DNA from: Cupriavidus necator
Lineage (GTDB): Bacteria > Pseudomonadota > Gammaproteobacteria > Burkholderiales > Burkholderiaceae
Assembly (NCBI RefSeq): GCF_013141915.1
Contig: NZ_SROX01000006.1
Span: forward strand, 124,001-188,000
DNA: 64,000 nucleotides
Reading direction: 5' to 3'
Translations under genes and position numbers: made by a program
Shown here: piece by piece, positions 1 through 64,000 of the stretch
Layout of the letters: every line of letters starts with the position of its first letter
Numbering within the stretch: the stretch's first letter is position 1
The notes under the pieces: generated by a model
Databases searched by the model: none
What the model saw: only the letters and a program-made list of their open reading frames with translations
What the model was told of the DNA's origin: nothing

Positions 1-248
1 ACCAGCCGGTACTCGGGCCCGGCGATCTCTGCCATGCGCCGGATAAAGTACTCGTGGGTGGCCTTGGCCGCCAGCACGGCGCCAAAGTGCTGGCGCGAGG
101 CCCACGCCTGCTCCCACACGACGCGCTGGAACCGGCTATGCAGAAACAAGGCGAGACAGCCGCTGACCACCACGATCAGCAGGGTGGCAACGAGGGCGAG
201 AAGGCGACCGGGAAACTGTATGCCTGCGCGAGACAGCCAATTGGCCAT
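1..248 (-). CDS. N-terminal part of a membrane-anchored protein (runs off the left edge)
   Basis: The reverse strand is open from an ATG at 248 to the window edge, giving 82 residues. An AAGGAG ribosome site lies 8 nt before the ATG. After a short basic start there is one strong membrane segment (about residues 15-37, LLALVATLLIVVVSGCLALF) followed by a polar stretch rich in Arg, Gln and Trp. This is the usual start of a bitopic sensor protein such as a histidine kinase or a GGDEF/EAL protein, with a periplasmic domain to follow, but no diagnostic domain is inside the window. It lies downstream of the fimbrial operon on the same strand, behind a hairpin, so it may be a separate unit. Confidence 0.55.
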   Translation of the reverse strand, partial: MANWLSRAGIQFPGRLLALVATLLIVVVSGCLALFLHSRFQRVVWEQAWASRQHFGAVLAAKATHEYFIRRMAEIAGPEYRL

Positions 249-363
249 TGGCGATGCTCCTTCTCAGCAACCTGTCTGACCCCGCTCGGGGACCGGGCGT
301 CACCACGCGCCCGATGGCTAAGGAATTGCCTACGGATTATGCATCATCATCCCGGCCTGTCGG

Positions 364-396
364 GGCCCGCCAGCCGCGTCACGACGCTGGCGGGCC
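364..396 (-). terminator. Strong hairpin behind the usher gene
   Basis: An 11-bp perfect inverted repeat (GGCCCGCCAGC, 364-374, with GCTGGCGGGCC, 386-396) with an 11-nt loop lies just past the usher stop codon. There is no T-tract on the minus strand, so it may be a transcript-end stabiliser or a Rho-assisted stop rather than a classic intrinsic terminator. Confidence 0.5.
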
Positions 397-417
397 AGGA
401 CGATGCCAGGCCCCAGG

Positions 418-3009
418 TCACCGCCCAGCCGGTGCGGGTGCCACGCACACCGCGTCAAGCACGGCGAACGGGTTGGCCGGCCGCGCCGTTTCAGGCGGGA
501 GGGCATAGCGCAGCGCGCACGAGGCGTTGGCGTCGCTGCCCCATTTCACCAGCAGTTCGCCGCGGTCCTGCTTCAGGCCGCGCACGATGATGCGTCCGCC
601 CTGCCCCACCGTGCCAGCCGCCTGGCCCTGCGCATCAGTGACCTCCGCCCCGAACGGCAGCGGCGCCCCATCCGGGCCCAAGACCCGCAGGATTGCCGCA
701 CGACCGGGGTTGTCGGTCTCGAACTTCATCTTGACGATCGCGCCCGCGGTTGGCGCCGTGTTCTGCTGCGTGGTCTTCAGCGCCACGCTGATCGGCAGCC
801 CCTTGGGATCGATCTCGACCTGGTTGGTGGAGAACGGCGTCAGGCTCGGCACGATGGCATGGCCCCACGGATCCACGCGCAAGCCGCTGCCATTGGCCAC
901 CCGTGCGCCCGCGGCGTCAGCGGCCTCGACAATCGCCATGGTGTCACCGGGCATCGGGGTGAACGCCACGCCGCCGGCATAGGCGACGATGCCGCCGCTG
1001 ATGCCCAGACCGGCCTGCGAGTAATTGCGTCCCTTGCTGGCACTGGCGGTGAGGTTGGCGAAGGGTGACACGTAGCCGACGTTGGCGCCGACGGTGGCGG
1101 TGTCGGTGCTGTTGCCGCCGCCGGTGTAGCCCGCATTGACGCCGTAGGTGAACGCGTTATCGGCGCCCAGCGTGCCGGTTACGGATTGCTGCAGCGACGT
1201 GCCGCCTTGGGTATCGTGGGACACGCTGGTCATCGAGTACGGCGCATGCTGGCCGCTGCCGAGCGGAATCCCCACCGTGAGCATCACCCGGGTGTCCCAT
1301 TTTCCGGCGTTGACATTGAACTGGCGCGACGCCGAGACCCCGTAGTTGATGCGCTTGTAGCTGTTGTTGTAGCCCGCCTGGAACTGCGTGTCGCTGCCGC
1401 CGCGGTTCCAGTAGTTCTGCGTGGACCCGGTCAGGTAGAACGAGCCGTAGCCCTGCGGCAGCATCTGGTTGATGGTCACCTGCAGCCGCCCGCGCTGGAT
1501 CCCGCCCATGAACATGCCCGCGGCCATGCCGCGCTGTTCCAGGTCGCGCAGCGCCATGGCATCGGCCATGCTGAGGTAGCCGCTGCTGGAGTAGCGGTAG
1601 GCGGCCAGCGTCAGGTTGGTGTTGGTCGGCGCCACCAGCTTGCTGTACGACAGGCGCAGGCTCTGGCCGCTGCGACCGCCGGCGTTCTCCAGGCTGGTCC
1701 AGGCTTGCGTGATGTCGGCACCGAAGGCGCCCAGGTCCGTGTTCAACGCCCCGCCGCCCATGACCGCGGTGTAGTCCTGCGCGGCAATAAAGCCGCCGTA
1801 GCCCGTGACCATATTGCTGATGCCGTGCTGGACCGTTGCCTGCATCATCATCGGACGGCTGTGGAGCGTCACATTGCGGTACTGCCCGACGGTAATGCTG
1901 TAGCGCGTGATGCCCGGGCGCAGCGCATTGACGGCCGCGGCATAGGGCACGCGCGCGGTGCGCACGCTGCCATCGGCTTCCGTGATCACCAGTTCCAGGT
2001 CGCCGCCATATCCGGTCGGATACAGGTCGCTGATCTCGAACGCGCCGGGGGCAACCGTGGTTTCATAGATGATGCTGCCGCCCTGGCGCACCTGCACGCG
2101 GGCATTGCTGTTGGCAATGCCGCGCACGACCGGTGCATAGCCGCGCTGCGACTCGGGATACATGCGGTCGTCGCTGGCCACCTGCACGCCGCGAAAGCCG
2201 AAGCTGTCGAACAGCGCGCCGTCGGTATAGGCTTCACCGATGACCAGCTGGCTGCGGATCGGTGCCAGCGCGCGCTGCAGGCTGGTCTGCACGCTCTGGT
2301 AGCGGGTCCCGTCGAAATCGCCATGCGTCAGGTTGCCGACATGGCGGAAGCGCCAGCCGCCGAAGTTCATGCCGGCGTTCAGGCCGACGTAGCTCTGCGT
2401 GGTCGAGAACCCGCTCGCATCCGAGTGGTAGACATTGGCGTTGTACTGCAGCCGCGCCGCGGTGACGCCGTCGTCCCAGTACTTGGGATCGACATAGCCC
2501 CGCGCCGTGCGCGACATGGCAACCTGCGGCACGCTCACGTCCAGTCGCTGTTCGCCGTTGTCGAAGCTGGCGGTGGCATCGGGCACCAGTCCGGGCAGCG
2601 CCACGCAGCCCGCCACCAGGCTTGCGGGGGCTTCCGGCGACAGCTTCGCCAGGTCGATCCCCATGCGCTCGACCGCCGCGCGGTCGAAGCACGGCTGCAC
2701 ATTGCGGGTGTCGTCGCCCACCTGGCGCAGCGTCACCTCGGTCCGGCCCAGCCAGACGTCGTTCACGTATAGCTCGGCGCGATAGTTGCCCGGCAAGGCC
2801 ACATTGCCCTTGTTGAAGCGGCTGACGTCGATGCGGACCCCGCCAGGCTGCTGCAGGAACGTGTCGTTGAACTCGACTTCGGCAAGCAACGCCGGACGGC
2901 CGGCGTTGCCAGACGCCCCCCACGCGCTCGCGCTGGCAAACAGGGACAATACCACCGCGCTGGCTGGACGCAGCCGGGACGGGAACGACGAGGTCTTCTG
3001 GGTTTTCAT
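418..3009 (-). CDS. Fimbrial outer-membrane usher (FimD/PapC family)
   Basis: This 863-residue protein is the outer-membrane pore that assembles and secretes chaperone-usher pili. After a signal peptide (about residues 1-31, ending ASAWG) comes the usher N-terminal domain, which begins with the typical VEFNDTFL and VDVSRFN-like pattern and binds chaperone-subunit complexes. A long beta-barrel region with many Tyr/Gly alternations follows, interrupted by the plug domain. The C-terminal part has the usual beta-sandwich signature (AIVKMKFET, GAPLPFGAEV) and one of two late Cys residues. The length is normal for the family. It is the last gene of a subunit-chaperone-usher operon, 120 bp after the chaperone stop. 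No separate tip adhesin gene is visible downstream in the window. Confidence 0.95.
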   Translation of the reverse strand: MKTQKTSSFPSRLRPASAVVLSLFASASAWGASGNAGRPALLAEVEFNDTFLQQPGGVRIDVSRFNKGNVALPGNYRAELYVNDVWLGRTEVTLRQVGDDTRNVQPCFDRAAVERMGIDLAKLSPEAPASLVAGCVALPGLVPDATASFDNGEQRLDVSVPQVAMSRTARGYVDPKYWDDGVTAARLQYNANVYHSDASGFSTTQSYVGLNAGMNFGGWRFRHVGNLTHGDFDGTRYQSVQTSLQRALAPIRSQLVIGEAYTDGALFDSFGFRGVQVASDDRMYPESQRGYAPVVRGIANSNARVQVRQGGSIIYETTVAPGAFEISDLYPTGYGGDLELVITEADGSVRTARVPYAAAVNALRPGITRYSITVGQYRNVTLHSRPMMMQATVQHGISNMVTGYGGFIAAQDYTAVMGGGALNTDLGAFGADITQAWTSLENAGGRSGQSLRLSYSKLVAPTNTNLTLAAYRYSSSGYLSMADAMALRDLEQRGMAAGMFMGGIQRGRLQVTINQMLPQGYGSFYLTGSTQNYWNRGGSDTQFQAGYNNSYKRINYGVSASRQFNVNAGKWDTRVMLTVGIPLGSGQHAPYSMTSVSHDTQGGTSLQQSVTGTLGADNAFTYGVNAGYTGGGNSTDTATVGANVGYVSPFANLTASASKGRNYSQAGLGISGGIVAYAGGVAFTPMPGDTMAIVEAADAAGARVANGSGLRVDPWGHAIVPSLTPFSTNQVEIDPKGLPISVALKTTQQNTAPTAGAIVKMKFETDNPGRAAILRVLGPDGAPLPFGAEVTDAQGQAAGTVGQGGRIIVRGLKQDRGELLVKWGSDANASCALRYALPPETARPANPFAVLDAVCVAPAPAGR

Positions 3010-3129
3010 GGTTTATGCCGGATATCTGGCACTGCGCGGGCAAGACTTGCCCCTGCCGCGGGCGCGGCATCATCAATCGAAGCAATGCAGCCTGGAAGAT
3101 TGCCGGGCGCCGCCCGGCGAGGACTAGCG

Positions 3130-3891
3130 CTAAGCGGCCGGGGCGCCGCCGTCCAGCGCGGCTTCGCCGCGCCCGGCGCCGCCGTAGTCATTGATGGTGT
3201 GGAAGCGGACCCTGGCGTCGGGGCCGGGCGCAATCTCGCCGGTAAGCGGGAAGGTTCGGGTTTCGCCCGGAGCGATCATGCCGCCCTCCTCAAACCGGCC
3301 GGTCTTGCCGCCCCCCACCAGTTCGATCCTGGCGAAGGAAACGTGGTAGGCGCTGGGGTTGCTGCCCTCCAGTGCAGGCTTGCCGCCGGCCTGGACCAGG
3401 CGCCAGCGGATGCGGGCCGGGGCTTCGTCGGCCGTGCCCTTTAATCCATCGGGCCGGAAGAACAGCTTGATGCGCGAGCGGAAGGCCAGCTGCAACGTGT
3501 TGGCACCGGCGTCTTCGGCCGCGGGCTTGGGCGGGATCTCCAGCACGTTGAGCCAGAACACGGATTCACGGTCCTGCACCAGCGGCTCGCCGGTGTAGAG
3601 GATGCGCAGGGTCTGGCCCTTGCCAGGATCGATACGCGACACCGGCGGCGTCACGGTGAACGGCGCTTCGATGGCTGCCGGTGCCGCCTTTGGATCGCCC
3701 GTGTCGATCCACGCCTGCGTCAACGCCGGCGCCTTGCCTTCGTTGGTCAGCTTGATGGTGGCCTCGGTCTCCTGGGCGCGATAGATGACCCGCGTACCGG
3801 CGATGACCACGGAGGCCTGGGCGTGCATCGCACTCAGGATCCCGAGCGCAACAACGCCGGTGGAAATCAGGGACTTGATCGTCATGTTCAT
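3130..3891 (-). CDS. Periplasmic pilus chaperone (PapD/FimC family)
   Basis: The 253-residue protein folds pilus subunits in the periplasm by donor-strand complementation and hands them to the usher. I place the start at the ATG at 3891 because a clean signal peptide begins there (MNMTIKSL, cleaved after MHAQA). The open frame extends 28 residues further upstream, but that part is not signal-like. The mature protein starts with the G1/A1 pattern VVIAGTRVIY. It carries the chaperone fingerprint ESVFWLNVLEIPP near residue 115 and RSRIKLFFRP further on, which supply the conserved Arg/Lys pocket and the F1-G1 region. No clear Shine-Dalgarno sequence precedes the start. It sits between the subunit and usher genes, as expected. 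Confidence 0.93.
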   Translation of the reverse strand: MNMTIKSLISTGVVALGILSAMHAQASVVIAGTRVIYRAQETEATIKLTNEGKAPALTQAWIDTGDPKAAPAAIEAPFTVTPPVSRIDPGKGQTLRILYTGEPLVQDRESVFWLNVLEIPPKPAAEDAGANTLQLAFRSRIKLFFRPDGLKGTADEAPARIRWRLVQAGGKPALEGSNPSAYHVSFARIELVGGGKTGRFEEGGMIAPGETRTFPLTGEIAPGPDARVRFHTINDYGGAGRGEAALDGGAPAA

Positions 3892-3979
3892 GATGACAGC
3901 GCGATGGCGGGTTCGGCTGAACCGGCAACCGGGTGAACCGCGAGAAGAGGATACCGGCGAGGTCTGGTGATGCAAGGCG

Positions 3980-4004
3980 CGGAGCGCGCCGGTAACACGC
4001 TCCG
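3980..4004 (-). terminator. Intercistronic hairpin between pilin and chaperone genes
   Basis: A 7-bp stem (CGGAGCG, 3980-3986, with CGCTCCG, 3998-4004) and an 11-nt loop lie 18 bp after the pilin stop. Fimbrial operons often carry such a structure so that the major subunit is made in excess over chaperone and usher. That role is inferred; there is no T-run. Confidence 0.4.
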
Positions 4005-4022
4005 CCCCTTGAGGCAGCAGGC

Positions 4023-4571
4023 TTACTCGTAGGCGATGGAGTACATCACGCTGGAGTTGGCGACACCGGCGCTTGCCTGGCCGGTGGCGTAGTACTGCGC
4101 GTAGTACCAGAGCGTGGCGGCGCCATCGGTGAGCGGCACGGTATTCGAACCCTGCGCCTGGTCGGTGTAGCCCGCCTTGATCGGGGTGTTGGCGGTGCCG
4201 CCGTTCAGCAAGCGGATCTGTACGTTCTGGGCGCCGCCCGCATCCAGGATCAGGTTGCCGGTGTTGGCGTCGGTGGTCGGCCCTGCCTCGAAGAACGTAT
4301 GCACGTTGCCGGTGGTCGGCGTGCAGTTGGTGAGGGCGATGTTGAACGGCGTCTGTCCGGCAACCTTGCCGGGCCCGTTCAGGGTCGTGGCCGAAACCAC
4401 CGGCAGCTGCACGTTGAAGTTCTGGGAGCCGCTGCCATTGCCGTTGATGGTGCAGGTCTGGGCGGTGATGGAGCCATTGAAAGTGATGGTGCCATCGGCG
4501 GCATGGGCAAACTGTGCGCCCATGGCGGTACCGGCAACGATCACTGCGGCGAGAAGCTTGTGATGGGTCAT
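4023..4571 (-). CDS. Major fimbrial subunit (chaperone-usher pilin)
   Basis: The 182-residue pilin is the probable shaft subunit of the encoded fimbria. I start it at the ATG at 4571, where a signal peptide begins (MTHHKLLA, cleaved after AQFAHA). The reading frame is open further upstream without pilin features. The mature protein has the type-1-pilin layout. A first strand with GTITFNGSI and a Cys in TAQTCTI pairs with a second Cys in ALTNCTP, and the Tyr-rich C-terminal strand has the penultimate-region Tyr (MYSIAYE) bound by the chaperone. It is the first gene of the operon, with a predicted promoter about 120 bp upstream. Gly/Thr/Asn-rich composition is normal for this class. Confidence 0.92.
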   Translation of the reverse strand: MTHHKLLAAVIVAGTAMGAQFAHAADGTITFNGSITAQTCTINGNGSGSQNFNVQLPVVSATTLNGPGKVAGQTPFNIALTNCTPTTGNVHTFFEAGPTTDANTGNLILDAGGAQNVQIRLLNGGTANTPIKAGYTDQAQGSNTVPLTDGAATLWYYAQYYATGQASAGVANSSVMYSIAYE

Positions 4572-5049
4572 GATGGGTGATTCAAAGGTTGGTGGGTCAT
4601 GGCTTGCGGATCCGGCGGATCCCGCCCTTCCCCGTACCGTCGTGCAAATGCCGATAACGCTGTGCCGTTGCCGCCCGGCGCCGGGGACAAGTGGAATATA
4701 GGGAGGAGGCTTAATGCCACCAATCAGGCAAGCCTTAGATCTGGTTCGGAATTTTCCCTTTGCCACGCCAGGGCAACGGCATGATGCGTCGGCACCACCC
4801 GTGCTTGCAGAGCAAGCCTATTGCAGGATTACCGATACTGATGTCGTGCACCGCGGCCAGCAGCGCGCAGGACATCCGCGATGCGCCCGCGTGAACTACC
4901 GCGGGCCATGACAACCTCTTCGACAAGCGGGTGAACTACACCGACACGGCGATGCCGGGGACGGCGCTGCTGGATGAGCGTGGCGGTGAAGTTCTGCAGC
5001 CCCGGTTGCCGGCGGCCGGCGCTGCGCCGATCCGCCTGACGTGCGCGCC
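4572..5049. other. Intergenic region between the fimbrial operon and the trehalase gene
   Basis: These 478 bp hold the fimbrial promoter (4695-4723) and the 3' flank of the trehalase gene. No intact gene is supported. On the plus strand, 4907-4990 translates in one frame to HDNLFDKRVNYTDTAMPG, which resembles the C-terminal strand of TonB-dependent receptors (NLFDKRY). The frame has no start or proper end, so a decayed receptor tail is possible but unproven. Confidence 0.4.
4695..4723 (-). promoter_or_regulatory. Predicted sigma-70 promoter of the fimbrial operon
   Basis: On the minus strand TTGGTG (4723-4718) and TATATT (4700-4695) are separated by exactly 17 nt. The -10 matches the consensus at 5 of 6 positions; the -35 keeps only TTG and one more base. 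Transcription would start near 4688, giving a leader of about 117 nt before the pilin ATG. Confidence 0.5.
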
Positions 5050-6837
5050 TCAGGCCGCCGCGTCGTCCGCCCGGCACGTTGCCGGCACCTCGCCGTAGCG
5101 GGCCATCAGCGCACCGGCAATCGCATTGGTCCAGCCAAAGCCGTCCTGCAACGGATACTCGCCGCCGCCGCCGCCCTGGGCGGCCCCTTCGATGCGCCGG
5201 ATACGGTATTTTTCGACGAGCTTGCATTGGTGGGTGTACAGGCTGGCCACGGTGGCCAGCCAGCGCCGCGCGATCTCGCGCGCGAGGGCCGCGTGGCCAT
5301 AACGCTCCAGGCCGCACACCGCCAGCCATTGCAGCGGGGCCCAGCCATTGGGATGGTCCCATTGCTGGCCCGAGGTGCATTCCGTGGTGGCAAGGCCGCC
5401 GTCCACCAGCAGCCGCTCCCGCACCGCCCGCGCTACCGCTTCTGCGTGCGCCGGGGGGGCCAGGCCGAGATAGAGCGGCATCACGGTGGCGGCGGTGAGG
5501 CACTGGCGCGGCGCGCCGCGGCACCAGTCGTAGTCGACAAAGACGCCCGCGTCGCCGTCCCACAGGTATTGCAGGATGGCGGCCTCGCGCCGCTGCGCCG
5601 CGGCGCGGTACACCGCTGCCGCGGCATCGCCGGCGCACTCGCACAGCGCGGCAAGCCGCATTTCCAGGTGCCACAGCAGCGCATTGAGGTCGACCGGCAG
5701 CATCGCCGTGGTGCGGATGGTGGCCAGGTCAGTGGGCTGGCCGGCGGGCCGGTCCGGCGCGTCGAGCCAGCGCGAGCTGAAGTCCCAGCCCGACTCCGCC
5801 GCGGCGCGCAGGTCGCGGAACACCATATGGTGCGGGCGGCCGCTGCGCAGCGCGGTCTCCATGTCTTCCAGAAAGGCCTCCTCGCGCGGCCATGGACGAT
5901 CATCCCAGTAGCGGTTTAGCACCGCGCCGCCGGGCAGGCAGACCACGCGGCGGTGCGCGTGGCCGGGACACAGGCCGTCGGCGCCGTCCATCCAGAAGGC
6001 ATATTCGCGGCGCAGCTGCGGCAGGAAGTCGAGCGCGCTGGCCAGCCGCTCGCGCTCAAGCAGGTCCACCATCAGCGCAAACACCGGCGGTTGCGAGCGG
6101 CTCAGGTAGTAGTTGCGGGTGCCATTCGGCACCAGGCCGTAGGTATCGAGCAAGTAAGCGAAATTCCGCGTCATCTCCACCATCAGGTCGCCGTGCCCGC
6201 TGCGGGCCAGCCCTTCCATGGTGAAGTAGGAATCCCAGTAATAGAGTTCACCGAAGCGCCCGCCCGGCACCACGTAGCGGTGCGGCAGCGGCAACAGTGA
6301 CGACAGCGCTGGATGGGCCACGGGCTCGCGCGTCAACACCGGCCACAGGCCGTCGATATGCTCGCGCAGGGTGCTGGCCGGGTCGGACACGTAGTGACTG
6401 TCCGGCACGGTGGCGCGGGTGAAATACGCCTGCACGAAATCGGCCAGCGAAAAGCCGGGCGCATCGCGCATCTCGCGATAGCGCGCCACGATCAGCTCAG
6501 GGTCGCAGTTGGGGATGCAGTCCGGGAAGGTCTTGCTGTCGGCGAACAGGCCGCTGTGCTGGACGTCGACGAACAGCTCGCAATAGCGCGCCGCGGGCGA
6601 CAGCATGTCGGCGCAGGCGCAGCCCGGCAGCGCCTGCGGCGGCGGGCAGTCGCGGTGCGTGATCCATTCCGGGCGCGCCGCCGCATGGATCTTGCCGGGC
6701 GCCGCGGCCGGCCCCGTCACGGCGCCGGCGCCGTCCGGCGTGGCCGGGGCGTTGCGCGGCACCGTGCTGCCGCTTGTGGCGGTGCCGGGCGACGGTGGTA
6801 CCGCGGTTTCGGAATCGGGCTTGCCGGTCGGCCGCAT
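5050..6837 (-). CDS. treA: Alpha,alpha-trehalase (GH37)
   Basis: This 595-residue enzyme hydrolyses trehalose to two glucose molecules. Both GH37 signatures are present: PGGRFGELYYWDSY (about residues 190-203) and QWDHPNGWAPLQ (about 491-502). The catalytic acid lies in AESGWDFSSRW (about 347-357), and the Gly-rich GGGGGEY loop with the upstream Glu (EKYRIRRIEG) follows near the C-terminus. The start at 6837 has an AAGGAG site 6 nt upstream; a longer frame begins at 6936 without one. The first 70 residues are Pro/Ala-rich, with no convincing signal peptide, so the enzyme may be cytoplasmic (TreF-like) or exported by an unclear route. It appears monocistronic or weakly linked to the MFS gene 130 bp upstream on the same strand. 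Confidence 0.93.
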   Translation of the reverse strand: MRPTGKPDSETAVPPSPGTATSGSTVPRNAPATPDGAGAVTGPAAAPGKIHAAARPEWITHRDCPPPQALPGCACADMLSPAARYCELFVDVQHSGLFADSKTFPDCIPNCDPELIVARYREMRDAPGFSLADFVQAYFTRATVPDSHYVSDPASTLREHIDGLWPVLTREPVAHPALSSLLPLPHRYVVPGGRFGELYYWDSYFTMEGLARSGHGDLMVEMTRNFAYLLDTYGLVPNGTRNYYLSRSQPPVFALMVDLLERERLASALDFLPQLRREYAFWMDGADGLCPGHAHRRVVCLPGGAVLNRYWDDRPWPREEAFLEDMETALRSGRPHHMVFRDLRAAAESGWDFSSRWLDAPDRPAGQPTDLATIRTTAMLPVDLNALLWHLEMRLAALCECAGDAAAAVYRAAAQRREAAILQYLWDGDAGVFVDYDWCRGAPRQCLTAATVMPLYLGLAPPAHAEAVARAVRERLLVDGGLATTECTSGQQWDHPNGWAPLQWLAVCGLERYGHAALAREIARRWLATVASLYTHQCKLVEKYRIRRIEGAAQGGGGGEYPLQDGFGWTNAIAGALMARYGEVPATCRADDAAA

Positions 6838-6966
6838 GGACAACTCCTTGTACCGGCCACGGCCGGCTCCAATGGCATAGAAATAGGAGCCGCGCAGCGC
6901 ACGGTAAGTTCGCCGGTGCGGCGCAAAGCGCCGCATGTGCCACGCCAGGGCGAACCGCTCCGCGTC

Positions 6967-8391
6967 CTATACCTCCTTCTCGCCATGCTGCACCGGGATC
7001 GCCGGCGCGGCCTCGCGCGCGCCCAGCTGCATGAAGATCCAGGCCGACGCGCAGGTAATCAGCCCCATGCAGGCAAAGGTGGCATGGAAGGCCGGCAGCA
7101 CCGCCGCGGGATCATCGCCAAAGCGGTGCTGGAAGGTCGCCAGCAGCGCGCCGGCCGTGGTCACGGCCAGGCTCATCGACAGCATCTGCACCATCGACAG
7201 CATGCTGTTGCCGCTGCTGGCACCGGCGCCGCTGAGGTCCTTCAAGGTGACCGTGTTCATCGCCGTGAACTGGATCGAATTGACCATGCCGAACAGCGCC
7301 AGCAGCGGCACCAGCAGCCACAGCGGCAGCTGCGGCGAGATCAGCGCAAACGCCGCCATCACCACGCCCACCACAAAGGTGTTCGACACCAGCACGCGCC
7401 GGTAGCCATGACGCTGGATCAGCCGCGTGGCGAGCCGCTTGGACGCCATGCCGGCCGCGGTGACCGGCAGCATCATCAGGCCGGCGTCCAACGGCGCATA
7501 GCCCAGGCTGACCTGCAGCGTCAGCGGGATCAGGAACGGCATCGAGCCATTGCCGATGCGCGCGAACAGGTTGCCCAGCAGCCCGACGCTGAAGCTGTGG
7601 ATGCGGAACAGCCGCAACGGGAACAGTGGCTGCTTGCGCCGGTTGGCGTGCAGCCCGTAGGCGGTCAGCGCGGCCATGCTGGCGATCAGCAGCATCAGCA
7701 CGGTGGCGTGCTGGAAGCCCAGTCCGCCGAGTCCGTCGAGCGAGAACGACAGCGCCAGCATGGCGGTGGCCAGCAGCAGGTAGCCGGCGAGATCGAAGCG
7801 GCCGACGCCGGCCAGCCGCGCATTGGGCATGTAGCGCACGGTGGCCAGCGCGCCCAGCACGCCGACCGGCACGTTGATCAGGAAGATCCAGTGCCAGGAC
7901 AGCGCCTGGGTCAGCCAGCCGCCCAGCGTGGGACCGATCAGCGGCCCGATCATGCCGGGGATGGCGACGAAGCTCAGCGCCTGCAGGTATTGCTCGCGCG
8001 GAAAAGTGCGCAGCACCGAGAGCCGCCCCACCGGCAGCAGCATCGCGCCGCCCACGCCCTGCACCACGCGCGCGCCGATCAGGAAGTTCAGCGTCGGCGC
8101 GTAGGCGCACAGCAGCGAGCCTGCCACGAACAGCGCGATCGCGGTCTGGAACACGGTGCGGGTGCCGAAGCGGTCGGCCAGCCAGCCCGAGGCCGGGATC
8201 ATCACCGCCATGGTCAGCGAGTAGGCGATCACCACCGACTGCATCCGCAGCGGACTCTCGCCCAGGCTGCGCGCCATCGACGGCAGCGCGGTATTGACGA
8301 TGGTCGAGTCCAGCGTCTGCATGAAAAAACCGACCGCCACCACCCACAGCATGATGCGGCGGGTGCGGTCGTCGGGCGCGGGCGTGGTCAT
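6967..8391 (-). CDS. MdtD-like MFS exporter (DHA2 family)
   Basis: This 474-residue inner-membrane protein of the major facilitator superfamily carries the DHA2 motif in TM1, LDSTIVNTALPSMARSLGES, and motif A in WLADRFGTR. The run GGAMLLPVGRL and the later TLKDLSGAGASSGNS closely resemble E. coli MdtD. It probably uses the proton gradient to export a drug or metabolite; the substrate is unknown. The start at 8391 has a GGAG ribosome site 8 nt upstream; the frame extends 29 residues further without supporting features. It is not beside an HlyD or outer-membrane factor gene, so it is not part of a visible tripartite pump here. Confidence 0.85.
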   Translation of the reverse strand: MTTPAPDDRTRRIMLWVVAVGFFMQTLDSTIVNTALPSMARSLGESPLRMQSVVIAYSLTMAVMIPASGWLADRFGTRTVFQTAIALFVAGSLLCAYAPTLNFLIGARVVQGVGGAMLLPVGRLSVLRTFPREQYLQALSFVAIPGMIGPLIGPTLGGWLTQALSWHWIFLINVPVGVLGALATVRYMPNARLAGVGRFDLAGYLLLATAMLALSFSLDGLGGLGFQHATVLMLLIASMAALTAYGLHANRRKQPLFPLRLFRIHSFSVGLLGNLFARIGNGSMPFLIPLTLQVSLGYAPLDAGLMMLPVTAAGMASKRLATRLIQRHGYRRVLVSNTFVVGVVMAAFALISPQLPLWLLVPLLALFGMVNSIQFTAMNTVTLKDLSGAGASSGNSMLSMVQMLSMSLAVTTAGALLATFQHRFGDDPAAVLPAFHATFACMGLITCASAWIFMQLGAREAAPAIPVQHGEKEV

Positions 8392-8490
8392 GGTGCGGCT
8401 CCGGTCCGGCCGGCGCAGGGTGACCCGATGCGCGCCGGCCAAAGCCAACACCTTAAAGGGCAACGACGGCCGAGGCAATCGGCGCCAGGC

Positions 8491-10680
8491 TTACAGCGCG
8501 GCCCGCAGCCCGATGAAAAAACGCCGGCCCGGTGCCGGCTCGAAGTAGCGCCCGTTGGCCTCGTTGACGATCACCGAGCCGAGGTAGCGCCGGTCGGCCA
8601 GGTTGTCGATGCGCCCGAACAGGTAGAGACGCGTCGGGCCGATCCGGAAGGCATAGCCGGCGCGCAGGTTGAACACGGCATAGCCCGGCGCCGCCTGGGT
8701 GTTGAGGTCGTCGGCATAGACGCGGCTGTCGGCACGCACCTCGGCCCCCAGCGTCAGCGGCGCGAGCGGCCGCCACGACAGCTCCGCGGCGAGGCTGTGG
8801 CGCGCGGTGCCGGGCAGGCGGTTGCCAGCCGCCACAGCCTGTCCCTGCGCGTTGATAAAGCCGTCGCCGAAGCTGGCATCGAGCCAGGTATAGGCCAGGC
8901 CTGCCTCGATCCGGCTGCCGCCGCCCTGCCCCGGCGTGCCGACCTCGTCGAGAAAGCCGGCACGCCAGCCCAGTTCCAGGCCGCGACGGCGCACGCCGCT
9001 GACATTCTGGTAGACGGTGCGCCCGGCATTGTTCGAAAGCGGCACCACCTCGTCGTGGCTGTCGGCATCGAACAGCGCCGCTTCCAGCCGCTGTCGCGCC
9101 GCCTGCCACTTGATGCCAATCTCGCACTGGCGGCTGGTTGATGCCTGCAGGCCCAGGTTGCTGCCGGCGCCGCCGGGACCATAGGCCACCTCGGTCAGCG
9201 TCGGGGTCTCGAAGCCGCGGCCGAGGTTGGCGTAGAGGTTGAGCGAATCCAGCGCGTGCCACACCACGCCAAGCACCGGGCTGATGTTGCGGTAGGTGGC
9301 ATGGCCGCTGTCGTCGGGGCTGGCCGCATTGATGAAATGGTCGGCGATGCCCAGCCGTACCCGGCTGGCGCGCGCCCCGCCCACCAGTTGCCAGGCCGGA
9401 TGGAAGGTCCAGTCGAATTGCGCGAAGGCGCCGAGGTCGGTCGCGGTATTGGTTTCATCGCGGCGCAGCGCGCCTTGGGTGCCGTCCTGGTTGACGTAGC
9501 CGTTGCGGCCGTCGCGCATGCCGTTGGCTTCGAGCCCGGCGCTCCACAGCATGGGCAAGCCAGCGGCGGTGGTGGTGCGCCGGCTCCAGGACAGCGCGGC
9601 GCCGCCGTAAGTGCGGTCCAGGTCAACGATGCCACCGGATGAGGTGGGTGCGGCGCCGCTGAAGCCCAGCCGCTGGTACAGGTTGCGCGTGCCGCCGTAC
9701 AAGCGTGCCGACAGGCTGTCGGTGCCGCCGAGCCGGTGGTCTACCACCACGCCCGCCTGGGTCTGCTCGACTGTCTTGCCGGTATCGAATTGCGTGGCCG
9801 CGGCCACGGCCTGGCGCGGATTGGCATCGGCCTGCGCCCGGGTAAGGCCGAGCGGGTCCTGCGCCAGCGGCTGGTTGAAGTAGTTGAACTGGCCGGTCAC
9901 GCGCGTGCCGCTGGCGGGCTGCGCCACCACTCGGGCATTGAGCTGGTAGCGGCGCGCCGCGCTGTGCTCGCGGTAGCCATCGGTCTGGTAGGTCCACGCA
10001 TCGAGCGAGCCGCCGAGCCGGTCAGTGCCGCCGGACAGCGCCACGCCGGCCTGCCACTGGCCGTCGCTGCCGAGGCCGGTCGATGCGCGTGCGGTGAATC
10101 CATCCGTGGGCGGATCGGGTGTGAACACCTGCACCACCCCGCCCGAGGCATTGCCATACAGCTGCGCGAACGGGCCGCGCAGCACCTCGACACGGCTGGC
10201 ATTGGCCAGGTCGGCCGTGGATGCCTGCCCCTGCCCGTCCGGCATGGTGGCGGGGATGCCGTCGACATAGAGACGCACGCCGCGCACGCCAAAGGTCGAG
10301 CGCGTGCCGAAGCCGCGCACGGCCAACTGCAGGTCCTGCGAATAATTCTGCCGGTCGCGCACCGCCACGCCCGGCACGCCGGCCAGCACCTCCGACAGGC
10401 TCACCAGCGGCGTGGCGCTGCGCAACGGGTCGACCGGCACGCTGTCCACCGCGGCGGGCGCGTCGAAACGGCGCTGCTCGCTGCGCGTGGCGCTGACCAC
10501 TACGTCGGGCAGGGTCTCGCCGGTGGCCGCGGCCACGGCCGTGCCGGGTGCCTCCGCGGCCGGCGCGGCGGCGCTGGCCAGCGCCAGCGCCGCGTACGCC
10601 AGCTTGCCGATGACCTGGAAACGACCCGGGGAACGGTACCGGGGGCGCACTGCCAGGATCTGCCTGCCGCCTGGGTTCAT
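8491..10680 (-). CDS. pqqU: TonB-dependent receptor, PqqU (YncD) type
   Basis: This 729-residue outer-membrane receptor has a plug domain (roughly residues 55-185) starting LPDVVVSATRSEQRR, and a 22-strand barrel ending in a typical aromatic terminal strand region (RRFFIGLRAAL). The plug stretch GFGTRSTFGVRGVRLYVDGI and the barrel end SVIVNEANGRYFEPAPGR closely match E. coli YncD, which is known as the pyrroloquinoline quinone importer PqqU. By analogy it may take up PQQ for periplasmic dehydrogenases; the ligand is inferred, not shown. The start at 10680 is chosen because a basic stretch and signal-like segment (KLAYAALALASAAAPAAEA) follow. No Shine-Dalgarno sequence is obvious. A partner inner-membrane transporter is not adjacent. 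Confidence 0.85.
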   Translation of the reverse strand: MNPGGRQILAVRPRYRSPGRFQVIGKLAYAALALASAAAPAAEAPGTAVAAATGETLPDVVVSATRSEQRRFDAPAAVDSVPVDPLRSATPLVSLSEVLAGVPGVAVRDRQNYSQDLQLAVRGFGTRSTFGVRGVRLYVDGIPATMPDGQGQASTADLANASRVEVLRGPFAQLYGNASGGVVQVFTPDPPTDGFTARASTGLGSDGQWQAGVALSGGTDRLGGSLDAWTYQTDGYREHSAARRYQLNARVVAQPASGTRVTGQFNYFNQPLAQDPLGLTRAQADANPRQAVAAATQFDTGKTVEQTQAGVVVDHRLGGTDSLSARLYGGTRNLYQRLGFSGAAPTSSGGIVDLDRTYGGAALSWSRRTTTAAGLPMLWSAGLEANGMRDGRNGYVNQDGTQGALRRDETNTATDLGAFAQFDWTFHPAWQLVGGARASRVRLGIADHFINAASPDDSGHATYRNISPVLGVVWHALDSLNLYANLGRGFETPTLTEVAYGPGGAGSNLGLQASTSRQCEIGIKWQAARQRLEAALFDADSHDEVVPLSNNAGRTVYQNVSGVRRRGLELGWRAGFLDEVGTPGQGGGSRIEAGLAYTWLDASFGDGFINAQGQAVAAGNRLPGTARHSLAAELSWRPLAPLTLGAEVRADSRVYADDLNTQAAPGYAVFNLRAGYAFRIGPTRLYLFGRIDNLADRRYLGSVIVNEANGRYFEPAPGRRFFIGLRAAL

Positions 10681-10999
10681 GGAAATCGGAAGCGGTTGCG
10701 GGTTGGGGCGCGATGGCGCCAATGGGGGCAGCGCCGTACGTGGGTGGATATGGCGCAACTTTAGCCCGCCCGCGCCACCCTGGCTATGCGCCACGGCGTC
10801 GGGAAAACCCGGGATCTGGGCGGTACCAGACTAGCGAACCTATATTCAGAAAATTTCAACAACTTATTGCGGAATGGCCCCTGCCTGCGCTCCGGCTCCC
10901 CCCTAAACTCTCCTTCACCAACCGCTGCATCCCGCACCGTTTCTACATAGGGAAGCAGCATAAAGACATTCAGATTTTCGAAACCAAAGGACCCGAATC
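10681..10999. other. Divergent intergenic region, TonB receptor / flavodoxin gene
   Basis: These 319 bp separate two divergent genes. A clearly AT-rich patch at about 10838-10875 (CCTATATTCAGAAAATTTC) stands out from the GC-rich surroundings and probably holds promoter elements. I find no convincing Fur-box-like palindrome and no small gene. Confidence 0.4.
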
Positions 11000-11620
11000 A
11001 TGACCACCGCCCCCACCCGCGTCGCCATCGTCTACCACAGCGGCTACGGCCACACCGCCAGGCAAGCCCAGGCCGTCGCGCGCGGCGCAGGCCGTGTGGC
11101 GGGCACCGAAAGCCTGCTGATCCCGGTCGAAGACATCGACCAGCACTGGGATACCCTGGAACAGGTCGATGCCATCATCTTCGGCGCGCCGACCTACATG
11201 GGCAGCGCCTCGGCCCAGTTCAAGGGCTTCATGGACGCGACCTCGCGCAACGTCTTTGCCAAGGGCGGCAAATGGGCCAACAAGGTCGCCGCCGGCTTTA
11301 CCAACGCGGCCTCGCGCTCCGGCGACAAGCTGGCCACGCTGCAGCAGATCGCCATCTTCGCGGCGCAGCACGGCATGCACTGGGTCAACCTGGGTCTGCC
11401 GCCGGGCCACAACAACTCCAAGTCGACCGAGGACTCGCTGAACCGCCACGGGTTCTTCCTGGGCGCGGCCGCGCAGTCGGATGCGGATGTGAGTGCCGAG
11501 GTGGCCCCGCCTCCGGCCGACCTGCGTACCGCCGAGCACCTGGGCGCGCGCGTGGCCGAAGTCGCGCAGCAGCTGGTCGCGGGCCGGCAGGCGCTGGCGG
11601 CGCTGAAAGAAGCGGCCTGA
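11000..11620 (+). CDS. Flavodoxin-fold NAD(P)H:quinone oxidoreductase-like protein
   Basis: This 206-residue soluble protein begins with the FMN phosphate-binding loop of flavodoxins (YHSGYGHTARQAQAVARGA, residues 12-30). The second FMN loop is FGAPTYMGSASAQFKGFMD and the third is AAGFTNAASRSGDK. The layout is that of WrbA-like reductases, which keep quinones in the two-electron-reduced state, but the loop residues differ from true WrbA, so I call only the fold and likely chemistry. AAAGGA lies 8 nt before the start. It reads away from the TonB receptor and is followed 145 bp later by a chemotaxis receptor. Confidence 0.85.
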   Translation: MTTAPTRVAIVYHSGYGHTARQAQAVARGAGRVAGTESLLIPVEDIDQHWDTLEQVDAIIFGAPTYMGSASAQFKGFMDATSRNVFAKGGKWANKVAAGFTNAASRSGDKLATLQQIAIFAAQHGMHWVNLGLPPGHNNSKSTEDSLNRHGFFLGAAAQSDADVSAEVAPPPADLRTAEHLGARVAEVAQQLVAGRQALAALKEAA

Positions 11621-11764
11621 GGGAGGCGCCGCGAGCCATGAAGGCGCTGGCCTGTCCAGCGCAGGCCCGATCGTCCCTGAAAGAATCTGTTAAAGCCCTC
11701 GCCCCTCACGGCCGTTAAGCAATGGGGTCGCAATAGAGTCGCAGTGGGACGGAGGGAGACAGAC

Positions 11765-12856
11765 ATGCAGAACCTGGGGATTCGCATACGCCTGGGCGCG
11801 GCGTTTGGCGCCATGTGGTCGCTGATGGCGATCGGGATCGCGGTGGCCTTGCCGCGCCTGCAGGAGGCCGCCGACGCGCGGCGCCTGCTGATCGCGCTGG
11901 CCGCGGCCGGCCTGTGCGTGGCGGTGGGCGCGGTCTGGGGGCTGGCGCGCGGCATCGAGGCGCCTTTGGCCGAAGCCGTCCACATTGCCGAAACCGTGGC
12001 TGCGGGGGACCTCAGCCAGGAGTTCAACACCGAACGAGGCGGCGAGTTCGGCCGGCTGCTGGGCGGGCTGGGCGAAATGGAAGACATGCTAACCGGCCTG
12101 GTGACGCGCATCCGCACTGCCACCGACTCCATCACCGATGCTTCGCACCAGATTGCGGCGGGCAATACCGACCTGTCGCAGCGCACCGAAGAACAGGCCG
12201 CGGCGCTGCAGCAAACGGCGTCGAGCATGGGCGAACTGACCGCGATGGTGCAGCAGAACACCGAACGCGCCCGCGCCGCCAACGGCATGGCGGCCAACGC
12301 TTCCGGCATTGCCGCGCGCGGTGGCGAAGTGGTGGGCAACGTGGTCCAGACCATGTCGGCGATCAGCGCCAGCTCGCGCAAGGTCACCGACATCATTGAA
12401 GTGATCGAGGGCATCGCCTTCCAGACCAATATCCTGGCGCTGAACGCCGCGGTGGAAGCCGCGCGCGCGGGCGAACAAGGCCGCGGCTTCGCCGTGGTAG
12501 CGGGCGAGGTGCGCACGCTGGCGCAGCGCAGCGCCGCCGCGGCGCGCGAGATCAAGCAGCTGATCGACGATTCGGTGCAGCAGGTGGACAGCGGCTCGGC
12601 GCTGGTGGGTCGCGCCGGCGAAACCATGCAGGAGATCGTCCAGGCGGTGGCCAGCGTCACCGGGCTGCTGGGCGAGATTACCACGGCGTCTGAACAGCAA
12701 AGCGCCGGCATTGCCCAGGTCAACGAAGCCGTGGCGCAGATGGACACCGTGACGCAGCAAAATGCGGCACTGGTGGAGCAGGCGGCCAGCGCATCGCAGG
12801 CATTGGCGGGGCAGGCAACGGAACTGCAGCAGGTGGTGGGGGAATTCAGGCTGTAG
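11765..12856 (+). CDS. Methyl-accepting chemotaxis protein without a ligand-binding domain
   Basis: The 363-residue receptor has two membrane segments (about residues 8-25 and 40-60) separated by only about 15 residues, so there is essentially no periplasmic sensory domain. A HAMP region follows, then the long signalling coiled coil. The conserved tip hairpin is seen in [20 protein letters not shown] and the downstream [11 protein letters not shown], which contact CheA and CheW. No C-terminal pentapeptide tether for CheR is visible. Such short receptors may sense membrane or intracellular state. The start at 11765 follows a GGAGG-type site. A GC-rich hairpin lies directly behind the stop codon. 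Confidence 0.92.
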
Positions 12857-12857
12857 G

Positions 12858-12877
12858 GTCGAGGGCCAGCCCTCGAC
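12858..12877 (+). terminator. Hairpin directly after the chemotaxis receptor gene
   Basis: GTCGAGGGC (12858-12866) pairs with GCCCTCGAC (12869-12877), starting 2 bp after the stop codon. There is no T-tract, so termination strength is uncertain. Confidence 0.45.
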
Positions 12878-12963
12878 GGCAGGATCCTTGCGGCGTACCC
12901 GCAACAGGTCGCACGGGCCATCTATCGCATGATGCGCCGACGAGAAGTAACGAATGTTCTGCG

Positions 12964-13006
12964 CTCACCCCCTTCCCTCTCCCGCAAGCGGAGAGGGGAG
13001 CAAACC
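12964..13006 (-). repeat. Dispersed palindromic repeat, copy 1
   Basis: Read on the minus strand this copy is GGTTTGCTCCCCTCTCCGCT followed by TGCGGGAGAGGGAAGGGGGTGAG. The core CTCTCCGCTTGCGGGAGAG can fold on itself. Related copies occur at 21066-21106, 25483-25525 and 25601-25636, always between genes. This is a REP/BIME-like extragenic element. Confidence 0.75.
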
Positions 13007-13032
13007 AGCAGCACGCCGTAGCTTCCAGTGCT

Positions 13033-14370
13033 TCAGGCCGAGACGCTGGCCGGCAGCACCGCCTGCACCGCAGCTACAAAGCGCTCCACGATGTGGTCGA
13101 TATCCCGCGGCGTGCAGATGAACGGCGGTGCGAACAGCACGTGGTCGCCATGGACGCCGTCGACCGTGCCTCCCATCGGATAAACCAGCAGCCCGTTCCG
13201 CATCGCGGCGGATTTTAGCCGCGCATGGGTCTTCAGCGCGGGGGCGAGCGTGGCCTTGCTGTCGCGGTCGGCGACGAATTCCACGCCGACCAACAGGCCG
13301 CGTCCGCGCACGTCGCCCAGGTTGGGATGGTCATCCAGCGCCTCGCGCAGCCGGCTGCGCAGTTGCTCGCCGCGCGCCAGCACATTGGCCAGCAGTCCCT
13401 CCTCGGCGATGGTACGCTGTACCGCCAATGCCGCGGCACACGCCGTGGCATGGCCGATATAAGTGTGGCCGTGCTGGAAGAAGCCGCTGCCGCCGGCGAT
13501 GGCGTCATAGATCCGGCGCGTCGACAGCATCGCGCCGATGGGCTGGTAGCCCGCGCCCAGGCCCTTGGCGATGGTGACGATGTCCGGCACCACGCCATCC
13601 TCTTCGCACGCGAAAAGGTAGCCGGTGCGGCCCATGCCTGACATCACCTCATCGAGGATCAGCAATACGCCGTACTTGTCGCAGACCGCGCGGATGCGCT
13701 TCAGGTAGTCGCCCACCGGTGGCACCGCGCCGGCGGTGGCGCCCACCACGGTTTCGGCGACGAACGCCGCCACGGTGTCCGGGCCCAGTTCCAGGATCTT
13801 TGCTTCGAGCTCGTCGGCCAGGCGCTGCGCGTACTGGGCGTCGGTCTCGCCCGCTTGGCGGTCGCGGTAGGCGTAGCACGGCGACACATGATGCGCCGGC
13901 ACCAGCAGCGGCAGGAATGGCTCGCGCCGCCAGGCGTTGCCGCCGATCGCGAGCGCGCCCAGCGTATTGCCGTGGTAGCTCTGCCGGCGCGCGATGAAAT
14001 GGCGGCGCGCGGGCTGCCCCACCTCGACAAAGTACTGGCGCGCCAGCTTCAGCGCCGATTCCACCGCCTCGGAGCCGCCCGAGACGAAATAGACGTGGTC
14101 GAGGTCGCCCGGCGCGGCCTGCGCCAGCGTCTCGGCCAGCGTTTCGGAAACCTCGGTGGTGAAGAACGAGGTATGCGCGTAGGCGATGGTGTCGAGCTGC
14201 GCCTTGATCGCCTCGATCACGCGCGGATGGCCGTGCCCAAGGCACGATACGGCGGCGCCGCCGCAGGCGTCCAGATAGCGCCGGCCGGTGCTGTCGATCA
14301 GTTCGATGCCCTGCCCGGCAACGGCAACAGGCAGTTGCTGGCGCGGATTGCGATGAAATACGTGGGTCAT
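13033..14370 (-). CDS. PLP-dependent class III aminotransferase
   Basis: This 445-residue fold-type I enzyme moves an amino group, usually from an omega-amino or amine substrate to an oxo acid. Visible marks are the cofactor-phosphate segment GGSEAVESALKLARQY (about residues 96-111), the Asp in LILDEVMSGMGRTG that contacts the pyridine nitrogen, and the Schiff-base Lys in TIAKGLGAGYQPIGAML. The start at 14370 gives a family-typical N-terminus (MTHVFHRNP); no strong ribosome site is visible. It is the last gene of a Bug receptor, aminoacylase, aminotransferase operon, 34 bp after the aminoacylase stop. I infer that it acts on the amine or amino acid released by that enzyme. Confidence 0.9.
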   Translation of the reverse strand: MTHVFHRNPRQQLPVAVAGQGIELIDSTGRRYLDACGGAAVSCLGHGHPRVIEAIKAQLDTIAYAHTSFFTTEVSETLAETLAQAAPGDLDHVYFVSGGSEAVESALKLARQYFVEVGQPARRHFIARRQSYHGNTLGALAIGGNAWRREPFLPLLVPAHHVSPCYAYRDRQAGETDAQYAQRLADELEAKILELGPDTVAAFVAETVVGATAGAVPPVGDYLKRIRAVCDKYGVLLILDEVMSGMGRTGYLFACEEDGVVPDIVTIAKGLGAGYQPIGAMLSTRRIYDAIAGGSGFFQHGHTYIGHATACAAALAVQRTIAEEGLLANVLARGEQLRSRLREALDDHPNLGDVRGRGLLVGVEFVADRDSKATLAPALKTHARLKSAAMRNGLLVYPMGGTVDGVHGDHVLFAPPFICTPRDIDHIVERFVAAVQAVLPASVSA

Positions 14371-14404
14371 GATGAGGGTGGTGGTGGCGATGCCCGGCCG
14401 CGCG

Positions 14405-15919
14405 TCAGTGGCGCGCGGCGGAACGGTTGGCGATGGCAAGGCGCCGCAGCACGCGGCCGGAGAAGGCGGGCAGCGCGCTGCCGGCCGCGTCCTCGGCCCC
14501 CGCCGGCGCGGACTGTTCCCAGACCCGCGCGCCGTTGACCCAGACGCCGTGGATGCCGGTGCTCAGCTGCAACGGGTCGGCGAAGGTGGCACGGTCCCGC
14601 ACGCGCTGCGCATCGAACAGGACCAGGTCGGCAAACGCACCCGGCGCGATCCGGCCGCGGTCTTGCAGGCCGTATTGCTGCGCGGCCAGCCCGGACATCT
14701 TGTGGATCGCGGCCTCGAGCGTCATCAGCTGGTCTTCGCGCACCATGCGCGCGAGGATGCGCGGGAAGGTGCCCCATTGGCGCGGATGCGGGCGCGGGTC
14801 GAACGGCAGGCCGTCGGAGCCGAACATGGTCAGCGGGAACTGCGCGATGCGCGCGACGTCGCGCTCGTCCATGATGAAATAGATCGCCGCCGCGGGACGC
14901 AGCTTGTCGAGCAGCGCGTCCTCGTCCAGCCCCAACTCCTGCATCAGTTCATGGAAGTCACGGCCGCCAGCCGCGGGGTAGCCGGTGGACCAGGTGATCA
15001 GCGTGCGCGTGGACTGGCGCACGCGGTCCAGCCGCAGCATGGTCGAGGTCGCGGGATAAGGGTGGCAGTCCAGGCACAACGGCTGCAGGCGCGCGGCGTC
15101 GGCGAGCAGGCCCAGCGTTTCGGCCGAGCGGCCATGGTTGCGCTTGCCCGCCACCTTGTGGTGCGAGAACACCACCGGGCAGTCCAGCGCGCGGCCGATG
15201 CGCAGCGCTTCCTCGATCGACGGCACGATCGCGTCGGTCTCGTCGCGCAGGTGCGTGGAATAGATGCCGCCATGCGTGCGGACCGGCGCGCAGACGGCGA
15301 TGATCTCGGCCTCGGTAGCGGCGGCCGCGGGCGGATAGAACGTGCCGGTCGACACACCGAAGGCGCCGGCCTCCATCGCCAGCCTGACCTCGTCGCGCAT
15401 CGCGGCGATTTCCGCGTCACTGGCGGGCCGGTCCAGTTCCGGCATCGCGCGCACGCGCAGCGTGGAGTGTCCCAGCAGCGGCACCACGTTGACGTTGGCC
15501 GGCGCCGTGCGCAGCGTGTCGAGCCATTGCGCGAAGGTATCGAAGCGGAACAGCGCGGGCGGGCCCAGCAAGTCCAGCGGCTGCGGCGGCGCGTTGCTGA
15601 CCAGCGGTGCCACGCTGATGCCGCAGTTGCCGGTCACCACCGTGGTAATGCCCTGCGACACCTTGGGCGTCATGTCCCGGTGCACCAGCAGGTAGCCGTC
15701 GTCATGCGTATGGGCGTCGATAAAGCCAGGCGCCAGCACGCGGCCGGCCGCGTCGACGGTATGGTCGGCGGCCATGCCGTCGCAGTCGCCCACGGCGACG
15801 ATGCGGTCGCCCGCAACGGCGACGTCGGCGATGCGGCGGGCCGCGCCCGTGCCGTCCACGACCGTGGCGTTGCGGAAGATCAGGTCGGCGCGCCGGGGCG
15901 CGGGGGAAGGCGATGCCAT
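14405..15919 (-). CDS. N-acyl-D-amino-acid deacylase-like amidohydrolase
   Basis: This 504-residue enzyme belongs to the D-aminoacylase branch of the amidohydrolase superfamily, which splits N-acyl-D-amino acids or related amides. It opens with the small beta-domain FRNATVVDGTGAARRIADVA. The metal-binding HxH is in LAPGFIDAHTHDDGYLL, a further metal site in VTGNCGISVAP, His residues in YSTHLRDETD and FSHHKVAGKRNHG, and the catalytic Asp in MFGSDGLPFDPRPHPR. Length and order of motifs are normal. The start at 15919 has AAAGGAC upstream; the frame extends 78 residues further as non-homologous sequence. It lies 25 bp behind a Bug receptor gene, which suggests uptake and hydrolysis of the same compound. 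Confidence 0.9.
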   Translation of the reverse strand: MASPSPAPRRADLIFRNATVVDGTGAARRIADVAVAGDRIVAVGDCDGMAADHTVDAAGRVLAPGFIDAHTHDDGYLLVHRDMTPKVSQGITTVVTGNCGISVAPLVSNAPPQPLDLLGPPALFRFDTFAQWLDTLRTAPANVNVVPLLGHSTLRVRAMPELDRPASDAEIAAMRDEVRLAMEAGAFGVSTGTFYPPAAAATEAEIIAVCAPVRTHGGIYSTHLRDETDAIVPSIEEALRIGRALDCPVVFSHHKVAGKRNHGRSAETLGLLADAARLQPLCLDCHPYPATSTMLRLDRVRQSTRTLITWSTGYPAAGGRDFHELMQELGLDEDALLDKLRPAAAIYFIMDERDVARIAQFPLTMFGSDGLPFDPRPHPRQWGTFPRILARMVREDQLMTLEAAIHKMSGLAAQQYGLQDRGRIAPGAFADLVLFDAQRVRDRATFADPLQLSTGIHGVWVNGARVWEQSAPAGAEDAAGSALPAFSGRVLRRLAIANRSAARH

Positions 15920-15944
15920 GTTGGTCCTTTTCTCGTCACTGGCT

Positions 15945-16934
15945 TTACTGCGGCGCGATGCCCGCCTGCCTGACCACGGCCGCCCATTTGTCGGTTTCCC
16001 GCGCGGCATAGCCGGCCAGCGCCTGCGGCGTGCCACCGACGGTCTCGGCGCCCAGCGCGGCGAACTTTTCCCGGATAGCCGGTTCCGCCAGCGCGCGGTT
16101 GAAGGCGCCATTGAGCTTGCCCACCACGTCAGCAGAGGTGCCCTGCGGCGCAACCAGGCCGCCCCACGCCACGCCCTCGAAACCCGGCACGCCGGATTCC
16201 GCGATGGTGGGCAGCGCCGGCAGCAGCGGTGAACGCGCCAGGCTGGTCACCGCCAGCGGCCTGAGCCGGCCGGCCTTGATCAAGGGCAGGATGGTCGGCA
16301 TGTTGTCGATCAGCACATGGACCTGGCCGCCCATCACATCGGTGGCGGCCTGCGGGCTGCCCTTGTAGCCGACATGGGTCCAGGCAAGCCCCGCCTTGTC
16401 CGCCAGCAACTGCCCGGTGAGGTGCCCGGACGTGCCTTGCCCCGGCGAGGCATAGGTGAGCTTGTCCGGATTGGCCTGGATGTAGGCCACCAGTTCGGCA
16501 AAGGTCTTCACCGGCATGTCGGGCCTGACCGCGATCACGTTCGGGACCTTGAACAGCAGCACCACCGGCACGAAGGCATCGGGCCGGTATGGCAGCTTGC
16601 GGAAGGTGCTCTTGTTGATCGACAGCGTGACGTTGTTGGCGTAGCCAAGCGTGTAGCCGTCGGGCGCGGCGCGCTCCAGTTCGGAGATGCCGATCACGCC
16701 CGAAGCACCGGGCTTGTTGTCGATCACGAAGGACTGGCCCAGCGACTTGCCAGCCTCGGCACCCAGCGCGCGCATCAGCACGTCCGGACTGCCGCCGGCC
16801 GCCGACGGCACCACCAGGCGGATCGGACGCACCGGATAAGTATCCGCCAGCGCCGGGCCGGCCAGGACAGACGCGCCCAGCCATAACAGGGTGGCCAGCG
16901 ATCGCCGCTTTTGCTGCTGCCTTTGCTCTTGCAT
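15945..16934 (-). CDS. Bug-family periplasmic receptor (tripartite tricarboxylate transporter type)
   Basis: This 329-residue secreted binding protein has a signal peptide (residues 1-30, basic then LATLLWLGASVLAGPALA). The Bug signature YPVRPIRLVVPSAAGGSPDVLMRAL follows, and then NKPGASGVIG. Later blocks include YASPGQGTSGHL and HVGYKGSPQAATDVMGGQV, which shape the carboxylate-binding cleft. No TctB or TctA membrane gene is adjacent, as is common for the many orphan Bug proteins of Burkholderiales. It is the first gene of an operon with an aminoacylase and an aminotransferase, and its promoter overlaps an operator shared with the neighbouring amidase operon. Confidence 0.93.
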   Translation of the reverse strand: MQEQRQQQKRRSLATLLWLGASVLAGPALADTYPVRPIRLVVPSAAGGSPDVLMRALGAEAGKSLGQSFVIDNKPGASGVIGISELERAAPDGYTLGYANNVTLSINKSTFRKLPYRPDAFVPVVLLFKVPNVIAVRPDMPVKTFAELVAYIQANPDKLTYASPGQGTSGHLTGQLLADKAGLAWTHVGYKGSPQAATDVMGGQVHVLIDNMPTILPLIKAGRLRPLAVTSLARSPLLPALPTIAESGVPGFEGVAWGGLVAPQGTSADVVGKLNGAFNRALAEPAIREKFAALGAETVGGTPQALAGYAARETDKWAAVVRQAGIAPQ

Positions 16935-16981
16935 CTCGATATCCCGTTCAGTACCTGGGGTCGGCCCGGTTACGCGCTTGC

Positions 16982-17011
16982 AGTATAGGGGCGCCACCGC
17001 GGTCGATGCAA
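16982..17011 (-). promoter_or_regulatory. Predicted sigma-70 promoter of the Bug/aminoacylase operon
   Basis: On the minus strand TTGCAT (17011-17006) and TATACT (16987-16982) are separated by 18 nt. The -35 shares bases with the palindrome at 17008-17021, so a protein bound there would block polymerase. Predicted start of transcription is near 16975. Confidence 0.5.
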
Positions 17012-17021
17012 CATATGTTTC
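17008..17021. promoter_or_regulatory. Candidate operator A (GAAACATATGTTTC-like)
   Basis: GCAACATATGTTTC matches the palindrome GAAACATATGTTTC at 13 of 14 positions and overlaps the predicted -35 of the Bug operon, about 80 bp before the start codon. Related sites are 17097-17110 and 20027-20040. Confidence 0.55.
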
Positions 17022-17096
17022 GTTCACCGTCTGAACACAACATAATTACCCCAATGACTTTCACAAATCATCGCTAAATATGAAACGACGTGAAAT

Positions 17097-17110
17097 GAAA
17101 CATTCGTTAC
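17097..17110. promoter_or_regulatory. Candidate operator C (same motif)
   Basis: GAAACATTCGTTAC lies between the amidase stop codon and operator A, with centres 89 bp apart. A further half-like copy, GAAACGACGTGAAA, begins at 17082. Paired sites at this distance could allow looping. Confidence 0.45.
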
Positions 17111-17115
17111 GTTGA

Positions 17116-18462
17116 TCACGGTACGGCCCTGCGGCATAGCCCTTGCGTCTCGACATAACGCGCCGCCGCCAGCGCCAGGCTTTCCAGCCACGGCGCCGCC
17201 ACGATCTGGACGCCCACGGGCATGCCTTCCCCCGCACAAGGCGCGGCCACCACGGGCAGGCCCGCCAGCGACAACGGCCGCGTCATATGGCCAGCATCGG
17301 CACGCGGCCGGTAGATGCGTCCGGCGCCCTCGACGCACTCGGCGCCGATCGGCGTTGCCGCATAGGGCGTCGCAGGGGCCAGCAGCAGGTCGACCTCGTC
17401 GAACAGCGCCAGCAGCCGCTGCCGCCACGCCGCCTGGTACTGGCGCGCGGTGTCGTACCAGTCGCGCGGCAGCGCCAGTCCGGCCAGGATGCGCTGGCGC
17501 ACAAACGCGCTGTAGCCGCCATGGCGCGTCGCGAACCCCATGCGCTGGTGGTTGCGTCCGACTTCATAGGCGGAGATCACCGACGCCGCATCGCGCGCGG
17601 CATCGGCTTCGGGCAGGTCAATGGTGCGCACCGCGCCAAAGGCCGACGCCACGCGCAGCACGGCGGCCTGCACCGCGGGCTCGGCAAAATCAGCAAAGCC
17701 GCGGCCTAGCACGCCAACGCGCAGCGTCGCGACCGCGCGGCCTTGCGTTTCGCCAGGCATGTCCACGCCGAGCAGGGCCGCATAGGCCAGCGCGAGGTCG
17801 CCCGCGGTACCCGCCATCGGGCCGACCGTATCCAGGCTTTGCGCATACGGCACGCATCCCGCCAACGACAGCCGGCCGGTGGTCGGGCGCAGCCCCCAGA
17901 TGCCGCAGAAAGCGGCCGGGGCGCGGATCGATCCGTTGGTGTCCGAGCCCAGCCCGAACGGCACCACCCCGGCCGCCACCAGTGCCGCGGTGCCCGCCGA
18001 CGAACCGCCGGTGATGCGCGACGGGTCGAGCGGGTTGCTCACCGGGCCGCCGATCACGTTCTCGCCGGTGGCGCCGCACGCGTATTCGTCCATCGCCGCC
18101 AGCGCCACCGGCACCGCGCCCGCGGCCACCAGCGCCTCGACGGTATCCGCGTGGCGCGCAGCCGGCGGCGCCTGCGCGCGCGCCGCGGCGCCGGCCAGGG
18201 TGGCGTGGCCGCGCACGTCCAGCAGGTTCTTCACCACGAACGGCACGCCGGCCAGCGGCGGCAGCGGCCGGCCCTGCGCGCGCTGGTGGTCCAGCGCGGC
18301 GGCCTGCGCCAGCGCGCTGTGCGCTAGCAGGGCCGAGCAGGCATTGAGCGGCGCGGCGGCTTCGGCGCGCTGCAAGGCGTCTCGCACCACGGCAACGGCA
18401 GGCCGCACGCCGTCGCGCACTTGTGCCGCCATGGCAGCGGCGGTCAGCGTGTCAGTGGTCAT
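17116..18462 (-). CDS. Amidase-signature hydrolase, AtzE-like
   Basis: The 448-residue enzyme carries the full amidase-signature triad: Lys78 (GVPFVVKNLLD), cis-Ser154 in TGGSSAGTAAL, and nucleophile Ser178 in GSDTNGSIRAPAAFCG. The sequence resembles AtzE-type carboxybiuret hydrolases and GatA-like amidases, which need a small helical partner. Such a partner gene overlaps its start by 11 nt, which supports this call. The amide substrate is unknown; the MFS carrier earlier in the operon is the likely importer. The stop codon is only 6 bp from operator C of the next operon. Confidence 0.88.
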   Translation of the reverse strand: MTTDTLTAAAMAAQVRDGVRPAVAVVRDALQRAEAAAPLNACSALLAHSALAQAAALDHQRAQGRPLPPLAGVPFVVKNLLDVRGHATLAGAAARAQAPPAARHADTVEALVAAGAVPVALAAMDEYACGATGENVIGGPVSNPLDPSRITGGSSAGTAALVAAGVVPFGLGSDTNGSIRAPAAFCGIWGLRPTTGRLSLAGCVPYAQSLDTVGPMAGTAGDLALAYAALLGVDMPGETQGRAVATLRVGVLGRGFADFAEPAVQAAVLRVASAFGAVRTIDLPEADAARDAASVISAYEVGRNHQRMGFATRHGGYSAFVRQRILAGLALPRDWYDTARQYQAAWRQRLLALFDEVDLLLAPATPYAATPIGAECVEGAGRIYRPRADAGHMTRPLSLAGLPVVAAPCAGEGMPVGVQIVAAPWLESLALAAARYVETQGLCRRAVP

Positions 18463-18631
18463 GCTTGCCCTCCCCTTGCGCCAGCGCCTGGCGCAAGCTG
18501 GACACCATGACCGCCATGCCGGCCAGCAGCGCGGCGGCCTGCTCGCAATCCTGCTGCGCGACCGGCGCCTGCAGCTGTGCGGCGGCTTGCGCTACCAGGC
18601 CAGCGGGATCCTCGCCACGTGCTTGCACCAT
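18452..18631 (-). CDS. Small AtzG/DUF4089-like partner subunit of the amidase
   Basis: This short gene encodes 59 residues from an ATG at 18631 to a TGA at 18454-18452. It starts 3 bp after the MFS stop codon and overlaps the amidase ATG (ATGACCACTGA), so the three genes look translationally coupled. The protein is almost all alpha-helical in composition, with two Ala/Gln/Leu-rich helices (LVAQAAAQLQAPV and QAAALLAGMAVMVSSLRQAL). Small helical proteins of this size wrap around GatA-like amidases: GatC with GatA, AtzG with AtzE. Assignment rests on position, size and helix pattern, as the sequence itself is too short for certainty. Confidence 0.65.
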   Translation of the reverse strand: MVQARGEDPAGLVAQAAAQLQAPVAQQDCEQAAALLAGMAVMVSSLRQALAQGEGKHDH

Positions 18632-18634
18632 GGC

Positions 18635-19960
18635 TCAGTTCCGCGATTGCATCAGCTGGCGCGGAATCGCCAGGATCAGCACCGCCGCGGCCAGCATCAG
18701 CCCGGCCAGCGCCAGCACGCCCAGCGAGATGCTGCCCGTGCTCTGCTTGATGCCGCCCATCAGCACCGGGCCGATCAGGCCGGCCAGGCTGGCCGCGCTG
18801 TTGATCATGGCGATGCCGCCTGCCGCCGCAGTGCCGGCCAGCACGCGGCCCGGCAGGCTCCAGAACATCGACAGCGTGGCCATCAGCCCGGAAATGCCGA
18901 TGGTCAGGAACACCATTGCCAGCACCGTGTCGTGCGGGAACAGCGTGCTGGCCCACATGCCCGCGGCTGCCACCAGCAGCGGCAGCGCGGCGTGCAGGCG
19001 GCGCTCGCCGGTCCGCTCGGCGTGCGCGGCATTGACGTTCATCGCCACGCAGGCGACCGCATACGGAATCGCCGTCAGCATGGCGATCTCCAGCGGCGAC
19101 GACATCCCGGTCGACTGGATGATGGTGGGCAGCCAGAACACCAGCCCGTAGTTGCCGATATTGAACAGCAGGCAGATCGCCATCAGCACCCACAGGATCG
19201 GTGATTTGAGCGCGGCAATAAAGCGGGTGTTCTTCTTCGCATTCTCGGTGCCGAGCGTGCGGGTGATGGCGGCGGCCTCGGCCGGCGTCAGCCAGGGCGC
19301 GCTCTCCGGCGCTTCCGGCAGCATGCGCAACAGCAGCAGGCCAAGCACGATGGCGGGCAGCGCCTCGATCAGGAACATCCATTGCCAGCCATCGAGCCCA
19401 TGCAGGTCGTGCGTGGCCGACATCAGCGCGCCGGAAAGCGGCCCGCCCAGCACCATGCCCAGCGGCATCGCCAGGAACAGGAGCGACATGATGCGCGACT
19501 GGCGGTCCGCCGGGTACCACTTGTTCAGGTACATCACCGCGGCCGGGAAGAAGCCGGCCTCGGTCACGCCCAGCAGGAAGCGCGCGACGTAGAACTCCAC
19601 CGGCGTGGCCACCAACATGGTCGCCGCCGAGACCAACCCCCACAGGATCATGATCGCCGCCATGCAGCGGCGCATGCCGAAGCGGTAGATCAGCAGGCTG
19701 CCCGGCACCTGGCAGAGCATGTAGCCCCAGAAGAAGATGCCCGCGCCCAGCCCGTAGACCACGTCGCTGAGCCCCAGCGCCTGCTGCATCTGCAGCTTGG
19801 CGAAGCCCACGTTGACCCGGTCAAGGTAGCTGAAGAAGTAGCACAGCACGATGAACGGCACGATGCGGCGCGTGACCTTGGCAAACGCCGTGTCGGCGGC
19901 GTCCGGCAGCGCGCCGGCGTGGCCCGGCGATTGGGGCATGGCTGGCTTGGCCAGGGACAT
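18635..19960 (-). CDS. MFS transporter, anion:cation symporter type
   Basis: This 441-residue, 12-segment inner-membrane carrier has the features of the ACS family: YFFSYLDRVNVGFAKLQM in TM1, the GAGIFFWGYMLCQVPG segment, the loop motif RFGMRRCM, and GVTEAGFFPAAVMYLNKWYP. Relatives import organic anions such as tartrate, glucarate, phthalate or hydroxy acids. The start at 19960 has an AGGAGG site 7 nt upstream; the frame continues 57 residues further but through the operator and promoter. It leads an operon with the AtzG-like and AtzE-like genes, so it probably imports their amide substrate. Confidence 0.88.
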   Translation of the reverse strand: MSLAKPAMPQSPGHAGALPDAADTAFAKVTRRIVPFIVLCYFFSYLDRVNVGFAKLQMQQALGLSDVVYGLGAGIFFWGYMLCQVPGSLLIYRFGMRRCMAAIMILWGLVSAATMLVATPVEFYVARFLLGVTEAGFFPAAVMYLNKWYPADRQSRIMSLLFLAMPLGMVLGGPLSGALMSATHDLHGLDGWQWMFLIEALPAIVLGLLLLRMLPEAPESAPWLTPAEAAAITRTLGTENAKKNTRFIAALKSPILWVLMAICLLFNIGNYGLVFWLPTIIQSTGMSSPLEIAMLTAIPYAVACVAMNVNAAHAERTGERRLHAALPLLVAAAGMWASTLFPHDTVLAMVFLTIGISGLMATLSMFWSLPGRVLAGTAAAGGIAMINSAASLAGLIGPVLMGGIKQSTGSISLGVLALAGLMLAAAVLILAIPRQLMQSRN

Positions 19961-20011
19961 GATGGACCTCCTCCTTGTACAGGCGCCGGGGGTCGGGCGC
20001 CAGGAGATGCC

Positions 20012-20040
20012 ATCATAGCCGAGCATGAAACAAATGTTCC
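20012..20040 (-). promoter_or_regulatory. Promoter region and candidate operator B of the MFS/amidase operon
   Basis: GAAACAAATGTTCC (20027-20040) matches the same palindrome as operators A and C. On the minus strand a TATGAT (20017-20012) forms a good -10, so the operator would cover the -35 area, as at the Bug promoter. It lies about 74 bp before the MFS start. A further half-site, GAAACAAACGATAT, begins at 20056. Confidence 0.5.
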
Positions 20041-20154
20041 AGTATGGTTTACTCTGAAACAAACGATATATCCATGGCGCCATGTGACGGAGGCAGCAAC
20101 AAGAGAAATGCGCGGCAGCGTTTGCCGCCAAGGATCAGTAAAACATCAGGACTC

Positions 20155-20216
20155 GCAACCTTTTGGTTGCGTTTCCGGGTGCGGGCCCCTAACATGCAAC
20201 CATCGCGTTGCATGTT
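20155..20216 (+). promoter_or_regulatory. Promoter with two inverted-repeat operators for the SRPBCC-ArsR pair
   Basis: TTGCGT (20167-20172), a 17-nt spacer and TAACAT (20190-20195) form a good promoter. Operator 1 is GCAACC-TTTT-GGTTGC (20155-20170), ending in the -35. Operator 2 is AACATGCAAC-N6-GTTGCATGTT (20191-20216), starting in the -10. Both share a GCAACC/GTTGC core, and their centres are 41 bp apart, about four helical turns. The ArsR-family product of the operon is the obvious candidate to bind them. Confidence 0.6.
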
Positions 20217-20241
20217 GAAACCCCGTACAAGGAGACCGGAC

Positions 20242-20706
20242 ATGGCTTCATCCACCGACCGCATCGAACGCAGCATCCTGCTGGCCGCCCCGATCCAGCG
20301 CGTCTGGCACGCGCTGGCCGATGCCGAGACCTTCGGCAGCTGGTTTGGCGTGAAATTCGACGGCGCGACCTTCGCCCCAGGTCAGCGCGCCGTGGGCAGC
20401 GTCACCTACCCCGGCTATGAGTACCTGAAGTTCGACGTGGTGATCGAACGCATGGAGCCGCCGCGGCTGCTGTCCTGGCGCTGGCATCCGGCGCCGGTGG
20501 AGCGTGGCCGCGACTATTCGGCCGAGCCGCCGACGCTGGTGGTCTTCGAACTGACGGAAAGCGCGGGCGGCACGCTGCTGAGCGTGGTCGAATCCGGCTT
20601 CGACCAGATCCCGCCGGAACGCCGCATGGAAGCCTTCCGCATGAACAGTGGCGGCTGGGATGGCCAGATGGAAAACCTACGCAAGCATGTCGGCGCCGCG
20701 GCCTGA
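20242..20706 (+). CDS. SRPBCC/AHSA1-domain protein
   Basis: The 154-residue soluble protein has the START-like helix-grip fold of the AHSA1 group: an N-terminal strand RSILLAAPIQRVWHALAD, the segment FGSWFGVKFDGATF, and a long C-terminal helix ending MENLRKHV. Such proteins bind hydrophobic ligands in a deep cavity; the ligand here is unknown. AAGGAG stands 7 nt before the start. It is followed by an overlapping ArsR-family gene. This pairing is common and suggests that the regulator responds to the same compound. Confidence 0.88.
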   Translation: MASSTDRIERSILLAAPIQRVWHALADAETFGSWFGVKFDGATFAPGQRAVGSVTYPGYEYLKFDVVIERMEPPRLLSWRWHPAPVERGRDYSAEPPTLVVFELTESAGGTLLSVVESGFDQIPPERRMEAFRMNSGGWDGQMENLRKHVGAAA

Positions 20707-21043
20707 GTCCTCGCCCGCGCTGGGCCTGCAGGACACCGCCGCGGTATTTGCCGCGCTCGGCGACGAAACCCGGCTGCGGCTGGTGGCGGCGCTGTGCGCC
20801 GGCGGCGCGATGTCGATCGCGCAGCTGACGGCAGGCAGCGCCATGACGCGGCAGGCGGTGACCAAGCACCTGCAGGTGCTGGCGCAGGCCGGGCTGGTGC
20901 ATGACAGCCGCGCCGGGCGCGAGCGGCTGTGGCAATTCGAGCCCGGCCAGCTGGAAGCCGCGCGCCGGTCGCTCGAAGCGATCGGGCGGCAGTGGGAGTT
21001 TGCGCTGGGCAAGCTGAAGCTGGCGGTGGAGGGCAGTCACTAG
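20687..21043 (+). CDS. ArsR-family winged-helix repressor
   Basis: This 118-residue DNA-binding protein starts 20 bp before the end of the SRPBCC gene, so translation is coupled. The winged helix is clear: FAALGDETRLRLVAALCAGG, then the recognition helix region TRQAVTKHLQVLAQAGLV and the wing HDSRAGRERLWQFE. The metal-binding CVC motif of arsenic- or cadmium-sensing members is absent. It therefore belongs to the metal-independent ArsR type that accompanies SRPBCC or other small-ligand proteins. It probably represses its own operon through the two inverted repeats at 20155-20216. Confidence 0.9.
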   Translation: MSAPRPESSPALGLQDTAAVFAALGDETRLRLVAALCAGGAMSIAQLTAGSAMTRQAVTKHLQVLAQAGLVHDSRAGRERLWQFEPGQLEAARRSLEAIGRQWEFALGKLKLAVEGSH

Positions 21044-21065
21044 CGACCACCTCGATCGCGCCGCC

Positions 21066-21106
21066 GGCTTGCTCCCTTCGCCCGCTTGCGGGAGAGGGGC
21101 AAACCC
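21066..21106 (+). repeat. Dispersed palindromic repeat, copy 2
   Basis: GGCTTGCTCCCTTCGCCCGC followed by TTGCGGGAGAGGGGCAAACC. This copy is itself a long imperfect palindrome, with GGCTTGC at one end and GCAAACC at the other. It lies between the ArsR gene and the ABC export operon. Confidence 0.7.
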
Positions 21107-21197
21107 GAGGACGTTGACTACCCTCGCAAGCAACGAAACCCTTCTCCATCACCGCTATACTGACAGCCCCGCCCATTCCAGCGAGAGGAAGCGCGCA

Positions 21198-22412
21198 GTG
21201 GCTGACCACGACCTGTCCAGGCTCAAGATCGACCGGCAAGCCGCCGCGGCCGGCGCCCGTATCCACCCGCGGCGCAGGTGGCTGCGCTACGCGGCCATCG
21301 CGGTGGTGCTGCTCGCCCTGGCCGGCATTGCCATCCGGCTGCTCGGCCCGCGGCCGGTGCAGACCGCCACCGTTACCTCCGCCTACCCCACGCAGAACTT
21401 CACGCTGCTGAACGCCACCGGCTATGTCGTGCCGCAGCGCAAGGCGGCGGTCGCCTCGAAGGCGCAGGGCCGGCTGGAATGGCTGGGCGTGCTGGAAGGC
21501 TCGCGCGTGAAGAAGGACGAAGTCATCGCGCGGCTGGAAAGCAAGGACGTTGCCGCCTCGTTCGCGCAGGCGCAGGCGCAGGTTCAGGTGGCGCAGGCCA
21601 ACCTGGCGCTGCAGCAGGCCGAGCTCAAGGACGCCGAGGTTAACCTGCGCCGCTCCAAAGTGCTGATCGTGCCGAACGCGATCTCGCGCACCCAGTACGA
21701 CGCCGACGTGGCGCGCTTCGACAAGGCGCGGGCGTCGGTGAACAGCTCGCGCGCGTCGGTGGTGTCGGCGCAGGCCAATGCGCGCGCGGCCGAGGTGGCG
21801 GTCGAACAGACCGTGGTGCGCGCGCCGTTCGACGGCGTGGTGCTGGTCAAGCATGCCAACGTGGGCGACAACATCACGCCCTTCTCCGCCGCCGCCGACA
21901 CCAAGGGCGCGATCGTCACCATCGCCGACATGGAAACGCTGGAAGTCGAGGCCGATGTCGCCGAATCCAATATCGCCAGGATCCGCGTCGACCAGCCCTG
22001 CGAGCTGCTGCTCGACGCCCTGCCCGGCCTGCGGCTGGCCGGGCAGGTAGCGCGCATCGTGCCGACGGTAGACCGCTCCAAGGCCACCGTGCTGGTCAAG
22101 GTGCGCTTTGTCGATCGCGATGCGCGCGTGCTGCCCGACATGAGCGCCAAGATTGCGTTCCTGTCGCGCGCGGCCACCGCGCAGGACCGCCAGCCGGTGG
22201 TCGCGGTGCAGCCGGCCGCCGTGGCCACGCGCGACGGGCGCCACGTGGTCTACGTGGTCAGGGACGGCAAGGCGCACGAGATGACGGTCAGGACCGGCGA
22301 CAAGCTGGGCGAACTGATCGCCGTGCAGGGGGTCAAGCCAGGCGACGTGGTCGTGCTGTCGCCCGGCGACCGGATCGGCGACGGCAGCCGGGTCACGACG
22401 GCCAAGCCATGA
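21198..22412 (+). CDS. Periplasmic adaptor (HlyD/MacA family) of an ABC export system
   Basis: This 404-residue membrane-fusion protein links the inner-membrane ABC pump to the periplasm. One membrane anchor (about residues 33-53, WLRYAAIAVVLLALAGIAIR) is followed by the barrel-sandwich half-motif (TGYVVPQRKAAVASKAQGRL), a long coiled-coil hairpin (FAQAQAQVQVAQANLALQQA and following), the second lipoyl half (VVRAPFDGVVLVK) and beta-barrel domains. I choose the GTG at 21198, which has AGAGGAAG upstream. The open frame starts earlier, inside the repeat element, with unlikely sequence. It leads an operon with one ATPase and two FtsX-like permeases; no outer-membrane factor is adjacent. Confidence 0.9.
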   Translation: MADHDLSRLKIDRQAAAAGARIHPRRRWLRYAAIAVVLLALAGIAIRLLGPRPVQTATVTSAYPTQNFTLLNATGYVVPQRKAAVASKAQGRLEWLGVLEGSRVKKDEVIARLESKDVAASFAQAQAQVQVAQANLALQQAELKDAEVNLRRSKVLIVPNAISRTQYDADVARFDKARASVNSSRASVVSAQANARAAEVAVEQTVVRAPFDGVVLVKHANVGDNITPFSAAADTKGAIVTIADMETLEVEADVAESNIARIRVDQPCELLLDALPGLRLAGQVARIVPTVDRSKATVLVKVRFVDRDARVLPDMSAKIAFLSRAATAQDRQPVVAVQPAAVATRDGRHVVYVVRDGKAHEMTVRTGDKLGELIAVQGVKPGDVVVLSPGDRIGDGSRVTTAKP

Positions 22413-22422
22413 TGAGGCCCGC

Positions 22423-23115
<693 letters not shown>

Positions 23116-23127
23116 CCTCCATCACCC

Positions 23128-24282
23128 ATGTACGCGCTCAAGCTGATCGCCCGCAATGCGCTGCGGCACAAGCTGCGCACCGCGCTGACGGTGTTCGGGC
23201 TGGTGATCGCGGTGCTCGCCTTCGGGCTGTTGCAGACGGTGATCGATGCCTGGTATGCGGGCGCGTCGGCCGCCTCCAGCGCGCGGCTGGTCACGCGCAA
23301 CGCGATCTCGCTGGTGTTCCCGCTGCCGCTCAGCTACGAAAGCCGCATCAAGGGCATCGACGGCGTGACGCAGGTGGCCCGCTCCAACTGGTTCGGCGGC
23401 ACCTATCGCGATCCCAAGAATTTCTTCGCGCAGTTCGCCGTCTCCGACAACTACCTGGACCTCTACCCCGAATTCATCGTGCCGGCGGCGCAACGCGCCG
23501 ACTACCAGCGCGACCGCAAGGGCGCGCTGGTGGGGCGCCAGCTGGCCGACCAGTTCGGCTTCAAGGTCGGCGACGTGATCCCGATCAAGGGCACCATCTA
23601 CCCCGGCACCTGGGAGTTCGTGGTGCGCGGCATCATGGACGGGCGCGACGAGAGCACCATCACGCGCCAGATGGTGTTCCACTGGGAATACCTGAACGAG
23701 ACCGTGCGCAAGCGCACCCCGCGCCAGGCCGACCAGGTCGGCGTCTACGTGGTGGGCGTGGACAACCCCGACAACACCGCGGCGATCTCGCGCCAGGTCG
23801 ACGGCGTGTTCCGCAATTCGCTGGCCGAAACCCTGACTGAAACCGAGCAGGCCTTCCAGCTGGGCTTCGTCGCCATGTCCAACCAGATCATCGCGGCGAT
23901 CCGCGTGGTGTCCTATGTGGTGATCGTGATCATCATGGCGGTGATGGCCAACGCCATGGCGATGAGCGCGCGCGAGCGCACCGTGGAATACGCCACGCTC
24001 AAGGCGCTGGGCTTCGGCCCCGGCTTCCTGGCGCTGCTGGTGTTCGGCGAATCGCTGGCGCTGTGCGTGGTGGGCGGCGCGCTCGGCATGCTGGCCACGC
24101 CGCCGATGGCCAGCGCCTTCAAGCAGGCGGTGGGCGGCGTGTTCCCGGTGTTCACGGTCTCGCCGCAGACCATGCAATTGCAGGCGGCGTGCGCGCTGGC
24201 GGTGGGGGTCTTTGCCGGCATCGTGCCGGCGGTGCAGGCGGCGCGCGTGCGCATCGTCGAGGGCCTGCGAGCCATCGGCTAG
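23128..24282 (+). CDS. ABC transporter permease 1, FtsX/MacB-like
   Basis: The 384-residue membrane protein has the four-segment layout of type VII ABC permeases. The first membrane helix (about residues 15-38) is followed by a large periplasmic MacB-PCD-like domain, then three helices in the FtsX domain (from about residue 250, [18 protein letters not shown]). The motif [18 protein letters not shown], just after the second helix, is the usual coupling element. It pairs with the second permease, 15 bp downstream, to form a heterodimer around one ATPase dimer. The substrate is unknown. Confidence 0.9.
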
Positions 24283-24297
24283 CGCAAGGAGACTGCC

Positions 24298-25464
24298 GTG
24301 GCCATCCCCTTGACCTATATCGCGCGCAACCTGTGGGCGCGGCGCCTGACCACCGCGCTGACCGCGGCCGGGCTGGCGCTGGTGGTGTTTGTCTTCGCCA
24401 CCATGCTGATGCTCGACGCCGGCCTGAAGAAGACCCTGGTCACCACCGGCGAGCACGATAACGTGGTCGTGATCCGCAAGGGCGCCGAGACCGAGATCCA
24501 GAGCGCGGTCAACCGCGACCAGGCCAGCATCATCGAGATGCACCCGGCCGTGGCCCTGAGCGGCGCCGGCCGGCCGCTGGCCTCGCGCGAGGCGGTGGTG
24601 CTGATCTCGCTGACCAAGGCCAGCACCGGCCAGCCGTCCAACGTGGTGATCCGCGGCATCTCGCCGGCCGGCATGGACTTGCGCCCGCAGGTGCGGCTGC
24701 TGGCGGGGCGCATGTTCCGGCCGGGCTCGTCCGAGATCATCGTCGGCAGCAGCATCGCCGGCGGCTTTGCCGGCGTGCAGATCGGCGAGCACCTGCGCTT
24801 TGCGCAGCGCGACTGGACCGTGGTCGGCCACTTCGACGCCGGTGGCAGCGGCTTCGACTCCGAGATCTGGGGCGACGTGGACCAGTTGATGCAATCGTTC
24901 CGGCGCAACGCGTACTCGTCGATGGTGGTCAGGCTGGCCGATTCCGCGCTGTTCGAACGCTTTCGCGCCGATATCGACGTCGATCCGCGACTCGCCGACG
25001 AAGCCAAGCGCGAGCAGGCGTTCTACAGCGACCAGTCCAAGGCCCTGTCCGGCTTTATCAACATCCTGGGCTTCACGCTGTCCACCATCTTCTCGATCGC
25101 GGCGATGATCGGCGCCATGATCACCATGTATGCCTCGGTGGCCAACCGCGTGGCGGAGATCGGCACGCTGCGCGCGCTGGGCTTCCAGCGTGCCAGCGTG
25201 CTGGCCGCCTTCCTGGCCGAAGCGGGGCTGCTGGGCCTGGTCGGCGGCGCGGCGGGCCTGGCCTGCGCGGCGCTGATGCAGTTCGCGTCGTTCTCGACCA
25301 CCAACTTCCAGACCTTTGCCGACCTGTCGTTCCGCTTCATCCTGACCCCGGCCATTGCGCTGCAGACGCTGGCGTTTTCGATGGCGATGGGGCTGGTCGG
25401 GGGATTCCTGCCGGCCGTGCGGGCGGCGCGGATGAATATCGTGGACGCGCTGCGGGCGCGTTGA
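24298..25464 (+). CDS. ABC transporter permease 2, FtsX/MacB-like
   Basis: The 388-residue partner permease starts with GTG at 24298 behind AAGGAG. It has the same four-helix plan as permease 1: first helix at about 17-38, a periplasmic domain with GMDLRPQVRLLAGRMF, and the FtsX domain with FSIAAMIGAMITMYASVANR. The element VANRVAEIGTLRALGFQRAS corresponds to the coupling motif of permease 1. The two permeases are clearly related but well diverged, so this is an old duplication. Two palindromic repeats follow the gene and may stabilise the transcript end. Confidence 0.9.
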   Translation: MAIPLTYIARNLWARRLTTALTAAGLALVVFVFATMLMLDAGLKKTLVTTGEHDNVVVIRKGAETEIQSAVNRDQASIIEMHPAVALSGAGRPLASREAVVLISLTKASTGQPSNVVIRGISPAGMDLRPQVRLLAGRMFRPGSSEIIVGSSIAGGFAGVQIGEHLRFAQRDWTVVGHFDAGGSGFDSEIWGDVDQLMQSFRRNAYSSMVVRLADSALFERFRADIDVDPRLADEAKREQAFYSDQSKALSGFINILGFTLSTIFSIAAMIGAMITMYASVANRVAEIGTLRALGFQRASVLAAFLAEAGLLGLVGGAAGLACAALMQFASFSTTNFQTFADLSFRFILTPAIALQTLAFSMAMGLVGGFLPAVRAARMNIVDALRAR

Positions 25465-25482
25465 ACGATGCGCACTCCTGCC

Positions 25483-25525
25483 GGTTTGCTCCCCTCTTCC
25501 GCTTGCGTGAGAGGCAGGGGGTGAG
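25483..25525 (+). repeat. Dispersed palindromic repeat, copy 3
   Basis: GGTTTGCTCCCCTCTTCCGC followed by TTGCGTGAGAGGCAGGGGGTGAG, 18 bp after the permease 2 stop. It has the same orientation as copy 2 and is inverted relative to copy 1. Confidence 0.75.
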
Positions 25526-25600
25526 GGCAGGCGCTTCCACGACGGTGAGGTCCTGAAACACCATTGGCCCGGTTTGATGAGACTGCCAGCTAGACCACCC

Positions 25601-25636
25601 CTCACCCCGGCCCTCACCCCATGAGGGGAGAGCGAG
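25601..25636 (-). repeat. Dispersed palindromic repeat, copy 4 (variant)
   Basis: CTCACCCCGGCCCTCACCCC followed by ATGAGGGGAGAGCGAG. It keeps the CTCACCCC arm and a GAGGGGAGAG arm of the family and faces copy 3, so the two form a BIME-like pair in the 271-bp gap before gltS. Confidence 0.55.
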
Positions 25637-25735
25637 TAACCTTAGCCATTGCGTGGGGCATCCTTTCCTTGCCTTCTCCCCGACCGCCGACTACAACCCG
25701 TAGTGATGCATGCGACTCGTCAGGACGCCCCCCCG

Positions 25736-26926
25736 ATGAACCTTGACTTGCTGGCCTCATTGCTGACCGCCGTGGTGGTGCTGCTGATCGGTACGCTGGT
25801 CAACCGCAGCGTCGGCGTGCTGTCGCGCTACAACATTCCCGATCCCGTCACCGGCGGCCTGCTGTTCGCGGTCATCGCGTCGATTGCGGTGGCGGTGGCA
25901 AACGTCCGCGTGGTGATCGATCCCGGCATGAAACCGGTACTGCTGCTGATGTTCTTCGGTGGCGTCGGCCTCTGCGCCGACCTGCGCATGCTCAAGCGCG
26001 GCGGCAAGGCGCTGGTGATCTTCCTGGCCATCCTGCTGCCTTATATCGTGGTGCAGAACGTGGTGGGCGTGGCCATGGCCGCGGTGCTGGACCTGCACCC
26101 GATCTTCGGCCTGGTAAGCGGCTCCATCACGCTGGTGGGGGGACACGGCACCGGGGCCGCCTATGCCGAGCGCTTTGCCGAGGTCAACAACCTGCAGGCG
26201 GTGATGGACCTGTCGATGACGGTGGCCACCGTCGGCCTGATCGTGGGCGGCATCATCGGCGGACCGGTGGCGCAATTCCTGATCTCGCGCTACCAGCTGC
26301 GCTCCACGGCGCGCGAGCCCGGCGACACCGAAGACGAAGCGGCCGCGCTCTCGCCCATCACCACCGTGGGCGCACTGGGCTCGCTGGCCGGCATCCTGGC
26401 CGCGGTGATCGGCGGGCGCTGGATCGCCGCGCAGATGCCGACCGGCGCCATCACCATCCCCGGCTTCCTCTGGTGCATGATGCTCGGCATCGCCCTGCGC
26501 AACCTGCTGCCGTTTGCCGGTATGCGTTTTGACGACCGCGGCACCGACCTGATCACCAATGTCTGCCTGTCGCTGTTCCTGGTGATGACGATGATGGCGC
26601 TGGACCTGGCCGACGTGGCGCTGTCCGCCGGTCCGTTCCTGCTGATCATTGCCATGCAGGTGGTGTTCATCATCCTCTACGTGGTGTTGGTGTGCTTCCG
26701 CTTCATGGGGCGCGACTACGAAGCCGCGGTCAGTTCGGCCGCGTTCATCGGCTTCAACATGGGCTCGACCGCCACCGCCATGGCCAATATGCGCGCCATC
26801 ACCGCGCGCTACGGGCCGGCGCCCACCAGCTACCTGATCACGCCGCTGGCCGGCGCGTTTTTCGTCGACCTGATGAACGCGTTGGTGCTGACCATGATGC
26901 TGGCGCTGCCGCTGATCGGAGGCTGA
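25736..26926 (+). CDS. gltS: Sodium/glutamate symporter GltS
   Basis: This 396-residue inner-membrane protein imports glutamate with sodium ions. It has two inverted five-helix halves. The conserved pore-loop regions are visible as SGSITLVGGHGTGAAYAERF (about residues 131-150) and, in the second half, AAFIGFNMGSTATAMANMRA. The N-terminal NIPDPVTGGLL is also typical of GltS. I start it at the ATG at 25736, where the first helix of the family begins. It is followed after one base by a TAXI-type binding lipoprotein gene, an unusual partner for a secondary carrier. Confidence 0.92.
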   Translation: MNLDLLASLLTAVVVLLIGTLVNRSVGVLSRYNIPDPVTGGLLFAVIASIAVAVANVRVVIDPGMKPVLLLMFFGGVGLCADLRMLKRGGKALVIFLAILLPYIVVQNVVGVAMAAVLDLHPIFGLVSGSITLVGGHGTGAAYAERFAEVNNLQAVMDLSMTVATVGLIVGGIIGGPVAQFLISRYQLRSTAREPGDTEDEAAALSPITTVGALGSLAGILAAVIGGRWIAAQMPTGAITIPGFLWCMMLGIALRNLLPFAGMRFDDRGTDLITNVCLSLFLVMTMMALDLADVALSAGPFLLIIAMQVVFIILYVVLVCFRFMGRDYEAAVSSAAFIGFNMGSTATAMANMRAITARYGPAPTSYLITPLAGAFFVDLMNALVLTMMLALPLIGG

Positions 26927-26927
26927 C

Positions 26928-28475
26928 ATGCGCCGCGCCCTGTTGACTCTGCTGTTCGCGCTGCTGGCCAGCGCCTGGCTGGCGGGCTGCGGCGGCGGTC
27001 CGGCCGCCGACGGCATCCGCACCGGCGTCGATGAACGGCTGGCGCTGGCGCTGCCGCCGGGCACGGTGCAGGTGGTTGCGCTGGAGCGCCGCGGCTCGCA
27101 AGCCGACACCAAGGCCCCGGCCGGCGAGACGCGCCGCATCGTCTATTTCGATGCGCAGCTCAAGCTGCAGCGCGACTATGACTTCGGTGCCTGGGATTCA
27201 CCCGGCGTGGCCGGGCTGGTGTCAGCGCTGGGCTCGGGTCCGCGCGGCATCACCGGCATTACCAGCGGCGGCAACAAGGCCGGCGACATCATCCGTGCAC
27301 ACGGCACCGCGCTGTACCGGCGCGACGGCGAGCGCTGGGTCGGCGTGCTGCCGGCCGGCTACCGCCCGGCCGAGGCCCCGGCTGTCGCCACCAATGCGCA
27401 GAGCGGGCCGGCGGCGATCCTGGACGCGATGCGCAAGGTGATCGACTCCGTGCAAAAGGATGCCTCGCCGGCGCAGCGCGCGGTGATCGAGCAGGAGCTG
27501 ACCACCGCGCACGCCAATATCCGCGCGCGGCTGGCGCGAGTCAATGAAGGCTATGCCATTGCCGCCGGCGCCGAGCACGGCCAGTACCTGCGCTTTGCGC
27601 AGGCGCTGGTGGCCGGCACGCGCGTGCGCGCGATGCCGCTGGTCACGCACGGCGGCGACGAGAACCTGCGGCTACTGCGAACGGGCAAGGTCTCGGTGGC
27701 GCTGGCGCAGGGCGATGCCGCGCTGGACGCCTACGAAGGCAAGGGCGCCTTCGCCGAGGACGGCCCGCAGGCCTCGCTGCGCGCCATCGGCAGCCTCTAT
27801 CCGGAACCCGTGCAGGTGCTGGTGCGCGAAGCCGATCCCGCGCGCTCGGTGTCGGACCTGCGTGGCAAGCGCATCGCGGTGGGCGAGCGCGGCTCGGCTT
27901 CGCGCGGCACGGCGCTGCGCGTGCTGGCCGCGCATGGGCTGGCGGACAAGGACTTCAAGGCCGAGGAAGTGGGGCTGGGCACCGGCCTGGTGGCGCTGCG
28001 CCAGAACCAGGTCGACGCCGTGATCCAGGTGATCGGCGTGCCTGCCGACAGCATCCGCGATGCCCTGGCGGAAATGCCGCTGCGGCTGCTGCCGCTGGAC
28101 GAGAAGGCCATCGCCGCACTGGTGGGCCAGAAAGCCGGCTATTTCCGCGCAGCGATTGCGCCGGGCACGTATCCCGGGCTGAGCGCGCCGGTACGCACCA
28201 TCGCCACCGCCGCCATCCTGGTGACCGGTCCGGACCTGTCCGACGCTGAAGTGGCCGACCTGACGCGGCTGGTCTACCGCAACGGGCGGGACTTCGTTGC
28301 GCGCGGCAGCGCCCAGGGCGGGCAGATCGCCGTGGCGACGGCGCGCCAGGGCCTGTTGATTCCGCAGCATCTGGCGGCGGCCAAGGTGCTGGACAGCATG
28401 GGTCAGGCCAGAACCACGCCTGCCCCCGCCAGGCCCGGCAAGTTCCCTGCCGCGTCCGGGACGCCAGTCAGATAA
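26928..28475 (+). CDS. TAXI-family TRAP-type solute-binding lipoprotein
   Basis: This 515-residue periplasmic lipoprotein has a lipobox LAGC at residue 20 (SAWLAGCGGG). Residues 30-190 form an extra N-terminal region. The TAXI (NMT1-like) binding domain follows with LARVNEGYAIAAGAEHGQYL, GKVSVALAQGDAAL, SVSDLRGKRIAVGERGSASR and LRQNQVDAVIQVIGVPA. The domain order fits TAXI receptors, some of which bind glutamate or glutamine. No DctQM permease is adjacent; instead the gene is coupled to gltS with a 1-bp gap. It may deliver glutamate to GltS or act as a sensor. The extra N-terminal region makes it much longer than ordinary TAXI proteins of about 320 residues. Confidence 0.85.
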   Translation: MRRALLTLLFALLASAWLAGCGGGPAADGIRTGVDERLALALPPGTVQVVALERRGSQADTKAPAGETRRIVYFDAQLKLQRDYDFGAWDSPGVAGLVSALGSGPRGITGITSGGNKAGDIIRAHGTALYRRDGERWVGVLPAGYRPAEAPAVATNAQSGPAAILDAMRKVIDSVQKDASPAQRAVIEQELTTAHANIRARLARVNEGYAIAAGAEHGQYLRFAQALVAGTRVRAMPLVTHGGDENLRLLRTGKVSVALAQGDAALDAYEGKGAFAEDGPQASLRAIGSLYPEPVQVLVREADPARSVSDLRGKRIAVGERGSASRGTALRVLAAHGLADKDFKAEEVGLGTGLVALRQNQVDAVIQVIGVPADSIRDALAEMPLRLLPLDEKAIAALVGQKAGYFRAAIAPGTYPGLSAPVRTIATAAILVTGPDLSDAEVADLTRLVYRNGRDFVARGSAQGGQIAVATARQGLLIPQHLAAAKVLDSMGQARTTPAPARPGKFPAASGTPVR

Positions 28476-28493
28476 GGGATGCGCTGGCCGGCT

Positions 28494-28727
28494 TCAACGC
28501 CGGCACGAGACACCGTAGAACGTTCCTGCGCGTGGATTAGACACCACATAAGCGTGGCGCTGCGCCCAGAACTGTGCGGTACGGAAGGCTTCGGCCTCGC
28601 GCTCGCTCCAATCCGTTGCCAGCAACGGCAGGGCCTCGGCATCGGTGGTCAGGTAGACGCGCGCCTGATAGCGGGCGGTCTGCATCGTGCCGGTACGGAT
28701 GGTGCGGATCGTGACGTGGAGGGTCAT
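28494..28727 (-). CDS. Small conserved-looking hypothetical protein
   Basis: This reverse-strand gene of 77 residues (MTLHVTIRTIRTGTMQTARY at its start) lies between two plus-strand genes. The protein is mixed beta/alpha with a WSEREAEAFRTAQFWAQRHA helix and a Cys near the C-terminus (GVSCRR). No signal peptide or membrane segment is seen. Codon use is like that of its neighbours. The first ATG at 28727 lacks a strong ribosome site; a second Met at residue 15 is an alternative. I recognise no function. Confidence 0.5.
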   Translation of the reverse strand: MTLHVTIRTIRTGTMQTARYQARVYLTTDAEALPLLATDWSEREAEAFRTAQFWAQRHAYVVSNPRAGTFYGVSCRR

Positions 28728-28893
28728 AGGCAGCTTCTCGACAGGGCAACTACCAGATCATAACCACTTCCGTGTGTGGGATTGGTGAAACAAGTCGGTC
28801 GAACCGTTGCGAATGTGCCAAGGTGCCACGGCGCTGTCAGGTTCCGGCGCCAGCGTCGACCTACTGGCATCTTCCCGCCCCTTGGAGCCAGAC

Positions 28894-29367
28894 ATGCCTG
28901 CCAGGCCCGCCATCCTCGTCCTGACCCACCTCGCCATGCTGGCCGTCGGCTTTGCCGCAGGCATCTATGTGTTGCCGATCCTGACGGCGCAGGCGGGGGC
29001 CAGCGCAGGGCAGGTGCAGGCGGTGGCGCAGCAGGCACGCTATGCCGGCACCTTCCGCAAGGACCTGGCTGGCAGCGACGCGCTGCACTGGGCCAGCGGG
29101 CGGCTCCATGTCTCGGCAACTGCGCTTGGCTTTGAAGGCAGCGTCGCGCCGGGACCGGATTACCGGGTGTACCTGGCGCCGGCATTCGTCGACAACAAGG
29201 CGGCCTTTCTGAAAATCAAGGAGCGGTCGGTGCAGGTCGGTGAACTGAAGACCTTCGGCAATTTCACCGTGGCGCTGCCGGCCGGGGTGGACCCGTCCCA
29301 ATATGCGGCGGTAGTGATCTGGTGCGAGCGCTTCGGGCAGTTCATCGGCGCCGCGGCGTATCGCTAG
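28894..29367 (+). CDS. DM13-domain membrane-anchored protein
   Basis: The 157-residue protein has an N-terminal membrane anchor (about residues 7-27, LVLTHLAMLAVGFAAGIYVL) and a periplasmic DM13 domain. The domain shows FRKDLAGSDALHWASGRLHV, APGPDYRVYLAPAFVD and the conserved Cys of the family in AAVVIWCERFGQFIGAA. DM13 domains are thought to carry out electron transfer through that Cys; the partner here is unknown. The start at 28894 is chosen because the anchor follows directly; the frame opens 87 bp earlier. Confidence 0.85.
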   Translation: MPARPAILVLTHLAMLAVGFAAGIYVLPILTAQAGASAGQVQAVAQQARYAGTFRKDLAGSDALHWASGRLHVSATALGFEGSVAPGPDYRVYLAPAFVDNKAAFLKIKERSVQVGELKTFGNFTVALPAGVDPSQYAAVVIWCERFGQFIGAAAYR

Positions 29368-29407
29368 GGATGGCGTCCCCGGGCGTGGCGAGGCACGCGG
29401 CCCAAAG

Positions 29408-29436
29408 CAAAAAGAGGCCGATCAAGGCAACCGGCC
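29408..29436 (-). terminator. Rho-independent terminator of the porin gene
   Basis: On the minus strand a GGCCG/CGGCC stem (arms 29432-29436 and 29416-29420, 11-nt loop) is followed by TCTTTTTGC. It lies about 100 bp behind the porin stop codon. Confidence 0.65.
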
Positions 29437-29533
29437 CAACGAAACCCGCAAGACCAGCCGCAGGTGTCGATATGAGTGTTAAGCACCCGCCCGTGCAGCC
29501 ATGGCAGCCGCCAGGCGGGCATCAGGCAGAGGC

Positions 29534-30604
29534 TCAGAAGCGATGGCGCAGGCCGATGGTGGCGCCGGCCTGGTTCTCGCCGGCGACCACGGTGCCGACC
29601 CCGTTCAGGCCCAGCGCCGAGCCCGACTTGTTCTTGGAGTAGCCCAGGTTCAGGTACACATCGGTGCGCTTGGACAGCGAGTAGTCCGCCGACAGCACGA
29701 ACATCCACGGATCCGCATCGCTGTTGCGGGTGTCGTTGTAGTACGCCGCGCCGGTCAGCTGGAACGCCGGCGTGAAGCGGTACTGCGCGCCCGCCCAGTA
29801 GACGTTGCTGCGAGTCGAGGCCGCGGTGGCGCTGGACACGCCGTCGTCAAGCAGCCAGCGGTAGCCTGCGAACACCTTGGCCCCGCCGAAGGCGTAGGCC
29901 GCGCCCACCGCCGCGCGCTTGGCGGCGCGGTCCTGCAGCGCCACCGTGGCGCCCTGGTACTGGTCATAGGCCGCGCCGACCGAGAAGCCGCCCGCGGCAT
30001 ACGACAGGCCGCCGCCGAAGTTGCGCGCCACCTTGGCCTCGCCCGGGACTTCGCCGTTGTTGTCGCGGCCGAAGCTGTAGAAGCCGGTGGCGGTCAGGCC
30101 GCCAAACTTGCCGGTGTACTTGATGGCGTTGTCAGCGCGGCCGTTGAAGGCCGAGTCGACGCTGTTGAGCGAGTAGCGCGGGCCCACGCCCATCGGGTCG
30201 AAGGCGCCGAACAGGTCGTACAGCGCGTTCTGCTGGCGGCCCAGCGTGACCGCGCCCCAGCCGCCCTGCAGGCCGACGTAGGCCTGGCGGCCGAACAGGC
30301 GGTTGCCCTGGCCCGAGGTGCCGGTGTCGACGTCAAAGCCGCTCTCCAGCACGAAGATGCCCTTCAGGCCGCCGCCGAGGTCTTCGGTGCCGCGCAGGCC
30401 CCAGCGCGAGCCGGACAGGTTGCCCGAGTTCAGGCGCACGGCGGTGCCTTCGGCGCCGCCGCTGCCGGGGACGTTGCTGATGACTTCGACGCCGGCATCG
30501 ACAATGCCGTAGAGCGTCACGTTGGACGTGGATTGGGCTGAGGCCACCCCGGATGCGGCCGACGCGGCCGCTGCTGCCGTCATTGCAAGGAGAGCTTTCT
30601 TCAC
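29534..30604 (-). CDS. General diffusion porin (Burkholderiales type)
   Basis: This 356-residue outer-membrane protein forms a 16-strand trimeric channel for small hydrophilic solutes. A signal peptide (VKKALLAMTAAAAASAASG, cleaved after ASA) precedes the porin start QSTSNVTLYGIVDAGVEV. Typical blocks are SRWGLRGTEDLGGGLKGIFV, RQAYVGLQGGWGAVTLGRQ and the terminal GLRHRF ending in Phe. I take the GTG at 30604 as the start because it gives the standard KK-start signal peptide; an ATG at 30583 would cut into it. It reads toward the DM13 gene, with a terminator between. Confidence 0.93.
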   Translation of the reverse strand: MKKALLAMTAAAAASAASGVASAQSTSNVTLYGIVDAGVEVISNVPGSGGAEGTAVRLNSGNLSGSRWGLRGTEDLGGGLKGIFVLESGFDVDTGTSGQGNRLFGRQAYVGLQGGWGAVTLGRQQNALYDLFGAFDPMGVGPRYSLNSVDSAFNGRADNAIKYTGKFGGLTATGFYSFGRDNNGEVPGEAKVARNFGGGLSYAAGGFSVGAAYDQYQGATVALQDRAAKRAAVGAAYAFGGAKVFAGYRWLLDDGVSSATAASTRSNVYWAGAQYRFTPAFQLTGAAYYNDTRNSDADPWMFVLSADYSLSKRTDVYLNLGYSKNKSGSALGLNGVGTVVAGENQAGATIGLRHRF

Positions 30605-30904
30605 TGTAGTTTCTCTGTGTTCTGTTTGAGGCACGACACCGCACCGGACCCAAGGCCCGATCGTCATGGCAAGTCATGGCGACCCGGCCCCGCCGGGCAA
30701 ACCGGCAACGGCGCATCGTCCGCACGATTGGCGGCCGCCGCATTGTGACGGCGCAATATGAAAGCTTTGTGACCCATGCTGCGCAGCAGGAAGTGGCGCA
30801 TCGCTTGCGCATGGGGGTTTTCCCTGTAACCAGCGGGAACGTTTTGGTAGGATGCAGGCTTTTCCGACGACGGTAATGCCAGTGTCCCGTGCCGCCCCGC
30901 GCCT
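30605..30904. other. Divergent promoter region, porin / penicillin-binding protein
   Basis: This 300-bp gap must hold promoters for both genes. An AT-richer stretch (about 30747-30785, GCAATATGAAAGCTTTGTGA) is the likeliest site of the porin promoter. Short palindromes such as GCTGCGCAGC (30779-30788) are present. I find no small gene and no confident -35/-10 pair. Confidence 0.35.
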
Positions 30905-33526
30905 GTGCCTCGACCGCTTCGCCTCATGAGGCTGGCTGAGATCAAGACCAGGCTTGCCCCGCTGCTGGCCTCGTTACGGGCTTCGCTGCCTGTCCCCGTT
31001 CAGCAACGCCTGTCACACCTGGCCGCGCGCACCGCGCGTGCCGGCCTGACCCGGCCCGGCACGCTGCGACCCACCCGGCGCGGCCTGCTGGCGGGCCTGG
31101 TCGCCATCCCGGCGGCCCTGCTGCTTTATGTGCTGGTACTGATTCCGTTCACGCCGGGCATCAGCGATATCCGCAAGGCCAAGTCCGAGCAGCCGGCCCA
31201 GGTGCTGTCCGCCGACGGCAAGGAACTGGCGGTGTTCAAGTGGGCCAACCGCGACTGGGTGCCGCTCAAGCAGATCTCGCCCAACGTGGTGGCGGCGCTG
31301 ATCGCCACCGAGGATCACCGCTTCTACCAGCACCACGGCCTGGACTGGCGCCGCCTCGCCTCGGCCGCGCTGCATACGTTTTCCGGCGACCGCCAGGGCG
31401 GCTCCACCATCACCCAGCAGCTGGCGCGCAATCTCTATCCCGATGAGATCGGCCGCGCGCCCACGCTCACGCGCAAGCTCAAGGAAGCGATCACCGCGCT
31501 GAAGATCGAGGCGCTCTACACCAAGGACGAGATCCTCGAGACCTATCTCAACACCGTGCCGTTCCTGTACAACGCGTTCGGCATCGAGATGGCGGCGCGC
31601 ACTTACTTCGACCGCCCGGCCCGCTCGCTCGACGTGCTGCAGAGCGCCACGCTGATCGGCATGCTCAAGGGCAACAGCTACTACAACCCGGTGCTGAACC
31701 CGGAGCGCGCGCTGGACCGGCGCAATACGGTGCTGGGGCAGATGGTCAAGCGCGGCAAGCTCGATGCGGCGCGCTACGAGCAGCTGAAGAAGCGGCCGCT
31801 GCGCATCGACTTTGAACGGCAAACCGAGCCGCCCGGCCCCGCGCCCCACTTTGCGCAGCAACTGCGCAAGTGGCTGATCGGCTGGGCCGACCGCAACGGC
31901 TACGACATCTACGCTGACGGTTTGGTGGTCCACACCACCATCGACGCGCGCCTGCAGGCCATGGCCACGCAGGCGGTGGTGCAGCAGGGCAACCGGCTGC
32001 AGGCGATCGCCAACGCGGCCTGGGCGCCGCGCGCGGGCTGGGCGGCCAACCAGCCGCTGGTGCAGGCCTTCGTGCGCGAGACGCCGGAGTACCGCGCCGC
32101 CGTCGCCGCCGGCACCGCCCCGGACGAGGCGCTGCGCCACCTGACGGCCGACAGCGCCTTCCTGCGCGCGCTGCACCAGAACAAGACCCGCATCCAGGCC
32201 GGCTTCCTGGCGATCGACCCGCGCAACGGCGAGATCCGCGCCTGGGTCGGCAGCCGCGACTACACCCAGGACGCCTTCGACCACGTGCAGCAGGCGCGCC
32301 GCCAGCCGGGCTCCACCTTCAAGCCCTTTGTCTACGGCGCAGCCTTCGACGAGGGCAAGACGCCCGACGATACGCTGGTGGACCAGGCGGTGGAAATCGA
32401 GCTGGCCGGCGGCGAGATCTGGCGCCCCAGCGACGAAGGGCGCCCCACCGGCCGCGCCATGACGCTGCGCGACGGCCTCGTCTATTCGCGCAACACCATC
32501 ACCGCGCAGCTGATGCAGGAAGTGGGCCCCGCGCGCGTGGCGCGGCTGGCGCGCGAGATGGGCGTGCGCGACAGCCAGCTCGACGTGGTGCCGTCGCTGG
32601 CGCTGGGCACCAGCCCGGTCACGCTCAAGGAAATGGTGGCCGCCTACGGCACCATCGCCAATGCCGGCGACTACATCGCGCCGACCATGGTGACGCGCAT
32701 CGAAGACCGCCAGGGCAATGTGCTGCAGGTGTTCCGCCCCGCGCGCGCCGAGCACGCGCTGCCCGCCGCGGCCAACCAAACCCTGCTCGACGTGATGCGC
32801 GACGTGATCGACCGCGGCACCGGCGCCAGCATCCGCTCGCGCTTCGGCATCCGCGCCGACGTGGCCGGCAAGACTGGCACCACTCAGGACAATGCCGATG
32901 GCTGGTTCATCCTGATGCATCCGGAGCTGGTGGCGGGCGCCTGGGTCGGCTTCAACGACAGCCGCATCACGCTGCGCAGCGACTACTGGGGCCAGGGCGC
33001 GCACAGCGCGCTGCCGATGGTGGGCGATTTCTACCAGCGCGCGCTGCGCGCCCGCATCATCGACGGCCGCGCGCGCTTTGCCGAGCATGAGGAAACCCAT
33101 CTGTTCGCGTCGCTGGGCACGCAACTGCGCGGATGGTTCAGCCAGCTGTTCACGCGCGACAAGGCCAGCGAGACCCCGGCACCGCGCCCGGCGCCGCGCC
33201 GCCCGGCATTGCCCGCGCAGGAAGCCGAGATCGCGCCGCCGGCCAGTGCGGCCCCGGCCGCGGCGGCGGACAGTGACCATGAGGCGTCCAGCTTGGCGCT
33301 GGACCGGGGCGAAACGGTGATAGCGGTGCCTCCTCCGGACATGAACGACGGAAGCGCGCCGGCTGCCCTGCCCCCGGCAACTGAACCGGCCCCTGCCCCC
33401 GCGCTGCCGCCCGCATCCCCGTCGCCGGCAGCGCCGCCGGTTTCCGCGCCGGCTCCGGCAGCGCCGCCCGCGGCACCGACCACGCCTCTGGCGCCCACCA
33501 TCATCACCCCGGCCGGCCAACGGTAG
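30905..33526 (+). CDS. Class A penicillin-binding protein (bifunctional glycosyltransferase/transpeptidase)
   Basis: This 873-residue inner-membrane enzyme polymerises and cross-links peptidoglycan. A basic N-terminus and one membrane helix (about residues 60-80) precede the GT51 domain, with EDHRFYQHHGLDW (catalytic Glu), GGSTITQQLARN and KDEILETYLNTVPF. The transpeptidase domain has SxxK at Ser470 (QPGSTFKPF), SxN in YSRNTITAQ and KTG at about 656-658. The last 110 residues are an Ala/Pro-rich tail of low complexity, longer than usual. The start is a GTG at 30905; an ATG seven codons later is also possible. The gene stands alone and converges with the DUF1501 gene 36 bp on. Confidence 0.93.
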   Translation: MPRPLRLMRLAEIKTRLAPLLASLRASLPVPVQQRLSHLAARTARAGLTRPGTLRPTRRGLLAGLVAIPAALLLYVLVLIPFTPGISDIRKAKSEQPAQVLSADGKELAVFKWANRDWVPLKQISPNVVAALIATEDHRFYQHHGLDWRRLASAALHTFSGDRQGGSTITQQLARNLYPDEIGRAPTLTRKLKEAITALKIEALYTKDEILETYLNTVPFLYNAFGIEMAARTYFDRPARSLDVLQSATLIGMLKGNSYYNPVLNPERALDRRNTVLGQMVKRGKLDAARYEQLKKRPLRIDFERQTEPPGPAPHFAQQLRKWLIGWADRNGYDIYADGLVVHTTIDARLQAMATQAVVQQGNRLQAIANAAWAPRAGWAANQPLVQAFVRETPEYRAAVAAGTAPDEALRHLTADSAFLRALHQNKTRIQAGFLAIDPRNGEIRAWVGSRDYTQDAFDHVQQARRQPGSTFKPFVYGAAFDEGKTPDDTLVDQAVEIELAGGEIWRPSDEGRPTGRAMTLRDGLVYSRNTITAQLMQEVGPARVARLAREMGVRDSQLDVVPSLALGTSPVTLKEMVAAYGTIANAGDYIAPTMVTRIEDRQGNVLQVFRPARAEHALPAAANQTLLDVMRDVIDRGTGASIRSRFGIRADVAGKTGTTQDNADGWFILMHPELVAGAWVGFNDSRITLRSDYWGQGAHSALPMVGDFYQRALRARIIDGRARFAEHEETHLFASLGTQLRGWFSQLFTRDKASETPAPRPAPRRPALPAQEAEIAPPASAAPAAAADSDHEASSLALDRGETVIAVPPPDMNDGSAPAALPPATEPAPAPALPPASPSPAAPPVSAPAPAAPPAAPTTPLAPTIITPAGQR

Positions 33527-33562
33527 TCGCTGAACCATGCGCTCCGTCTGCCGGGGCGCGCT

Positions 33563-34894
33563 TCACACCAACCCGATATCCCGCCAAGCCACCCCGGGGA
33601 ACACCTGCGCCAGCCGCGCCTCGTCCAGCCCATACAGCCGGCGGAACAGCCCACCCAGCAGCGCGCGATACTCGTTGCGCACCGGCCAGTCGCGATTCTG
33701 GTTGAGCATGGCCGCTTCCACCGCGACCTGCTCGCCGGCGATACGCCCGCCACGCACGGCGCCGCCCAGCACCCAGTAGACCGTGCCGTGGCCGTGGTCG
33801 GTGCCGCGCGTGCCGTTCTCGCGAAAGGTGCGGCCAAACTCCGATACCACCACCACGGTGGTCTTGTTCCATGCGGGACCCATCTCCGCGGCAAAGGCCG
33901 ACAAGCCACGGCCAAGGTTGTCGAGCAGCCCGGCCAGCTGGCCCTGCGCGCCGCCCTGGTTGACATGGGTGTCCCAGCCGCCCACGTCGATAAAGCCAAG
34001 GTTGAAGCGCTCGCGCATCAGGCCCGCCATGCGCCGGGCCTCGGCTTCAAAGCCGCGGGCGCTAAGCGCGCGGCGGCTGGCGGCCTGCATCTCCTGCTGG
34101 CGCGACGCCATCGTGGCCGGGGCAGCGCCGGCCGGGCCGCCCTTCGGCGCTTCAGCCTGCGCCTGGCGAGCGACGGTCTCGCGCAGCTCAAAGCCCTCGT
34201 CGATCAGTGACTCGAAGCGCGTGCCGCGGTACATCTGCGCCAGCAGCCTGGCCTGGCGAGCATCGAACGGTGCGCGGCCGGCGCCCTTCAGCGAGACGTT
34301 GGGCACGTCGCGCGGGCCGGACAGCACCAGCGGCAACCCGTCGGTAAACGCCACCGGCGCGGCCTTGCCGCCCATCGCCTGTGCCAGCCGGTTGAGGAAG
34401 CCGCTGCCGCGCAACGCCGCCACGGCCTGGCGGTCCGCGCCGTCGCCGGGCAGGCCGGCCTCGATGCCGTCCTGGGTCTCGAAGTGGCTGCGCGACAAGT
34501 CGTGCGTGCCGGCGAACGGCACGAAGGCCAGCTGGCCCTGTTGCCACAGCGGCAGCAGGGTCGGCGCCAGGGCCGGATGCAGGGCCCAGTCGCCGATGCC
34601 GCGCACGGCGCTGTCGGCGCCAAAGGCGGTTGCCAGCGCCACCGCGGCATCGGGATCCACGTCGGCGCCTGGCGCGGGCGGGCGGCGGATGGCGATATTG
34701 GGGCGCGCGGCGTAGTAGAAATCACTGCCGGCCGGCACCAGCACGCTGGCGGCGTCATAGCCGCCGCGCAGGAATACCAGCAGGAAGCGCGCATCGGCCT
34801 GCGCCGGCAGCGCATAGACGCGCGCGGCGATGGCAGGCAGCGCCAGCCCCAGCGCGGCGCCCCCCATCGTCTTGAGCCATTGTCGGCGTTGCAT
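33563..34894 (-). CDS. DUF1501 secreted protein (sulfatase-like fold), Tat signal
   Basis: The 443-residue protein begins with a twin-arginine-type signal (MQRRQWLKTMGGAALGLALP) and then the DUF1501 core: FLLVFLRGGYDAASVLVPAG, SHFETQDGIEAGLPG, NLGFIDVGGWDTHVNQGG and VVVVSEFGRTFRENGTRGTDHGHG. The His/Asp-rich motifs resemble metal-binding alkaline-phosphatase-fold enzymes, but no activity is established for the family. The start at 34894 has GGAGGG 8 nt upstream. It follows the DUF1800 gene by 20 bp. These two families nearly always occur together, so the products probably act jointly in the periplasm. Confidence 0.9.
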   Translation of the reverse strand: MQRRQWLKTMGGAALGLALPAIAARVYALPAQADARFLLVFLRGGYDAASVLVPAGSDFYYAARPNIAIRRPPAPGADVDPDAAVALATAFGADSAVRGIGDWALHPALAPTLLPLWQQGQLAFVPFAGTHDLSRSHFETQDGIEAGLPGDGADRQAVAALRGSGFLNRLAQAMGGKAAPVAFTDGLPLVLSGPRDVPNVSLKGAGRAPFDARQARLLAQMYRGTRFESLIDEGFELRETVARQAQAEAPKGGPAGAAPATMASRQQEMQAASRRALSARGFEAEARRMAGLMRERFNLGFIDVGGWDTHVNQGGAQGQLAGLLDNLGRGLSAFAAEMGPAWNKTTVVVVSEFGRTFRENGTRGTDHGHGTVYWVLGGAVRGGRIAGEQVAVEAAMLNQNRDWPVRNEYRALLGGLFRRLYGLDEARLAQVFPGVAWRDIGLV

Positions 34895-34914
34895 GGCATG
34901 CCCTCCCATTGTCT

Positions 34915-36519
34915 TCAGCGCTGCATCCATTCGGGCGAGCCCAGCAGCAAGGTGTTCCATTCGGCCTGCGATTGCGCCTGGGCCAGCGCGGTGCGCGTGG
35001 CGGGGCCCAGGGTGGCTTCGATGGCGTCGTAGTAGAGCTTGTTGCCGATCATCGGGAAGCGCGCGCCGCGCGGCGTGGTGTCATCGCCGGCGAACAAGCC
35101 CGCCGGCCCGGAGCCGATCGCGCGCGCGATTTCGAAGCGCCGCACCATCTGCCCCGAACTGGCCCAAGCGCTTTCCGCCGACGGGTAGCCGTCGGGCGCC
35201 ACGTGGCCATACAACGGCTCGCCCAGCTGGTTCAGCCAGTTCATCACCGGGCGCAGGTTGGCCACCGGGCGGCCCTCGTACGCCAGCCGCAGCGACGACA
35301 CCACATAGACCATCGGGTCCTTGAACTTGCGCGGCAACAGGTCCGCTTGCCGGTCCAGCTCGGGCGCCAGCAGCATAGTGCGCAGCACCGCGGCGATATC
35401 GCCATCGGTGCGCGTGAAGGTCTGCGCCATGCGCTCGACCAGCGCGGGCGGCGGGTTGTCGGCGATGAAGTGGGCCGCCAGCCTGGCACTGACAAAGCGC
35501 GCCGTGGCCGGCTCGCGCGCCAGGATCGACACCGCGCGCACCACTTCGTCAAAGCCGGACGGCTCGATGCGCTGGCCCAGCAGTACCTTGGCGCCGAAGT
35601 CGTGGCGCGCGGGATTGAACTCGAACAGCCCGTCGCTGCGGTACAGGCCCGCGCGCACCGGCGCCAGCTTCGGCGGCGGCGTGCCGCGCAGGTTCACGCC
35701 CACGCCGGTCAGCACGCGCGCCAGCTCCTGCACGTCCTGCTGCGTATAGCGCGAGCCGCTGGGCCCGCCGGAGACACCCAGAGTATGCAGCTCCATCAGT
35801 TCGCGCGCGTAGTTTTCATTGACGCGATTGGCGCTGCTCTGGGCGTTGTCGAGATAGACCAGCATCGCCGGCGCGGTCACCGTGGCCAACAGCAGGTCGC
35901 GGAAACGGCCCAGCGCGTGGGGCCGGATGGCGTGCTCCTCATAGTCGGCCAGCAGCAGCCCGACCTGGCCCTTGCCCGCATAGACGTTGAAATGGTTCAT
36001 CCAGAACCACGTCATCTGCTCGCGCAGCTGCGCCGGCGAATACAGCGCGCGCAGCAGGTGGCGCCGGCTTGCGTCGGCGACGATCTCGCGACCGTGCGCA
36101 TTCAGCGCCTGGCGCGCCTGCTGCTTGCCGGCGTCGTCAGGCAGGGCGTCGATGCGCTGGCGGGCCTCGCGTGCGGCCCGGACCTGCGCCGCGGCGCCGT
36201 CGCGCAGGTTGGGCAAGGCGGCGATGACGGCGGCCAGCTCGGGCGGATCGGCCAGGGGCAGCGCCAGTTGCTGCGCGAGGAAGCCCTTGCGGCCCAGCCG
36301 GCGCAGCGCGTCCAGCGAAGCCTGGTCGGCGCCGTAGGTGACGGTATTGAGCCAGCGCAGGTCGGCGGCGGCGGTGGCGCCATGGCCGTCGCCGTTGCCC
36401 GCCGCGCCGGGCAACTGGGCACAGCCTGCCAGGCACGCGGCCAGCGCCAGCGCCGCGGCGGCGCGCCAGGCGGCCAGGCGCCCGCGGCCGGGTGGTCTCG
36501 GATGCTGCGCTGGATCCAT
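34915..36519 (-). CDS. DUF1800 lipoprotein
   Basis: This 534-residue exported protein has a lipobox LAGC (near residue 33, ALAACLAGCAQL). The family core follows: LNTVTYGADQASLDALRRLG, the Trp-rich MTWFWMNHFNVYAGKG, MLVYLDNAQSSANRVNENYA and RELMELHTLGV. The ATG at 36519 is preceded by GAGGTG at 6 nt; a GTG three codons earlier overlaps that site and is less likely. It is the first gene of the DUF1800-DUF1501 operon. The function of the family is not known; the Asn/Glu/His clusters suggest an enzyme. Confidence 0.9.
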   Translation of the reverse strand: MDPAQHPRPPGRGRLAAWRAAAALALAACLAGCAQLPGAAGNGDGHGATAAADLRWLNTVTYGADQASLDALRRLGRKGFLAQQLALPLADPPELAAVIAALPNLRDGAAAQVRAAREARQRIDALPDDAGKQQARQALNAHGREIVADASRRHLLRALYSPAQLREQMTWFWMNHFNVYAGKGQVGLLLADYEEHAIRPHALGRFRDLLLATVTAPAMLVYLDNAQSSANRVNENYARELMELHTLGVSGGPSGSRYTQQDVQELARVLTGVGVNLRGTPPPKLAPVRAGLYRSDGLFEFNPARHDFGAKVLLGQRIEPSGFDEVVRAVSILAREPATARFVSARLAAHFIADNPPPALVERMAQTFTRTDGDIAAVLRTMLLAPELDRQADLLPRKFKDPMVYVVSSLRLAYEGRPVANLRPVMNWLNQLGEPLYGHVAPDGYPSAESAWASSGQMVRRFEIARAIGSGPAGLFAGDDTTPRGARFPMIGNKLYYDAIEATLGPATRTALAQAQSQAEWNTLLLGSPEWMQR

Positions 36520-36716
36520 GTGGTTCACCTCGTCCGGTTCGATCCCATCACCATGTTACGTGGCAAGCCCGGGCCGGTTGACGCGGCGGCGCCGCGCGAG
36601 TGTTACCAATGCTTTCAGCGGGCGATTGCCGGATTTGCCAAGACAGCGACGCCGCGCCTCGCTAGCCTTGCGTTTTGCCCTGCCCTTCCCGCCCCGGAGC
36701 GGAAACGCCTGCTTGC

Positions 36717-37640
36717 ATGTCGCGTCCCCTGTCCACTGTCGGCTGGCTGCCCGCCGTGGCCTTTATCCTGATCTGGTCCACCGGCTTTATCGTCGGCAAG
36801 GCCATCGTGCCGCTGGCCGACACCAGCCTGTTCCTGCTGGGCCGCTTTGCCGTGGCCGGGCTGATGTTCGTGGCATGGTCGCTGGCCGCGCGCACGGCAT
36901 GGCCGCCGCTGCGCGAGGCGCCGCGCCACCTGCTGGCCGGCGCGCTGATGCAGGGCATCTACCTGTGCGCCGGCTACGGCGCCGTGGCCCGGGGCCTGCC
37001 GCCGGCGATCATGGCCCTGCTGGGCGCGCTGCAGCCGCTGCTGACCGCGCTGCTTGCCATCCCCCTGCTGAAAGAGCTACCTTGCAGGCGGACCTGGCAC
37101 GGGCTGGCGCTGGGTGCGCTCGGCGTCGCGCTGGTGGTCGCCCCCGCGATGCAGGCCGGCCTGCACGGCGCGGCCCGGCCGGTGTCGCCTTGGATCGTGT
37201 TGCTGGGCGTGCTGGCCATTGTCTCCATCACCATGGGAACCCTCTTGCAGAAGACCACCATCGCCGCCTGTGACCTGCGCGCCAGCTCGGCGTGGCAGAA
37301 CCTTGGCGCCATGCTGGTCGCCGCCGCGATGGTGGCGATCCAGGCCGCCGGCGCGCCGCTGCACTGGCATGGCGGGGCGGCGCTGTGGGCCGGCCTGGCC
37401 TGGGCCGCCATCGGCCTGTCCGGCGCCGGCACCTGGCTGCTGGTGAGCCTGGTACGGCGCGGCCAGGCCGCCAATGCCGCGGCGCTGATGTTCCTGGCGC
37501 CGCCGCTGGCGGCGTTGCAGGCCTGGCTGCTGTTTGGCGAGCGCCTCGGCGCGGTGCAGGCGCTGGGCATGGCGGTGGCGGGGGCCGGCGTCTGGCTGTG
37601 CCAGACCCCCGGCAGGATGCGGCATGCCCAGGCCCGCTGA
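36717..37640 (+). CDS. EamA/DMT-family exporter
   Basis: The 307-residue inner-membrane protein has ten predicted helices in two EamA repeats. The first begins FILIWSTGFIVGKAIVPLAD and includes ALLGALQPLLTALLAIPLLK; the second ends with MFLAPPLAALQAWLLFGERL. Relatives export amino acids or related metabolites. No strong ribosome site stands before the ATG at 36717. An AraC-type regulator overlaps its end by 17 bp, so carrier and regulator are made together. That regulator probably senses the exported compound. Confidence 0.87.
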   Translation: MSRPLSTVGWLPAVAFILIWSTGFIVGKAIVPLADTSLFLLGRFAVAGLMFVAWSLAARTAWPPLREAPRHLLAGALMQGIYLCAGYGAVARGLPPAIMALLGALQPLLTALLAIPLLKELPCRRTWHGLALGALGVALVVAPAMQAGLHGAARPVSPWIVLLGVLAIVSITMGTLLQKTTIAACDLRASSAWQNLGAMLVAAAMVAIQAAGAPLHWHGGAALWAGLAWAAIGLSGAGTWLLVSLVRRGQAANAAALMFLAPPLAALQAWLLFGERLGAVQALGMAVAGAGVWLCQTPGRMRHAQAR

Positions 37641-38388
37641 ATCCCGCGCCGCGCCACTGGTCGAGCACCGGCGCTACCGGCCGCAGGCCGACGGCCACCA
37701 GCACGGCTATCACCAGCTGCTGTTCGGCCTGGCCGGCGCCACCGAGCTGGAACTCGACGGCCATGGCTACCGCGTGGACGACCGCACCGGCCTGATCGTG
37801 CCGGCCGGCAGCCATCATGACTACCTGGGCCACGACGGCAACCTGCAACTGGTGGCGGACTTTCCGGCGCAGTCGGTGGCGCTGCCCGCGCGGCTGGTGG
37901 CGCGCCCGCGCACCTTCGCGCTCGACGGGGCCTTCGGCAGCCGCGTGCGCGCCCTCGCGGCGAGGCGCGCCGCGGCCGCGGCGCGCGGGCCGCAGCACGA
38001 CTGGCAACTCGCCGCCACCCTCGCCGCGGCGCTGGCTGACCGCCTCGGCATGCCCGCCGACGGCGAGGTGTTTCCGCTGATGGCCGTCGATGCCTACCTG
38101 CGCGCCAACCTGGCCGCGCCGCTGCGCGTGCCGGAACTGGCCGGGCATTTCGGCTGGAGCGCGCGGCGCTTCCAGACCCTGTTCGCCGAGGCCTTCGGCG
38201 ACACCCCGCACCGCTACCAGACCCGCCTGCGGCTGGACTGCGCGCTGCAGTGGCTGTCGAATCCCCGGCTGCCGCTGGCCGAGATCGCGCTGATGTCCGG
38301 CTACCCCGACCAGACTACGTTTACGCGCAGCTTCAGCCGGCGCTTCGGACTGCCGCCGGGGGCGTGGCGGGCAGGCGCGCGTGGCTGA
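37624..38388 (+). CDS. AraC-family transcriptional regulator
   Basis: The 254-residue regulator has an N-terminal cupin-like sensor domain (HQHGYHQLLFGLAGATELEL and VDDRTGLIVPAGSHHDYLGH) that binds a small effector, and a C-terminal double helix-turn-helix (about residues 155-250). The second HTH carries the family signature IALMSGYPDQTTFTRSFSRR followed by FGLPPGAWR. The gene starts inside the end of the EamA gene. By analogy it controls that exporter in response to an amino acid or drug. Confidence 0.9.
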   Translation: MPRPAESRAAPLVEHRRYRPQADGHQHGYHQLLFGLAGATELELDGHGYRVDDRTGLIVPAGSHHDYLGHDGNLQLVADFPAQSVALPARLVARPRTFALDGAFGSRVRALAARRAAAAARGPQHDWQLAATLAAALADRLGMPADGEVFPLMAVDAYLRANLAAPLRVPELAGHFGWSARRFQTLFAEAFGDTPHRYQTRLRLDCALQWLSNPRLPLAEIALMSGYPDQTTFTRSFSRRFGLPPGAWRAGARG

Positions 38389-38532
38389 GGCGAATTGCGC
38401 GTTTCAGCCAGCGCACCGTTGCGCCGCGCGCGGGCACGGCGATGCCCGCGTTCCGCAACGCCCGGGCATCACGGCATGGCGCTTTCGATAACGAACGGCT
38501 AGAGTCGGAAACTACAAGCCACGGATGCGGCG

Positions 38533-39336
38533 ATGCCCGGGCCTCAGATCCTTACCTATGTCGACGCCGGCGCTTCAGACTGGACCGCATGCCTGATGCG
38601 CACCATCGGCCATCAGCTAGCTGCCGGGGCTTACGAAATCCGCGCGGTGATGGCCCACGAGATCCGGCACGATGCGACGCTGTTCGACCATGCCGTAATG
38701 TTCGTCATGCCGGGCGGCGCCGACCTGCCCTATTGCGCGTTGCTGAACGGCGCACCGAACGCACGCATCCGGCAGTTCGTCGAGCAGGGCGGGGTCTACC
38801 TCGGCATCTGCGCGGGCGCCTACTACGCGTGTCGCGAACTGGCGTTTCATGCCGGCACCCGGGGCGCCATCTGCGGGCCGCGCGAACTGCGCCTGGTTGA
38901 CGCCGTGGCGGTCGGCTCGCTGCCCGAACTCACCGGCGGCAAGCGCTATGACGGCACGCCGCGCACCACGGCCGCGGTGGAGCTCACGACCACGGACCGG
39001 CTGACCGAGGTCCCGATGTCGCTGTACACGCATTACCATGGCGGCTGCCGCTTCGACCTCGCCGACACCCCCGGGCCCGAGACCCAGGTCCTGGCCGTCT
39101 ATGCAGGCATCCCCGGCACGCCGCCCGCCATCGTCAGCGCACGGGTTGGCAAGGGCCTGGCGCTGCTGACCGGCGTCCACCTCGAAATCTCGGAGCGCGA
39201 GTGCAAGGATGCGCTGCGCGGACACAGCGACATGTCCCGCTACCTCCATGTCTGCGAGCGGCTGGCGCAAACCGGCGATGCGCGCCTGGCGGTATTTCGG
39301 CGCTTGCTGGCGCACGGCGGGCTGGCGCTGGACTGA
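38533..39336 (+). CDS. BPL_N-domain protein (glutamine-amidotransferase-like fold)
   Basis: This 267-residue soluble protein has a class I amidotransferase-like fold of the BPL_N group. FVMPGGADLPYCALLNG is followed by the nucleophile elbow GVYLGICAGAYYACRELAF, where the Cys sits as in DJ-1/PfpI-like and glutaminase folds. A late His (LLTGVHLEIS) may complete a dyad. The group is known from the N-terminal part of eukaryotic biotin-protein ligase and from stand-alone bacterial proteins of unknown activity. It appears monocistronic, 144 bp after the AraC gene. Confidence 0.8.
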   Translation: MPGPQILTYVDAGASDWTACLMRTIGHQLAAGAYEIRAVMAHEIRHDATLFDHAVMFVMPGGADLPYCALLNGAPNARIRQFVEQGGVYLGICAGAYYACRELAFHAGTRGAICGPRELRLVDAVAVGSLPELTGGKRYDGTPRTTAAVELTTTDRLTEVPMSLYTHYHGGCRFDLADTPGPETQVLAVYAGIPGTPPAIVSARVGKGLALLTGVHLEISERECKDALRGHSDMSRYLHVCERLAQTGDARLAVFRRLLAHGGLALD

Positions 39337-39385
39337 GTGCACGGCCACCTTGCGATCCTGCCGCACGGCATGCTGGATTCGAGCC

Positions 39386-40540
39386 CTAGCGCACCGCCTT
39401 CGCGGCCGCATCCTCGCCGAAGTGGTACAGGTGCGTGTTGTCAGGGGCCTCGCCGAAGCCCTCGCCACTCGGGCGGAACTCAATATGTCGCTGGTATTTT
39501 TCGCTGTCGGCGCGGGCATCGCGGGTGGCGAGCTGGAGCGCCTCGGCGTAGGGCAAGGGCGCCTTCGAGGCCTCGATCTCGAGCTGCATCGTTTGCTCGT
39601 TGACACGCACGCTGTACTTGCCCAGATTGAACAGCAGGTACATCGCCAGCAGGTTGTCGTAGTCCTGGTATGCCCCGGCCTCGCGGCGGAAGTCCAGCGA
39701 CAGCACCGAGGGAAAGCGGTCGGGCAGGTCCTTGAAGGCCACCTTCTCTTCCTCTTGCGGATCGACATAGGTTGAGCCGCGGTACTTCTTGTACAGCACG
39801 ACATCCATGCCGTAGTTGCGCTTGGCCCATTCCCTGATCAGCTTCATCGCCATCTCGGTCGGGATATTGGCGGTCGCTGCCGCCACCACGCGCGTTCCCG
39901 AAAACAGCCAGGCGCTGGTCACCGCCAGGTCGCGGTAGCCAGCGCCAAACTTGAAGGCGGAGCCAATGGTCTTGGCGCAGTTCAGGCGCAGGTAGTCGTA
40001 CCGGATCGGGCCACGGTGATATTCCGTGTTGCTGCGTTGCTGGTGATAGTCGTCGTTGATGCGGCGAAGATAGGCTGCCAGCGCCGCCTTGTCCGCCGCC
40101 GGCACGCCGTAGACCCGCACACCGATCACCGAACGCTTGTAGATCTCGCCGAAGTCGAGCCCGAACGATGCGGTCGCGGCGACCGTCGAAACGGTCTTGA
40201 ACAGATACTCCTGCTTGGGTATGGCGATCATCAGGTCCGCGGTGTAGCGGCCGCCGGCATGCGCGGGATCCCCGTCCGCATAGAAGTTGGCCGAATACAC
40301 CACCTCGTCGCCAACCGCATCGTCACGCAGCGCCAGCGCGATATGGCCGGCGGATCCGCCTTTGGACGTGCCAAAGCTGATCAGCAGCTCCAGGTCATAA
40401 GGGTCTTCGCGAAGACGTGCCGCGATCTGCTCGATGTTGGCGGGCTCCGGCCCGCCCTTGCTGCCGAATTCGTCGGCCAGGGCCAATTGCGGCAAAAGCA
40501 TCGCCACCGCGGCGAACCAGAGCGCCAGCCTCATTTTCAT
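39386..40540 (-). CDS. Secreted protein, possible permuted papain/NlpC-type fold
   Basis: The 384-residue protein has a signal peptide (MKMRLALWFAAVAMLLPQLA, cleaved after ALA), so it is periplasmic or outer-membrane-associated. The start at 40540 has GGGGGAAG just upstream. Two motifs stand out: SAGHIALALRDD (near residue 60) and, later, RLNCAKTIGSAFKFGAGY. A His-containing strand before a Cys-containing helix start is the order of circularly permuted NlpC/P60-like peptidases and acyltransferases. That reading is inference from motif order only. The gene is divergent from the guanidinium exporter and appears unlinked to it. Confidence 0.6.
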   Translation of the reverse strand: MKMRLALWFAAVAMLLPQLALADEFGSKGGPEPANIEQIAARLREDPYDLELLISFGTSKGGSAGHIALALRDDAVGDEVVYSANFYADGDPAHAGGRYTADLMIAIPKQEYLFKTVSTVAATASFGLDFGEIYKRSVIGVRVYGVPAADKAALAAYLRRINDDYHQQRSNTEYHRGPIRYDYLRLNCAKTIGSAFKFGAGYRDLAVTSAWLFSGTRVVAAATANIPTEMAMKLIREWAKRNYGMDVVLYKKYRGSTYVDPQEEEKVAFKDLPDRFPSVLSLDFRREAGAYQDYDNLLAMYLLFNLGKYSVRVNEQTMQLEIEASKAPLPYAEALQLATRDARADSEKYQRHIEFRPSGEGFGEAPDNTHLYHFGEDAAAKAVR

Positions 40541-40652
40541 TCTTCCCCCGACTTGTGGACGCACAAGGCTGACCGCGACATGCCGACGATACCATGCTGC
40601 ACGTCGCCACGGCGCTCGACTGCCCATGCGATCCGCTACAATCTCTGTCTTT

Positions 40653-40718
40653 CGAGGACGACCTCGCCCGCACCGGGTATGAATGTCCGGGACGGCCCGG
40701 CTCTTGATCAAGGAGCCG
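40653..40718 (+). ncRNA. Guanidine-II (mini-ykkC) riboswitch
   Basis: Two hairpins with ACGR tetraloops precede the exporter gene: CGAGG-ACGA-CCTCG (40653-40666) and CCGGG-ACGG-CCCGG (40687-40700), 20 nt apart. These are the defining parts of guanidine-II riboswitches. The 3' arm of the second hairpin overlaps CGGCTC (40698-40703), which can pair with GAGCCG (40713-40718) and so hide the AAGGAG ribosome site (40710-40715). Guanidinium binding would favour the second hairpin and free the site, giving a translational ON switch. Confidence 0.92.
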
Positions 40719-40720
40719 TC

Positions 40721-41035
40721 ATGGCTTGGATATTTCTCGTCATCGCCGGAGTGCTCGAGGTGCTTTGGGCCTACTCCATGAAGCAGTCTGAAGGCTTTTC
40801 ACGCCTTGGCTACTCGGCCATCACGATCGTGGCCATGATTGCCAGCTTCGCCCTGCTATCGCTGTCAATGAAAAGCCTGCCGCTCGGCACGGCCTACACC
40901 ATATGGACTGGCATCGGCGCCGTCGGCGCGTTCCTGGTGGGGCTGCTGGTGCTGGGCGAACCCGCCAGCGCAGCCAGAATCCTGGCGGCTGGACTGATTG
41001 TCAGCGGGCTCGTGATGATGAAGATGGCGTCCTGA
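40721..41035 (+). CDS. gdx: Guanidinium exporter Gdx (SugE), SMR family
   Basis: This 104-residue, four-helix protein of the small multidrug resistance family works as a dual-topology dimer that exports guanidinium in exchange for protons. The family start MAWIFLVIAGVLEVLWAYSM has the key Glu13. The third helix region TAYTIWTGIGAVGAFLVGLL follows, and then GEPASAARI. The length is standard. The mini-ykkC riboswitch just upstream identifies it as a guanidinium exporter rather than a general drug pump. The start at 40721 has AAGGAG 5 nt upstream. It converges with the BcsS-like gene. Confidence 0.95.
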   Translation: MAWIFLVIAGVLEVLWAYSMKQSEGFSRLGYSAITIVAMIASFALLSLSMKSLPLGTAYTIWTGIGAVGAFLVGLLVLGEPASAARILAAGLIVSGLVMMKMAS

Positions 41036-41136
41036 GGGTCCGGCATCGGCCTCGCCTTGCCCAACCGCGGCGGGCCCGCTTCCGAGGTTGCCCCTTGCAA
41101 GCCGGCGGAATCCGCCCCGACGCATCCGGTCTGCGC

Positions 41137-41853
41137 TCAGAACGCCTTGCTCAGCTCCAGCCCGCCATAGAAGGCACGCGGCTCGCCCGCTGTCTTCTTG
41201 ACGCCGCCGAAGAAGCCAAGGTTCACGCCCTTGCCGATGGCAATGCCGGTCAGGACCAGGCCACCTTGCGTGGCATGGTAGAACGGGTCGCCGTGCTTGA
41301 TGAATTCCACGCCGGCCCAGGCATCGCCAAAGACCTTGTAAAGCAGGCGGCCGCGCGCCCAGTAGGCCTTGGGTCCAAAGTTGTAGCTGGCGATGCCGTT
41401 GACTGCCCAGTTCCGCGCGAACTCCTGTTGCCCCAGCACGGTCAGCGCGAGCCCCCATTCGCCGCCGTCGGACCGATTGTCCGCACCCTCGGGCGACACC
41501 CGGTTGTAGCGGTAGCGTGCCCCGACCGAGGCCTCGGCCCAGCCGCTTGCCCAGCCCTTCTGCACGCCAAGCGCCGCTTCGGCGGACTGCCCGTTTACCG
41601 ACACGGTGGTACCGTTCGCACCATACTTGTAGTGGTAATCGCTGACCACGAACTTCTGGGTCAGGAATGGGACAGGCGTGAGATTGCCGGTGATGCCCGC
41701 GTATTCGCTGCGCTCGCCGCCGCCGGCAAGGCTTGCGCCACCGAACAGAAAGGGACCCGCGGCCGCCGGCAGCGCGGCCAGCAGCAACAAGCCGCCGAGC
41801 AGTGTCGCTGCAAGCCGCCGGCATGCTGCGCCATGGCCTCTGTACGCCATCAT
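41137..41853 (-). CDS. BcsS-like outer-membrane/secreted protein of a glucan synthesis operon
   Basis: The 238-residue protein has a signal peptide (LLGGLLLLAALPAAAG, near residues 17-33) followed by a beta-rich region with alternating aromatic strands: FVVSDYHYKYGANGTT, AEASVGARYRYNRVSPEG and NGIASYNFGPKAYWARGRLL. This pattern is that of cellulose-biosynthesis BcsS-type proteins, small outer-membrane beta barrels. It begins 14 bp after the glucan synthase gene, which supports the role. Two adjacent ATGs (41853 and 41850) are possible starts. A role in export of the polysaccharide is inferred. Confidence 0.65.
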   Translation of the reverse strand: MMAYRGHGAACRRLAATLLGGLLLLAALPAAAGPFLFGGASLAGGGERSEYAGITGNLTPVPFLTQKFVVSDYHYKYGANGTTVSVNGQSAEAALGVQKGWASGWAEASVGARYRYNRVSPEGADNRSDGGEWGLALTVLGQQEFARNWAVNGIASYNFGPKAYWARGRLLYKVFGDAWAGVEFIKHGDPFYHATQGGLVLTGIAIGKGVNLGFFGGVKKTAGEPRAFYGGLELSKAF

Positions 41854-41866
41854 GAATGTTCCCAGG

Positions 41867-44011
41867 TTAAGCCGCGCTATGCGGTGCAATGTTGTACAGG
41901 TGGAAGTCGCCGGTCGGCGTGGTCACCCGCCCCGTGGGCGTGAGCCGGATGGCCTGTTCATGGGCAGCGCCCGCCTCGGTGGCCTGCGGCTGGCGCAGGG
42001 TCGCACCGGCGTTCAGGTCCAGTTCGATGCTGCTGAACAGCAGCGGCGCCGCGCCTTCCATGGTAGCGATGGCAACCGGCAGCATATCAACGCGCAACGG
42101 CTGCATCAACAACGCCGCTGCCCAGATATACGCGGCCGACGACCGGCCCTCGTCACGCCTGAGGATCTCGGCAAGACGCGTCAGCGGCGGCGTCTCGGTC
42201 TCGCGCAGCGCGCCCATCTCGAGCTGGAGCCGGCTGCCGAACAGGAACGTCTCCAGCGCGCCGGTGTTGCCATCCGCTGTCCAGTTGAAGCGCAGGCCGA
42301 CCGACATGCCGTAGGAAGCGCCAGGCCGGGACGCCTTGACGAAGGTAGCGATAGCGGTGTCGCGGACAACGAGGTTGGGCAGATGCACCGCAACGCCGAC
42401 CACGTCGCCCAACGCCAGGCCCGGCATCGCTTCGCCCCGGTACAGCGCGCCGTTCGGTGACAGGTCCGCGGTCAGTCCGAGATACGTCTTGTCGTTGATG
42501 GTCAGCGTGGTCGGCACGCGCAGCGGAAAGCGATATTCCGTGCGGCGGTTGCGTGAGTGCTTGCGGGCATAGGACGCCACGGCGACGGCGGAGCCCAGCG
42601 TCATCAGCGTCCAGAACAGCGTCACCAGGCCGGCGCCGAGCGCGATGCTGCCGGTGTAAATCCGATACAGGCCGACCGGCACGCTGGCCGCGGCCAAGGC
42701 GCAGAGGACCAGCAACGGAGACAGCCATAGCCACATCTTGCCGGTCTGGGACATCTGCTTGTCGGTGACGGCAAACGGGATATTCTTGCGGAACAGGCCG
42801 ACACTGGTCGACATGAAGGCAAAGAACCGCGCCATGGCGTACTGTTCGCTCAGGAACAGCGAGTTGTAGCCGCGCCCGAGTTCCAGGTGGACCAGGATCG
42901 ACAGCAGGTAATACAGGCAGAACAGCAGCAGGAACGTGTTCAGCGGCGAGATGATCGGCAGCACGCCGGTCAGGAACACCACGGGCGGCGTCAGGAAGAA
43001 AACCAGCTTCTGCCAGCCTTCGAAGAAGAACAGGGCCGAGGCCAGATAGTTGAGGCGCTGCCCTAGCGTAAGCCCGCGCCCGAACAGGATGTTCTCGCGC
43101 CGGAATACCTGCATCGAGCCCATGCCCCAGCGCATGCGCTGCTTCAGGTAGGTATCGATGCTATGCGGCGCCAGGCCGAACGCCAGCGACTCGGCATGGT
43201 ACACGGACTGGTAGCCGAGCTTGTGCATGCGGATCGCGGTGTGCACGTCCTCGGTCACGGTTTCCGTCGCAAAGCCGCCGATCCGCTCCACCGCGGCGCG
43301 CCGGATCACGGCGCAGCTGCCGCAGAAGAACGCGGCATTGAGCGCATCCTTGCCGCGCTGGATCACCTTGAAGAACAGCGCCTGTTCATCCCACACCCGC
43401 TTCTTGCCCAGGCGGTGGTTGAAGGAATCGATATTGAAAAAGTCCTGCGGCGTCTGCACGAATGCGACCCGCTGGTCGCGGAAATAACCCAGCGTCTTGA
43501 CCAGGAAATCCTTGCGCGGCGCGTGGTCGGCGTCGAAGATCGCGATCAGTTCGCCGCTGCTGTGCTGCAGCGCGTGGTTCAGGTTGCCGGCCTTGGCGTG
43601 GGCGTTGTCGCCCCGCGCAAGATAGCGGCAACCCAGCTCCTGCGCGAGCGCGCGCATCGATTCCCGGCGGCCGTCGTCAAGCAGCCAGGTGGCATGCGGA
43701 TAATCCATGCGTATCACCGCCAGCAGCGTACGGCGAATCAGCTCGACCGACTCGTTATAGGTCGGCACGTAGACATCGACGGACAGGCCTGGTTCAGGGG
43801 GCGGCGCCTGCCGCACCGACAGCCGGTACGTCATCAGCACAAAGAGCAGGCCGCTGATATAGCCGTAGACTTCCGCCGCATAAAGCGGAATGGAGAGCAG
43901 CGGCGCCGAGACATTGATCGTGTCGACGCGCCAGGCGAGGTACGCCAATCCCGCCAGCACATAGGCAACCACAAGCAACCGGATGGACCGACGGGGCTGT
44001 TCTGTTGTCAT
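41867..44011 (-). CDS. Cellulose-synthase-like GT2 glycosyltransferase with PilZ domain
   Basis: This 714-residue processive membrane glycosyltransferase has N-terminal helices, then the GT2 domain with DDG (112-114), DAD (160-162), TED (253-255) and QRMRW (291-295), the full catalytic set of BcsA. Further helices and a C-terminal PilZ domain follow. The PilZ domain carries an Arg-rich element (NRRTEYRFPLR) and DLSPNGALY, the two parts of a c-di-GMP site. It thus probably makes a beta-glucan under c-di-GMP control. It lacks a neighbouring bcsB, bcsZ or bcsC; only a BcsS-like gene follows. It may therefore make a glucan other than standard cellulose. Confidence 0.88.
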   Translation of the reverse strand: MTTEQPRRSIRLLVVAYVLAGLAYLAWRVDTINVSAPLLSIPLYAAEVYGYISGLLFVLMTYRLSVRQAPPPEPGLSVDVYVPTYNESVELIRRTLLAVIRMDYPHATWLLDDGRRESMRALAQELGCRYLARGDNAHAKAGNLNHALQHSSGELIAIFDADHAPRKDFLVKTLGYFRDQRVAFVQTPQDFFNIDSFNHRLGKKRVWDEQALFFKVIQRGKDALNAAFFCGSCAVIRRAAVERIGGFATETVTEDVHTAIRMHKLGYQSVYHAESLAFGLAPHSIDTYLKQRMRWGMGSMQVFRRENILFGRGLTLGQRLNYLASALFFFEGWQKLVFFLTPPVVFLTGVLPIISPLNTFLLLFCLYYLLSILVHLELGRGYNSLFLSEQYAMARFFAFMSTSVGLFRKNIPFAVTDKQMSQTGKMWLWLSPLLVLCALAAASVPVGLYRIYTGSIALGAGLVTLFWTLMTLGSAVAVASYARKHSRNRRTEYRFPLRVPTTLTINDKTYLGLTADLSPNGALYRGEAMPGLALGDVVGVAVHLPNLVVRDTAIATFVKASRPGASYGMSVGLRFNWTADGNTGALETFLFGSRLQLEMGALRETETPPLTRLAEILRRDEGRSSAAYIWAAALLMQPLRVDMLPVAIATMEGAAPLLFSSIELDLNAGATLRQPQATEAGAAHEQAIRLTPTGRVTTPTGDFHLYNIAPHSAA

Positions 44012-44471
44012 GCTTTCGTTCTGGGCTGGCGTTATTTTTCTTTGGTCACCATGACCATGGGAAAGAACACGAGCGGCCAAGCGCAGTTGACCGGTACAGA
44101 AGATGCTGGTGAAATCCCTGACGCCCGCAAATCATGCCGCGGGCTCCAGCCATGCAGGGTGGTCATGCCGATGCGCCCGATCGCGCAAGGCCGCACCAAC
44201 ATCCGGTTACAGCATAGAGGATTTGGCGCATTTCGTAAGCAGTGCATGGGCAAAAGCCGGTGCAGCATCCGCAAAGCGCCGTGGCAGCATGCTGCGGATT
44301 AAAAAACGCTAATCTCAGAGTTCAGCACCTGCGCAGGTTGCGTGCGCGCAGATCGCGTCCGGCGCATGCCACCAGCACGCGGCCACCCCTGGCGGCTCGT
44401 TTAGAATTTTGCGCAAGCGTTGCGATTCGGATGGATCGCGCACTCCCCTGACCGTCGTTCACCCGTTCGCA
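44012..44471. other. Divergent intergenic region upstream of the glucan synthase and the sigma-54 activator
   Basis: This 460-bp gap must serve both divergent genes. It contains two perfect palindromes, CAGCATGCTG (44285-44294) and ACCTGCGCAGGT (44327-44338), near an AT-richer patch (44300-44315, TTAAAAAACGCTAA). These are possible regulatory sites, with no known binder. Short open frames here lack ribosome sites and recognisable sequence. Confidence 0.4.
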
Positions 44472-45476
44472 ATGACTGCCCCCCTGGAACTCGTCGGAAA
44501 CCATCCGTCGGTCGCCGCCTTGCGCGACCTGGTTGCACGCGTGGCAAGAAGCCAGGCCCGCACCGTCCTGCTTTACGGTGAAACCGGCACCGGCAAGAGC
44601 CTGGTGGCGCGCATGCTGCACCAGCAATCCAGCCGCGCGGCGGCAGAGTTCATCGACATCAATTGCGCGGCAATTCCAAGCCAGCTGCTGGAGTCCGAGT
44701 TGTTCGGCCATGAACGCGGTGCGTTTACCGGTGCAGTGGGCAAGAAGGAAGGGCTGATCGAGGCCGGCAATGGCGGCACGGTGTTCCTGGATGAGGTGCG
44801 CGAACTGGACCTGGTGATGCAGTCCAAGCTGCTGACGCTGCTGGATACCCGGCGCTTTCGCCGTGTGGGCGCGATCCGGCCGATCAGCGTCGACGTGCGC
44901 TTTATCGCCGCCACCAACAAGATCCTGCTCAGCGAAGTCAATGCCGGCAAGTTCCGCGAGGACCTGTACTACCGGCTGCAAGTCATCTCGATCAATATCC
45001 CGCCCTTGCGCGAGCGCGGCGACGACATCCTGCTGCTCGCGCACCATGCGCTGCAGCGCTACAACCGCCAGTACGGCAGCCGGATGGAGCGGATCGACCC
45101 CGAAGTCGAACGCATCTTCCGTGCGTACCGCTGGCCCGGCAATGTGCGGGAGCTGGAGAACCTGCTGGAGCGCATCTGCCTGCTTGAGCCAGGCCACTGC
45201 GTGGTGCCGGCACACCTGCCGGCGCGGATCCTGCGCGAACTGGACGTCGCCGCGACGCCGACCAGCGCCGCGCCCATGGCTGCCGCGCCGCCAGCAAGCG
45301 AAGCGCCGGTCGGCCCGCTGGACTACTACGCCGCTACGGCGCGCTTCCAGGCGGGATTGATCGAACAGGTGTTGTCGGCCTGCGGCGGCAATCTCGCCGA
45401 GGCCGCGCGCCGGCTCGGACTCAGCCGCCATGCGTTGCGCCACCAGATGAGCAAGCTGGGACTGCCCTCCGGCTGA
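44472..45476 (+). CDS. Sigma-54-dependent activator lacking a sensory domain
   Basis: The 334-residue protein consists of an AAA+ sigma-54-interaction domain and a Fis-type helix-turn-helix. Walker A is GETGTGKS (36-43), the sigma-54 contact loop GAFTGA (83-88), Walker B GGTVFLDEV, and the domain ends with YRWPGNVRELENLLERICLL. The C-terminal DNA-binding part is NLAEAARRLGLSRHALRHQM. There is no receiver, GAF, PAS or other N-terminal domain, as in PspF-like proteins, so control must come from a partner protein or expression level. A sigma-54 promoter and two inverted repeats lie just downstream, before the AtuA operon, its likely target. Confidence 0.93.
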   Translation: MTAPLELVGNHPSVAALRDLVARVARSQARTVLLYGETGTGKSLVARMLHQQSSRAAAEFIDINCAAIPSQLLESELFGHERGAFTGAVGKKEGLIEAGNGGTVFLDEVRELDLVMQSKLLTLLDTRRFRRVGAIRPISVDVRFIAATNKILLSEVNAGKFREDLYYRLQVISINIPPLRERGDDILLLAHHALQRYNRQYGSRMERIDPEVERIFRAYRWPGNVRELENLLERICLLEPGHCVVPAHLPARILRELDVAATPTSAAPMAAAPPASEAPVGPLDYYAATARFQAGLIEQVLSACGGNLAEAARRLGLSRHALRHQMSKLGLPSG

Positions 45477-45498
45477 CGCGGCGCGGATCCCGCGCAAA

Positions 45499-45538
45499 GG
45501 CGTGAATTGCACGCCGCCCCGACGCGTGAAATTCGCGC
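45499..45538 (+). promoter_or_regulatory. Candidate upstream activator sites for the sigma-54 activator
   Basis: Two similar inverted repeats lie 86-62 bp before the -24/-12 promoter: GGCGTG-N5-CACGCC (45499-45515) and GCGTGAAATTCGCGC (45524-45538). Both contain GCGTGAA, and their centres are 24 bp apart. Position and symmetry fit enhancer sites of the activator encoded upstream. Confidence 0.5.
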
Positions 45539-45599
45539 AGCGCCTCTTCCTGTTTTCACAACTCCTTGATCCTCAAGGGAAATTTCGCCATCTTCCGGC

Positions 45600-45615
45600 T
45601 GGCATAGCTTCTGCG
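45600..45615 (+). promoter_or_regulatory. Sigma-54 (-24/-12) promoter of the AtuA operon
   Basis: TGGCATAGCTTCTGCG keeps the invariant GG and GC with exactly 10 nt between them and matches TGGCAC-N5-TTGC well. Transcription would start near 45626, about 46 bp before the AtuA-family start codon. Confidence 0.75.
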
Positions 45616-45671
45616 TAGTGGGTGTCGCGTGTCTCGCTTTAACGAAGCGACACCTAACCGGAGAATGTTGA

Positions 45672-47033
45672 ATGCAGTCGCTGAAGATCATTTGCCCCAA
45701 TGGCCATCTCGGCTTTGCCCCGCTGCGCACGGGCAGTTTCGAGGTCGGCGTGGCCGCTGCGCCGGACTACATCGCGGCCGATTCGGGCAGCGATGATGTC
45801 GGCCCGGTGCCGCTCGGCTCGGATACCTCCACCAGTCCCGAAGCGTGGCAGCGCCATGACCTCGAGCACATGCTGCTGGCATCGCGGCGGCTGGGCGTGC
45901 CGATGATCATCGGTTCGGCCGGCGATACCGGCACCAACAGCCGCGTCGACCTCTATGTGGATATCCTGCGCGACATCGCGCAACGGCATGGCCTGCCGCG
46001 GTTCCGCATTGGTTATTTCTATTCCGAGGTGCCGAAGTCGCTGGTGCGGGAACAGCTGGGCGCCGGGGAAGCCATCCGCGGCCTCGACGGCTTTGGCGAC
46101 CTGACGCTGCCGGAACTGGATGCCACCGACCGCATCGTCGCCATGGCGGGCGTGCACCCGTACCTGGAACTGCTGCGCCAGGGCGTCGACGTCATCATCG
46201 GCGGCCGCAGCTCCGATGCCGCCGTGTTCGCCGCACCGGCGCTGCACCACGGCTTTGCCGCCGATCATGCCTATTACCTGGGCAAGGTGCTGGAGTGCGC
46301 GTCGTTCTGCGCGGAGCCGTACGGCGGCAAGGAGACCGTGCTGGGCGAAATCACGCATGGCGACGTCCGCGTGACCGCCATGCATCCCGAGCAGCGCTGC
46401 ACCATTGCCTCGGTGGCCGGGCATGCCATGTATGAGCGCTCCAATCCGTTCGAGGAATTCGTCGCCGGCGGCAGGCTCGACATGAGCCAGTGCCGCTACG
46501 AGCAGATCGATCCGCGCACCACGCGCATCACCGGCTCCCGCTTTGAGCCCGCGTCACAGGTGCGCGTCAAGCTGGAGGGCTCGGGCAAGGTCGGCGAGCG
46601 CTACGTCGGCCTGTGCGGCATCCGCGACCCGTACACCATTGCCAACGTGGACCGCGTCATTGCGTGGGCGCGCGAGCAGGTGCGCGCGCGCTTCGGCGAC
46701 ACCGGCTATGCACTGCACTACAACGTTTATGGGCGCGACGGGGTGATGGGCGAACTGGAACCGCTGCGCGACCGCCCCGGCCACGAACTTTGCGTGATGG
46801 TGCAAGGTGTGGCACCCACCCGCGCCATGGCCGAGGAAGTCGCGATGATCGGCCTGCGCCAGATGTTCTACGCGCGGCTGCCGGATGTGAAGGGCACCGC
46901 TGGCTCGGTATCGTTCCCGCTGGACGAAGTGCTGCACGCCAGCCCCGCCTACCGCTGGACGCTGAACCACACCATGGCCGTGCGCGACCCGCTCGCGCTG
47001 TTCCCCACCCATATCGTCGAAGCCGGCGTTTGA
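45672..47033 (+). CDS. AtuA-family protein (DUF1446)
   Basis: The 453-residue cytoplasmic protein belongs to the DUF1446 family, named after AtuA of acyclic terpene utilisation in Pseudomonas. Conserved stretches are PDYIAADSGSDDVGPVPLGS, MIIGSAGDTGTNSRVDLYVD, DVIIGGRSSDAAVFAAPALH and ECASFCAEPYGGKETVLGEI. The biochemical role is not established; neighbours in other genomes suggest handling of branched or CoA-linked acids. CGGAG stands before the start. It forms an operon with a DUF4387 gene and a Bug receptor behind a sigma-54 promoter, so the unit is probably induced by a specific carboxylate substrate. Confidence 0.9.
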   Translation: MQSLKIICPNGHLGFAPLRTGSFEVGVAAAPDYIAADSGSDDVGPVPLGSDTSTSPEAWQRHDLEHMLLASRRLGVPMIIGSAGDTGTNSRVDLYVDILRDIAQRHGLPRFRIGYFYSEVPKSLVREQLGAGEAIRGLDGFGDLTLPELDATDRIVAMAGVHPYLELLRQGVDVIIGGRSSDAAVFAAPALHHGFAADHAYYLGKVLECASFCAEPYGGKETVLGEITHGDVRVTAMHPEQRCTIASVAGHAMYERSNPFEEFVAGGRLDMSQCRYEQIDPRTTRITGSRFEPASQVRVKLEGSGKVGERYVGLCGIRDPYTIANVDRVIAWAREQVRARFGDTGYALHYNVYGRDGVMGELEPLRDRPGHELCVMVQGVAPTRAMAEEVAMIGLRQMFYARLPDVKGTAGSVSFPLDEVLHASPAYRWTLNHTMAVRDPLALFPTHIVEAGV

Positions 47034-47059
47034 CGCGCCCCGTTGCCAGGGATACCACC

Positions 47060-47413
47060 ATGACCATTGCCAATTCCTCCTCTCCCGCCGCGGCGCCGAC
47101 GCAGCCGCTGCACGCGCTCGCCAAGACCATCCGCAGCAAGAACGCCGGCGTCAACAAGATCACGTTCGACATCATTTTCCGCGAGCAGGCCGAATATGAA
47201 CGGGTCAAGCGGTCCCGCGTGCTGACCCCCGAAAGCATGGCCGCGTTGTTCCGCGTGCCGGTGGCGCGCATTTCGGATTTCGTCGAATACGAGCCAGCCT
47301 TCGCCATCAAGTTCACCATGTACCGCGCGCAGCCCAGCGGCAGCGCGGGCGATGGCGACATCTTCGGGGCGCAGCAGTATGCGCCGTTGCTGACGCTGGA
47401 AATCCCGGCCTGA
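47060..47413 (+). CDS. DUF4387 protein, partner of the AtuA-family protein
   Basis: This 117-residue protein has the DUF4387 pattern: LAKTIRSKNAGVNKITFDII near residue 20, then RVKRSRVLTPESMAALFRVP and the acidic-aromatic end FVEYEPAFAIKFTMYRAQPS. The family regularly follows AtuA/DUF1446 genes, often even fused to them, so the two probably form one enzyme. It starts 26 bp after the AtuA-family gene. The long frame opening at 46613 in the same register is antisense-free overlap of the previous gene and not used; the ATG at 47060 gives the family N-terminus. Confidence 0.85.
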   Translation: MTIANSSSPAAAPTQPLHALAKTIRSKNAGVNKITFDIIFREQAEYERVKRSRVLTPESMAALFRVPVARISDFVEYEPAFAIKFTMYRAQPSGSAGDGDIFGAQQYAPLLTLEIPA

Positions 47414-47518
47414 TGCCTCCGCGCGGCCTGGCATGGCCCGGATCGGTCCAGGCCGCGCCGGCCGCTTCCGCAGCATTGCCCGCTGCCTTGCTGCACAACG
47501 ACAAGTTCGGGAAGACGT

Positions 47519-48547
47519 ATGGACAAGACCCTTTTCAAGCGTACCTGGCACCGGCTGGCACCCCGCCTGCCCGCAGCGCTGACCGCGGCCGTGCTGGCCG
47601 CCTCGCCACTGTCCGCAAGCGCTGCGCCGGCCGAGCATGCGGCTGCGGTGCCGCCGCTGATGCGGATCGTGGTGCCGTTTTCGGCGGGCGCCAGCAACGA
47701 CGTGATCGCCCGCGCGATCGCGCCGGCCCTGGCCAGGCGCCTGGGCAACACCGTCATCGTGGAGAACCGCCCCGGGGTTGCAGGCGTGCTGGGCGCGGAC
47801 TACGTGGCCAAGGGGCCGCGCGACGGTTCCGTGCTGCTGCTGACGTCGTCGACTTTCCTGACCGCAGCCGCCACCCAGGCGCGCTCGCCGTATGACCCGC
47901 TGACCGCGTTCGCACCGGTCGCGCTGGTCGCCGACGGTCCGCTGCTGCTGGCGGTGTCGTCAACCATCGCGGCATCCCGGTCGATCCGCACCCCGGCCGA
48001 TCTCATCGCCGCGGCGCGGGCCAGGCCGGGAGCCATCAGCTATGGCTCGGCCGGGGTGGGTTCGCTCGGCCAGCTCGCCACGGAACTGCTGTGCGACATC
48101 TCGAAGGTCCAGATGATGCACGTGCCTTACAAGGGCGCCGCCAACGCGCTGATCGACCTGGCCGCCGGGCAGATCGACGTGATGATGTCGAACTACAGTT
48201 CGATCGCCACACAGATCAAGTCCGGCAAGGTCAAACCGCTGGCGGTGACCTCCGCTGCGCCGAATCCTGCGTTTCCGGATTTGCCGCCTTTGGCCGCATC
48301 GGTGCCGGGCTATGGCATCGAAATCTGGGTCGGCGTGCTGGCGCCAGCGGGTGCGCCCGCCGCGCTGGTGCAGCGGCTCAATCGCGAGATCGCCGAGATT
48401 GCCGCATCCGCGGAAGTGCGCACGATCCTGGAGCCGGACGGGTCACGCCCGCTGGCCGCGACGCCCGCGGAGTTCGGCGCCCGCATGAAGCAGGACCTTG
48501 CACAGTGGAAGCGCATCGCCGTGGAACGCAAGATCGTCGCGGAATAG
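47519..48547 (+). CDS. Bug-family periplasmic receptor 2
   Basis: This 342-residue secreted binding protein has a signal peptide (about residues 1-35, LPAALTAAVLAASPLSASAA). The Bug blocks RIVVPFSAGASNDVIARAIA, IVENRPGVAGVLGADYVAKG, YGSAGVGSLGQLATELLC and MHVPYKGAANALIDLAAGQI follow. The start at 47519 is supported by the signal peptide. As third gene behind the sigma-54 promoter, it probably binds the carboxylate that the AtuA/DUF4387 pair acts on. No TctAB membrane genes are nearby. It is clearly diverged from the Bug protein at 15945-16934, so the two are not a recent duplication. Confidence 0.92.
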   Translation: MDKTLFKRTWHRLAPRLPAALTAAVLAASPLSASAAPAEHAAAVPPLMRIVVPFSAGASNDVIARAIAPALARRLGNTVIVENRPGVAGVLGADYVAKGPRDGSVLLLTSSTFLTAAATQARSPYDPLTAFAPVALVADGPLLLAVSSTIAASRSIRTPADLIAAARARPGAISYGSAGVGSLGQLATELLCDISKVQMMHVPYKGAANALIDLAAGQIDVMMSNYSSIATQIKSGKVKPLAVTSAAPNPAFPDLPPLAASVPGYGIEIWVGVLAPAGAPAALVQRLNREIAEIAASAEVRTILEPDGSRPLAATPAEFGARMKQDLAQWKRIAVERKIVAE

Positions 48548-48675
48548 GCGCTGCCGCGCCCGGGCCTGCACCGCCGCGCTTGCGGGGGTAGAATCTGCGC
48601 CTCACACCGAAGAAGGCCGTCAGGTCGGCCGCATGCCGGCTCGATAGCGGTCCTTCTGTCGTTTCGGAGATCCCC

Positions 48676-50532
<1,857 letters not shown>

Positions 50533-50564
50533 CGCGGCAGGCGACGCTCAGGAACGCACGCCGG

Positions 50565-51371
50565 CTAGGCGGCCATCGCCCGGCGCTCCTCCTCATCCAG
50601 CACGGGGCCATCCAGCGTCACGCGCGAGTGATCGGTGCGGAATTTCCGGATGATCGGCTTCAGCTCTTCCTTGATGTGCGCTTCGCTGTATCCGTTGAAC
50701 AGGTGCCCGAGCAGGCCGCGGCGCAGGTCGGAAGTCCCCATAATGTAGTCGGCGATCGGGAACGTGAGGTTCATGTTGTACTTCATCATGATGCCCATGT
50801 TGTGATGGGCGGTGTGGTGGCGCCGGATCGTGTTGATGAAGGGCATGTTGCGCACGAACCAGTTGTCGTGCACGTGGCAGCAATAGTGGAAGGTCTCGTA
50901 GACCAGGTACTGCGCCACCATCGTGATGAAGACAAAGTAGCCGGCGTTGGCATTGAAGATCAGCGATGCCAGGTAGCCCAGCCCGCCGCCGCCCATGCCA
51001 AGTGTCGCCAGCACGCGCCACGGGAAGAACACGATGCGGAATTCGCGCGTGGTATCGATGGTGGGCTCCTGGTCGGTGAAGTACTGGTGGTGCTGGCGCG
51101 TGTGGCGCTCATAGATCGCCCGCAGGGCAAAGACGTTGATGCGGCGGTGCATGACATAGCTGTGCAGGAACCATTCCACGAAATTGCCCGCCAGGAATAC
51201 CGGCACGATCAGCGCCCACTCCCAGGTCACGTTGTGCAGCCGCTGGATGGCCCACCACAGCGCGCCAGTGCCGACCCCGTAGATCACGGCGATATGCAGC
51301 AAGCCGTTGTAGAGGGGGCTGATATCGGCCTTGTATTGCTCCCTGAACTTGCGTTGACGTTCCGTCATCAT
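50565..51371 (-). CDS. Membrane di-iron hydroxylase/desaturase (fatty acid hydroxylase superfamily)
   Basis: The 268-residue integral membrane protein has several helices and the clustered His boxes of the sterol desaturase/fatty acid hydroxylase superfamily: HSYVMH (about residues 71-76), HTRQHH, HYCCHVH and HHTAHH. These bind a non-haem di-iron centre that hydroxylates or desaturates alkyl chains or carotenoid-like substrates. The start at 51371 (with a second ATG next to it) is preceded by CGGAGAC. A CTAATATATTAG-type site 29 bp upstream links it to the neighbouring catabolic genes, so it may act on their substrate. Confidence 0.88.
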   Translation of the reverse strand: MMTERQRKFREQYKADISPLYNGLLHIAVIYGVGTGALWWAIQRLHNVTWEWALIVPVFLAGNFVEWFLHSYVMHRRINVFALRAIYERHTRQHHQYFTDQEPTIDTTREFRIVFFPWRVLATLGMGGGGLGYLASLIFNANAGYFVFITMVAQYLVYETFHYCCHVHDNWFVRNMPFINTIRRHHTAHHNMGIMMKYNMNLTFPIADYIMGTSDLRRGLLGHLFNGYSEAHIKEELKPIIRKFRTDHSRVTLDGPVLDEEERRAMAA

Positions 51372-51399
51372 GATTGCGTCTCCGAAAACTTGCGCCGCA

Positions 51400-51411
51400 C
51401 TAACATATTAG
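51400..51411. promoter_or_regulatory. CTAATATATTAG-type operator, site 1
   Basis: CTAACATATTAG, with one mismatch to the perfect palindrome at site 3, lies 29 bp before the membrane hydroxylase start. Similarity to the other sites extends beyond the core (TTAGTTGGATA here, TTAGTCGGATA at site 3). Confidence 0.55.
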
Positions 51412-51499
51412 TTGGATATAAAAGTGCGTCGATCCAAAAAATGCCCCTGGTGGCCAGGGGCGCCAATGCAGGCGCGGCAGGACGCCGCGCGATCAACCG

Positions 51500-52879
51500 T
51501 CAATGCGAGACTTCCTCCAGCGCCTTGCCGCGGGTCTCGACGCCCAGCAGCAGCACCACTGCTGCGGCCACCGCAAAGGACAGGGCGCCGAGCGTGAAGA
51601 CGCCGCCCTGTCCCGCGACCGGCAGCAGCACGCCGACCAGGTAGGGTCCGGCCAGCGAGCCGATGCGGCCGACCGATGAGGCAAAGCCGGAGCCCGTCGC
51701 GCGCGAACGCGTGGGGTACAGCTCCGGCGTATAGGCATAGAGCACGGACCACATGCCGAACAGGAAAAACTGCATGCACAAGCCCGCGGCGATCAACTGC
51801 TCCACGGGCAACCTGTGCACGGCCGCCTGGCCGTAGGCATACGCGGCCACGGCGCTGCCGATCAGCATCAGCGCACAGGTAGGCTTGCGGCCCCACTTTT
51901 CCAGCAGCCATGCCGAGAAGATGAACCCCGGGATGCCGGCCAGCGAGATATAGACCGTGTAGAGCACGGACTTGGTGACGGCATAGCCGGCCTGCTGCAG
52001 CAGCGCACCGAGCCAGGTGGTCAGCCCGTAGTAGCCCAGCAACGCAAAGAACCAGACCGACCACAGCATGATGGTGCGGCGCGCGTAGGGGCCGCTCCAC
52101 AGCTCCATGAAGCGCGCCTTCCGGCTCGGCGCCTGCGGGCCGCCGAAGGTGGCGGACACCGCCGGCAGTGGACGGCCCCAGGCGCGTTCCACGCGCTGCT
52201 CGATGCCAGCCATGACCGTATCGGCCTCGGACTTGCGGCCGACGTCCTCAAGCCAGCGCGGCGACTCGGGCACCATGCGCCGCACCACGAACACGAACAC
52301 CGCCGGCACTGCCAGCGCGATAAAGATGCCGCGCCAGCCGATCACCGGCAGCAGCAGGTAGGTCAGCGCGCCGGCCACGATAAAGCCGATCGGCCAGAAG
52401 CCCTCCAGGATCGCGACATACCTGCCGCGGCTCTTCGCTGGCACGATCTCCGACACCATCGACAGGCCGATCGGGAACTCCATGCCCATGCCGAAGCCGA
52501 GCAGCACGCGATAGATCATCAGCGACGTCACGCTGTCAGCCAGCCCGCACATCAGGCTGCCCACGCCCCAGAAGATCATGCTGACCTGGAACACCGGCTT
52601 GCGGCCGAAGCGGTCCGCCAGCAGGCCGGCGATCGCGGCGCCCAGGAACATGCCGAGGAAGCTTGAGCTGGCCAGCAGGCCGGCCTGCGCCGCGCTCAGG
52701 CCGAACTCGGCCTTGATCGAGCCCAGCACGAAGGTCATCAGGCCCAGATCCATCGAATCGAAAAACCACGCCGTGGCGATGATGCCGAACAGCGAGCGCT
52801 GGTAGCCGGTCATCGGCAATCGTTCCAGCCGCGCCGCGATACCCGCTTCCAGCTTGAGGGCGCCTGCAGACATATCCAT
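51500..52879 (-). CDS. MFS importer of organic/aromatic acids
   Basis: This 459-residue, 12-helix proton symporter begins AWFFDSMDLGLMTFVLGSIK, with the acidic TM1 residue used by aromatic-acid:proton symporters. Motif A is LLADRFGRK and the loop GMGMEFPIGLSMVSEIVPAK follows. PESPRWLEDVGRKSEA and the late YTPELYPTRSRATGSGFASS are shared with sugar-porter/NiaP-like carriers, so the substrate could be a benzoate-, nicotinate- or phenol-derived acid. The start at 52879 has AGGAGAC upstream, nearly identical to the site before the Fe-ADH gene. It probably brings in the substrate or an intermediate of the cluster. Confidence 0.88.
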   Translation of the reverse strand: MDMSAGALKLEAGIAARLERLPMTGYQRSLFGIIATAWFFDSMDLGLMTFVLGSIKAEFGLSAAQAGLLASSSFLGMFLGAAIAGLLADRFGRKPVFQVSMIFWGVGSLMCGLADSVTSLMIYRVLLGFGMGMEFPIGLSMVSEIVPAKSRGRYVAILEGFWPIGFIVAGALTYLLLPVIGWRGIFIALAVPAVFVFVVRRMVPESPRWLEDVGRKSEADTVMAGIEQRVERAWGRPLPAVSATFGGPQAPSRKARFMELWSGPYARRTIMLWSVWFFALLGYYGLTTWLGALLQQAGYAVTKSVLYTVYISLAGIPGFIFSAWLLEKWGRKPTCALMLIGSAVAAYAYGQAAVHRLPVEQLIAAGLCMQFFLFGMWSVLYAYTPELYPTRSRATGSGFASSVGRIGSLAGPYLVGVLLPVAGQGGVFTLGALSFAVAAAVVLLLGVETRGKALEEVSH

Positions 52880-52926
52880 GGTTGTCTCCTGTGTCAGTGA
52901 GACGCGCTCTGTGGTGGCGCGCTTTC

Positions 52927-52938
52927 GTAATATATTAG
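52927..52938. promoter_or_regulatory. CTAATATATTAG-type operator, site 2
   Basis: GTAATATATTAG, one mismatch from the palindrome, lies 48 bp before the MFS start and continues with TTGCACATG. On the minus strand it reads CAACTAATATATTAC, the same orientation and flank as the other two sites. Confidence 0.55.
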
Positions 52939-53016
52939 TTGCACATGACTGATGTTCAAGTAATGGTTTACCGTAGGCCGGCCGGCGACTCCGGCAAAAG
53001 GGGCCCCCTCAGCAAC

Positions 53017-54291
53017 CTATGCGACCCGCCGCGGTTGCGTCGCGGCGGGTGCGTCACCGGACAGCGTGCCCGCCCATGCATTGCGGACAATGGCGTCATA
53101 GCGCGCTGAGACGTCCGGCGCGGGGAAGGCTTTGGCAAGCCGGGTGACCGCCAGCGCATCGCGCACAAGCGCGTCGAGGTCGCCCGGTTCGATGCCGCAA
53201 GCCTGGAGGGTGGTCGGCAGGCCAACGGACGCCACCAGGCCGCGCAGCGCTCCGGGCACTTGTGCCACCGCGATATCGGGATCGCTCTCGGCGATGTCCA
53301 GCAGGCGGGCAATGGCCAGCAACTCCTCGCGGCGCACGTCGCCCAGCGCATCGAGCACATACGGCAGCATCACCGCGTTGGTGGTGCCATGCGACAGATG
53401 CGTCTGGCCCGCGACGGCGTAGGCGATGCCATGCACGGCGTTGAGTCCCGCGCTGCCGTAGGACAACGCCGCATAGGTGCTGGCGTAGCTCATGCCGATG
53501 CGCGCTTCGCGGTCGTTGCCGTCCTGGTAGCTGCGCAACAGGTAGCGGCCGCATAAGCGGATCGACTCGTGCGCGAACAGCATCGTCACCGCGTTGCGGC
53601 CGCTGTAGCCCGGGTCTGGATCGCCGCCACGATCGAAGCTGGCGGAATCGAGTGTCAGGTAGGACTCGATCGCATGGGTCAGCGCATCGATGCCCGCATC
53701 CGCGGTGACCCGCGGCGGACAGGTATAGGTGAATTCGGGATCGACCAGCGCCACGGCAGGGCGCAGCCGGTTGTCCATGACCGCCACCTTGGTGGCGTTG
53801 TCCGGATCGACCAGGATCGCGCCGGGCGTCGCCTCCGAGCCTGTGCCGGCGGTGGTGGGCATGGCCACCAGCGGCAGCATGGGCGTGCCGGCGTCGATCC
53901 GGCCAAGGAACGCGCGCACGGGCTTGCCGCCCGGCAGGGTCAGGCACAGCGCCTTGGCCAGGTCGATGTTGCTGCCGCCACCCAGCGCGATGACATGGTC
54001 GACCGGCAGGCCGCCAAGCCGTTCGCGCACGGCCGCCGTGGCCGTGTCGCACAACGTGGTGGTGGGATCGGCCATGCCGCCGTCATAGACGAGCAACTCC
54101 ACGCCCTGCGCGCGCGCGCCAGCGACGAGTTCGTCGACCCACGGCGTGGCGCCGCTAAAGAACCTGTCCGTCACCAGCAGGCCGCGGCGATAGCCGAGCC
54201 GGCGCAGCAGCGCGGGCAGCTGCGCACGGCATCCCGCGCCCATGACCAGCCGCGCCGGGGCGCAAAAATATACGAGGTCTTCCACTCTCAT
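53017..54291 (-). CDS. Iron-containing alcohol dehydrogenase family enzyme
   Basis: The 424-residue protein is a group III (Fe-type) NAD(P)-dependent dehydrogenase. The dinucleotide-binding stretch is HVIALGGGSNIDLAKALCL, followed by AMPTTAGTGSEATPGAILVD. The metal ligands lie in TADAGIDALTHAIESYLTLD (Asp and His), HGIAYAVAGQTHLSHGTTNA (two His). Compared with maleylacetate reductases of about 355 residues it carries an insertion after ESYLTLD. It may oxidise an alcohol or reduce an aldehyde intermediate of the cluster, or act as a divergent maleylacetate reductase. The start at 54291 has AGGAGAC. It is 53 bp behind the hydrolase gene, in one operon. Confidence 0.87.
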   Translation of the reverse strand: MRVEDLVYFCAPARLVMGAGCRAQLPALLRRLGYRRGLLVTDRFFSGATPWVDELVAGARAQGVELLVYDGGMADPTTTLCDTATAAVRERLGGLPVDHVIALGGGSNIDLAKALCLTLPGGKPVRAFLGRIDAGTPMLPLVAMPTTAGTGSEATPGAILVDPDNATKVAVMDNRLRPAVALVDPEFTYTCPPRVTADAGIDALTHAIESYLTLDSASFDRGGDPDPGYSGRNAVTMLFAHESIRLCGRYLLRSYQDGNDREARIGMSYASTYAALSYGSAGLNAVHGIAYAVAGQTHLSHGTTNAVMLPYVLDALGDVRREELLAIARLLDIAESDPDIAVAQVPGALRGLVASVGLPTTLQACGIEPGDLDALVRDALAVTRLAKAFPAPDVSARYDAIVRNAWAGTLSGDAPAATQPRRVA

Positions 54292-54344
54292 GCTGTCTCC
54301 TGTGGGGTGGTTTCGGCTGATGGGGATGGCGGTGGATGGCGCCG

Positions 54345-55070
54345 CTATGCCAGCCGTGCGGGCCAGCGCGCCTCCAGGTGACGGGCGATTTCCTGCGTGC
54401 GCTGCGTCAGCACGCCATGGCCTGCGCCCTGCAGCACGAGCAGTTGGGCTCCGGCAATGCCGTTTGCCAGCATCTCGCCGTGGGCAAGTGGGCAGTCCTG
54501 GTCTTCGCTGCCGTGGATGACCAGGGTCCGGCAACGCACCTGTCCCAGCGCATCACGCTGGTCCGTGTGGCGGATCGATTCCCAGGTCCACGCCACCGTG
54601 CGATGGTCCGCTGCCTCGACCAGCCCCAGCCGCCGTTCGCGCGTGGCAATCGCGTCCAGCAATGTCCCGGCTGGCGCGGGCTCGAACCATTGCACCGCGT
54701 TCAGCTGCGGCGTGCCGGAAACCAGCAGCAGCTCTGCAGGCACTGGCTGACCCCGGCGGTGGCGCGCAGCGGCAAGATAGGCCAGCGCCACCGAAACGCC
54801 CATGCTCCATCCGGCCAGCACGAACGGGCCGCTCACGCAGGTGCAAAGCGTGCGCCGCAACACATCGGCGCTGGCCTCGAGCGAGCAAGCCTGCGCACCA
54901 GCCGGTGGCAGCGCCTTTCCCCGCCCCGGCAGGTTGGGGAGGACGAAGGTGCACCGGTCGGCAAGGTGCTCCGCCAACGGCACCCAGGCGCCGCGCGTGC
55001 CCTGGATGCCATGCACGGCGACCACTGTCACGGGGCCCCGCCCTACGACCCATACGTCATCGTCCGCCAT
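54345..55070 (-). CDS. Alpha/beta-fold hydrolase
   Basis: The 241-residue soluble enzyme has the oxyanion segment VVAVHGIQGTRGAW, the nucleophile elbow AGWSMGVSV with Ser89, the acidic residue in VIHGSEDQDCP and the catalytic His in QGAGHGVLTQ. It resembles BioH-like and ring-fission-product hydrolases and could act on an ester, lactone or C-C bond of a catabolic intermediate. It leads the operon with the Fe-ADH gene, and the CTAATATATTAG palindrome lies only 18 bp before its start. It is divergent from the GntR gene. Confidence 0.87.
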   Translation of the reverse strand: MADDDVWVVGRGPVTVVAVHGIQGTRGAWVPLAEHLADRCTFVLPNLPGRGKALPPAGAQACSLEASADVLRRTLCTCVSGPFVLAGWSMGVSVALAYLAAARHRRGQPVPAELLLVSGTPQLNAVQWFEPAPAGTLLDAIATRERRLGLVEAADHRTVAWTWESIRHTDQRDALGQVRCRTLVIHGSEDQDCPLAHGEMLANGIAGAQLLVLQGAGHGVLTQRTQEIARHLEARWPARLA

Positions 55071-55087
55071 CGGGTCTCCCTACACAT

Positions 55088-55099
55088 CTAATATATTAG
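55088..55099. promoter_or_regulatory. CTAATATATTAG operator, site 3 (perfect palindrome)
   Basis: CTAATATATTAG is a perfect 12-bp palindrome between the divergent hydrolase/Fe-ADH operon and the GntR gene. On the minus strand its TATATT could also serve as a -10. Autoregulation and repression of the operon by the GntR protein is the simplest reading. Confidence 0.6.
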
Positions 55100-55206
55100 T
55101 CGGATAGTAGCAGATCACAGCGCGTGTGCAAGCTTGCTGTGCGATGTGTACAAAAGCTGCGTACGGCTCATATACAATCGGTTTTCCTGCTTCCGAACCT
55201 TTGGCC

Positions 55207-55920
55207 ATGAACGCAAGAACTGCCACCCGCCCCCGCGCCGCGACGGCACCAGAGCCTGAAGAGGCTGCCAGCCAGCGCGGCAAGCTGACCGACCTGGCCT
55301 ACGAGCAGATCGAGGAAGCCATCGTCACGCTGCAGCTGGCGCCGGGCAGCTCGGTATCCGAGCTGCAGCTGAGCGAAATGACGGGGATCGGGCGCACGCC
55401 GATTCGCGAAGCGATCCAGCGGCTGGCGCGCGAGCACCTGATCATGGTGCTGCCGCAGCGCGGCTTGCTGATCGCGCCGATCGACGTCGGCAAGCAACTG
55501 CGCCTGCTGGAGACCCGCCGCGAGGTGGAACGCCTGATCTGCCGCAGCGCCGCGCGGCGCGCCACGCCCGAACAGCGCAATCACTTCAAGCGGCTGGCCA
55601 AGGAGTTCGAACAGTCGTCACGCAACGGCGACGATGTCGCGTTCGTCCGCGCCGATCGTGAATTCAACGAGCTTTGCCTGGTGGCGGCGCGCAATGAATT
55701 CGCCGACGGCGCCATGCGGCTGATGCACGGCCTGTCGCGCCGGTTCTGGTACCTGCACTACAAGGAAGCCGCGGACCTGCCCACCATGTCGAAGCTGCAC
55801 GCCGCCGTGGCATCGGCCATTGCGCGCGGCGAAGTCGACGGCGCCGGCGCTGCGCTCGACGCGCTGCTGGACAATATCGAGGAGTTCACGCGGGCCACGG
55901 TCCTGGGTGACTATCGTTAG
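55207..55920 (+). CDS. GntR-family regulator, FCD type
   Basis: The 237-residue regulator has an N-terminal winged helix (about residues 27-92) with LTDLAYEQIEEAIVTLQLAP and the recognition helix in ELQLSEMTGIGRTPIREAIQ. A helical FCD effector domain follows (LETRREVERLICRSAARRAT, FVRADREFNELCLVAARNEF). FCD proteins sense organic acids, often with a metal. The start at 55207 is chosen for family length; no strong ribosome site is visible. It is divergent from the hydrolase operon, with the perfect CTAATATATTAG palindrome between, and probably controls the three sites of the cluster. Confidence 0.92.
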   Translation: MNARTATRPRAATAPEPEEAASQRGKLTDLAYEQIEEAIVTLQLAPGSSVSELQLSEMTGIGRTPIREAIQRLAREHLIMVLPQRGLLIAPIDVGKQLRLLETRREVERLICRSAARRATPEQRNHFKRLAKEFEQSSRNGDDVAFVRADREFNELCLVAARNEFADGAMRLMHGLSRRFWYLHYKEAADLPTMSKLHAAVASAIARGEVDGAGAALDALLDNIEEFTRATVLGDYR

Positions 55921-55970
55921 GCCGCAAGGCGGGTACGCCATTGGCGCCCGCCAGCCTGGCAGGCCGTGTA

Positions 55971-56660
55971 TCAGCCCATCACGAACGAGACAAACTCGTC
56001 CAGCTCCAGCCGGCGGAGCTCCATGTTGTTCTCCGGAATACTGTTGTCCGCATAGCCTAGCGACATGCCGGCCACGATCATTTCCCCGCCGGAGATGCCC
56101 ACGCCTTCACGAAGCACCGCCGATTGCAGCGACCAGATCTGCTGCGGACAGGTATCCAGCCCGCGCGCGCGCGCGGCCAGCATGATGTTCTGCAAGAAGC
56201 AGCCATAGCAGAGGAAGCTGGCCCACTCCAGGCGCTTGTCCATGGTGAAGATCAGCCCCACTGGTGCGTCAAAGAACCGGAACTGCCGCTCGACGTCGCG
56301 TCGGCGCCCGACGATATCGCTCCGTGGCACACCCTGCGCATCGCCCAGCATCCCGCGAAACGTATTAAAACGCGCAGAGAACGGCGCCGGCAGTTCCTTG
56401 GGAAAAAACGGGTATTCGGGCGCGAGTTCCGTGGGCGCGGCGCGGTACGCTTCGACCGCGGCTTCCGTGATCTTGTCGCGCGCCTTGCCGGTCAGCACAT
56501 AGCAGCGCCAGGGCTGCGTGTTGCTCGAGCTTGGCGCGTATTTCGCGACGGACAGGATGTCCCTGACCGTCTCGATCGGCACCGGGCGGTCGAGAAAGCC
56601 GCGCTTGCTCTGGCGTCCGCGAATCAGCGCTTCCGTCAGTTGGATGGTCTCCATCGTCAT
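55971..56660 (-). CDS. Nitroreductase-family flavoprotein
   Basis: The 229-residue FMN enzyme shows the nitroreductase N-terminal motif IRGRQSKRGFLDRPVPIETV, the flavin-contacting APSSSNTQPWRCYVLTG, and in the second half QNIMLAARARGLDTCPQQIW. Members reduce nitroaromatics, quinones or flavins with NAD(P)H. In this setting it may reduce a nitro or quinone group of the substrate. The ATG at 56660 has CGGAGAC upstream. It is divergent from the maleylacetate-reductase-like gene, and an inverted repeat lies between them. Confidence 0.88.
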   Translation of the reverse strand: MTMETIQLTEALIRGRQSKRGFLDRPVPIETVRDILSVAKYAPSSSNTQPWRCYVLTGKARDKITEAAVEAYRAAPTELAPEYPFFPKELPAPFSARFNTFRGMLGDAQGVPRSDIVGRRRDVERQFRFFDAPVGLIFTMDKRLEWASFLCYGCFLQNIMLAARARGLDTCPQQIWSLQSAVLREGVGISGGEMIVAGMSLGYADNSIPENNMELRRLELDEFVSFVMG

Positions 56661-56789
56661 GTCTCCGTTCTAGTGGTGGGGTCGCTGCGATGGAAAAGAT
56701 CATAGACATCTCCCCTGCCTTGTGAAGACGCCAAGTCTGGAAAGCTCCGTCCGGAAACTGCGAACGACCAGCGCCCATCCGCACAGCTC

Positions 56790-56813
56790 CAGCGTCCAGA
56801 TTCCGGGACGCTG
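56790..56813. promoter_or_regulatory. Inverted repeat between the nitroreductase and reductase genes
   Basis: CAGCGTCC (56790-56797) and GGACGCTG (56806-56813) form 8-bp perfect arms with an 8-nt spacer in the 251-bp divergent region. It may be a regulator site or a transcript hairpin. No CTAATATATTAG-type motif occurs here, so this part of the cluster may be under separate control. Confidence 0.4.
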
Positions 56814-56911
56814 CGTTCCGCAATCCCACGCGCACGCGCGCAGCCGATTCGCCTATCTTCCTACTCAGGTCGGAGCCCCGACCCCATACGAACATATGGT
56901 GGAGATGTGGA

Positions 56912-58030
56912 ATGAATCAGTTGAAATGCCTGCCGCAGGAAGAGATTGTCTGGGGACTCGACGTGCTGAAAGCCGCCGCGGCGTCCATGGGCAACTACGG
57001 CATCCGCCGCCCGATCACGTTCACCGTCGCGTTCCTTGACGCCTTGAACCGCGAGCACCTGCAACCTGCCATTGGCGACAGCGTGGGGACCTTCACCGAC
57101 CTGCCGCCGCATGTTCCCGATTTCGCCGTGCATGACGGGCTGCGCGCCTGCATCGGGGCCCATGCGGAATCGATCATCGCCCTCGGCGGCGGCTCCGTGC
57201 TCGATGCCGCAAAGGCAGTCTCGCACCTGCATTTCCAGCAGACGGGCCGCTACCTGCCGATTGCGGCGATCCCGACGACGTTGTCGGGTTCGGAGTTCTC
57301 ACACTATTTCGGCGTGACCGAGACAGACGGTCCGCGGAAGTTCAAGCGCAGCCATGCGGTTCGCGAAACCACGCCGAGGCTGGTGGTGCTCGACCCGCGG
57401 ATGCTTGTCGACACCCCGCGCACGTTGCTGCTGAGCTCGGCCATCAAGGGCATCGACCATGCCGTGGAAGGCATGCGCCGGGTCGAGGTGGACCATCCTC
57501 ATGCGATCCTGGCCGCCAGGGGCGTGGAGCGCTTCCTGGCCGTACTGGAAAAGTGGCCGCGCAAGCTCGAAACGCGCGCAGCCATCGCGGGCGGCCTGGT
57601 CTCGACCGACGACCTGCTGCAGCTTCAACTCGCCGCGTGGCAGTGCTATTTCTACCCCGCATCGGTCATCTACGGCCTGAGCCATCGCATCGGGCACATC
57701 CTCGGCGGTACCTTCGGCGTCCCTCACAGCCTGACATCGTGCATAGCGCTGGCGCCAGTCATCCGCGCCTGTGCCGGCACCTATGGCCGCAAGCTCGAGA
57801 TCTTCTCCACGGACCGTGGCAGCCGCATGCCCGCTGCCTTTCTCGCGGACCGCATCGAAGCGGCCGTGCACGCATTGCAACTGCCGAGCCGCCTCGGCGA
57901 CCTCGATTTCGATCGGGCCAGGCTTCCCGAGCTGTCGGCGCTGCTCAGGCAGAATTATCCGGCCGAGGTCGGCGATCTTGGCGACAATGCGGGCACCAAG
58001 CTGGATGCGCTGCTGGAGAGCCTGTGGTAA
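56912..58030 (+). CDS. Maleylacetate-reductase-like Fe-ADH family enzyme
   Basis: The 372-residue enzyme has IIALGGGSVLDAAKAVSHLH for nucleotide binding, then AIPTTLSGSEFSHYFGVTET. The late metal-site region is YGLSHRIGHILGGTFGVPHS, close to the HxxxHxLGGTxxxPH pattern of maleylacetate reductases such as PcpE, LinF and TcpD. Those enzymes reduce maleylacetate to 3-oxoadipate and, when needed, remove a halogen. It starts a plus-strand operon: reductase, amidase, TDO-like protein, GST. The stop codon overlaps the amidase start (TAATG). GGTGGAGAT precedes its ATG. Confidence 0.85.
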   Translation: MNQLKCLPQEEIVWGLDVLKAAAASMGNYGIRRPITFTVAFLDALNREHLQPAIGDSVGTFTDLPPHVPDFAVHDGLRACIGAHAESIIALGGGSVLDAAKAVSHLHFQQTGRYLPIAAIPTTLSGSEFSHYFGVTETDGPRKFKRSHAVRETTPRLVVLDPRMLVDTPRTLLLSSAIKGIDHAVEGMRRVEVDHPHAILAARGVERFLAVLEKWPRKLETRAAIAGGLVSTDDLLQLQLAAWQCYFYPASVIYGLSHRIGHILGGTFGVPHSLTSCIALAPVIRACAGTYGRKLEIFSTDRGSRMPAAFLADRIEAAVHALQLPSRLGDLDFDRARLPELSALLRQNYPAEVGDLGDNAGTKLDALLESLW

Positions 58031-59451
58031 TGAACCGCCAGCCCTCCGACAGCTTCCCGCACCCCGCCTGCCTGCGCACCGCCCTCGAGGCCCTGGCCAG
58101 CCGGCGGATCACCGCGAAAGACCTGACCGAAGCGGCGATCCGCCGCGCGCAAGCCTGCCAGCAAGCGTTCAACGCGTTCGCGGTCATTGACGGGGAACGC
58201 GCCTTGCAGGCCGCGGCCGAAAGCGACCGCCGCTACGGCGAAGGCAGCCAGCGACCGCTGGAAGGCCTGCCGATCGCGATCAAGGACCTGATCGACACCA
58301 AGGACATCGAGACCAGGTACGGATCGGCGGCGTGCCGCGGCAATGTTCCGGCTGCCGATGCCGACATCGTGAAGGCATTGACGGAATGCGGCGCCATCGT
58401 CATCGGCAAGACCACCACCCACGAATTTGCGTGGGGCGTGACGACCGCCAGCCCCAGCTTCGGCGATACCCTGAACCCCATCGACCCTGCCCGCATTCCC
58501 GGTGGCTCCAGCGGTGGCGCCGCGGCGGCGATCGCGCATGGCGCGGTCCTGGCGGGCGTAGGCACCGACACCGGCGGCTCGGTGCGGATTCCGGCCGCGC
58601 TCTGCGGTGTCGTGGGCTTCAAGCCGACGCTGGGCACGCTTTCCACGCGCGGCGTGTTTCCGCTGGCGCCCACCTGCGACCATGTCGGCCTGCTGGGGGC
58701 AAGGGTCGACGACGTGCGGGTGCTCGCCAATGCCGTCGGCATCGCCACGCCTCCAGTCGATGCCAGGCGTTGCGCTCGCCTTGGCATTGTCCGGCACATC
58801 GCGCCGGTGCCGCTGAGCGGGGAGGTTGCCGGCGCTTTCGATGCGGTGGTGGAGCGACTGGCACGGCGCTATGCCTGCGAGGACCTGGGCGAAAGCCAGC
58901 GCTCGGACGCGGTGTTCGACGCCGTGTTCGACGCCTTCGCGACCATCGTCCTGATCGAGGGCGGCATCGAGCATTTGCGCCGCCATGACTGGGAACGCAT
59001 CGCCACGCATTACAACCCCGAGACGGTCGACCGGCTGCGGCGCGCGCAGGCCATGGACCTGCGCGCTTATGCGACGGCCCAGCAGGCGAGGCGGGATTTC
59101 ACGGCCCGGCTGCATGCGGCGATGTCGACCTTCGACTTTCTGGTGCTGCCGACCTGCCCTTGCACCGCCCCACCCCGCGATGCCGGCACGGTCGACATCG
59201 GCGCCTGGACCGGCACGGTCCGCGAGGCCCTGATGACCTATACCGCCCCCTTCAACGTCGCAGGGTTTCCGGCTATCTCGATTCCCCTGCCGTCCCGCCA
59301 CGGCGGCCTGCCGGCGGCATTGCAGATTGTCGCCAGGCCTGGCGGCGACGGCGCGCTGCTGCAGTTCGCGCAGCAGGTGGAATCCATGCTGGGGCCTGCC
59401 TCCGTTGCACAAGACTTGCCTGACCACACCACCACAAGGAGACCAGAATGA
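58030..59451 (+). CDS. Amidase-signature hydrolase of the aromatic cluster
   Basis: The 473-residue amidase has Lys85 (LPIAIKDLIDTKD), cis-Ser160 in IPGGSSGGAAAA and nucleophile Ser184 in GTDTGGSVRIPAALCG, so it should be active. It is more like GatA-type stand-alone amidases than the AtzE-like one at 17116-18462. It begins in the stop codon of the reductase gene and its own end overlaps the TDO-like gene by 4 bp (ATGA). Coupling to a TDO-family gene suggests that it may open an N-formyl or other amide produced by that enzyme; this is inference from order only. Confidence 0.88.
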   Translation: MNRQPSDSFPHPACLRTALEALASRRITAKDLTEAAIRRAQACQQAFNAFAVIDGERALQAAAESDRRYGEGSQRPLEGLPIAIKDLIDTKDIETRYGSAACRGNVPAADADIVKALTECGAIVIGKTTTHEFAWGVTTASPSFGDTLNPIDPARIPGGSSGGAAAAIAHGAVLAGVGTDTGGSVRIPAALCGVVGFKPTLGTLSTRGVFPLAPTCDHVGLLGARVDDVRVLANAVGIATPPVDARRCARLGIVRHIAPVPLSGEVAGAFDAVVERLARRYACEDLGESQRSDAVFDAVFDAFATIVLIEGGIEHLRRHDWERIATHYNPETVDRLRRAQAMDLRAYATAQQARRDFTARLHAAMSTFDFLVLPTCPCTAPPRDAGTVDIGAWTGTVREALMTYTAPFNVAGFPAISIPLPSRHGGLPAALQIVARPGGDGALLQFAQQVESMLGPASVAQDLPDHTTTRRPE

Positions 59452-60365
59452 ACGATACCGCCAAGTCCGCACCTTTGGCGCCGGCGGAAGCCCCGGCCGG
59501 GCGTACGCCATACAGCGACTGGTTGCAGACCGACCTGCTTCACTCGCTGCAGCACCCCGTCAGCAAGCATCCCGGCGAATACGCATGGATCGTATCGGCG
59601 CAGGTGTCCGAGCTCTACTGGATGCTGATCGTCCGCGAAATCCAGGCCGCGCAGGCGCAACTGCGTGCCGACGACCTGGCGGGGGCCTGCAGCACGCTGC
59701 GGCGCGTGGTCGCCCACCATGAGCCGCTCAATGCCACCTGGCGCTCCATCGCGTGGATGACGCCGGTCGACTTGCTGGCCATCCTGTCATGCGTTGGCCC
59801 CAAATACGGCAAGGACACCGCGCTACAGGGCTGGACGTTCCGCCACATGGTCTACCTGCTCGGCATCAAGCAGGGCGAGCACCTGCAGCACTTCCTGCCG
59901 CAGCCGCAGCGCTGGGAGCAGCTCAGCAAGGCGCTGGCCGAGCCGAGCCTGTACGACGACGTGCTTGCCCACCTGGGCCGCAAGGGCTTCGCCGTACCGG
60001 TGACGGCCCCCGAGCGGGACTTCAGCGTGCCCTATACGCCGGACCAGGCGGTCGAGAAGGTCTGGCGCGAGGTCTACGCCGCCCCGGACCGTCACCGCGA
60101 ATTGCAGCAGCTTGGTGAAACGCTGGCCGATATCGCCGAGGGATTCTGCGCATGGAAGCACCTGCACCTGATGGCAACACGCCGCACTTTCGGCGCCCGG
60201 CCGGCCTACTTCGGCACCGAAGGCATTGCGTGGCTGGTGCCAACCATGAACGAGATCCCGTTCCCGGAACTCTGGTCCGCGCGCGGCTTTATCGGCGACC
60301 CGCCCGCGGTGTGCCCGCACGCCGGCGGCCAGCAAAGCGCCCCGGGAAACGGAACGAGCAACTGA
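59448..60365 (+). CDS. Tryptophan 2,3-dioxygenase-superfamily haem protein
   Basis: The 305-residue protein follows the TDO pattern throughout: PYSDWLQTDLLHSLQHPVSK, then VSELYWMLIVREI, TFRHMVYLLGIKQGEHL and the C-terminal HLMATRRTFGARPAYFGTEG. His240 aligns with the axial haem ligand, Arg132 with the substrate-carboxylate Arg and Thr257 with the GTGGS Thr of TDO. The active-site His that contacts the indole nitrogen in TDO (IHQ motif) is replaced by Ala51 (SAQ). The superfamily also contains haem aromatic hydroxylases. I therefore do not call it a tryptophan dioxygenase; its place in this operon points to an aromatic substrate of the cluster. Confidence 0.8.
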   Translation: MNDTAKSAPLAPAEAPAGRTPYSDWLQTDLLHSLQHPVSKHPGEYAWIVSAQVSELYWMLIVREIQAAQAQLRADDLAGACSTLRRVVAHHEPLNATWRSIAWMTPVDLLAILSCVGPKYGKDTALQGWTFRHMVYLLGIKQGEHLQHFLPQPQRWEQLSKALAEPSLYDDVLAHLGRKGFAVPVTAPERDFSVPYTPDQAVEKVWREVYAAPDRHRELQQLGETLADIAEGFCAWKHLHLMATRRTFGARPAYFGTEGIAWLVPTMNEIPFPELWSARGFIGDPPAVCPHAGGQQSAPGNGTSN

Positions 60366-60386
60366 CCATCAAGCAGGAGGAAACCT

Positions 60387-61433
60387 ATGCCTAATGATTT
60401 CATGAGTAAGCTGGCAGCCAGTGCCCGCGCCGCCATCGCCGATCCCGCACGGATCACCATCGTGGGAAACGATGCAAAGCCGCGCTTCGAGCTGTTCCAC
60501 GCGGCCAGTTCCCTGTGTTCGCAGAAGGTCCGCACGGTGCTGTTCGAGAAGCAGTTGCCGTACCGATCGAACGACATGCTGATCCTGAGCGCGATGGGAC
60601 CGGACGGCGTCATTCCGGCGGAGCACTATCACCCGCCCTATGTCCGCCTGCGGCTGATGGCCGGACGGGAAATCGGGCGGGACTTCGTCAGCGGCTATAG
60701 CGGTCGCACTGCCGTGGACACTGACGGCTTCGACCCCTGCGTCGTGCCGCTGCTCGTCGACTACCAAGCCTCCCGCGTGATCGCGGATTCGCGGCGGATC
60801 TGCTGCTATCTGGACGCGGTTTCCCGCGCACCGGTCCAGCTCCTGCCTGACGATGACCGGGCGCGTGCCGCGGTGATGCGCCAAATGGAGATCGTCGACC
60901 AGATGCCAAACGGCGCCATGCTCTACGGCGCGCACCCCGACGCCGACCGGCGGCCAGAGGCGCTCAAGACGGTCATGGAAACGGTCTACGACCACAAGAT
61001 CGCGGCGATCGAGGCCATGCTTGCCGGCAATGCCGGAGACACCGAACTCGTTACCGCCTATCGCGCCAAGCTCGCCAAGGAGCGCGGCGGCCGCGCGGTC
61101 CGCCGCGATGCCGCATTCCAGCGCGCGGCCCGCCATCACGCCGCGGGCGCGTTGCAGGAGCTGGACCGCACCCTGGGGGCATCACCGTCTCCGTATGTTG
61201 CGGGACACGCGTTCTCTCTGGCGGATGTGCTGTGGGGCGTCAACCTGGTCCGGCTCGCGTATCTGGGATTGGCGTCGATGTGGGACGACCTGCCCAACGT
61301 TGGCCGCTATGTCGGCCTGCTGGCCAAGCGACCCTCGCTGTGCAGGGAGGCGGTCCGCGCCACGATCGACTCGCTGCCGCCATCGCCACACATGGATGCG
61401 CTGGGCGCTTGCGCGGAGGCGGCGCCGGCCTGA
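60387..61433 (+). CDS. PcpC/LinD-like glutathione S-transferase
   Basis: The 348-residue protein has a thioredoxin-like domain starting FELFHAASSLCSQKVRTVLF. The SxCS motif with Cys44 matches SICS of tetrachlorohydroquinone reductive dehalogenase PcpC, whose Cys is essential. The helical domain ends YVAGHAFSLADVLWGVNLVR with DDLPNVGRYVGLLAKRPS, also as in PcpC/LinD. It is longer than PcpC (about 250) by an N-terminal extension and an insert around residue 75-100. It could remove a halogen or isomerise a ring-cleavage product using glutathione. A very strong AGGAGG site precedes its ATG, and a strong terminator follows. Confidence 0.82.
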   Translation: MPNDFMSKLAASARAAIADPARITIVGNDAKPRFELFHAASSLCSQKVRTVLFEKQLPYRSNDMLILSAMGPDGVIPAEHYHPPYVRLRLMAGREIGRDFVSGYSGRTAVDTDGFDPCVVPLLVDYQASRVIADSRRICCYLDAVSRAPVQLLPDDDRARAAVMRQMEIVDQMPNGAMLYGAHPDADRRPEALKTVMETVYDHKIAAIEAMLAGNAGDTELVTAYRAKLAKERGGRAVRRDAAFQRAARHHAAGALQELDRTLGASPSPYVAGHAFSLADVLWGVNLVRLAYLGLASMWDDLPNVGRYVGLLAKRPSLCREAVRATIDSLPPSPHMDALGACAEAAPA

Positions 61434-61475
61434 ACGGCAGCCATTCTGTCATCGGCCTGTGCCGATGAAGACATC

Positions 61476-61509
61476 GGGCGGAGACAGCGGGTCTCCGCCC
61501 TTTTCTTTC
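61476..61509 (+). terminator. Rho-independent terminator of the reductase-amidase-TDO-GST operon
   Basis: GGGCGGAGAC (61476-61485) and GTCTCCGCCC (61491-61500) form a perfect 10-bp stem with a 5-nt loop, followed by TTTTCTTTC. A smaller hairpin, CATCGG/CCGATG, lies just upstream (61450-61467). Confidence 0.92.
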
Positions 61510-61524
61510 GTCGACGCTTTGCTT

Positions 61525-62151
61525 TCAGGCCGCCACCGGCTCCGGCTGGACGCGCAGCGCACGCGCGACGGTCGTCACCCTGCGGCCCTGGTACCGCGCC
61601 ACGTCGAGGTGATCGTCGTCGGGCTTCACGGTGTCGCGGTGCGAAACATGGGTGGCGCCATACGGGGTGCCGGCCTTGAACATCGCCGCGTCGGCATAGC
61701 CCAGCGGCACGATGATCAGGCCCAGGTGGGCCATGGGCGTGTAGGCCGCCAGCAGCGTGGCTTCATTGCCACCGTGGCGCGAGGAGGTCGAGCCGAACAC
61801 GGAACCGACCTTGCCATTGAGCTTGCCCGCGAACCAGAGGCCGCCGAGTCCGTCGATAAAGGCCTTCAGCTCGGTCGAAATGGTGCCGAACCGCGTCGGC
61901 GTGCCGAACACGATGGCGTCGGCCCATTCGGCATCCGCTTCGGTCGGCGCATCGTATTTCGCGTTCATCTCGGTGGCATTCTCGAGCCAGCCCGGCGCCT
62001 GGCGCATGACGTCGGGGCCGACCACCTCCCGCGCACGTCGCATGCGGACTTCGGCGCCAGCCTCGAGGGCCCCTTCGGCGACAGCCTTGGCCAGCATCTC
62101 GGTGGCGCTGTTCCGTGAATAGAAGACGATCAGTACCCTGGGTTTACGCAT
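61525..62151 (-). CDS. wrbA: WrbA-type NAD(P)H:quinone oxidoreductase
   Basis: The 208-residue flavodoxin-fold enzyme has the FMN loop FYSRNSATEMLAKAVAEGAL, then GTPTRFGTISTELKAFIDGL and SVFGSTSSRHGGNEATLLAA, the WrbA core. Such enzymes reduce benzoquinones to hydroquinones by two electrons, and WrbA-type reductases serve in p-nitrophenol pathways. I use the ATG at 62151 with CGGAG 7 nt upstream; a longer start at 62172 overlaps the previous gene. It lies 17 bp behind the ring-cleaving dioxygenase gene, so quinone reduction and ring cleavage are co-expressed. Confidence 0.9.
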   Translation of the reverse strand: MRKPRVLIVFYSRNSATEMLAKAVAEGALEAGAEVRMRRAREVVGPDVMRQAPGWLENATEMNAKYDAPTEADAEWADAIVFGTPTRFGTISTELKAFIDGLGGLWFAGKLNGKVGSVFGSTSSRHGGNEATLLAAYTPMAHLGLIIVPLGYADAAMFKAGTPYGATHVSHRDTVKPDDDHLDVARYQGRRVTTVARALRVQPEPVAA

Positions 62152-62168
62152 GTCGGTCTCCGGCAATG

Positions 62169-63119
62169 TCATGCGGAAATGGGCTCGAGCCGGCCCAGCA
62201 GTTCATCCTTGCGTTCCACCAGCCGCGGCGGGAGCTGGAACGCCTCGCCGAAATGGCCGGGCGCTTCATCGATGGCGAAACCGATGTCGGTGGTGGCCGC
62301 CTCGAACATCACCCCGCCGGGCATCTTGAAGTACATCGAGCGGAAGTAGTTGCGGTGCACCGATTCGGAGGTATCGATGTAGCCCAGCGCGAACAGCTTT
62401 TCCTTCAGGATCGCCTGCTGTTCGACGTTATCCACGGCGAAGGCCACATGGTGGATCGTCCCTTCGCCGTAGGTCGACGAGCCCTGGAGCCGGTCCGGCT
62501 CATGCAGCAACTCGACAATCATGCCCGGGCCGCCGGTGTAGGTCTCGAAGCGGTAATAGGATCCGGCCTGTCCAACGTTGCGAAAGCCAATCACTTCGCT
62601 CATGAAGCGGATCGATTCGGCGACATCGCGCAGCGACAGCGTGATGCTGTGCACGCCGCGGATGGCATGGGCCTCGGGGATATCGCTGGCGACGCAAGCC
62701 GGACGCGCGTCGAGGTCCGTTTCGACGAGATCGAACTCGATGCCGCACGGATGCTGGAACCGCTGGCGGCGCTCGCCGAAGCGTTCGACGATCTCGCTGT
62801 CATACGGCACCGCCATGGCATCGAAGCGGCTGCGCCAGAACGACAGCGAACCGGTGGGCACCGAGTAGTTGATGACTCTCACCTGGCCCGATCCCTGGCG
62901 CGCCATGACGCCCCGCTGGCGAAACGGGAACGACGTCACCAGCGTACCCGGATCGCCATTCGCATTGCCGTAATACAGGTGGTAGATGGGATCCTCGCCG
63001 TCGAGCAGCACGGTCTTCTTCACGAGGCTCTGTCCGAGCAGCTTGACGTAGAAGTCGACATCTTCCTGTGCATGGCGCACGCCGACGGTCAGGTGATGAA
63101 ACCCCTTGAGCATGGTCAT
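62169..63119 (-). CDS. Ring-cleaving dioxygenase, PcpA/LinE/MhqO-like (VOC superfamily)
   Basis: The 316-residue enzyme contains two vicinal-oxygen-chelate modules: residues 1-140 starting MLKGFHHLTVGVRHAQED, and 150-310 starting IRGVHSITLSLRDVAESI. The metal triad of the family is seen as the His pair at 8-9, the His in EGTIHHVAFAVDN and the Glu in GGVMFEAATTDIGF. Members cleave (chloro)hydroquinones next to a hydroxyl group. The ATG at 63119 follows GGAGAGGAC. It is divergent from a LysR-type gene, its likely activator, and is co-transcribed with the WrbA-type gene. Confidence 0.9.
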   Translation of the reverse strand: MTMLKGFHHLTVGVRHAQEDVDFYVKLLGQSLVKKTVLLDGEDPIYHLYYGNANGDPGTLVTSFPFRQRGVMARQGSGQVRVINYSVPTGSLSFWRSRFDAMAVPYDSEIVERFGERRQRFQHPCGIEFDLVETDLDARPACVASDIPEAHAIRGVHSITLSLRDVAESIRFMSEVIGFRNVGQAGSYYRFETYTGGPGMIVELLHEPDRLQGSSTYGEGTIHHVAFAVDNVEQQAILKEKLFALGYIDTSESVHRNYFRSMYFKMPGGVMFEAATTDIGFAIDEAPGHFGEAFQLPPRLVERKDELLGRLEPISA

Positions 63120-63434
63120 TGTCCTCTCCAGTTTGAAATTGGCATGTGGAAACGGCGTAGCGCCGCTCCTGCGCAACAGCTTATGACGACAGATTTCGCT
63201 TGGGCAGCCGCCAGGGTTGTACGCAGGGTTCGGCAAACTTGGACGATGGCATCACGCAAGACGGTGGGCGCCTGCCGGGCGGGAAATGCCGGGGCGGCAC
63301 GGGCGCGGACACGGCGGTGCGCCAAGGGCTTGCCCGGGTGGCGTCGGGCCGCGGCCATGGAGTATGATCCGCGACACCCACTCGCTTCCCGATCATCGCC
63401 GCCGCCATGGGATTGGCCGGTGAGTCGCCATGCC
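63120..63434. other. Divergent control region, dioxygenase / LysR gene
   Basis: These 315 bp lie between the dioxygenase and the LysR-type regulator. The likeliest dioxygenase promoter is the AT-richer stretch around 63178-63200 (ACAGCTTATGACGACAGATT). A CGGCG-TAG-CGCCG hairpin lies at 63154-63166. I do not see a clear T-N11-A box and find no CTAATATATTAG-type site. Confidence 0.4.
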
Positions 63435-64000
63435 ATGCTCGACCTGAAGGACGTCTATTACTTCGTGCAGGTGGTGGACCGTGGCGGATTCACCGCGGCT
63501 GGGGACGCACTCCGGCTGCCGAAGTCAACGCTGAGTCACCGCGTGAAGGAACTGGAAGGCTCGCTGGGCGTGCGGCTGATCAACCGGACATCGCGCCATT
63601 TCGCGGTGACGGAGGTGGGTCACGAGTTCTACCAGTACGCCATGGCGCTGATGCGCAGCGCCGACCTTGCCGAGGAAGCCATGCGTCAGCGGCTGGCAGA
63701 GCCAAGCGGCGTCATCCGCGTGACCACGGCGACGGACATCGCCCAGTTCGCGCTGCGCCACGTCTTGCCGACCTTCCTCTCCGACCACCCCAAGGTAAGG
63801 ATTCAGGAAACTGCCACGGACAGGATCGTGGACATCGTCGGCGAGGGCTTCGACCTGGCGATCCGGGGCCATGTCGGCCAGCTGCAGGACTCCAACCTGG
63901 TCCAGCATCCGCTGGCCAGGACGCCGTGGTATTTGTTCGCGGGCCCCGACTATCTCGAGCGGACCTCGGTGCCGGCACAGCCCGAGGAGCTGGCGTCCCA
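63435..64000 (+). CDS. LysR-family regulator (runs off the right edge)
   Basis: The first 188 residues of a LysR-type activator are present. The winged helix DLKDVYYFVQVVDRGGFTAA with GDALRLPKSTLSHRVKELEG is complete, and the effector domain begins at about residue 90 (GVIRVTTATDIAQFALRHVL). An in-frame GTG at 63420 is an alternative start; the ATG at 63435 gives the standard N-terminus. It is divergent from the ring-cleaving dioxygenase gene, the usual position of a LysR activator relative to its target. The inducer is probably a pathway substrate or intermediate. Confidence 0.92.
   Translation, partial: MLDLKDVYYFVQVVDRGGFTAAGDALRLPKSTLSHRVKELEGSLGVRLINRTSRHFAVTEVGHEFYQYAMALMRSADLAEEAMRQRLAEPSGVIRVTTATDIAQFALRHVLPTFLSDHPKVRIQETATDRIVDIVGEGFDLAIRGHVGQLQDSNLVQHPLARTPWYLFAGPDYLERTSVPAQPEELAS

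Follow-up and report, generated by a model that had tools for sequence, protein, structure and literature searches.

Towards its 3′-end, a 64,000-nt stretch of Cupriavidus necator DNA (the window) carries genes for the cleavage of a hydroquinone-type ring next to an amidase gene and a gene of the tryptophan dioxygenase (TDO) family, which raises the questions of whether this set represents a new pathway and of what a TDO-fold protein would do in it. Open frames for a nitroreductase, an Fe-ADH-family protein, an amidase, a TDO-family protein, a glutathione transferase (GST), WrbA, a dioxygenase and a LysR regulator were all found in place; the interval assigned to the cluster in the initial annotation, 50565-64000, was five genes too wide. 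The block at 50565-55920 accompanies the TDO-like gene in one of the 25 TDO-like stretches, within the flanking sequence covered, and was thereby ruled out of the cluster, which starts at 55971, not at 50565, and spans eight genes to about 64346, running past the window end by the 3′ part of the LysR gene.

50565-55920: FA-hydroxylase-like gene (Pfam score below cut-off), MFS transporter, second Fe-ADH, alpha/beta hydrolase and GntR gene; not cluster members
55971..56660, minus strand: nitroreductase, MnpA-like, 229 aa (PF00881)
56912..58030, plus strand: Fe-ADH family, probable maleylacetate reductase, MnpF-like, 372 aa (PF00465)
58030..59451, plus strand: amidase, MnpE-like, 473 aa (PF01425, E 1.5e-91; probable start, read from sequence)
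59448..60365, plus strand: TDO-fold protein, probable heme enzyme, 305 aa (TIGR03036, 229 bits; PF03301)
60387..61433, plus strand: GST, MnpD-like, 348 aa (GST_N_2 above cut-off, GST_C_2 below)
61476..61500, plus strand: terminator-like hairpin 3′ of the GST gene, 10 bp stem and T-run (consensus match only)
61525..62172, minus strand: WrbA-type NAD(P)H:quinone reductase, 215 aa (NF002999 and TIGR01755, both above cut-off)
62169..63119, minus strand: hydroquinone-type ring-cleaving dioxygenase, MnpC/LinE/PcpA-like, 316 aa (PcpA 4huz match)
63447..64000, running on to about 64346, plus strand: LysR-type regulator, MnpR-like (open frame)

The extent of the dioxygenase gene, the probable start of the amidase and the end of the LysR gene are given here as corrected from the initial annotation. 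The probable amidase start overlaps the reductase stop (TAATG), the TDO-like start overlaps the amidase stop (ATGA), and the dioxygenase stop overlaps the WrbA start (ATGA). Terminator-like hairpins are as frequent in the region (4) as in shuffled sequences (4.2).

The initial annotation had regarded the arrangement as possibly undescribed, a view that does not hold, since the same set has been described as the mnp cluster, known for the degradation of meta-nitrophenol and 2-chloro-5-nitrophenol in Cupriavidus (PMC5604080, excerpted text). The excerpts list MnpA as nitroreductase and entry enzyme, MnpC as LinE-like dioxygenase, MnpD as LinD-like GST, MnpE as amidase, MnpF as maleylacetate reductase and MnpR as LysR regulator, with the mutase gene mnpB lying outside the cluster and strongly induced (PMC5604080). 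Genes of the MnpA, C, D, E, F and R types are all present together here, and a WrbA gene and the TDO-family gene stand beside them; the enzyme types are thus those of the mnp genes of C. pinatubonensis JMP134 and Cupriavidus sp. CNP-8, whereas the excerpted mnp description makes no mention of a TDO-like gene (PMC5604080). The same eight genes were found at 62-79% identity in C. pinatubonensis HN-2, which is conspecific with JMP134, a degrader of meta-nitrophenol, with the nitroreductase and the dioxygenase each 79% and the GST 74% identical to those of the window. The gene order differs: HN-2 has GST, TDO-like gene, amidase, reductase, LysR and nitroreductase, so that LysR lies between nitroreductase and reductase but is last in the window, and WrbA and dioxygenase are together with the nitroreductase in HN-2 but come after the GST in the window. 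The nitroreductase is also 69.5% identical to one in the cnbZ region of plasmid pCNB of Comamonas testosteroni CNB-1. On gene content, the HN-2 genes and the descriptions excerpted from PMC5604080, rather than on alignment to MnpA-F of JMP134 or CNP-8, we assign the cluster, its TDO-fold protein included, to an mnp-type reductive nitrophenol pathway via aminohydroquinone, with a probability of roughly 0.85.

The gene families also keep company elsewhere. The TDO-like gene, the nitroreductase and the reductase are carried by the same 24 of 148 genomes, the window's own included, and 50 of 56 TDO-like loci, mostly proteobacterial, have three or more of the other core families close by, with the nitroreductase near the TDO-like gene in 49, a window-related GST in 48 and the amidase in 47. 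The recurrence of the set in many genera (those of loci L069, L098, L109 and L114 being tentative) with changed gene orders excludes chance. Against the assignment, two acidobacterial loci have a TDO-like gene but no member of the other seven families in their 10 kb flanks. In a class-wide sample of 369 genomes, at E 1e-60, the window's own genome was the sole match. At the acidobacterial loci, an isochorismatase-family hydrolase and a PQQ dehydrogenase are encoded close to the TDO-like gene, together with large regulators judged by eye to be of the PAS type.

Among the individual enzymes, the dioxygenase matched PcpA (4huz) at E 7e-73 and MhqO (3oaj) at E 3e-51, and its alignment to 4huz retains the positions of His11, His227 and Glu276, which we take to be the iron ligands, giving the two-His-one-Glu site of a LinE/PcpA-type chain. 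The earlier assignment to a hydroquinone lower pathway is borne out. The Fe-ADH-family protein reached no NCBIfam cut-off, and no curated model names maleylacetate reductase; its seven PDB matches (E up to 1e-11) comprise three maleylacetate reductases (9ph0 'MAR1', 3w5s and 3hl0) along with two each of alcohol and methanol dehydrogenases. It carries Lys where a methanol dehydrogenase has Asp and 3w5s has Asn; this Asp is metal-binding in the Fe-ADH fold, and an Fe-ADH fold lacking it is that of a probable maleylacetate reductase. The amidase contains its motifs (Lys, GGSSGG and DTGGSVR) and can probably open the amide proposed as the product of aminohydroquinone cleavage. The GST carries SSLCSQ at residue 41, an SxCS-type catalytic motif in line with the earlier suggestion of a substituted ring. 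In the PDB it matched GDAP1 best (E 3e-7), and it may be called LinD-like through the motif and the excerpted description of MnpD, itself 40% identical to LinD (PMC5604080), rather than through a LinD alignment. The dioxygenase type is common to the lin/pcp lower pathways (LinD/PcpC, LinE/PcpA and maleylacetate reductase), as are the GST and reductase types, judging by family matches and the excerpts of PMC5604080.

In the assigned pathway, the nitroreductase would convert meta-nitrophenol or a related nitrophenol to the hydroxylamine, from which a mutase encoded elsewhere would form aminohydroquinone. As a point against the assignment, a single glutamine-synthetase-family gene is present in the window genome and no additional mutase of this type is visible there, MnpB being presumably glutamine-synthetase-like. 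The GST would remove a halogen if the ring has one, WrbA may hold the ring in the hydroquinone state, and the LinE-type dioxygenase would cut the ring beside the amino group to an amide, which we suggest the amidase hydrolyses to maleylacetate and ammonia; the reductase would then yield 3-oxoadipate. An aldehyde dehydrogenase is not needed on this route, as the initial annotation had argued for a chlorinated hydroquinone. The window proteins would accordingly carry out the same steps as the described Mnp proteins, of which the nitroreductase step and the requirement for mnpA were established by experiment in related strains, as was the cleavage of both hydroquinone and chlorohydroquinone by MnpC, while the GST step and the amide product were proposed without an assay and the GST protein resisted purification (PMC5604080, excerpted text). 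The TDO-fold protein would take part in this pathway as a heme enzyme whose substrate is not tryptophan but probably a phenol, its reaction being a guess.

The TDO-family label of this protein stands for its fold and probably not for its substrate. The broader Pfam model PF03301 was passed (97.3 vs 34.9), while TIGR03036 gave 229.1 bits against a cut-off of 390.7, taken without a known-TDO control run, and the predicted model (pLDDT 80) superposed on TDO with a target-normalised TM of up to 0.93. The position of the heme histidine H240 is kept in 62 of 62 aligned copies, so that the predicted TDO-like helical bundle and the proximal His are those of the heme-dependent aromatic oxygenases (the TDO/MarE/SfmD superfamily). 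In contrast, none of the 62 copies retains any of His55, Tyr113, Arg117 and Thr254 (Xanthomonas numbering), which we take to be the tryptophan-holding and pocket positions of TDO, including the distal His55; Arg117 is replaced by Leu, Tyr113 by Leu/Met, Thr254 by Tyr (one copy being gapped there) and His55 by Ala/Val/Cys. Because the positions of His55, Tyr113 and Arg117 are changed in every copy, the protein is probably not a tryptophan dioxygenase, and the altered pocket argues against tryptophan-like substrates. Tryptophan or indole catabolism was rejected on these positions and on a second TDO-family gene elsewhere in the genome, 33% identical to the cluster's and presumed to encode the true TDO. 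The TDO-like gene is under purifying selection, as measured by dN/dS over 6 of the 25 TDO-like stretches, which were picked from closely related loci that share one gene order.

As for what it does, of the two proteins for which the initial annotation saw no counterpart in the pcp or lin pathways, the TDO-family protein is still unaccounted for, while the amidase is MnpE-type. A limited literature search found no nitrophenol pathway with a step assigned to a TDO-like gene, and in the main text of PMC5604080 the word 'tryptophan' occurs 0 times. Our guess is a heme oxygenase for a phenol, perhaps an amino- or hydroxylaminophenol. We tentatively propose, at less than even odds, a new branch of heme-dependent aromatic oxygenases, found in mnp-type clusters of three proteobacterial classes, that forms (amino)hydroquinone from a simple phenol, for instance a hydroxylamino- or aminophenol. 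A related reading, possible but doubtful, is that within the cluster the protein itself converts hydroxylamino- or aminophenol to aminohydroquinone, as an HDAO-type heme oxygenase or by heme-assisted rearrangement, and so replaces or backs the separate mutase. The location of mnpB outside the described cluster (PMC5604080, excerpts) is consistent with such a route, as are the strict co-occurrence with nitroreductase and reductase, the kept heme ligand position in a changed pocket, and the tyrosine-type substrates and monooxygenations reported for the superfamily in the part of PMC11904535 consulted. However, heme binding and activity are predictions, the excerpts of PMC5604080 explain growth without naming a TDO-like gene and report mnpB as strongly induced, and a related nitroreductase occurs without a TDO-like gene on pCNB (within 9 kb) and in R. 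grahamii (within 12 kb).

The initial annotation favoured a chlorinated hydroquinone, cleaved to an acyl halide and so to maleylacetate, with the TDO-like protein and the amidase as undescribed additions. The PcpA/LinE-like dioxygenase and the related GST near 48 of the 56 TDO-like genes agree with this, but it gives no role to the nitroreductase (49 of 56 loci) or the amidase (47 of 56), which together with the TDO-like gene are presumably extras relative to lin/pcp pathway content. The presence of an amidase is better explained by an amide formed from aminohydroquinone than by an acyl halide, and although chlorohydroquinone is a substrate of MnpC, and MnpD has been likened to LinD, the gene set is already described as mnp (PMC5604080, excerpts), which makes this reading unlikely.

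It is quite improbable that the TDO-like protein and the amidase form an indole-opening pair, the one cleaving C2-C3 and the other removing the N-formyl group, that feeds a hydroxy- or nitro-indole to the hydroquinone pathway. The TDO fold and the overlapping frames of the two genes in the window would suit such a pair, and loss of the His is by itself no proof against it: L057, another TDO-family protein, has Ala at the His55 position yet keeps Arg117 and Thr254, and His55 variants of TDO retain some activity. However, the indole nitrogen is contacted by a His in MarE and the carboxylate is held by an Arg (PMC11904535, consulted in part), and the positions of both residues are changed in 62 of 62 copies. 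The amidase has a possible mnp role, and it lies apart from the TDO-like gene in several loci. Finally, a set for detoxification under quinone stress, comparable to the mhq regulon of Bacillus, which comprises a quinone reductase, a nitroreductase and an MhqO-like dioxygenase, was rejected as very improbable despite the WrbA, the nitroreductase and the MhqO match, as the dioxygenase is closer to PcpA, and the probable maleylacetate reductase and the amidase suggest that the compound serves as a source of carbon and nitrogen.

Collectively, the locus looks like a soil-bacterium version of the described nitrophenol gene set through aminohydroquinone, which places a cluster thought 'unusual' in a described pathway with relatives in many soil and plant-associated bacteria, and singles out a conserved, probably heme-binding protein with no assigned step in the literature searched. 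If this protein does represent a new branch of heme-dependent aromatic oxygenases, the natural substrate of the pathway would be a phenol that needs the TDO-fold step, rather than the pollutant after which the pathway was named.

The core of the catabolic cluster in the window spans 55971 to ~64346 on mixed strands and comprises the following genes:

first gene of the cluster, minus strand: nitroreductase
next, plus strand, in this order: Fe-ADH-family reductase, amidase, TDO-family protein (TDO-like; 59448..60365) and GST
after the GST, minus strand: WrbA, then PcpA/LinE-type dioxygenase
last gene, plus strand, running past the window end: LysR regulator

This gene content matches that of the mnp cluster for meta-nitrophenol and 2-chloro-5-nitrophenol in Cupriavidus, and since it is already published (PMC5604080), the suggestion of the initial annotation that the arrangement might be undescribed was abandoned. 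According to that work, the nitroreductase MnpA is required for use of both nitrophenols; MnpC is an aminohydroquinone dioxygenase (42% to LinE) that acts on hydroquinone and chlorohydroquinone; MnpD is a LinD-like GST (40%) whose purification failed; MnpE (amidase), MnpF (maleylacetate reductase) and MnpR (LysR) carry BLAST-based names; and the mutase MnpB, with 38-fold induction, is encoded on another contig (PMC5604080). The proposed ring-cleavage product, 6-amino-4-hydroxy-6-oxohexa-2,4-dienoic acid, is an amide (PMC5604080), on which the amidase would act. For strain JMP134, a review describes the same steps up to aminohydroquinone, followed by ring cleavage and ammonia release (PMC3975901). 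Cupriavidus pinatubonensis HN-2, of the same species, carries 8/8 core genes at 62-79% identity to the window, and the coordinates at which genome G044, from the window's own genus (Cupriavidus), carries the cluster are those of HN-2 plasmid p2. The JMP134 genome paper tags a GST and a nitroreductase as Reut_C5979 and Reut_C5984, the latter not given as MnpA in that passage, and five JMP134 tags appear to fit the HN-2 gene order with the TDO-like gene included. The cluster is ordinary in kind, one more member of a described catabolic cluster.

Within the window, shared bases between the reductase and amidase frames (TAATG), the amidase and TDO-like frames (ATGA) and the dioxygenase and WrbA frames (ATGA) suggest shared transcripts for these pairs. 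A terminator-like hairpin lies 3' of the GST gene, matches of this kind being no commoner than in shuffles. The dioxygenase residues His9, His224 and Glu273 (316-aa numbering) aligned with PcpA His11, His227 and Glu276; the amidase contained the Lys, GGSSGG and DTGGSVR; the reductase carried Lys at a position that is Asp in a methanol dehydrogenase and Asn in a maleylacetate reductase; and the catalytic SxCS motif noticed initially in the GST was confirmed as SSLCSQ. We take all of these to be functional positions. In the rhizobial clusters L061 (2292-3455), L065, L102, L105, L106 and L121, a longer VOC protein was observed. Its first half finds its best match in the window dioxygenase's second half, and its second half matches the dioxygenase's start (35% and 40% for the L061 halves); this resembles, and could be, a circular permutation, or alternatively repeated VOC modules.

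To delimit the cluster, 27 stretches of 19-20 kb were compared, 25 around a TDO-like gene and two around another TDO-family gene. The nitroreductase and reductase were found in 23 of the 25 (exceptions L046 and L056), and the genes at 50565-55920 in one (L032), so the cluster start originally placed at 50565 could not be maintained. Among 148 genomes, the window's own included and 60 of them in its genus, the nitroreductase (cut-off E 1e-60) and reductase (cut-off E 1e-90) occurred in an identical set of 24, all of that genus (24/60). A long TDO-like match (67-100% identity) was present in exactly those 24, that of G052 in two pieces; one further genome (G030) had a TDO-like fragment only.

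A wider scan, in which each species with a TDO-like alignment was represented by a single genome, yielded 56 loci with flanks of ≤10 kb per side, some shortened by contig ends; the TDO-like gene is present in all by construction, and as the scan was seeded by two peptides, TDO-like genes without them were missed. By record title, the loci came from Cupriavidus (15), Variovorax (13), Pseudomonas (6), Rhizobium (5), Paraburkholderia (4), Bradyrhizobium (3), 'Rhizobiales bacterium' (2), acidobacteria (2), and one each from Burkholderiaceae bacterium, Massilia, Pseudorhodoferax, Phyllobacterium, Ferirhizobium and Sinorhizobium. With identity floors of our choosing (34% for the dioxygenase and 35% for the GST), low enough for partial matches to count, the nitroreductase was found in 49 loci, reductase in 47, amidase in 47, GST in 48, WrbA in 41, dioxygenase in 42 and LysR in 50. 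All seven other core families accompanied the TDO-like gene in 34 loci; six of them did so in 9 loci, five in 2, four in 3 and three in 2, while 4 loci had a single other family and 2 had none. The co-occurrence search proposed initially recovered the families together but not in a conserved order; gene order varies widely while the company stays constant, which is the pattern that a functional set shows. The GST was the sole other core family in L078, L108, L109 (flank only 1 kb on one side) and L116, and the acidobacterial L103 and L117 had 0/7 within their flanks. In these two (~9-12.6 kb), the TDO-like gene is close to an isochorismatase-family hydrolase and a PQQ dehydrogenase, and in L117 a frame upstream of its start resembles, by eye, an amidase C-terminus. 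Near related nitroreductases, no TDO-like gene was found within 9 kb on plasmid pCNB or within 12 kb in R. grahamii.

Several related loci carry variants. A second, shorter GST (~205 aa; for example L087 12152-12763 and L061 6556-7176) accompanies the cluster in 33/62 loci, from eight genera by assigned labels and 0 Cupriavidus. In L068-L072, L074 and L075 (Cupriavidus-like and Paraburkholderia), the TDO-like gene is kept and the GST after it is partial, weak or absent; all seven except L068 also have an amidase-GST copy upstream, on the opposite strand. A PF13557 (Phenol_MetA_deg) protein lies close to the Pseudomonas cluster in L087 (4673-5572), with homologues in 10 other loci.

The TDO-like protein scored 229 bits against the TDO-model cut-off of 390.7, and the best matches of its predicted structure (mean pLDDT 80, 27 rows) were TDO structures. 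Across 62 aligned TDO-like sequences (the window and 61 loci, L059 and L115 being one record), the predicted heme ligand H240 is kept in 62/62. The position of Xanthomonas His55 is Ala in 14, Val in 45 and Cys in 3; that of Arg117 is Leu in all; that of Tyr113 is Leu in 60 and Met in 2; and that of Thr254 is Tyr in 61 and a gap in one. MarE, whose substrate is a tryptophan derivative, relies on the His and the Arg (PMC11904535). The His55 change alone is not diagnostic, because another TDO-family protein, L057, has Ala there yet retains Arg117 and Thr254. Degenerate-looking second TDO-like copies, by eye without the heme histidine, were seen in L082 (15614-16264) and L089 (16319-17089). The TDO-like gene is under purifying selection, with dN/dS of 0.15-0.19 in six comparisons, within the 0.02-0.33 range of six other tested genes. 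Taken together, this makes a tryptophan role unlikely and another aromatic the likely substrate. In the literature searched, no assigned pathway step was found for this conserved component. Because the described cluster does not include mnpB and a single glutamine-synthetase-family gene is visible in the window genome, one hypothesis is that the TDO-like, putative heme protein provides the conversion to aminohydroquinone or serves as a backup for it.
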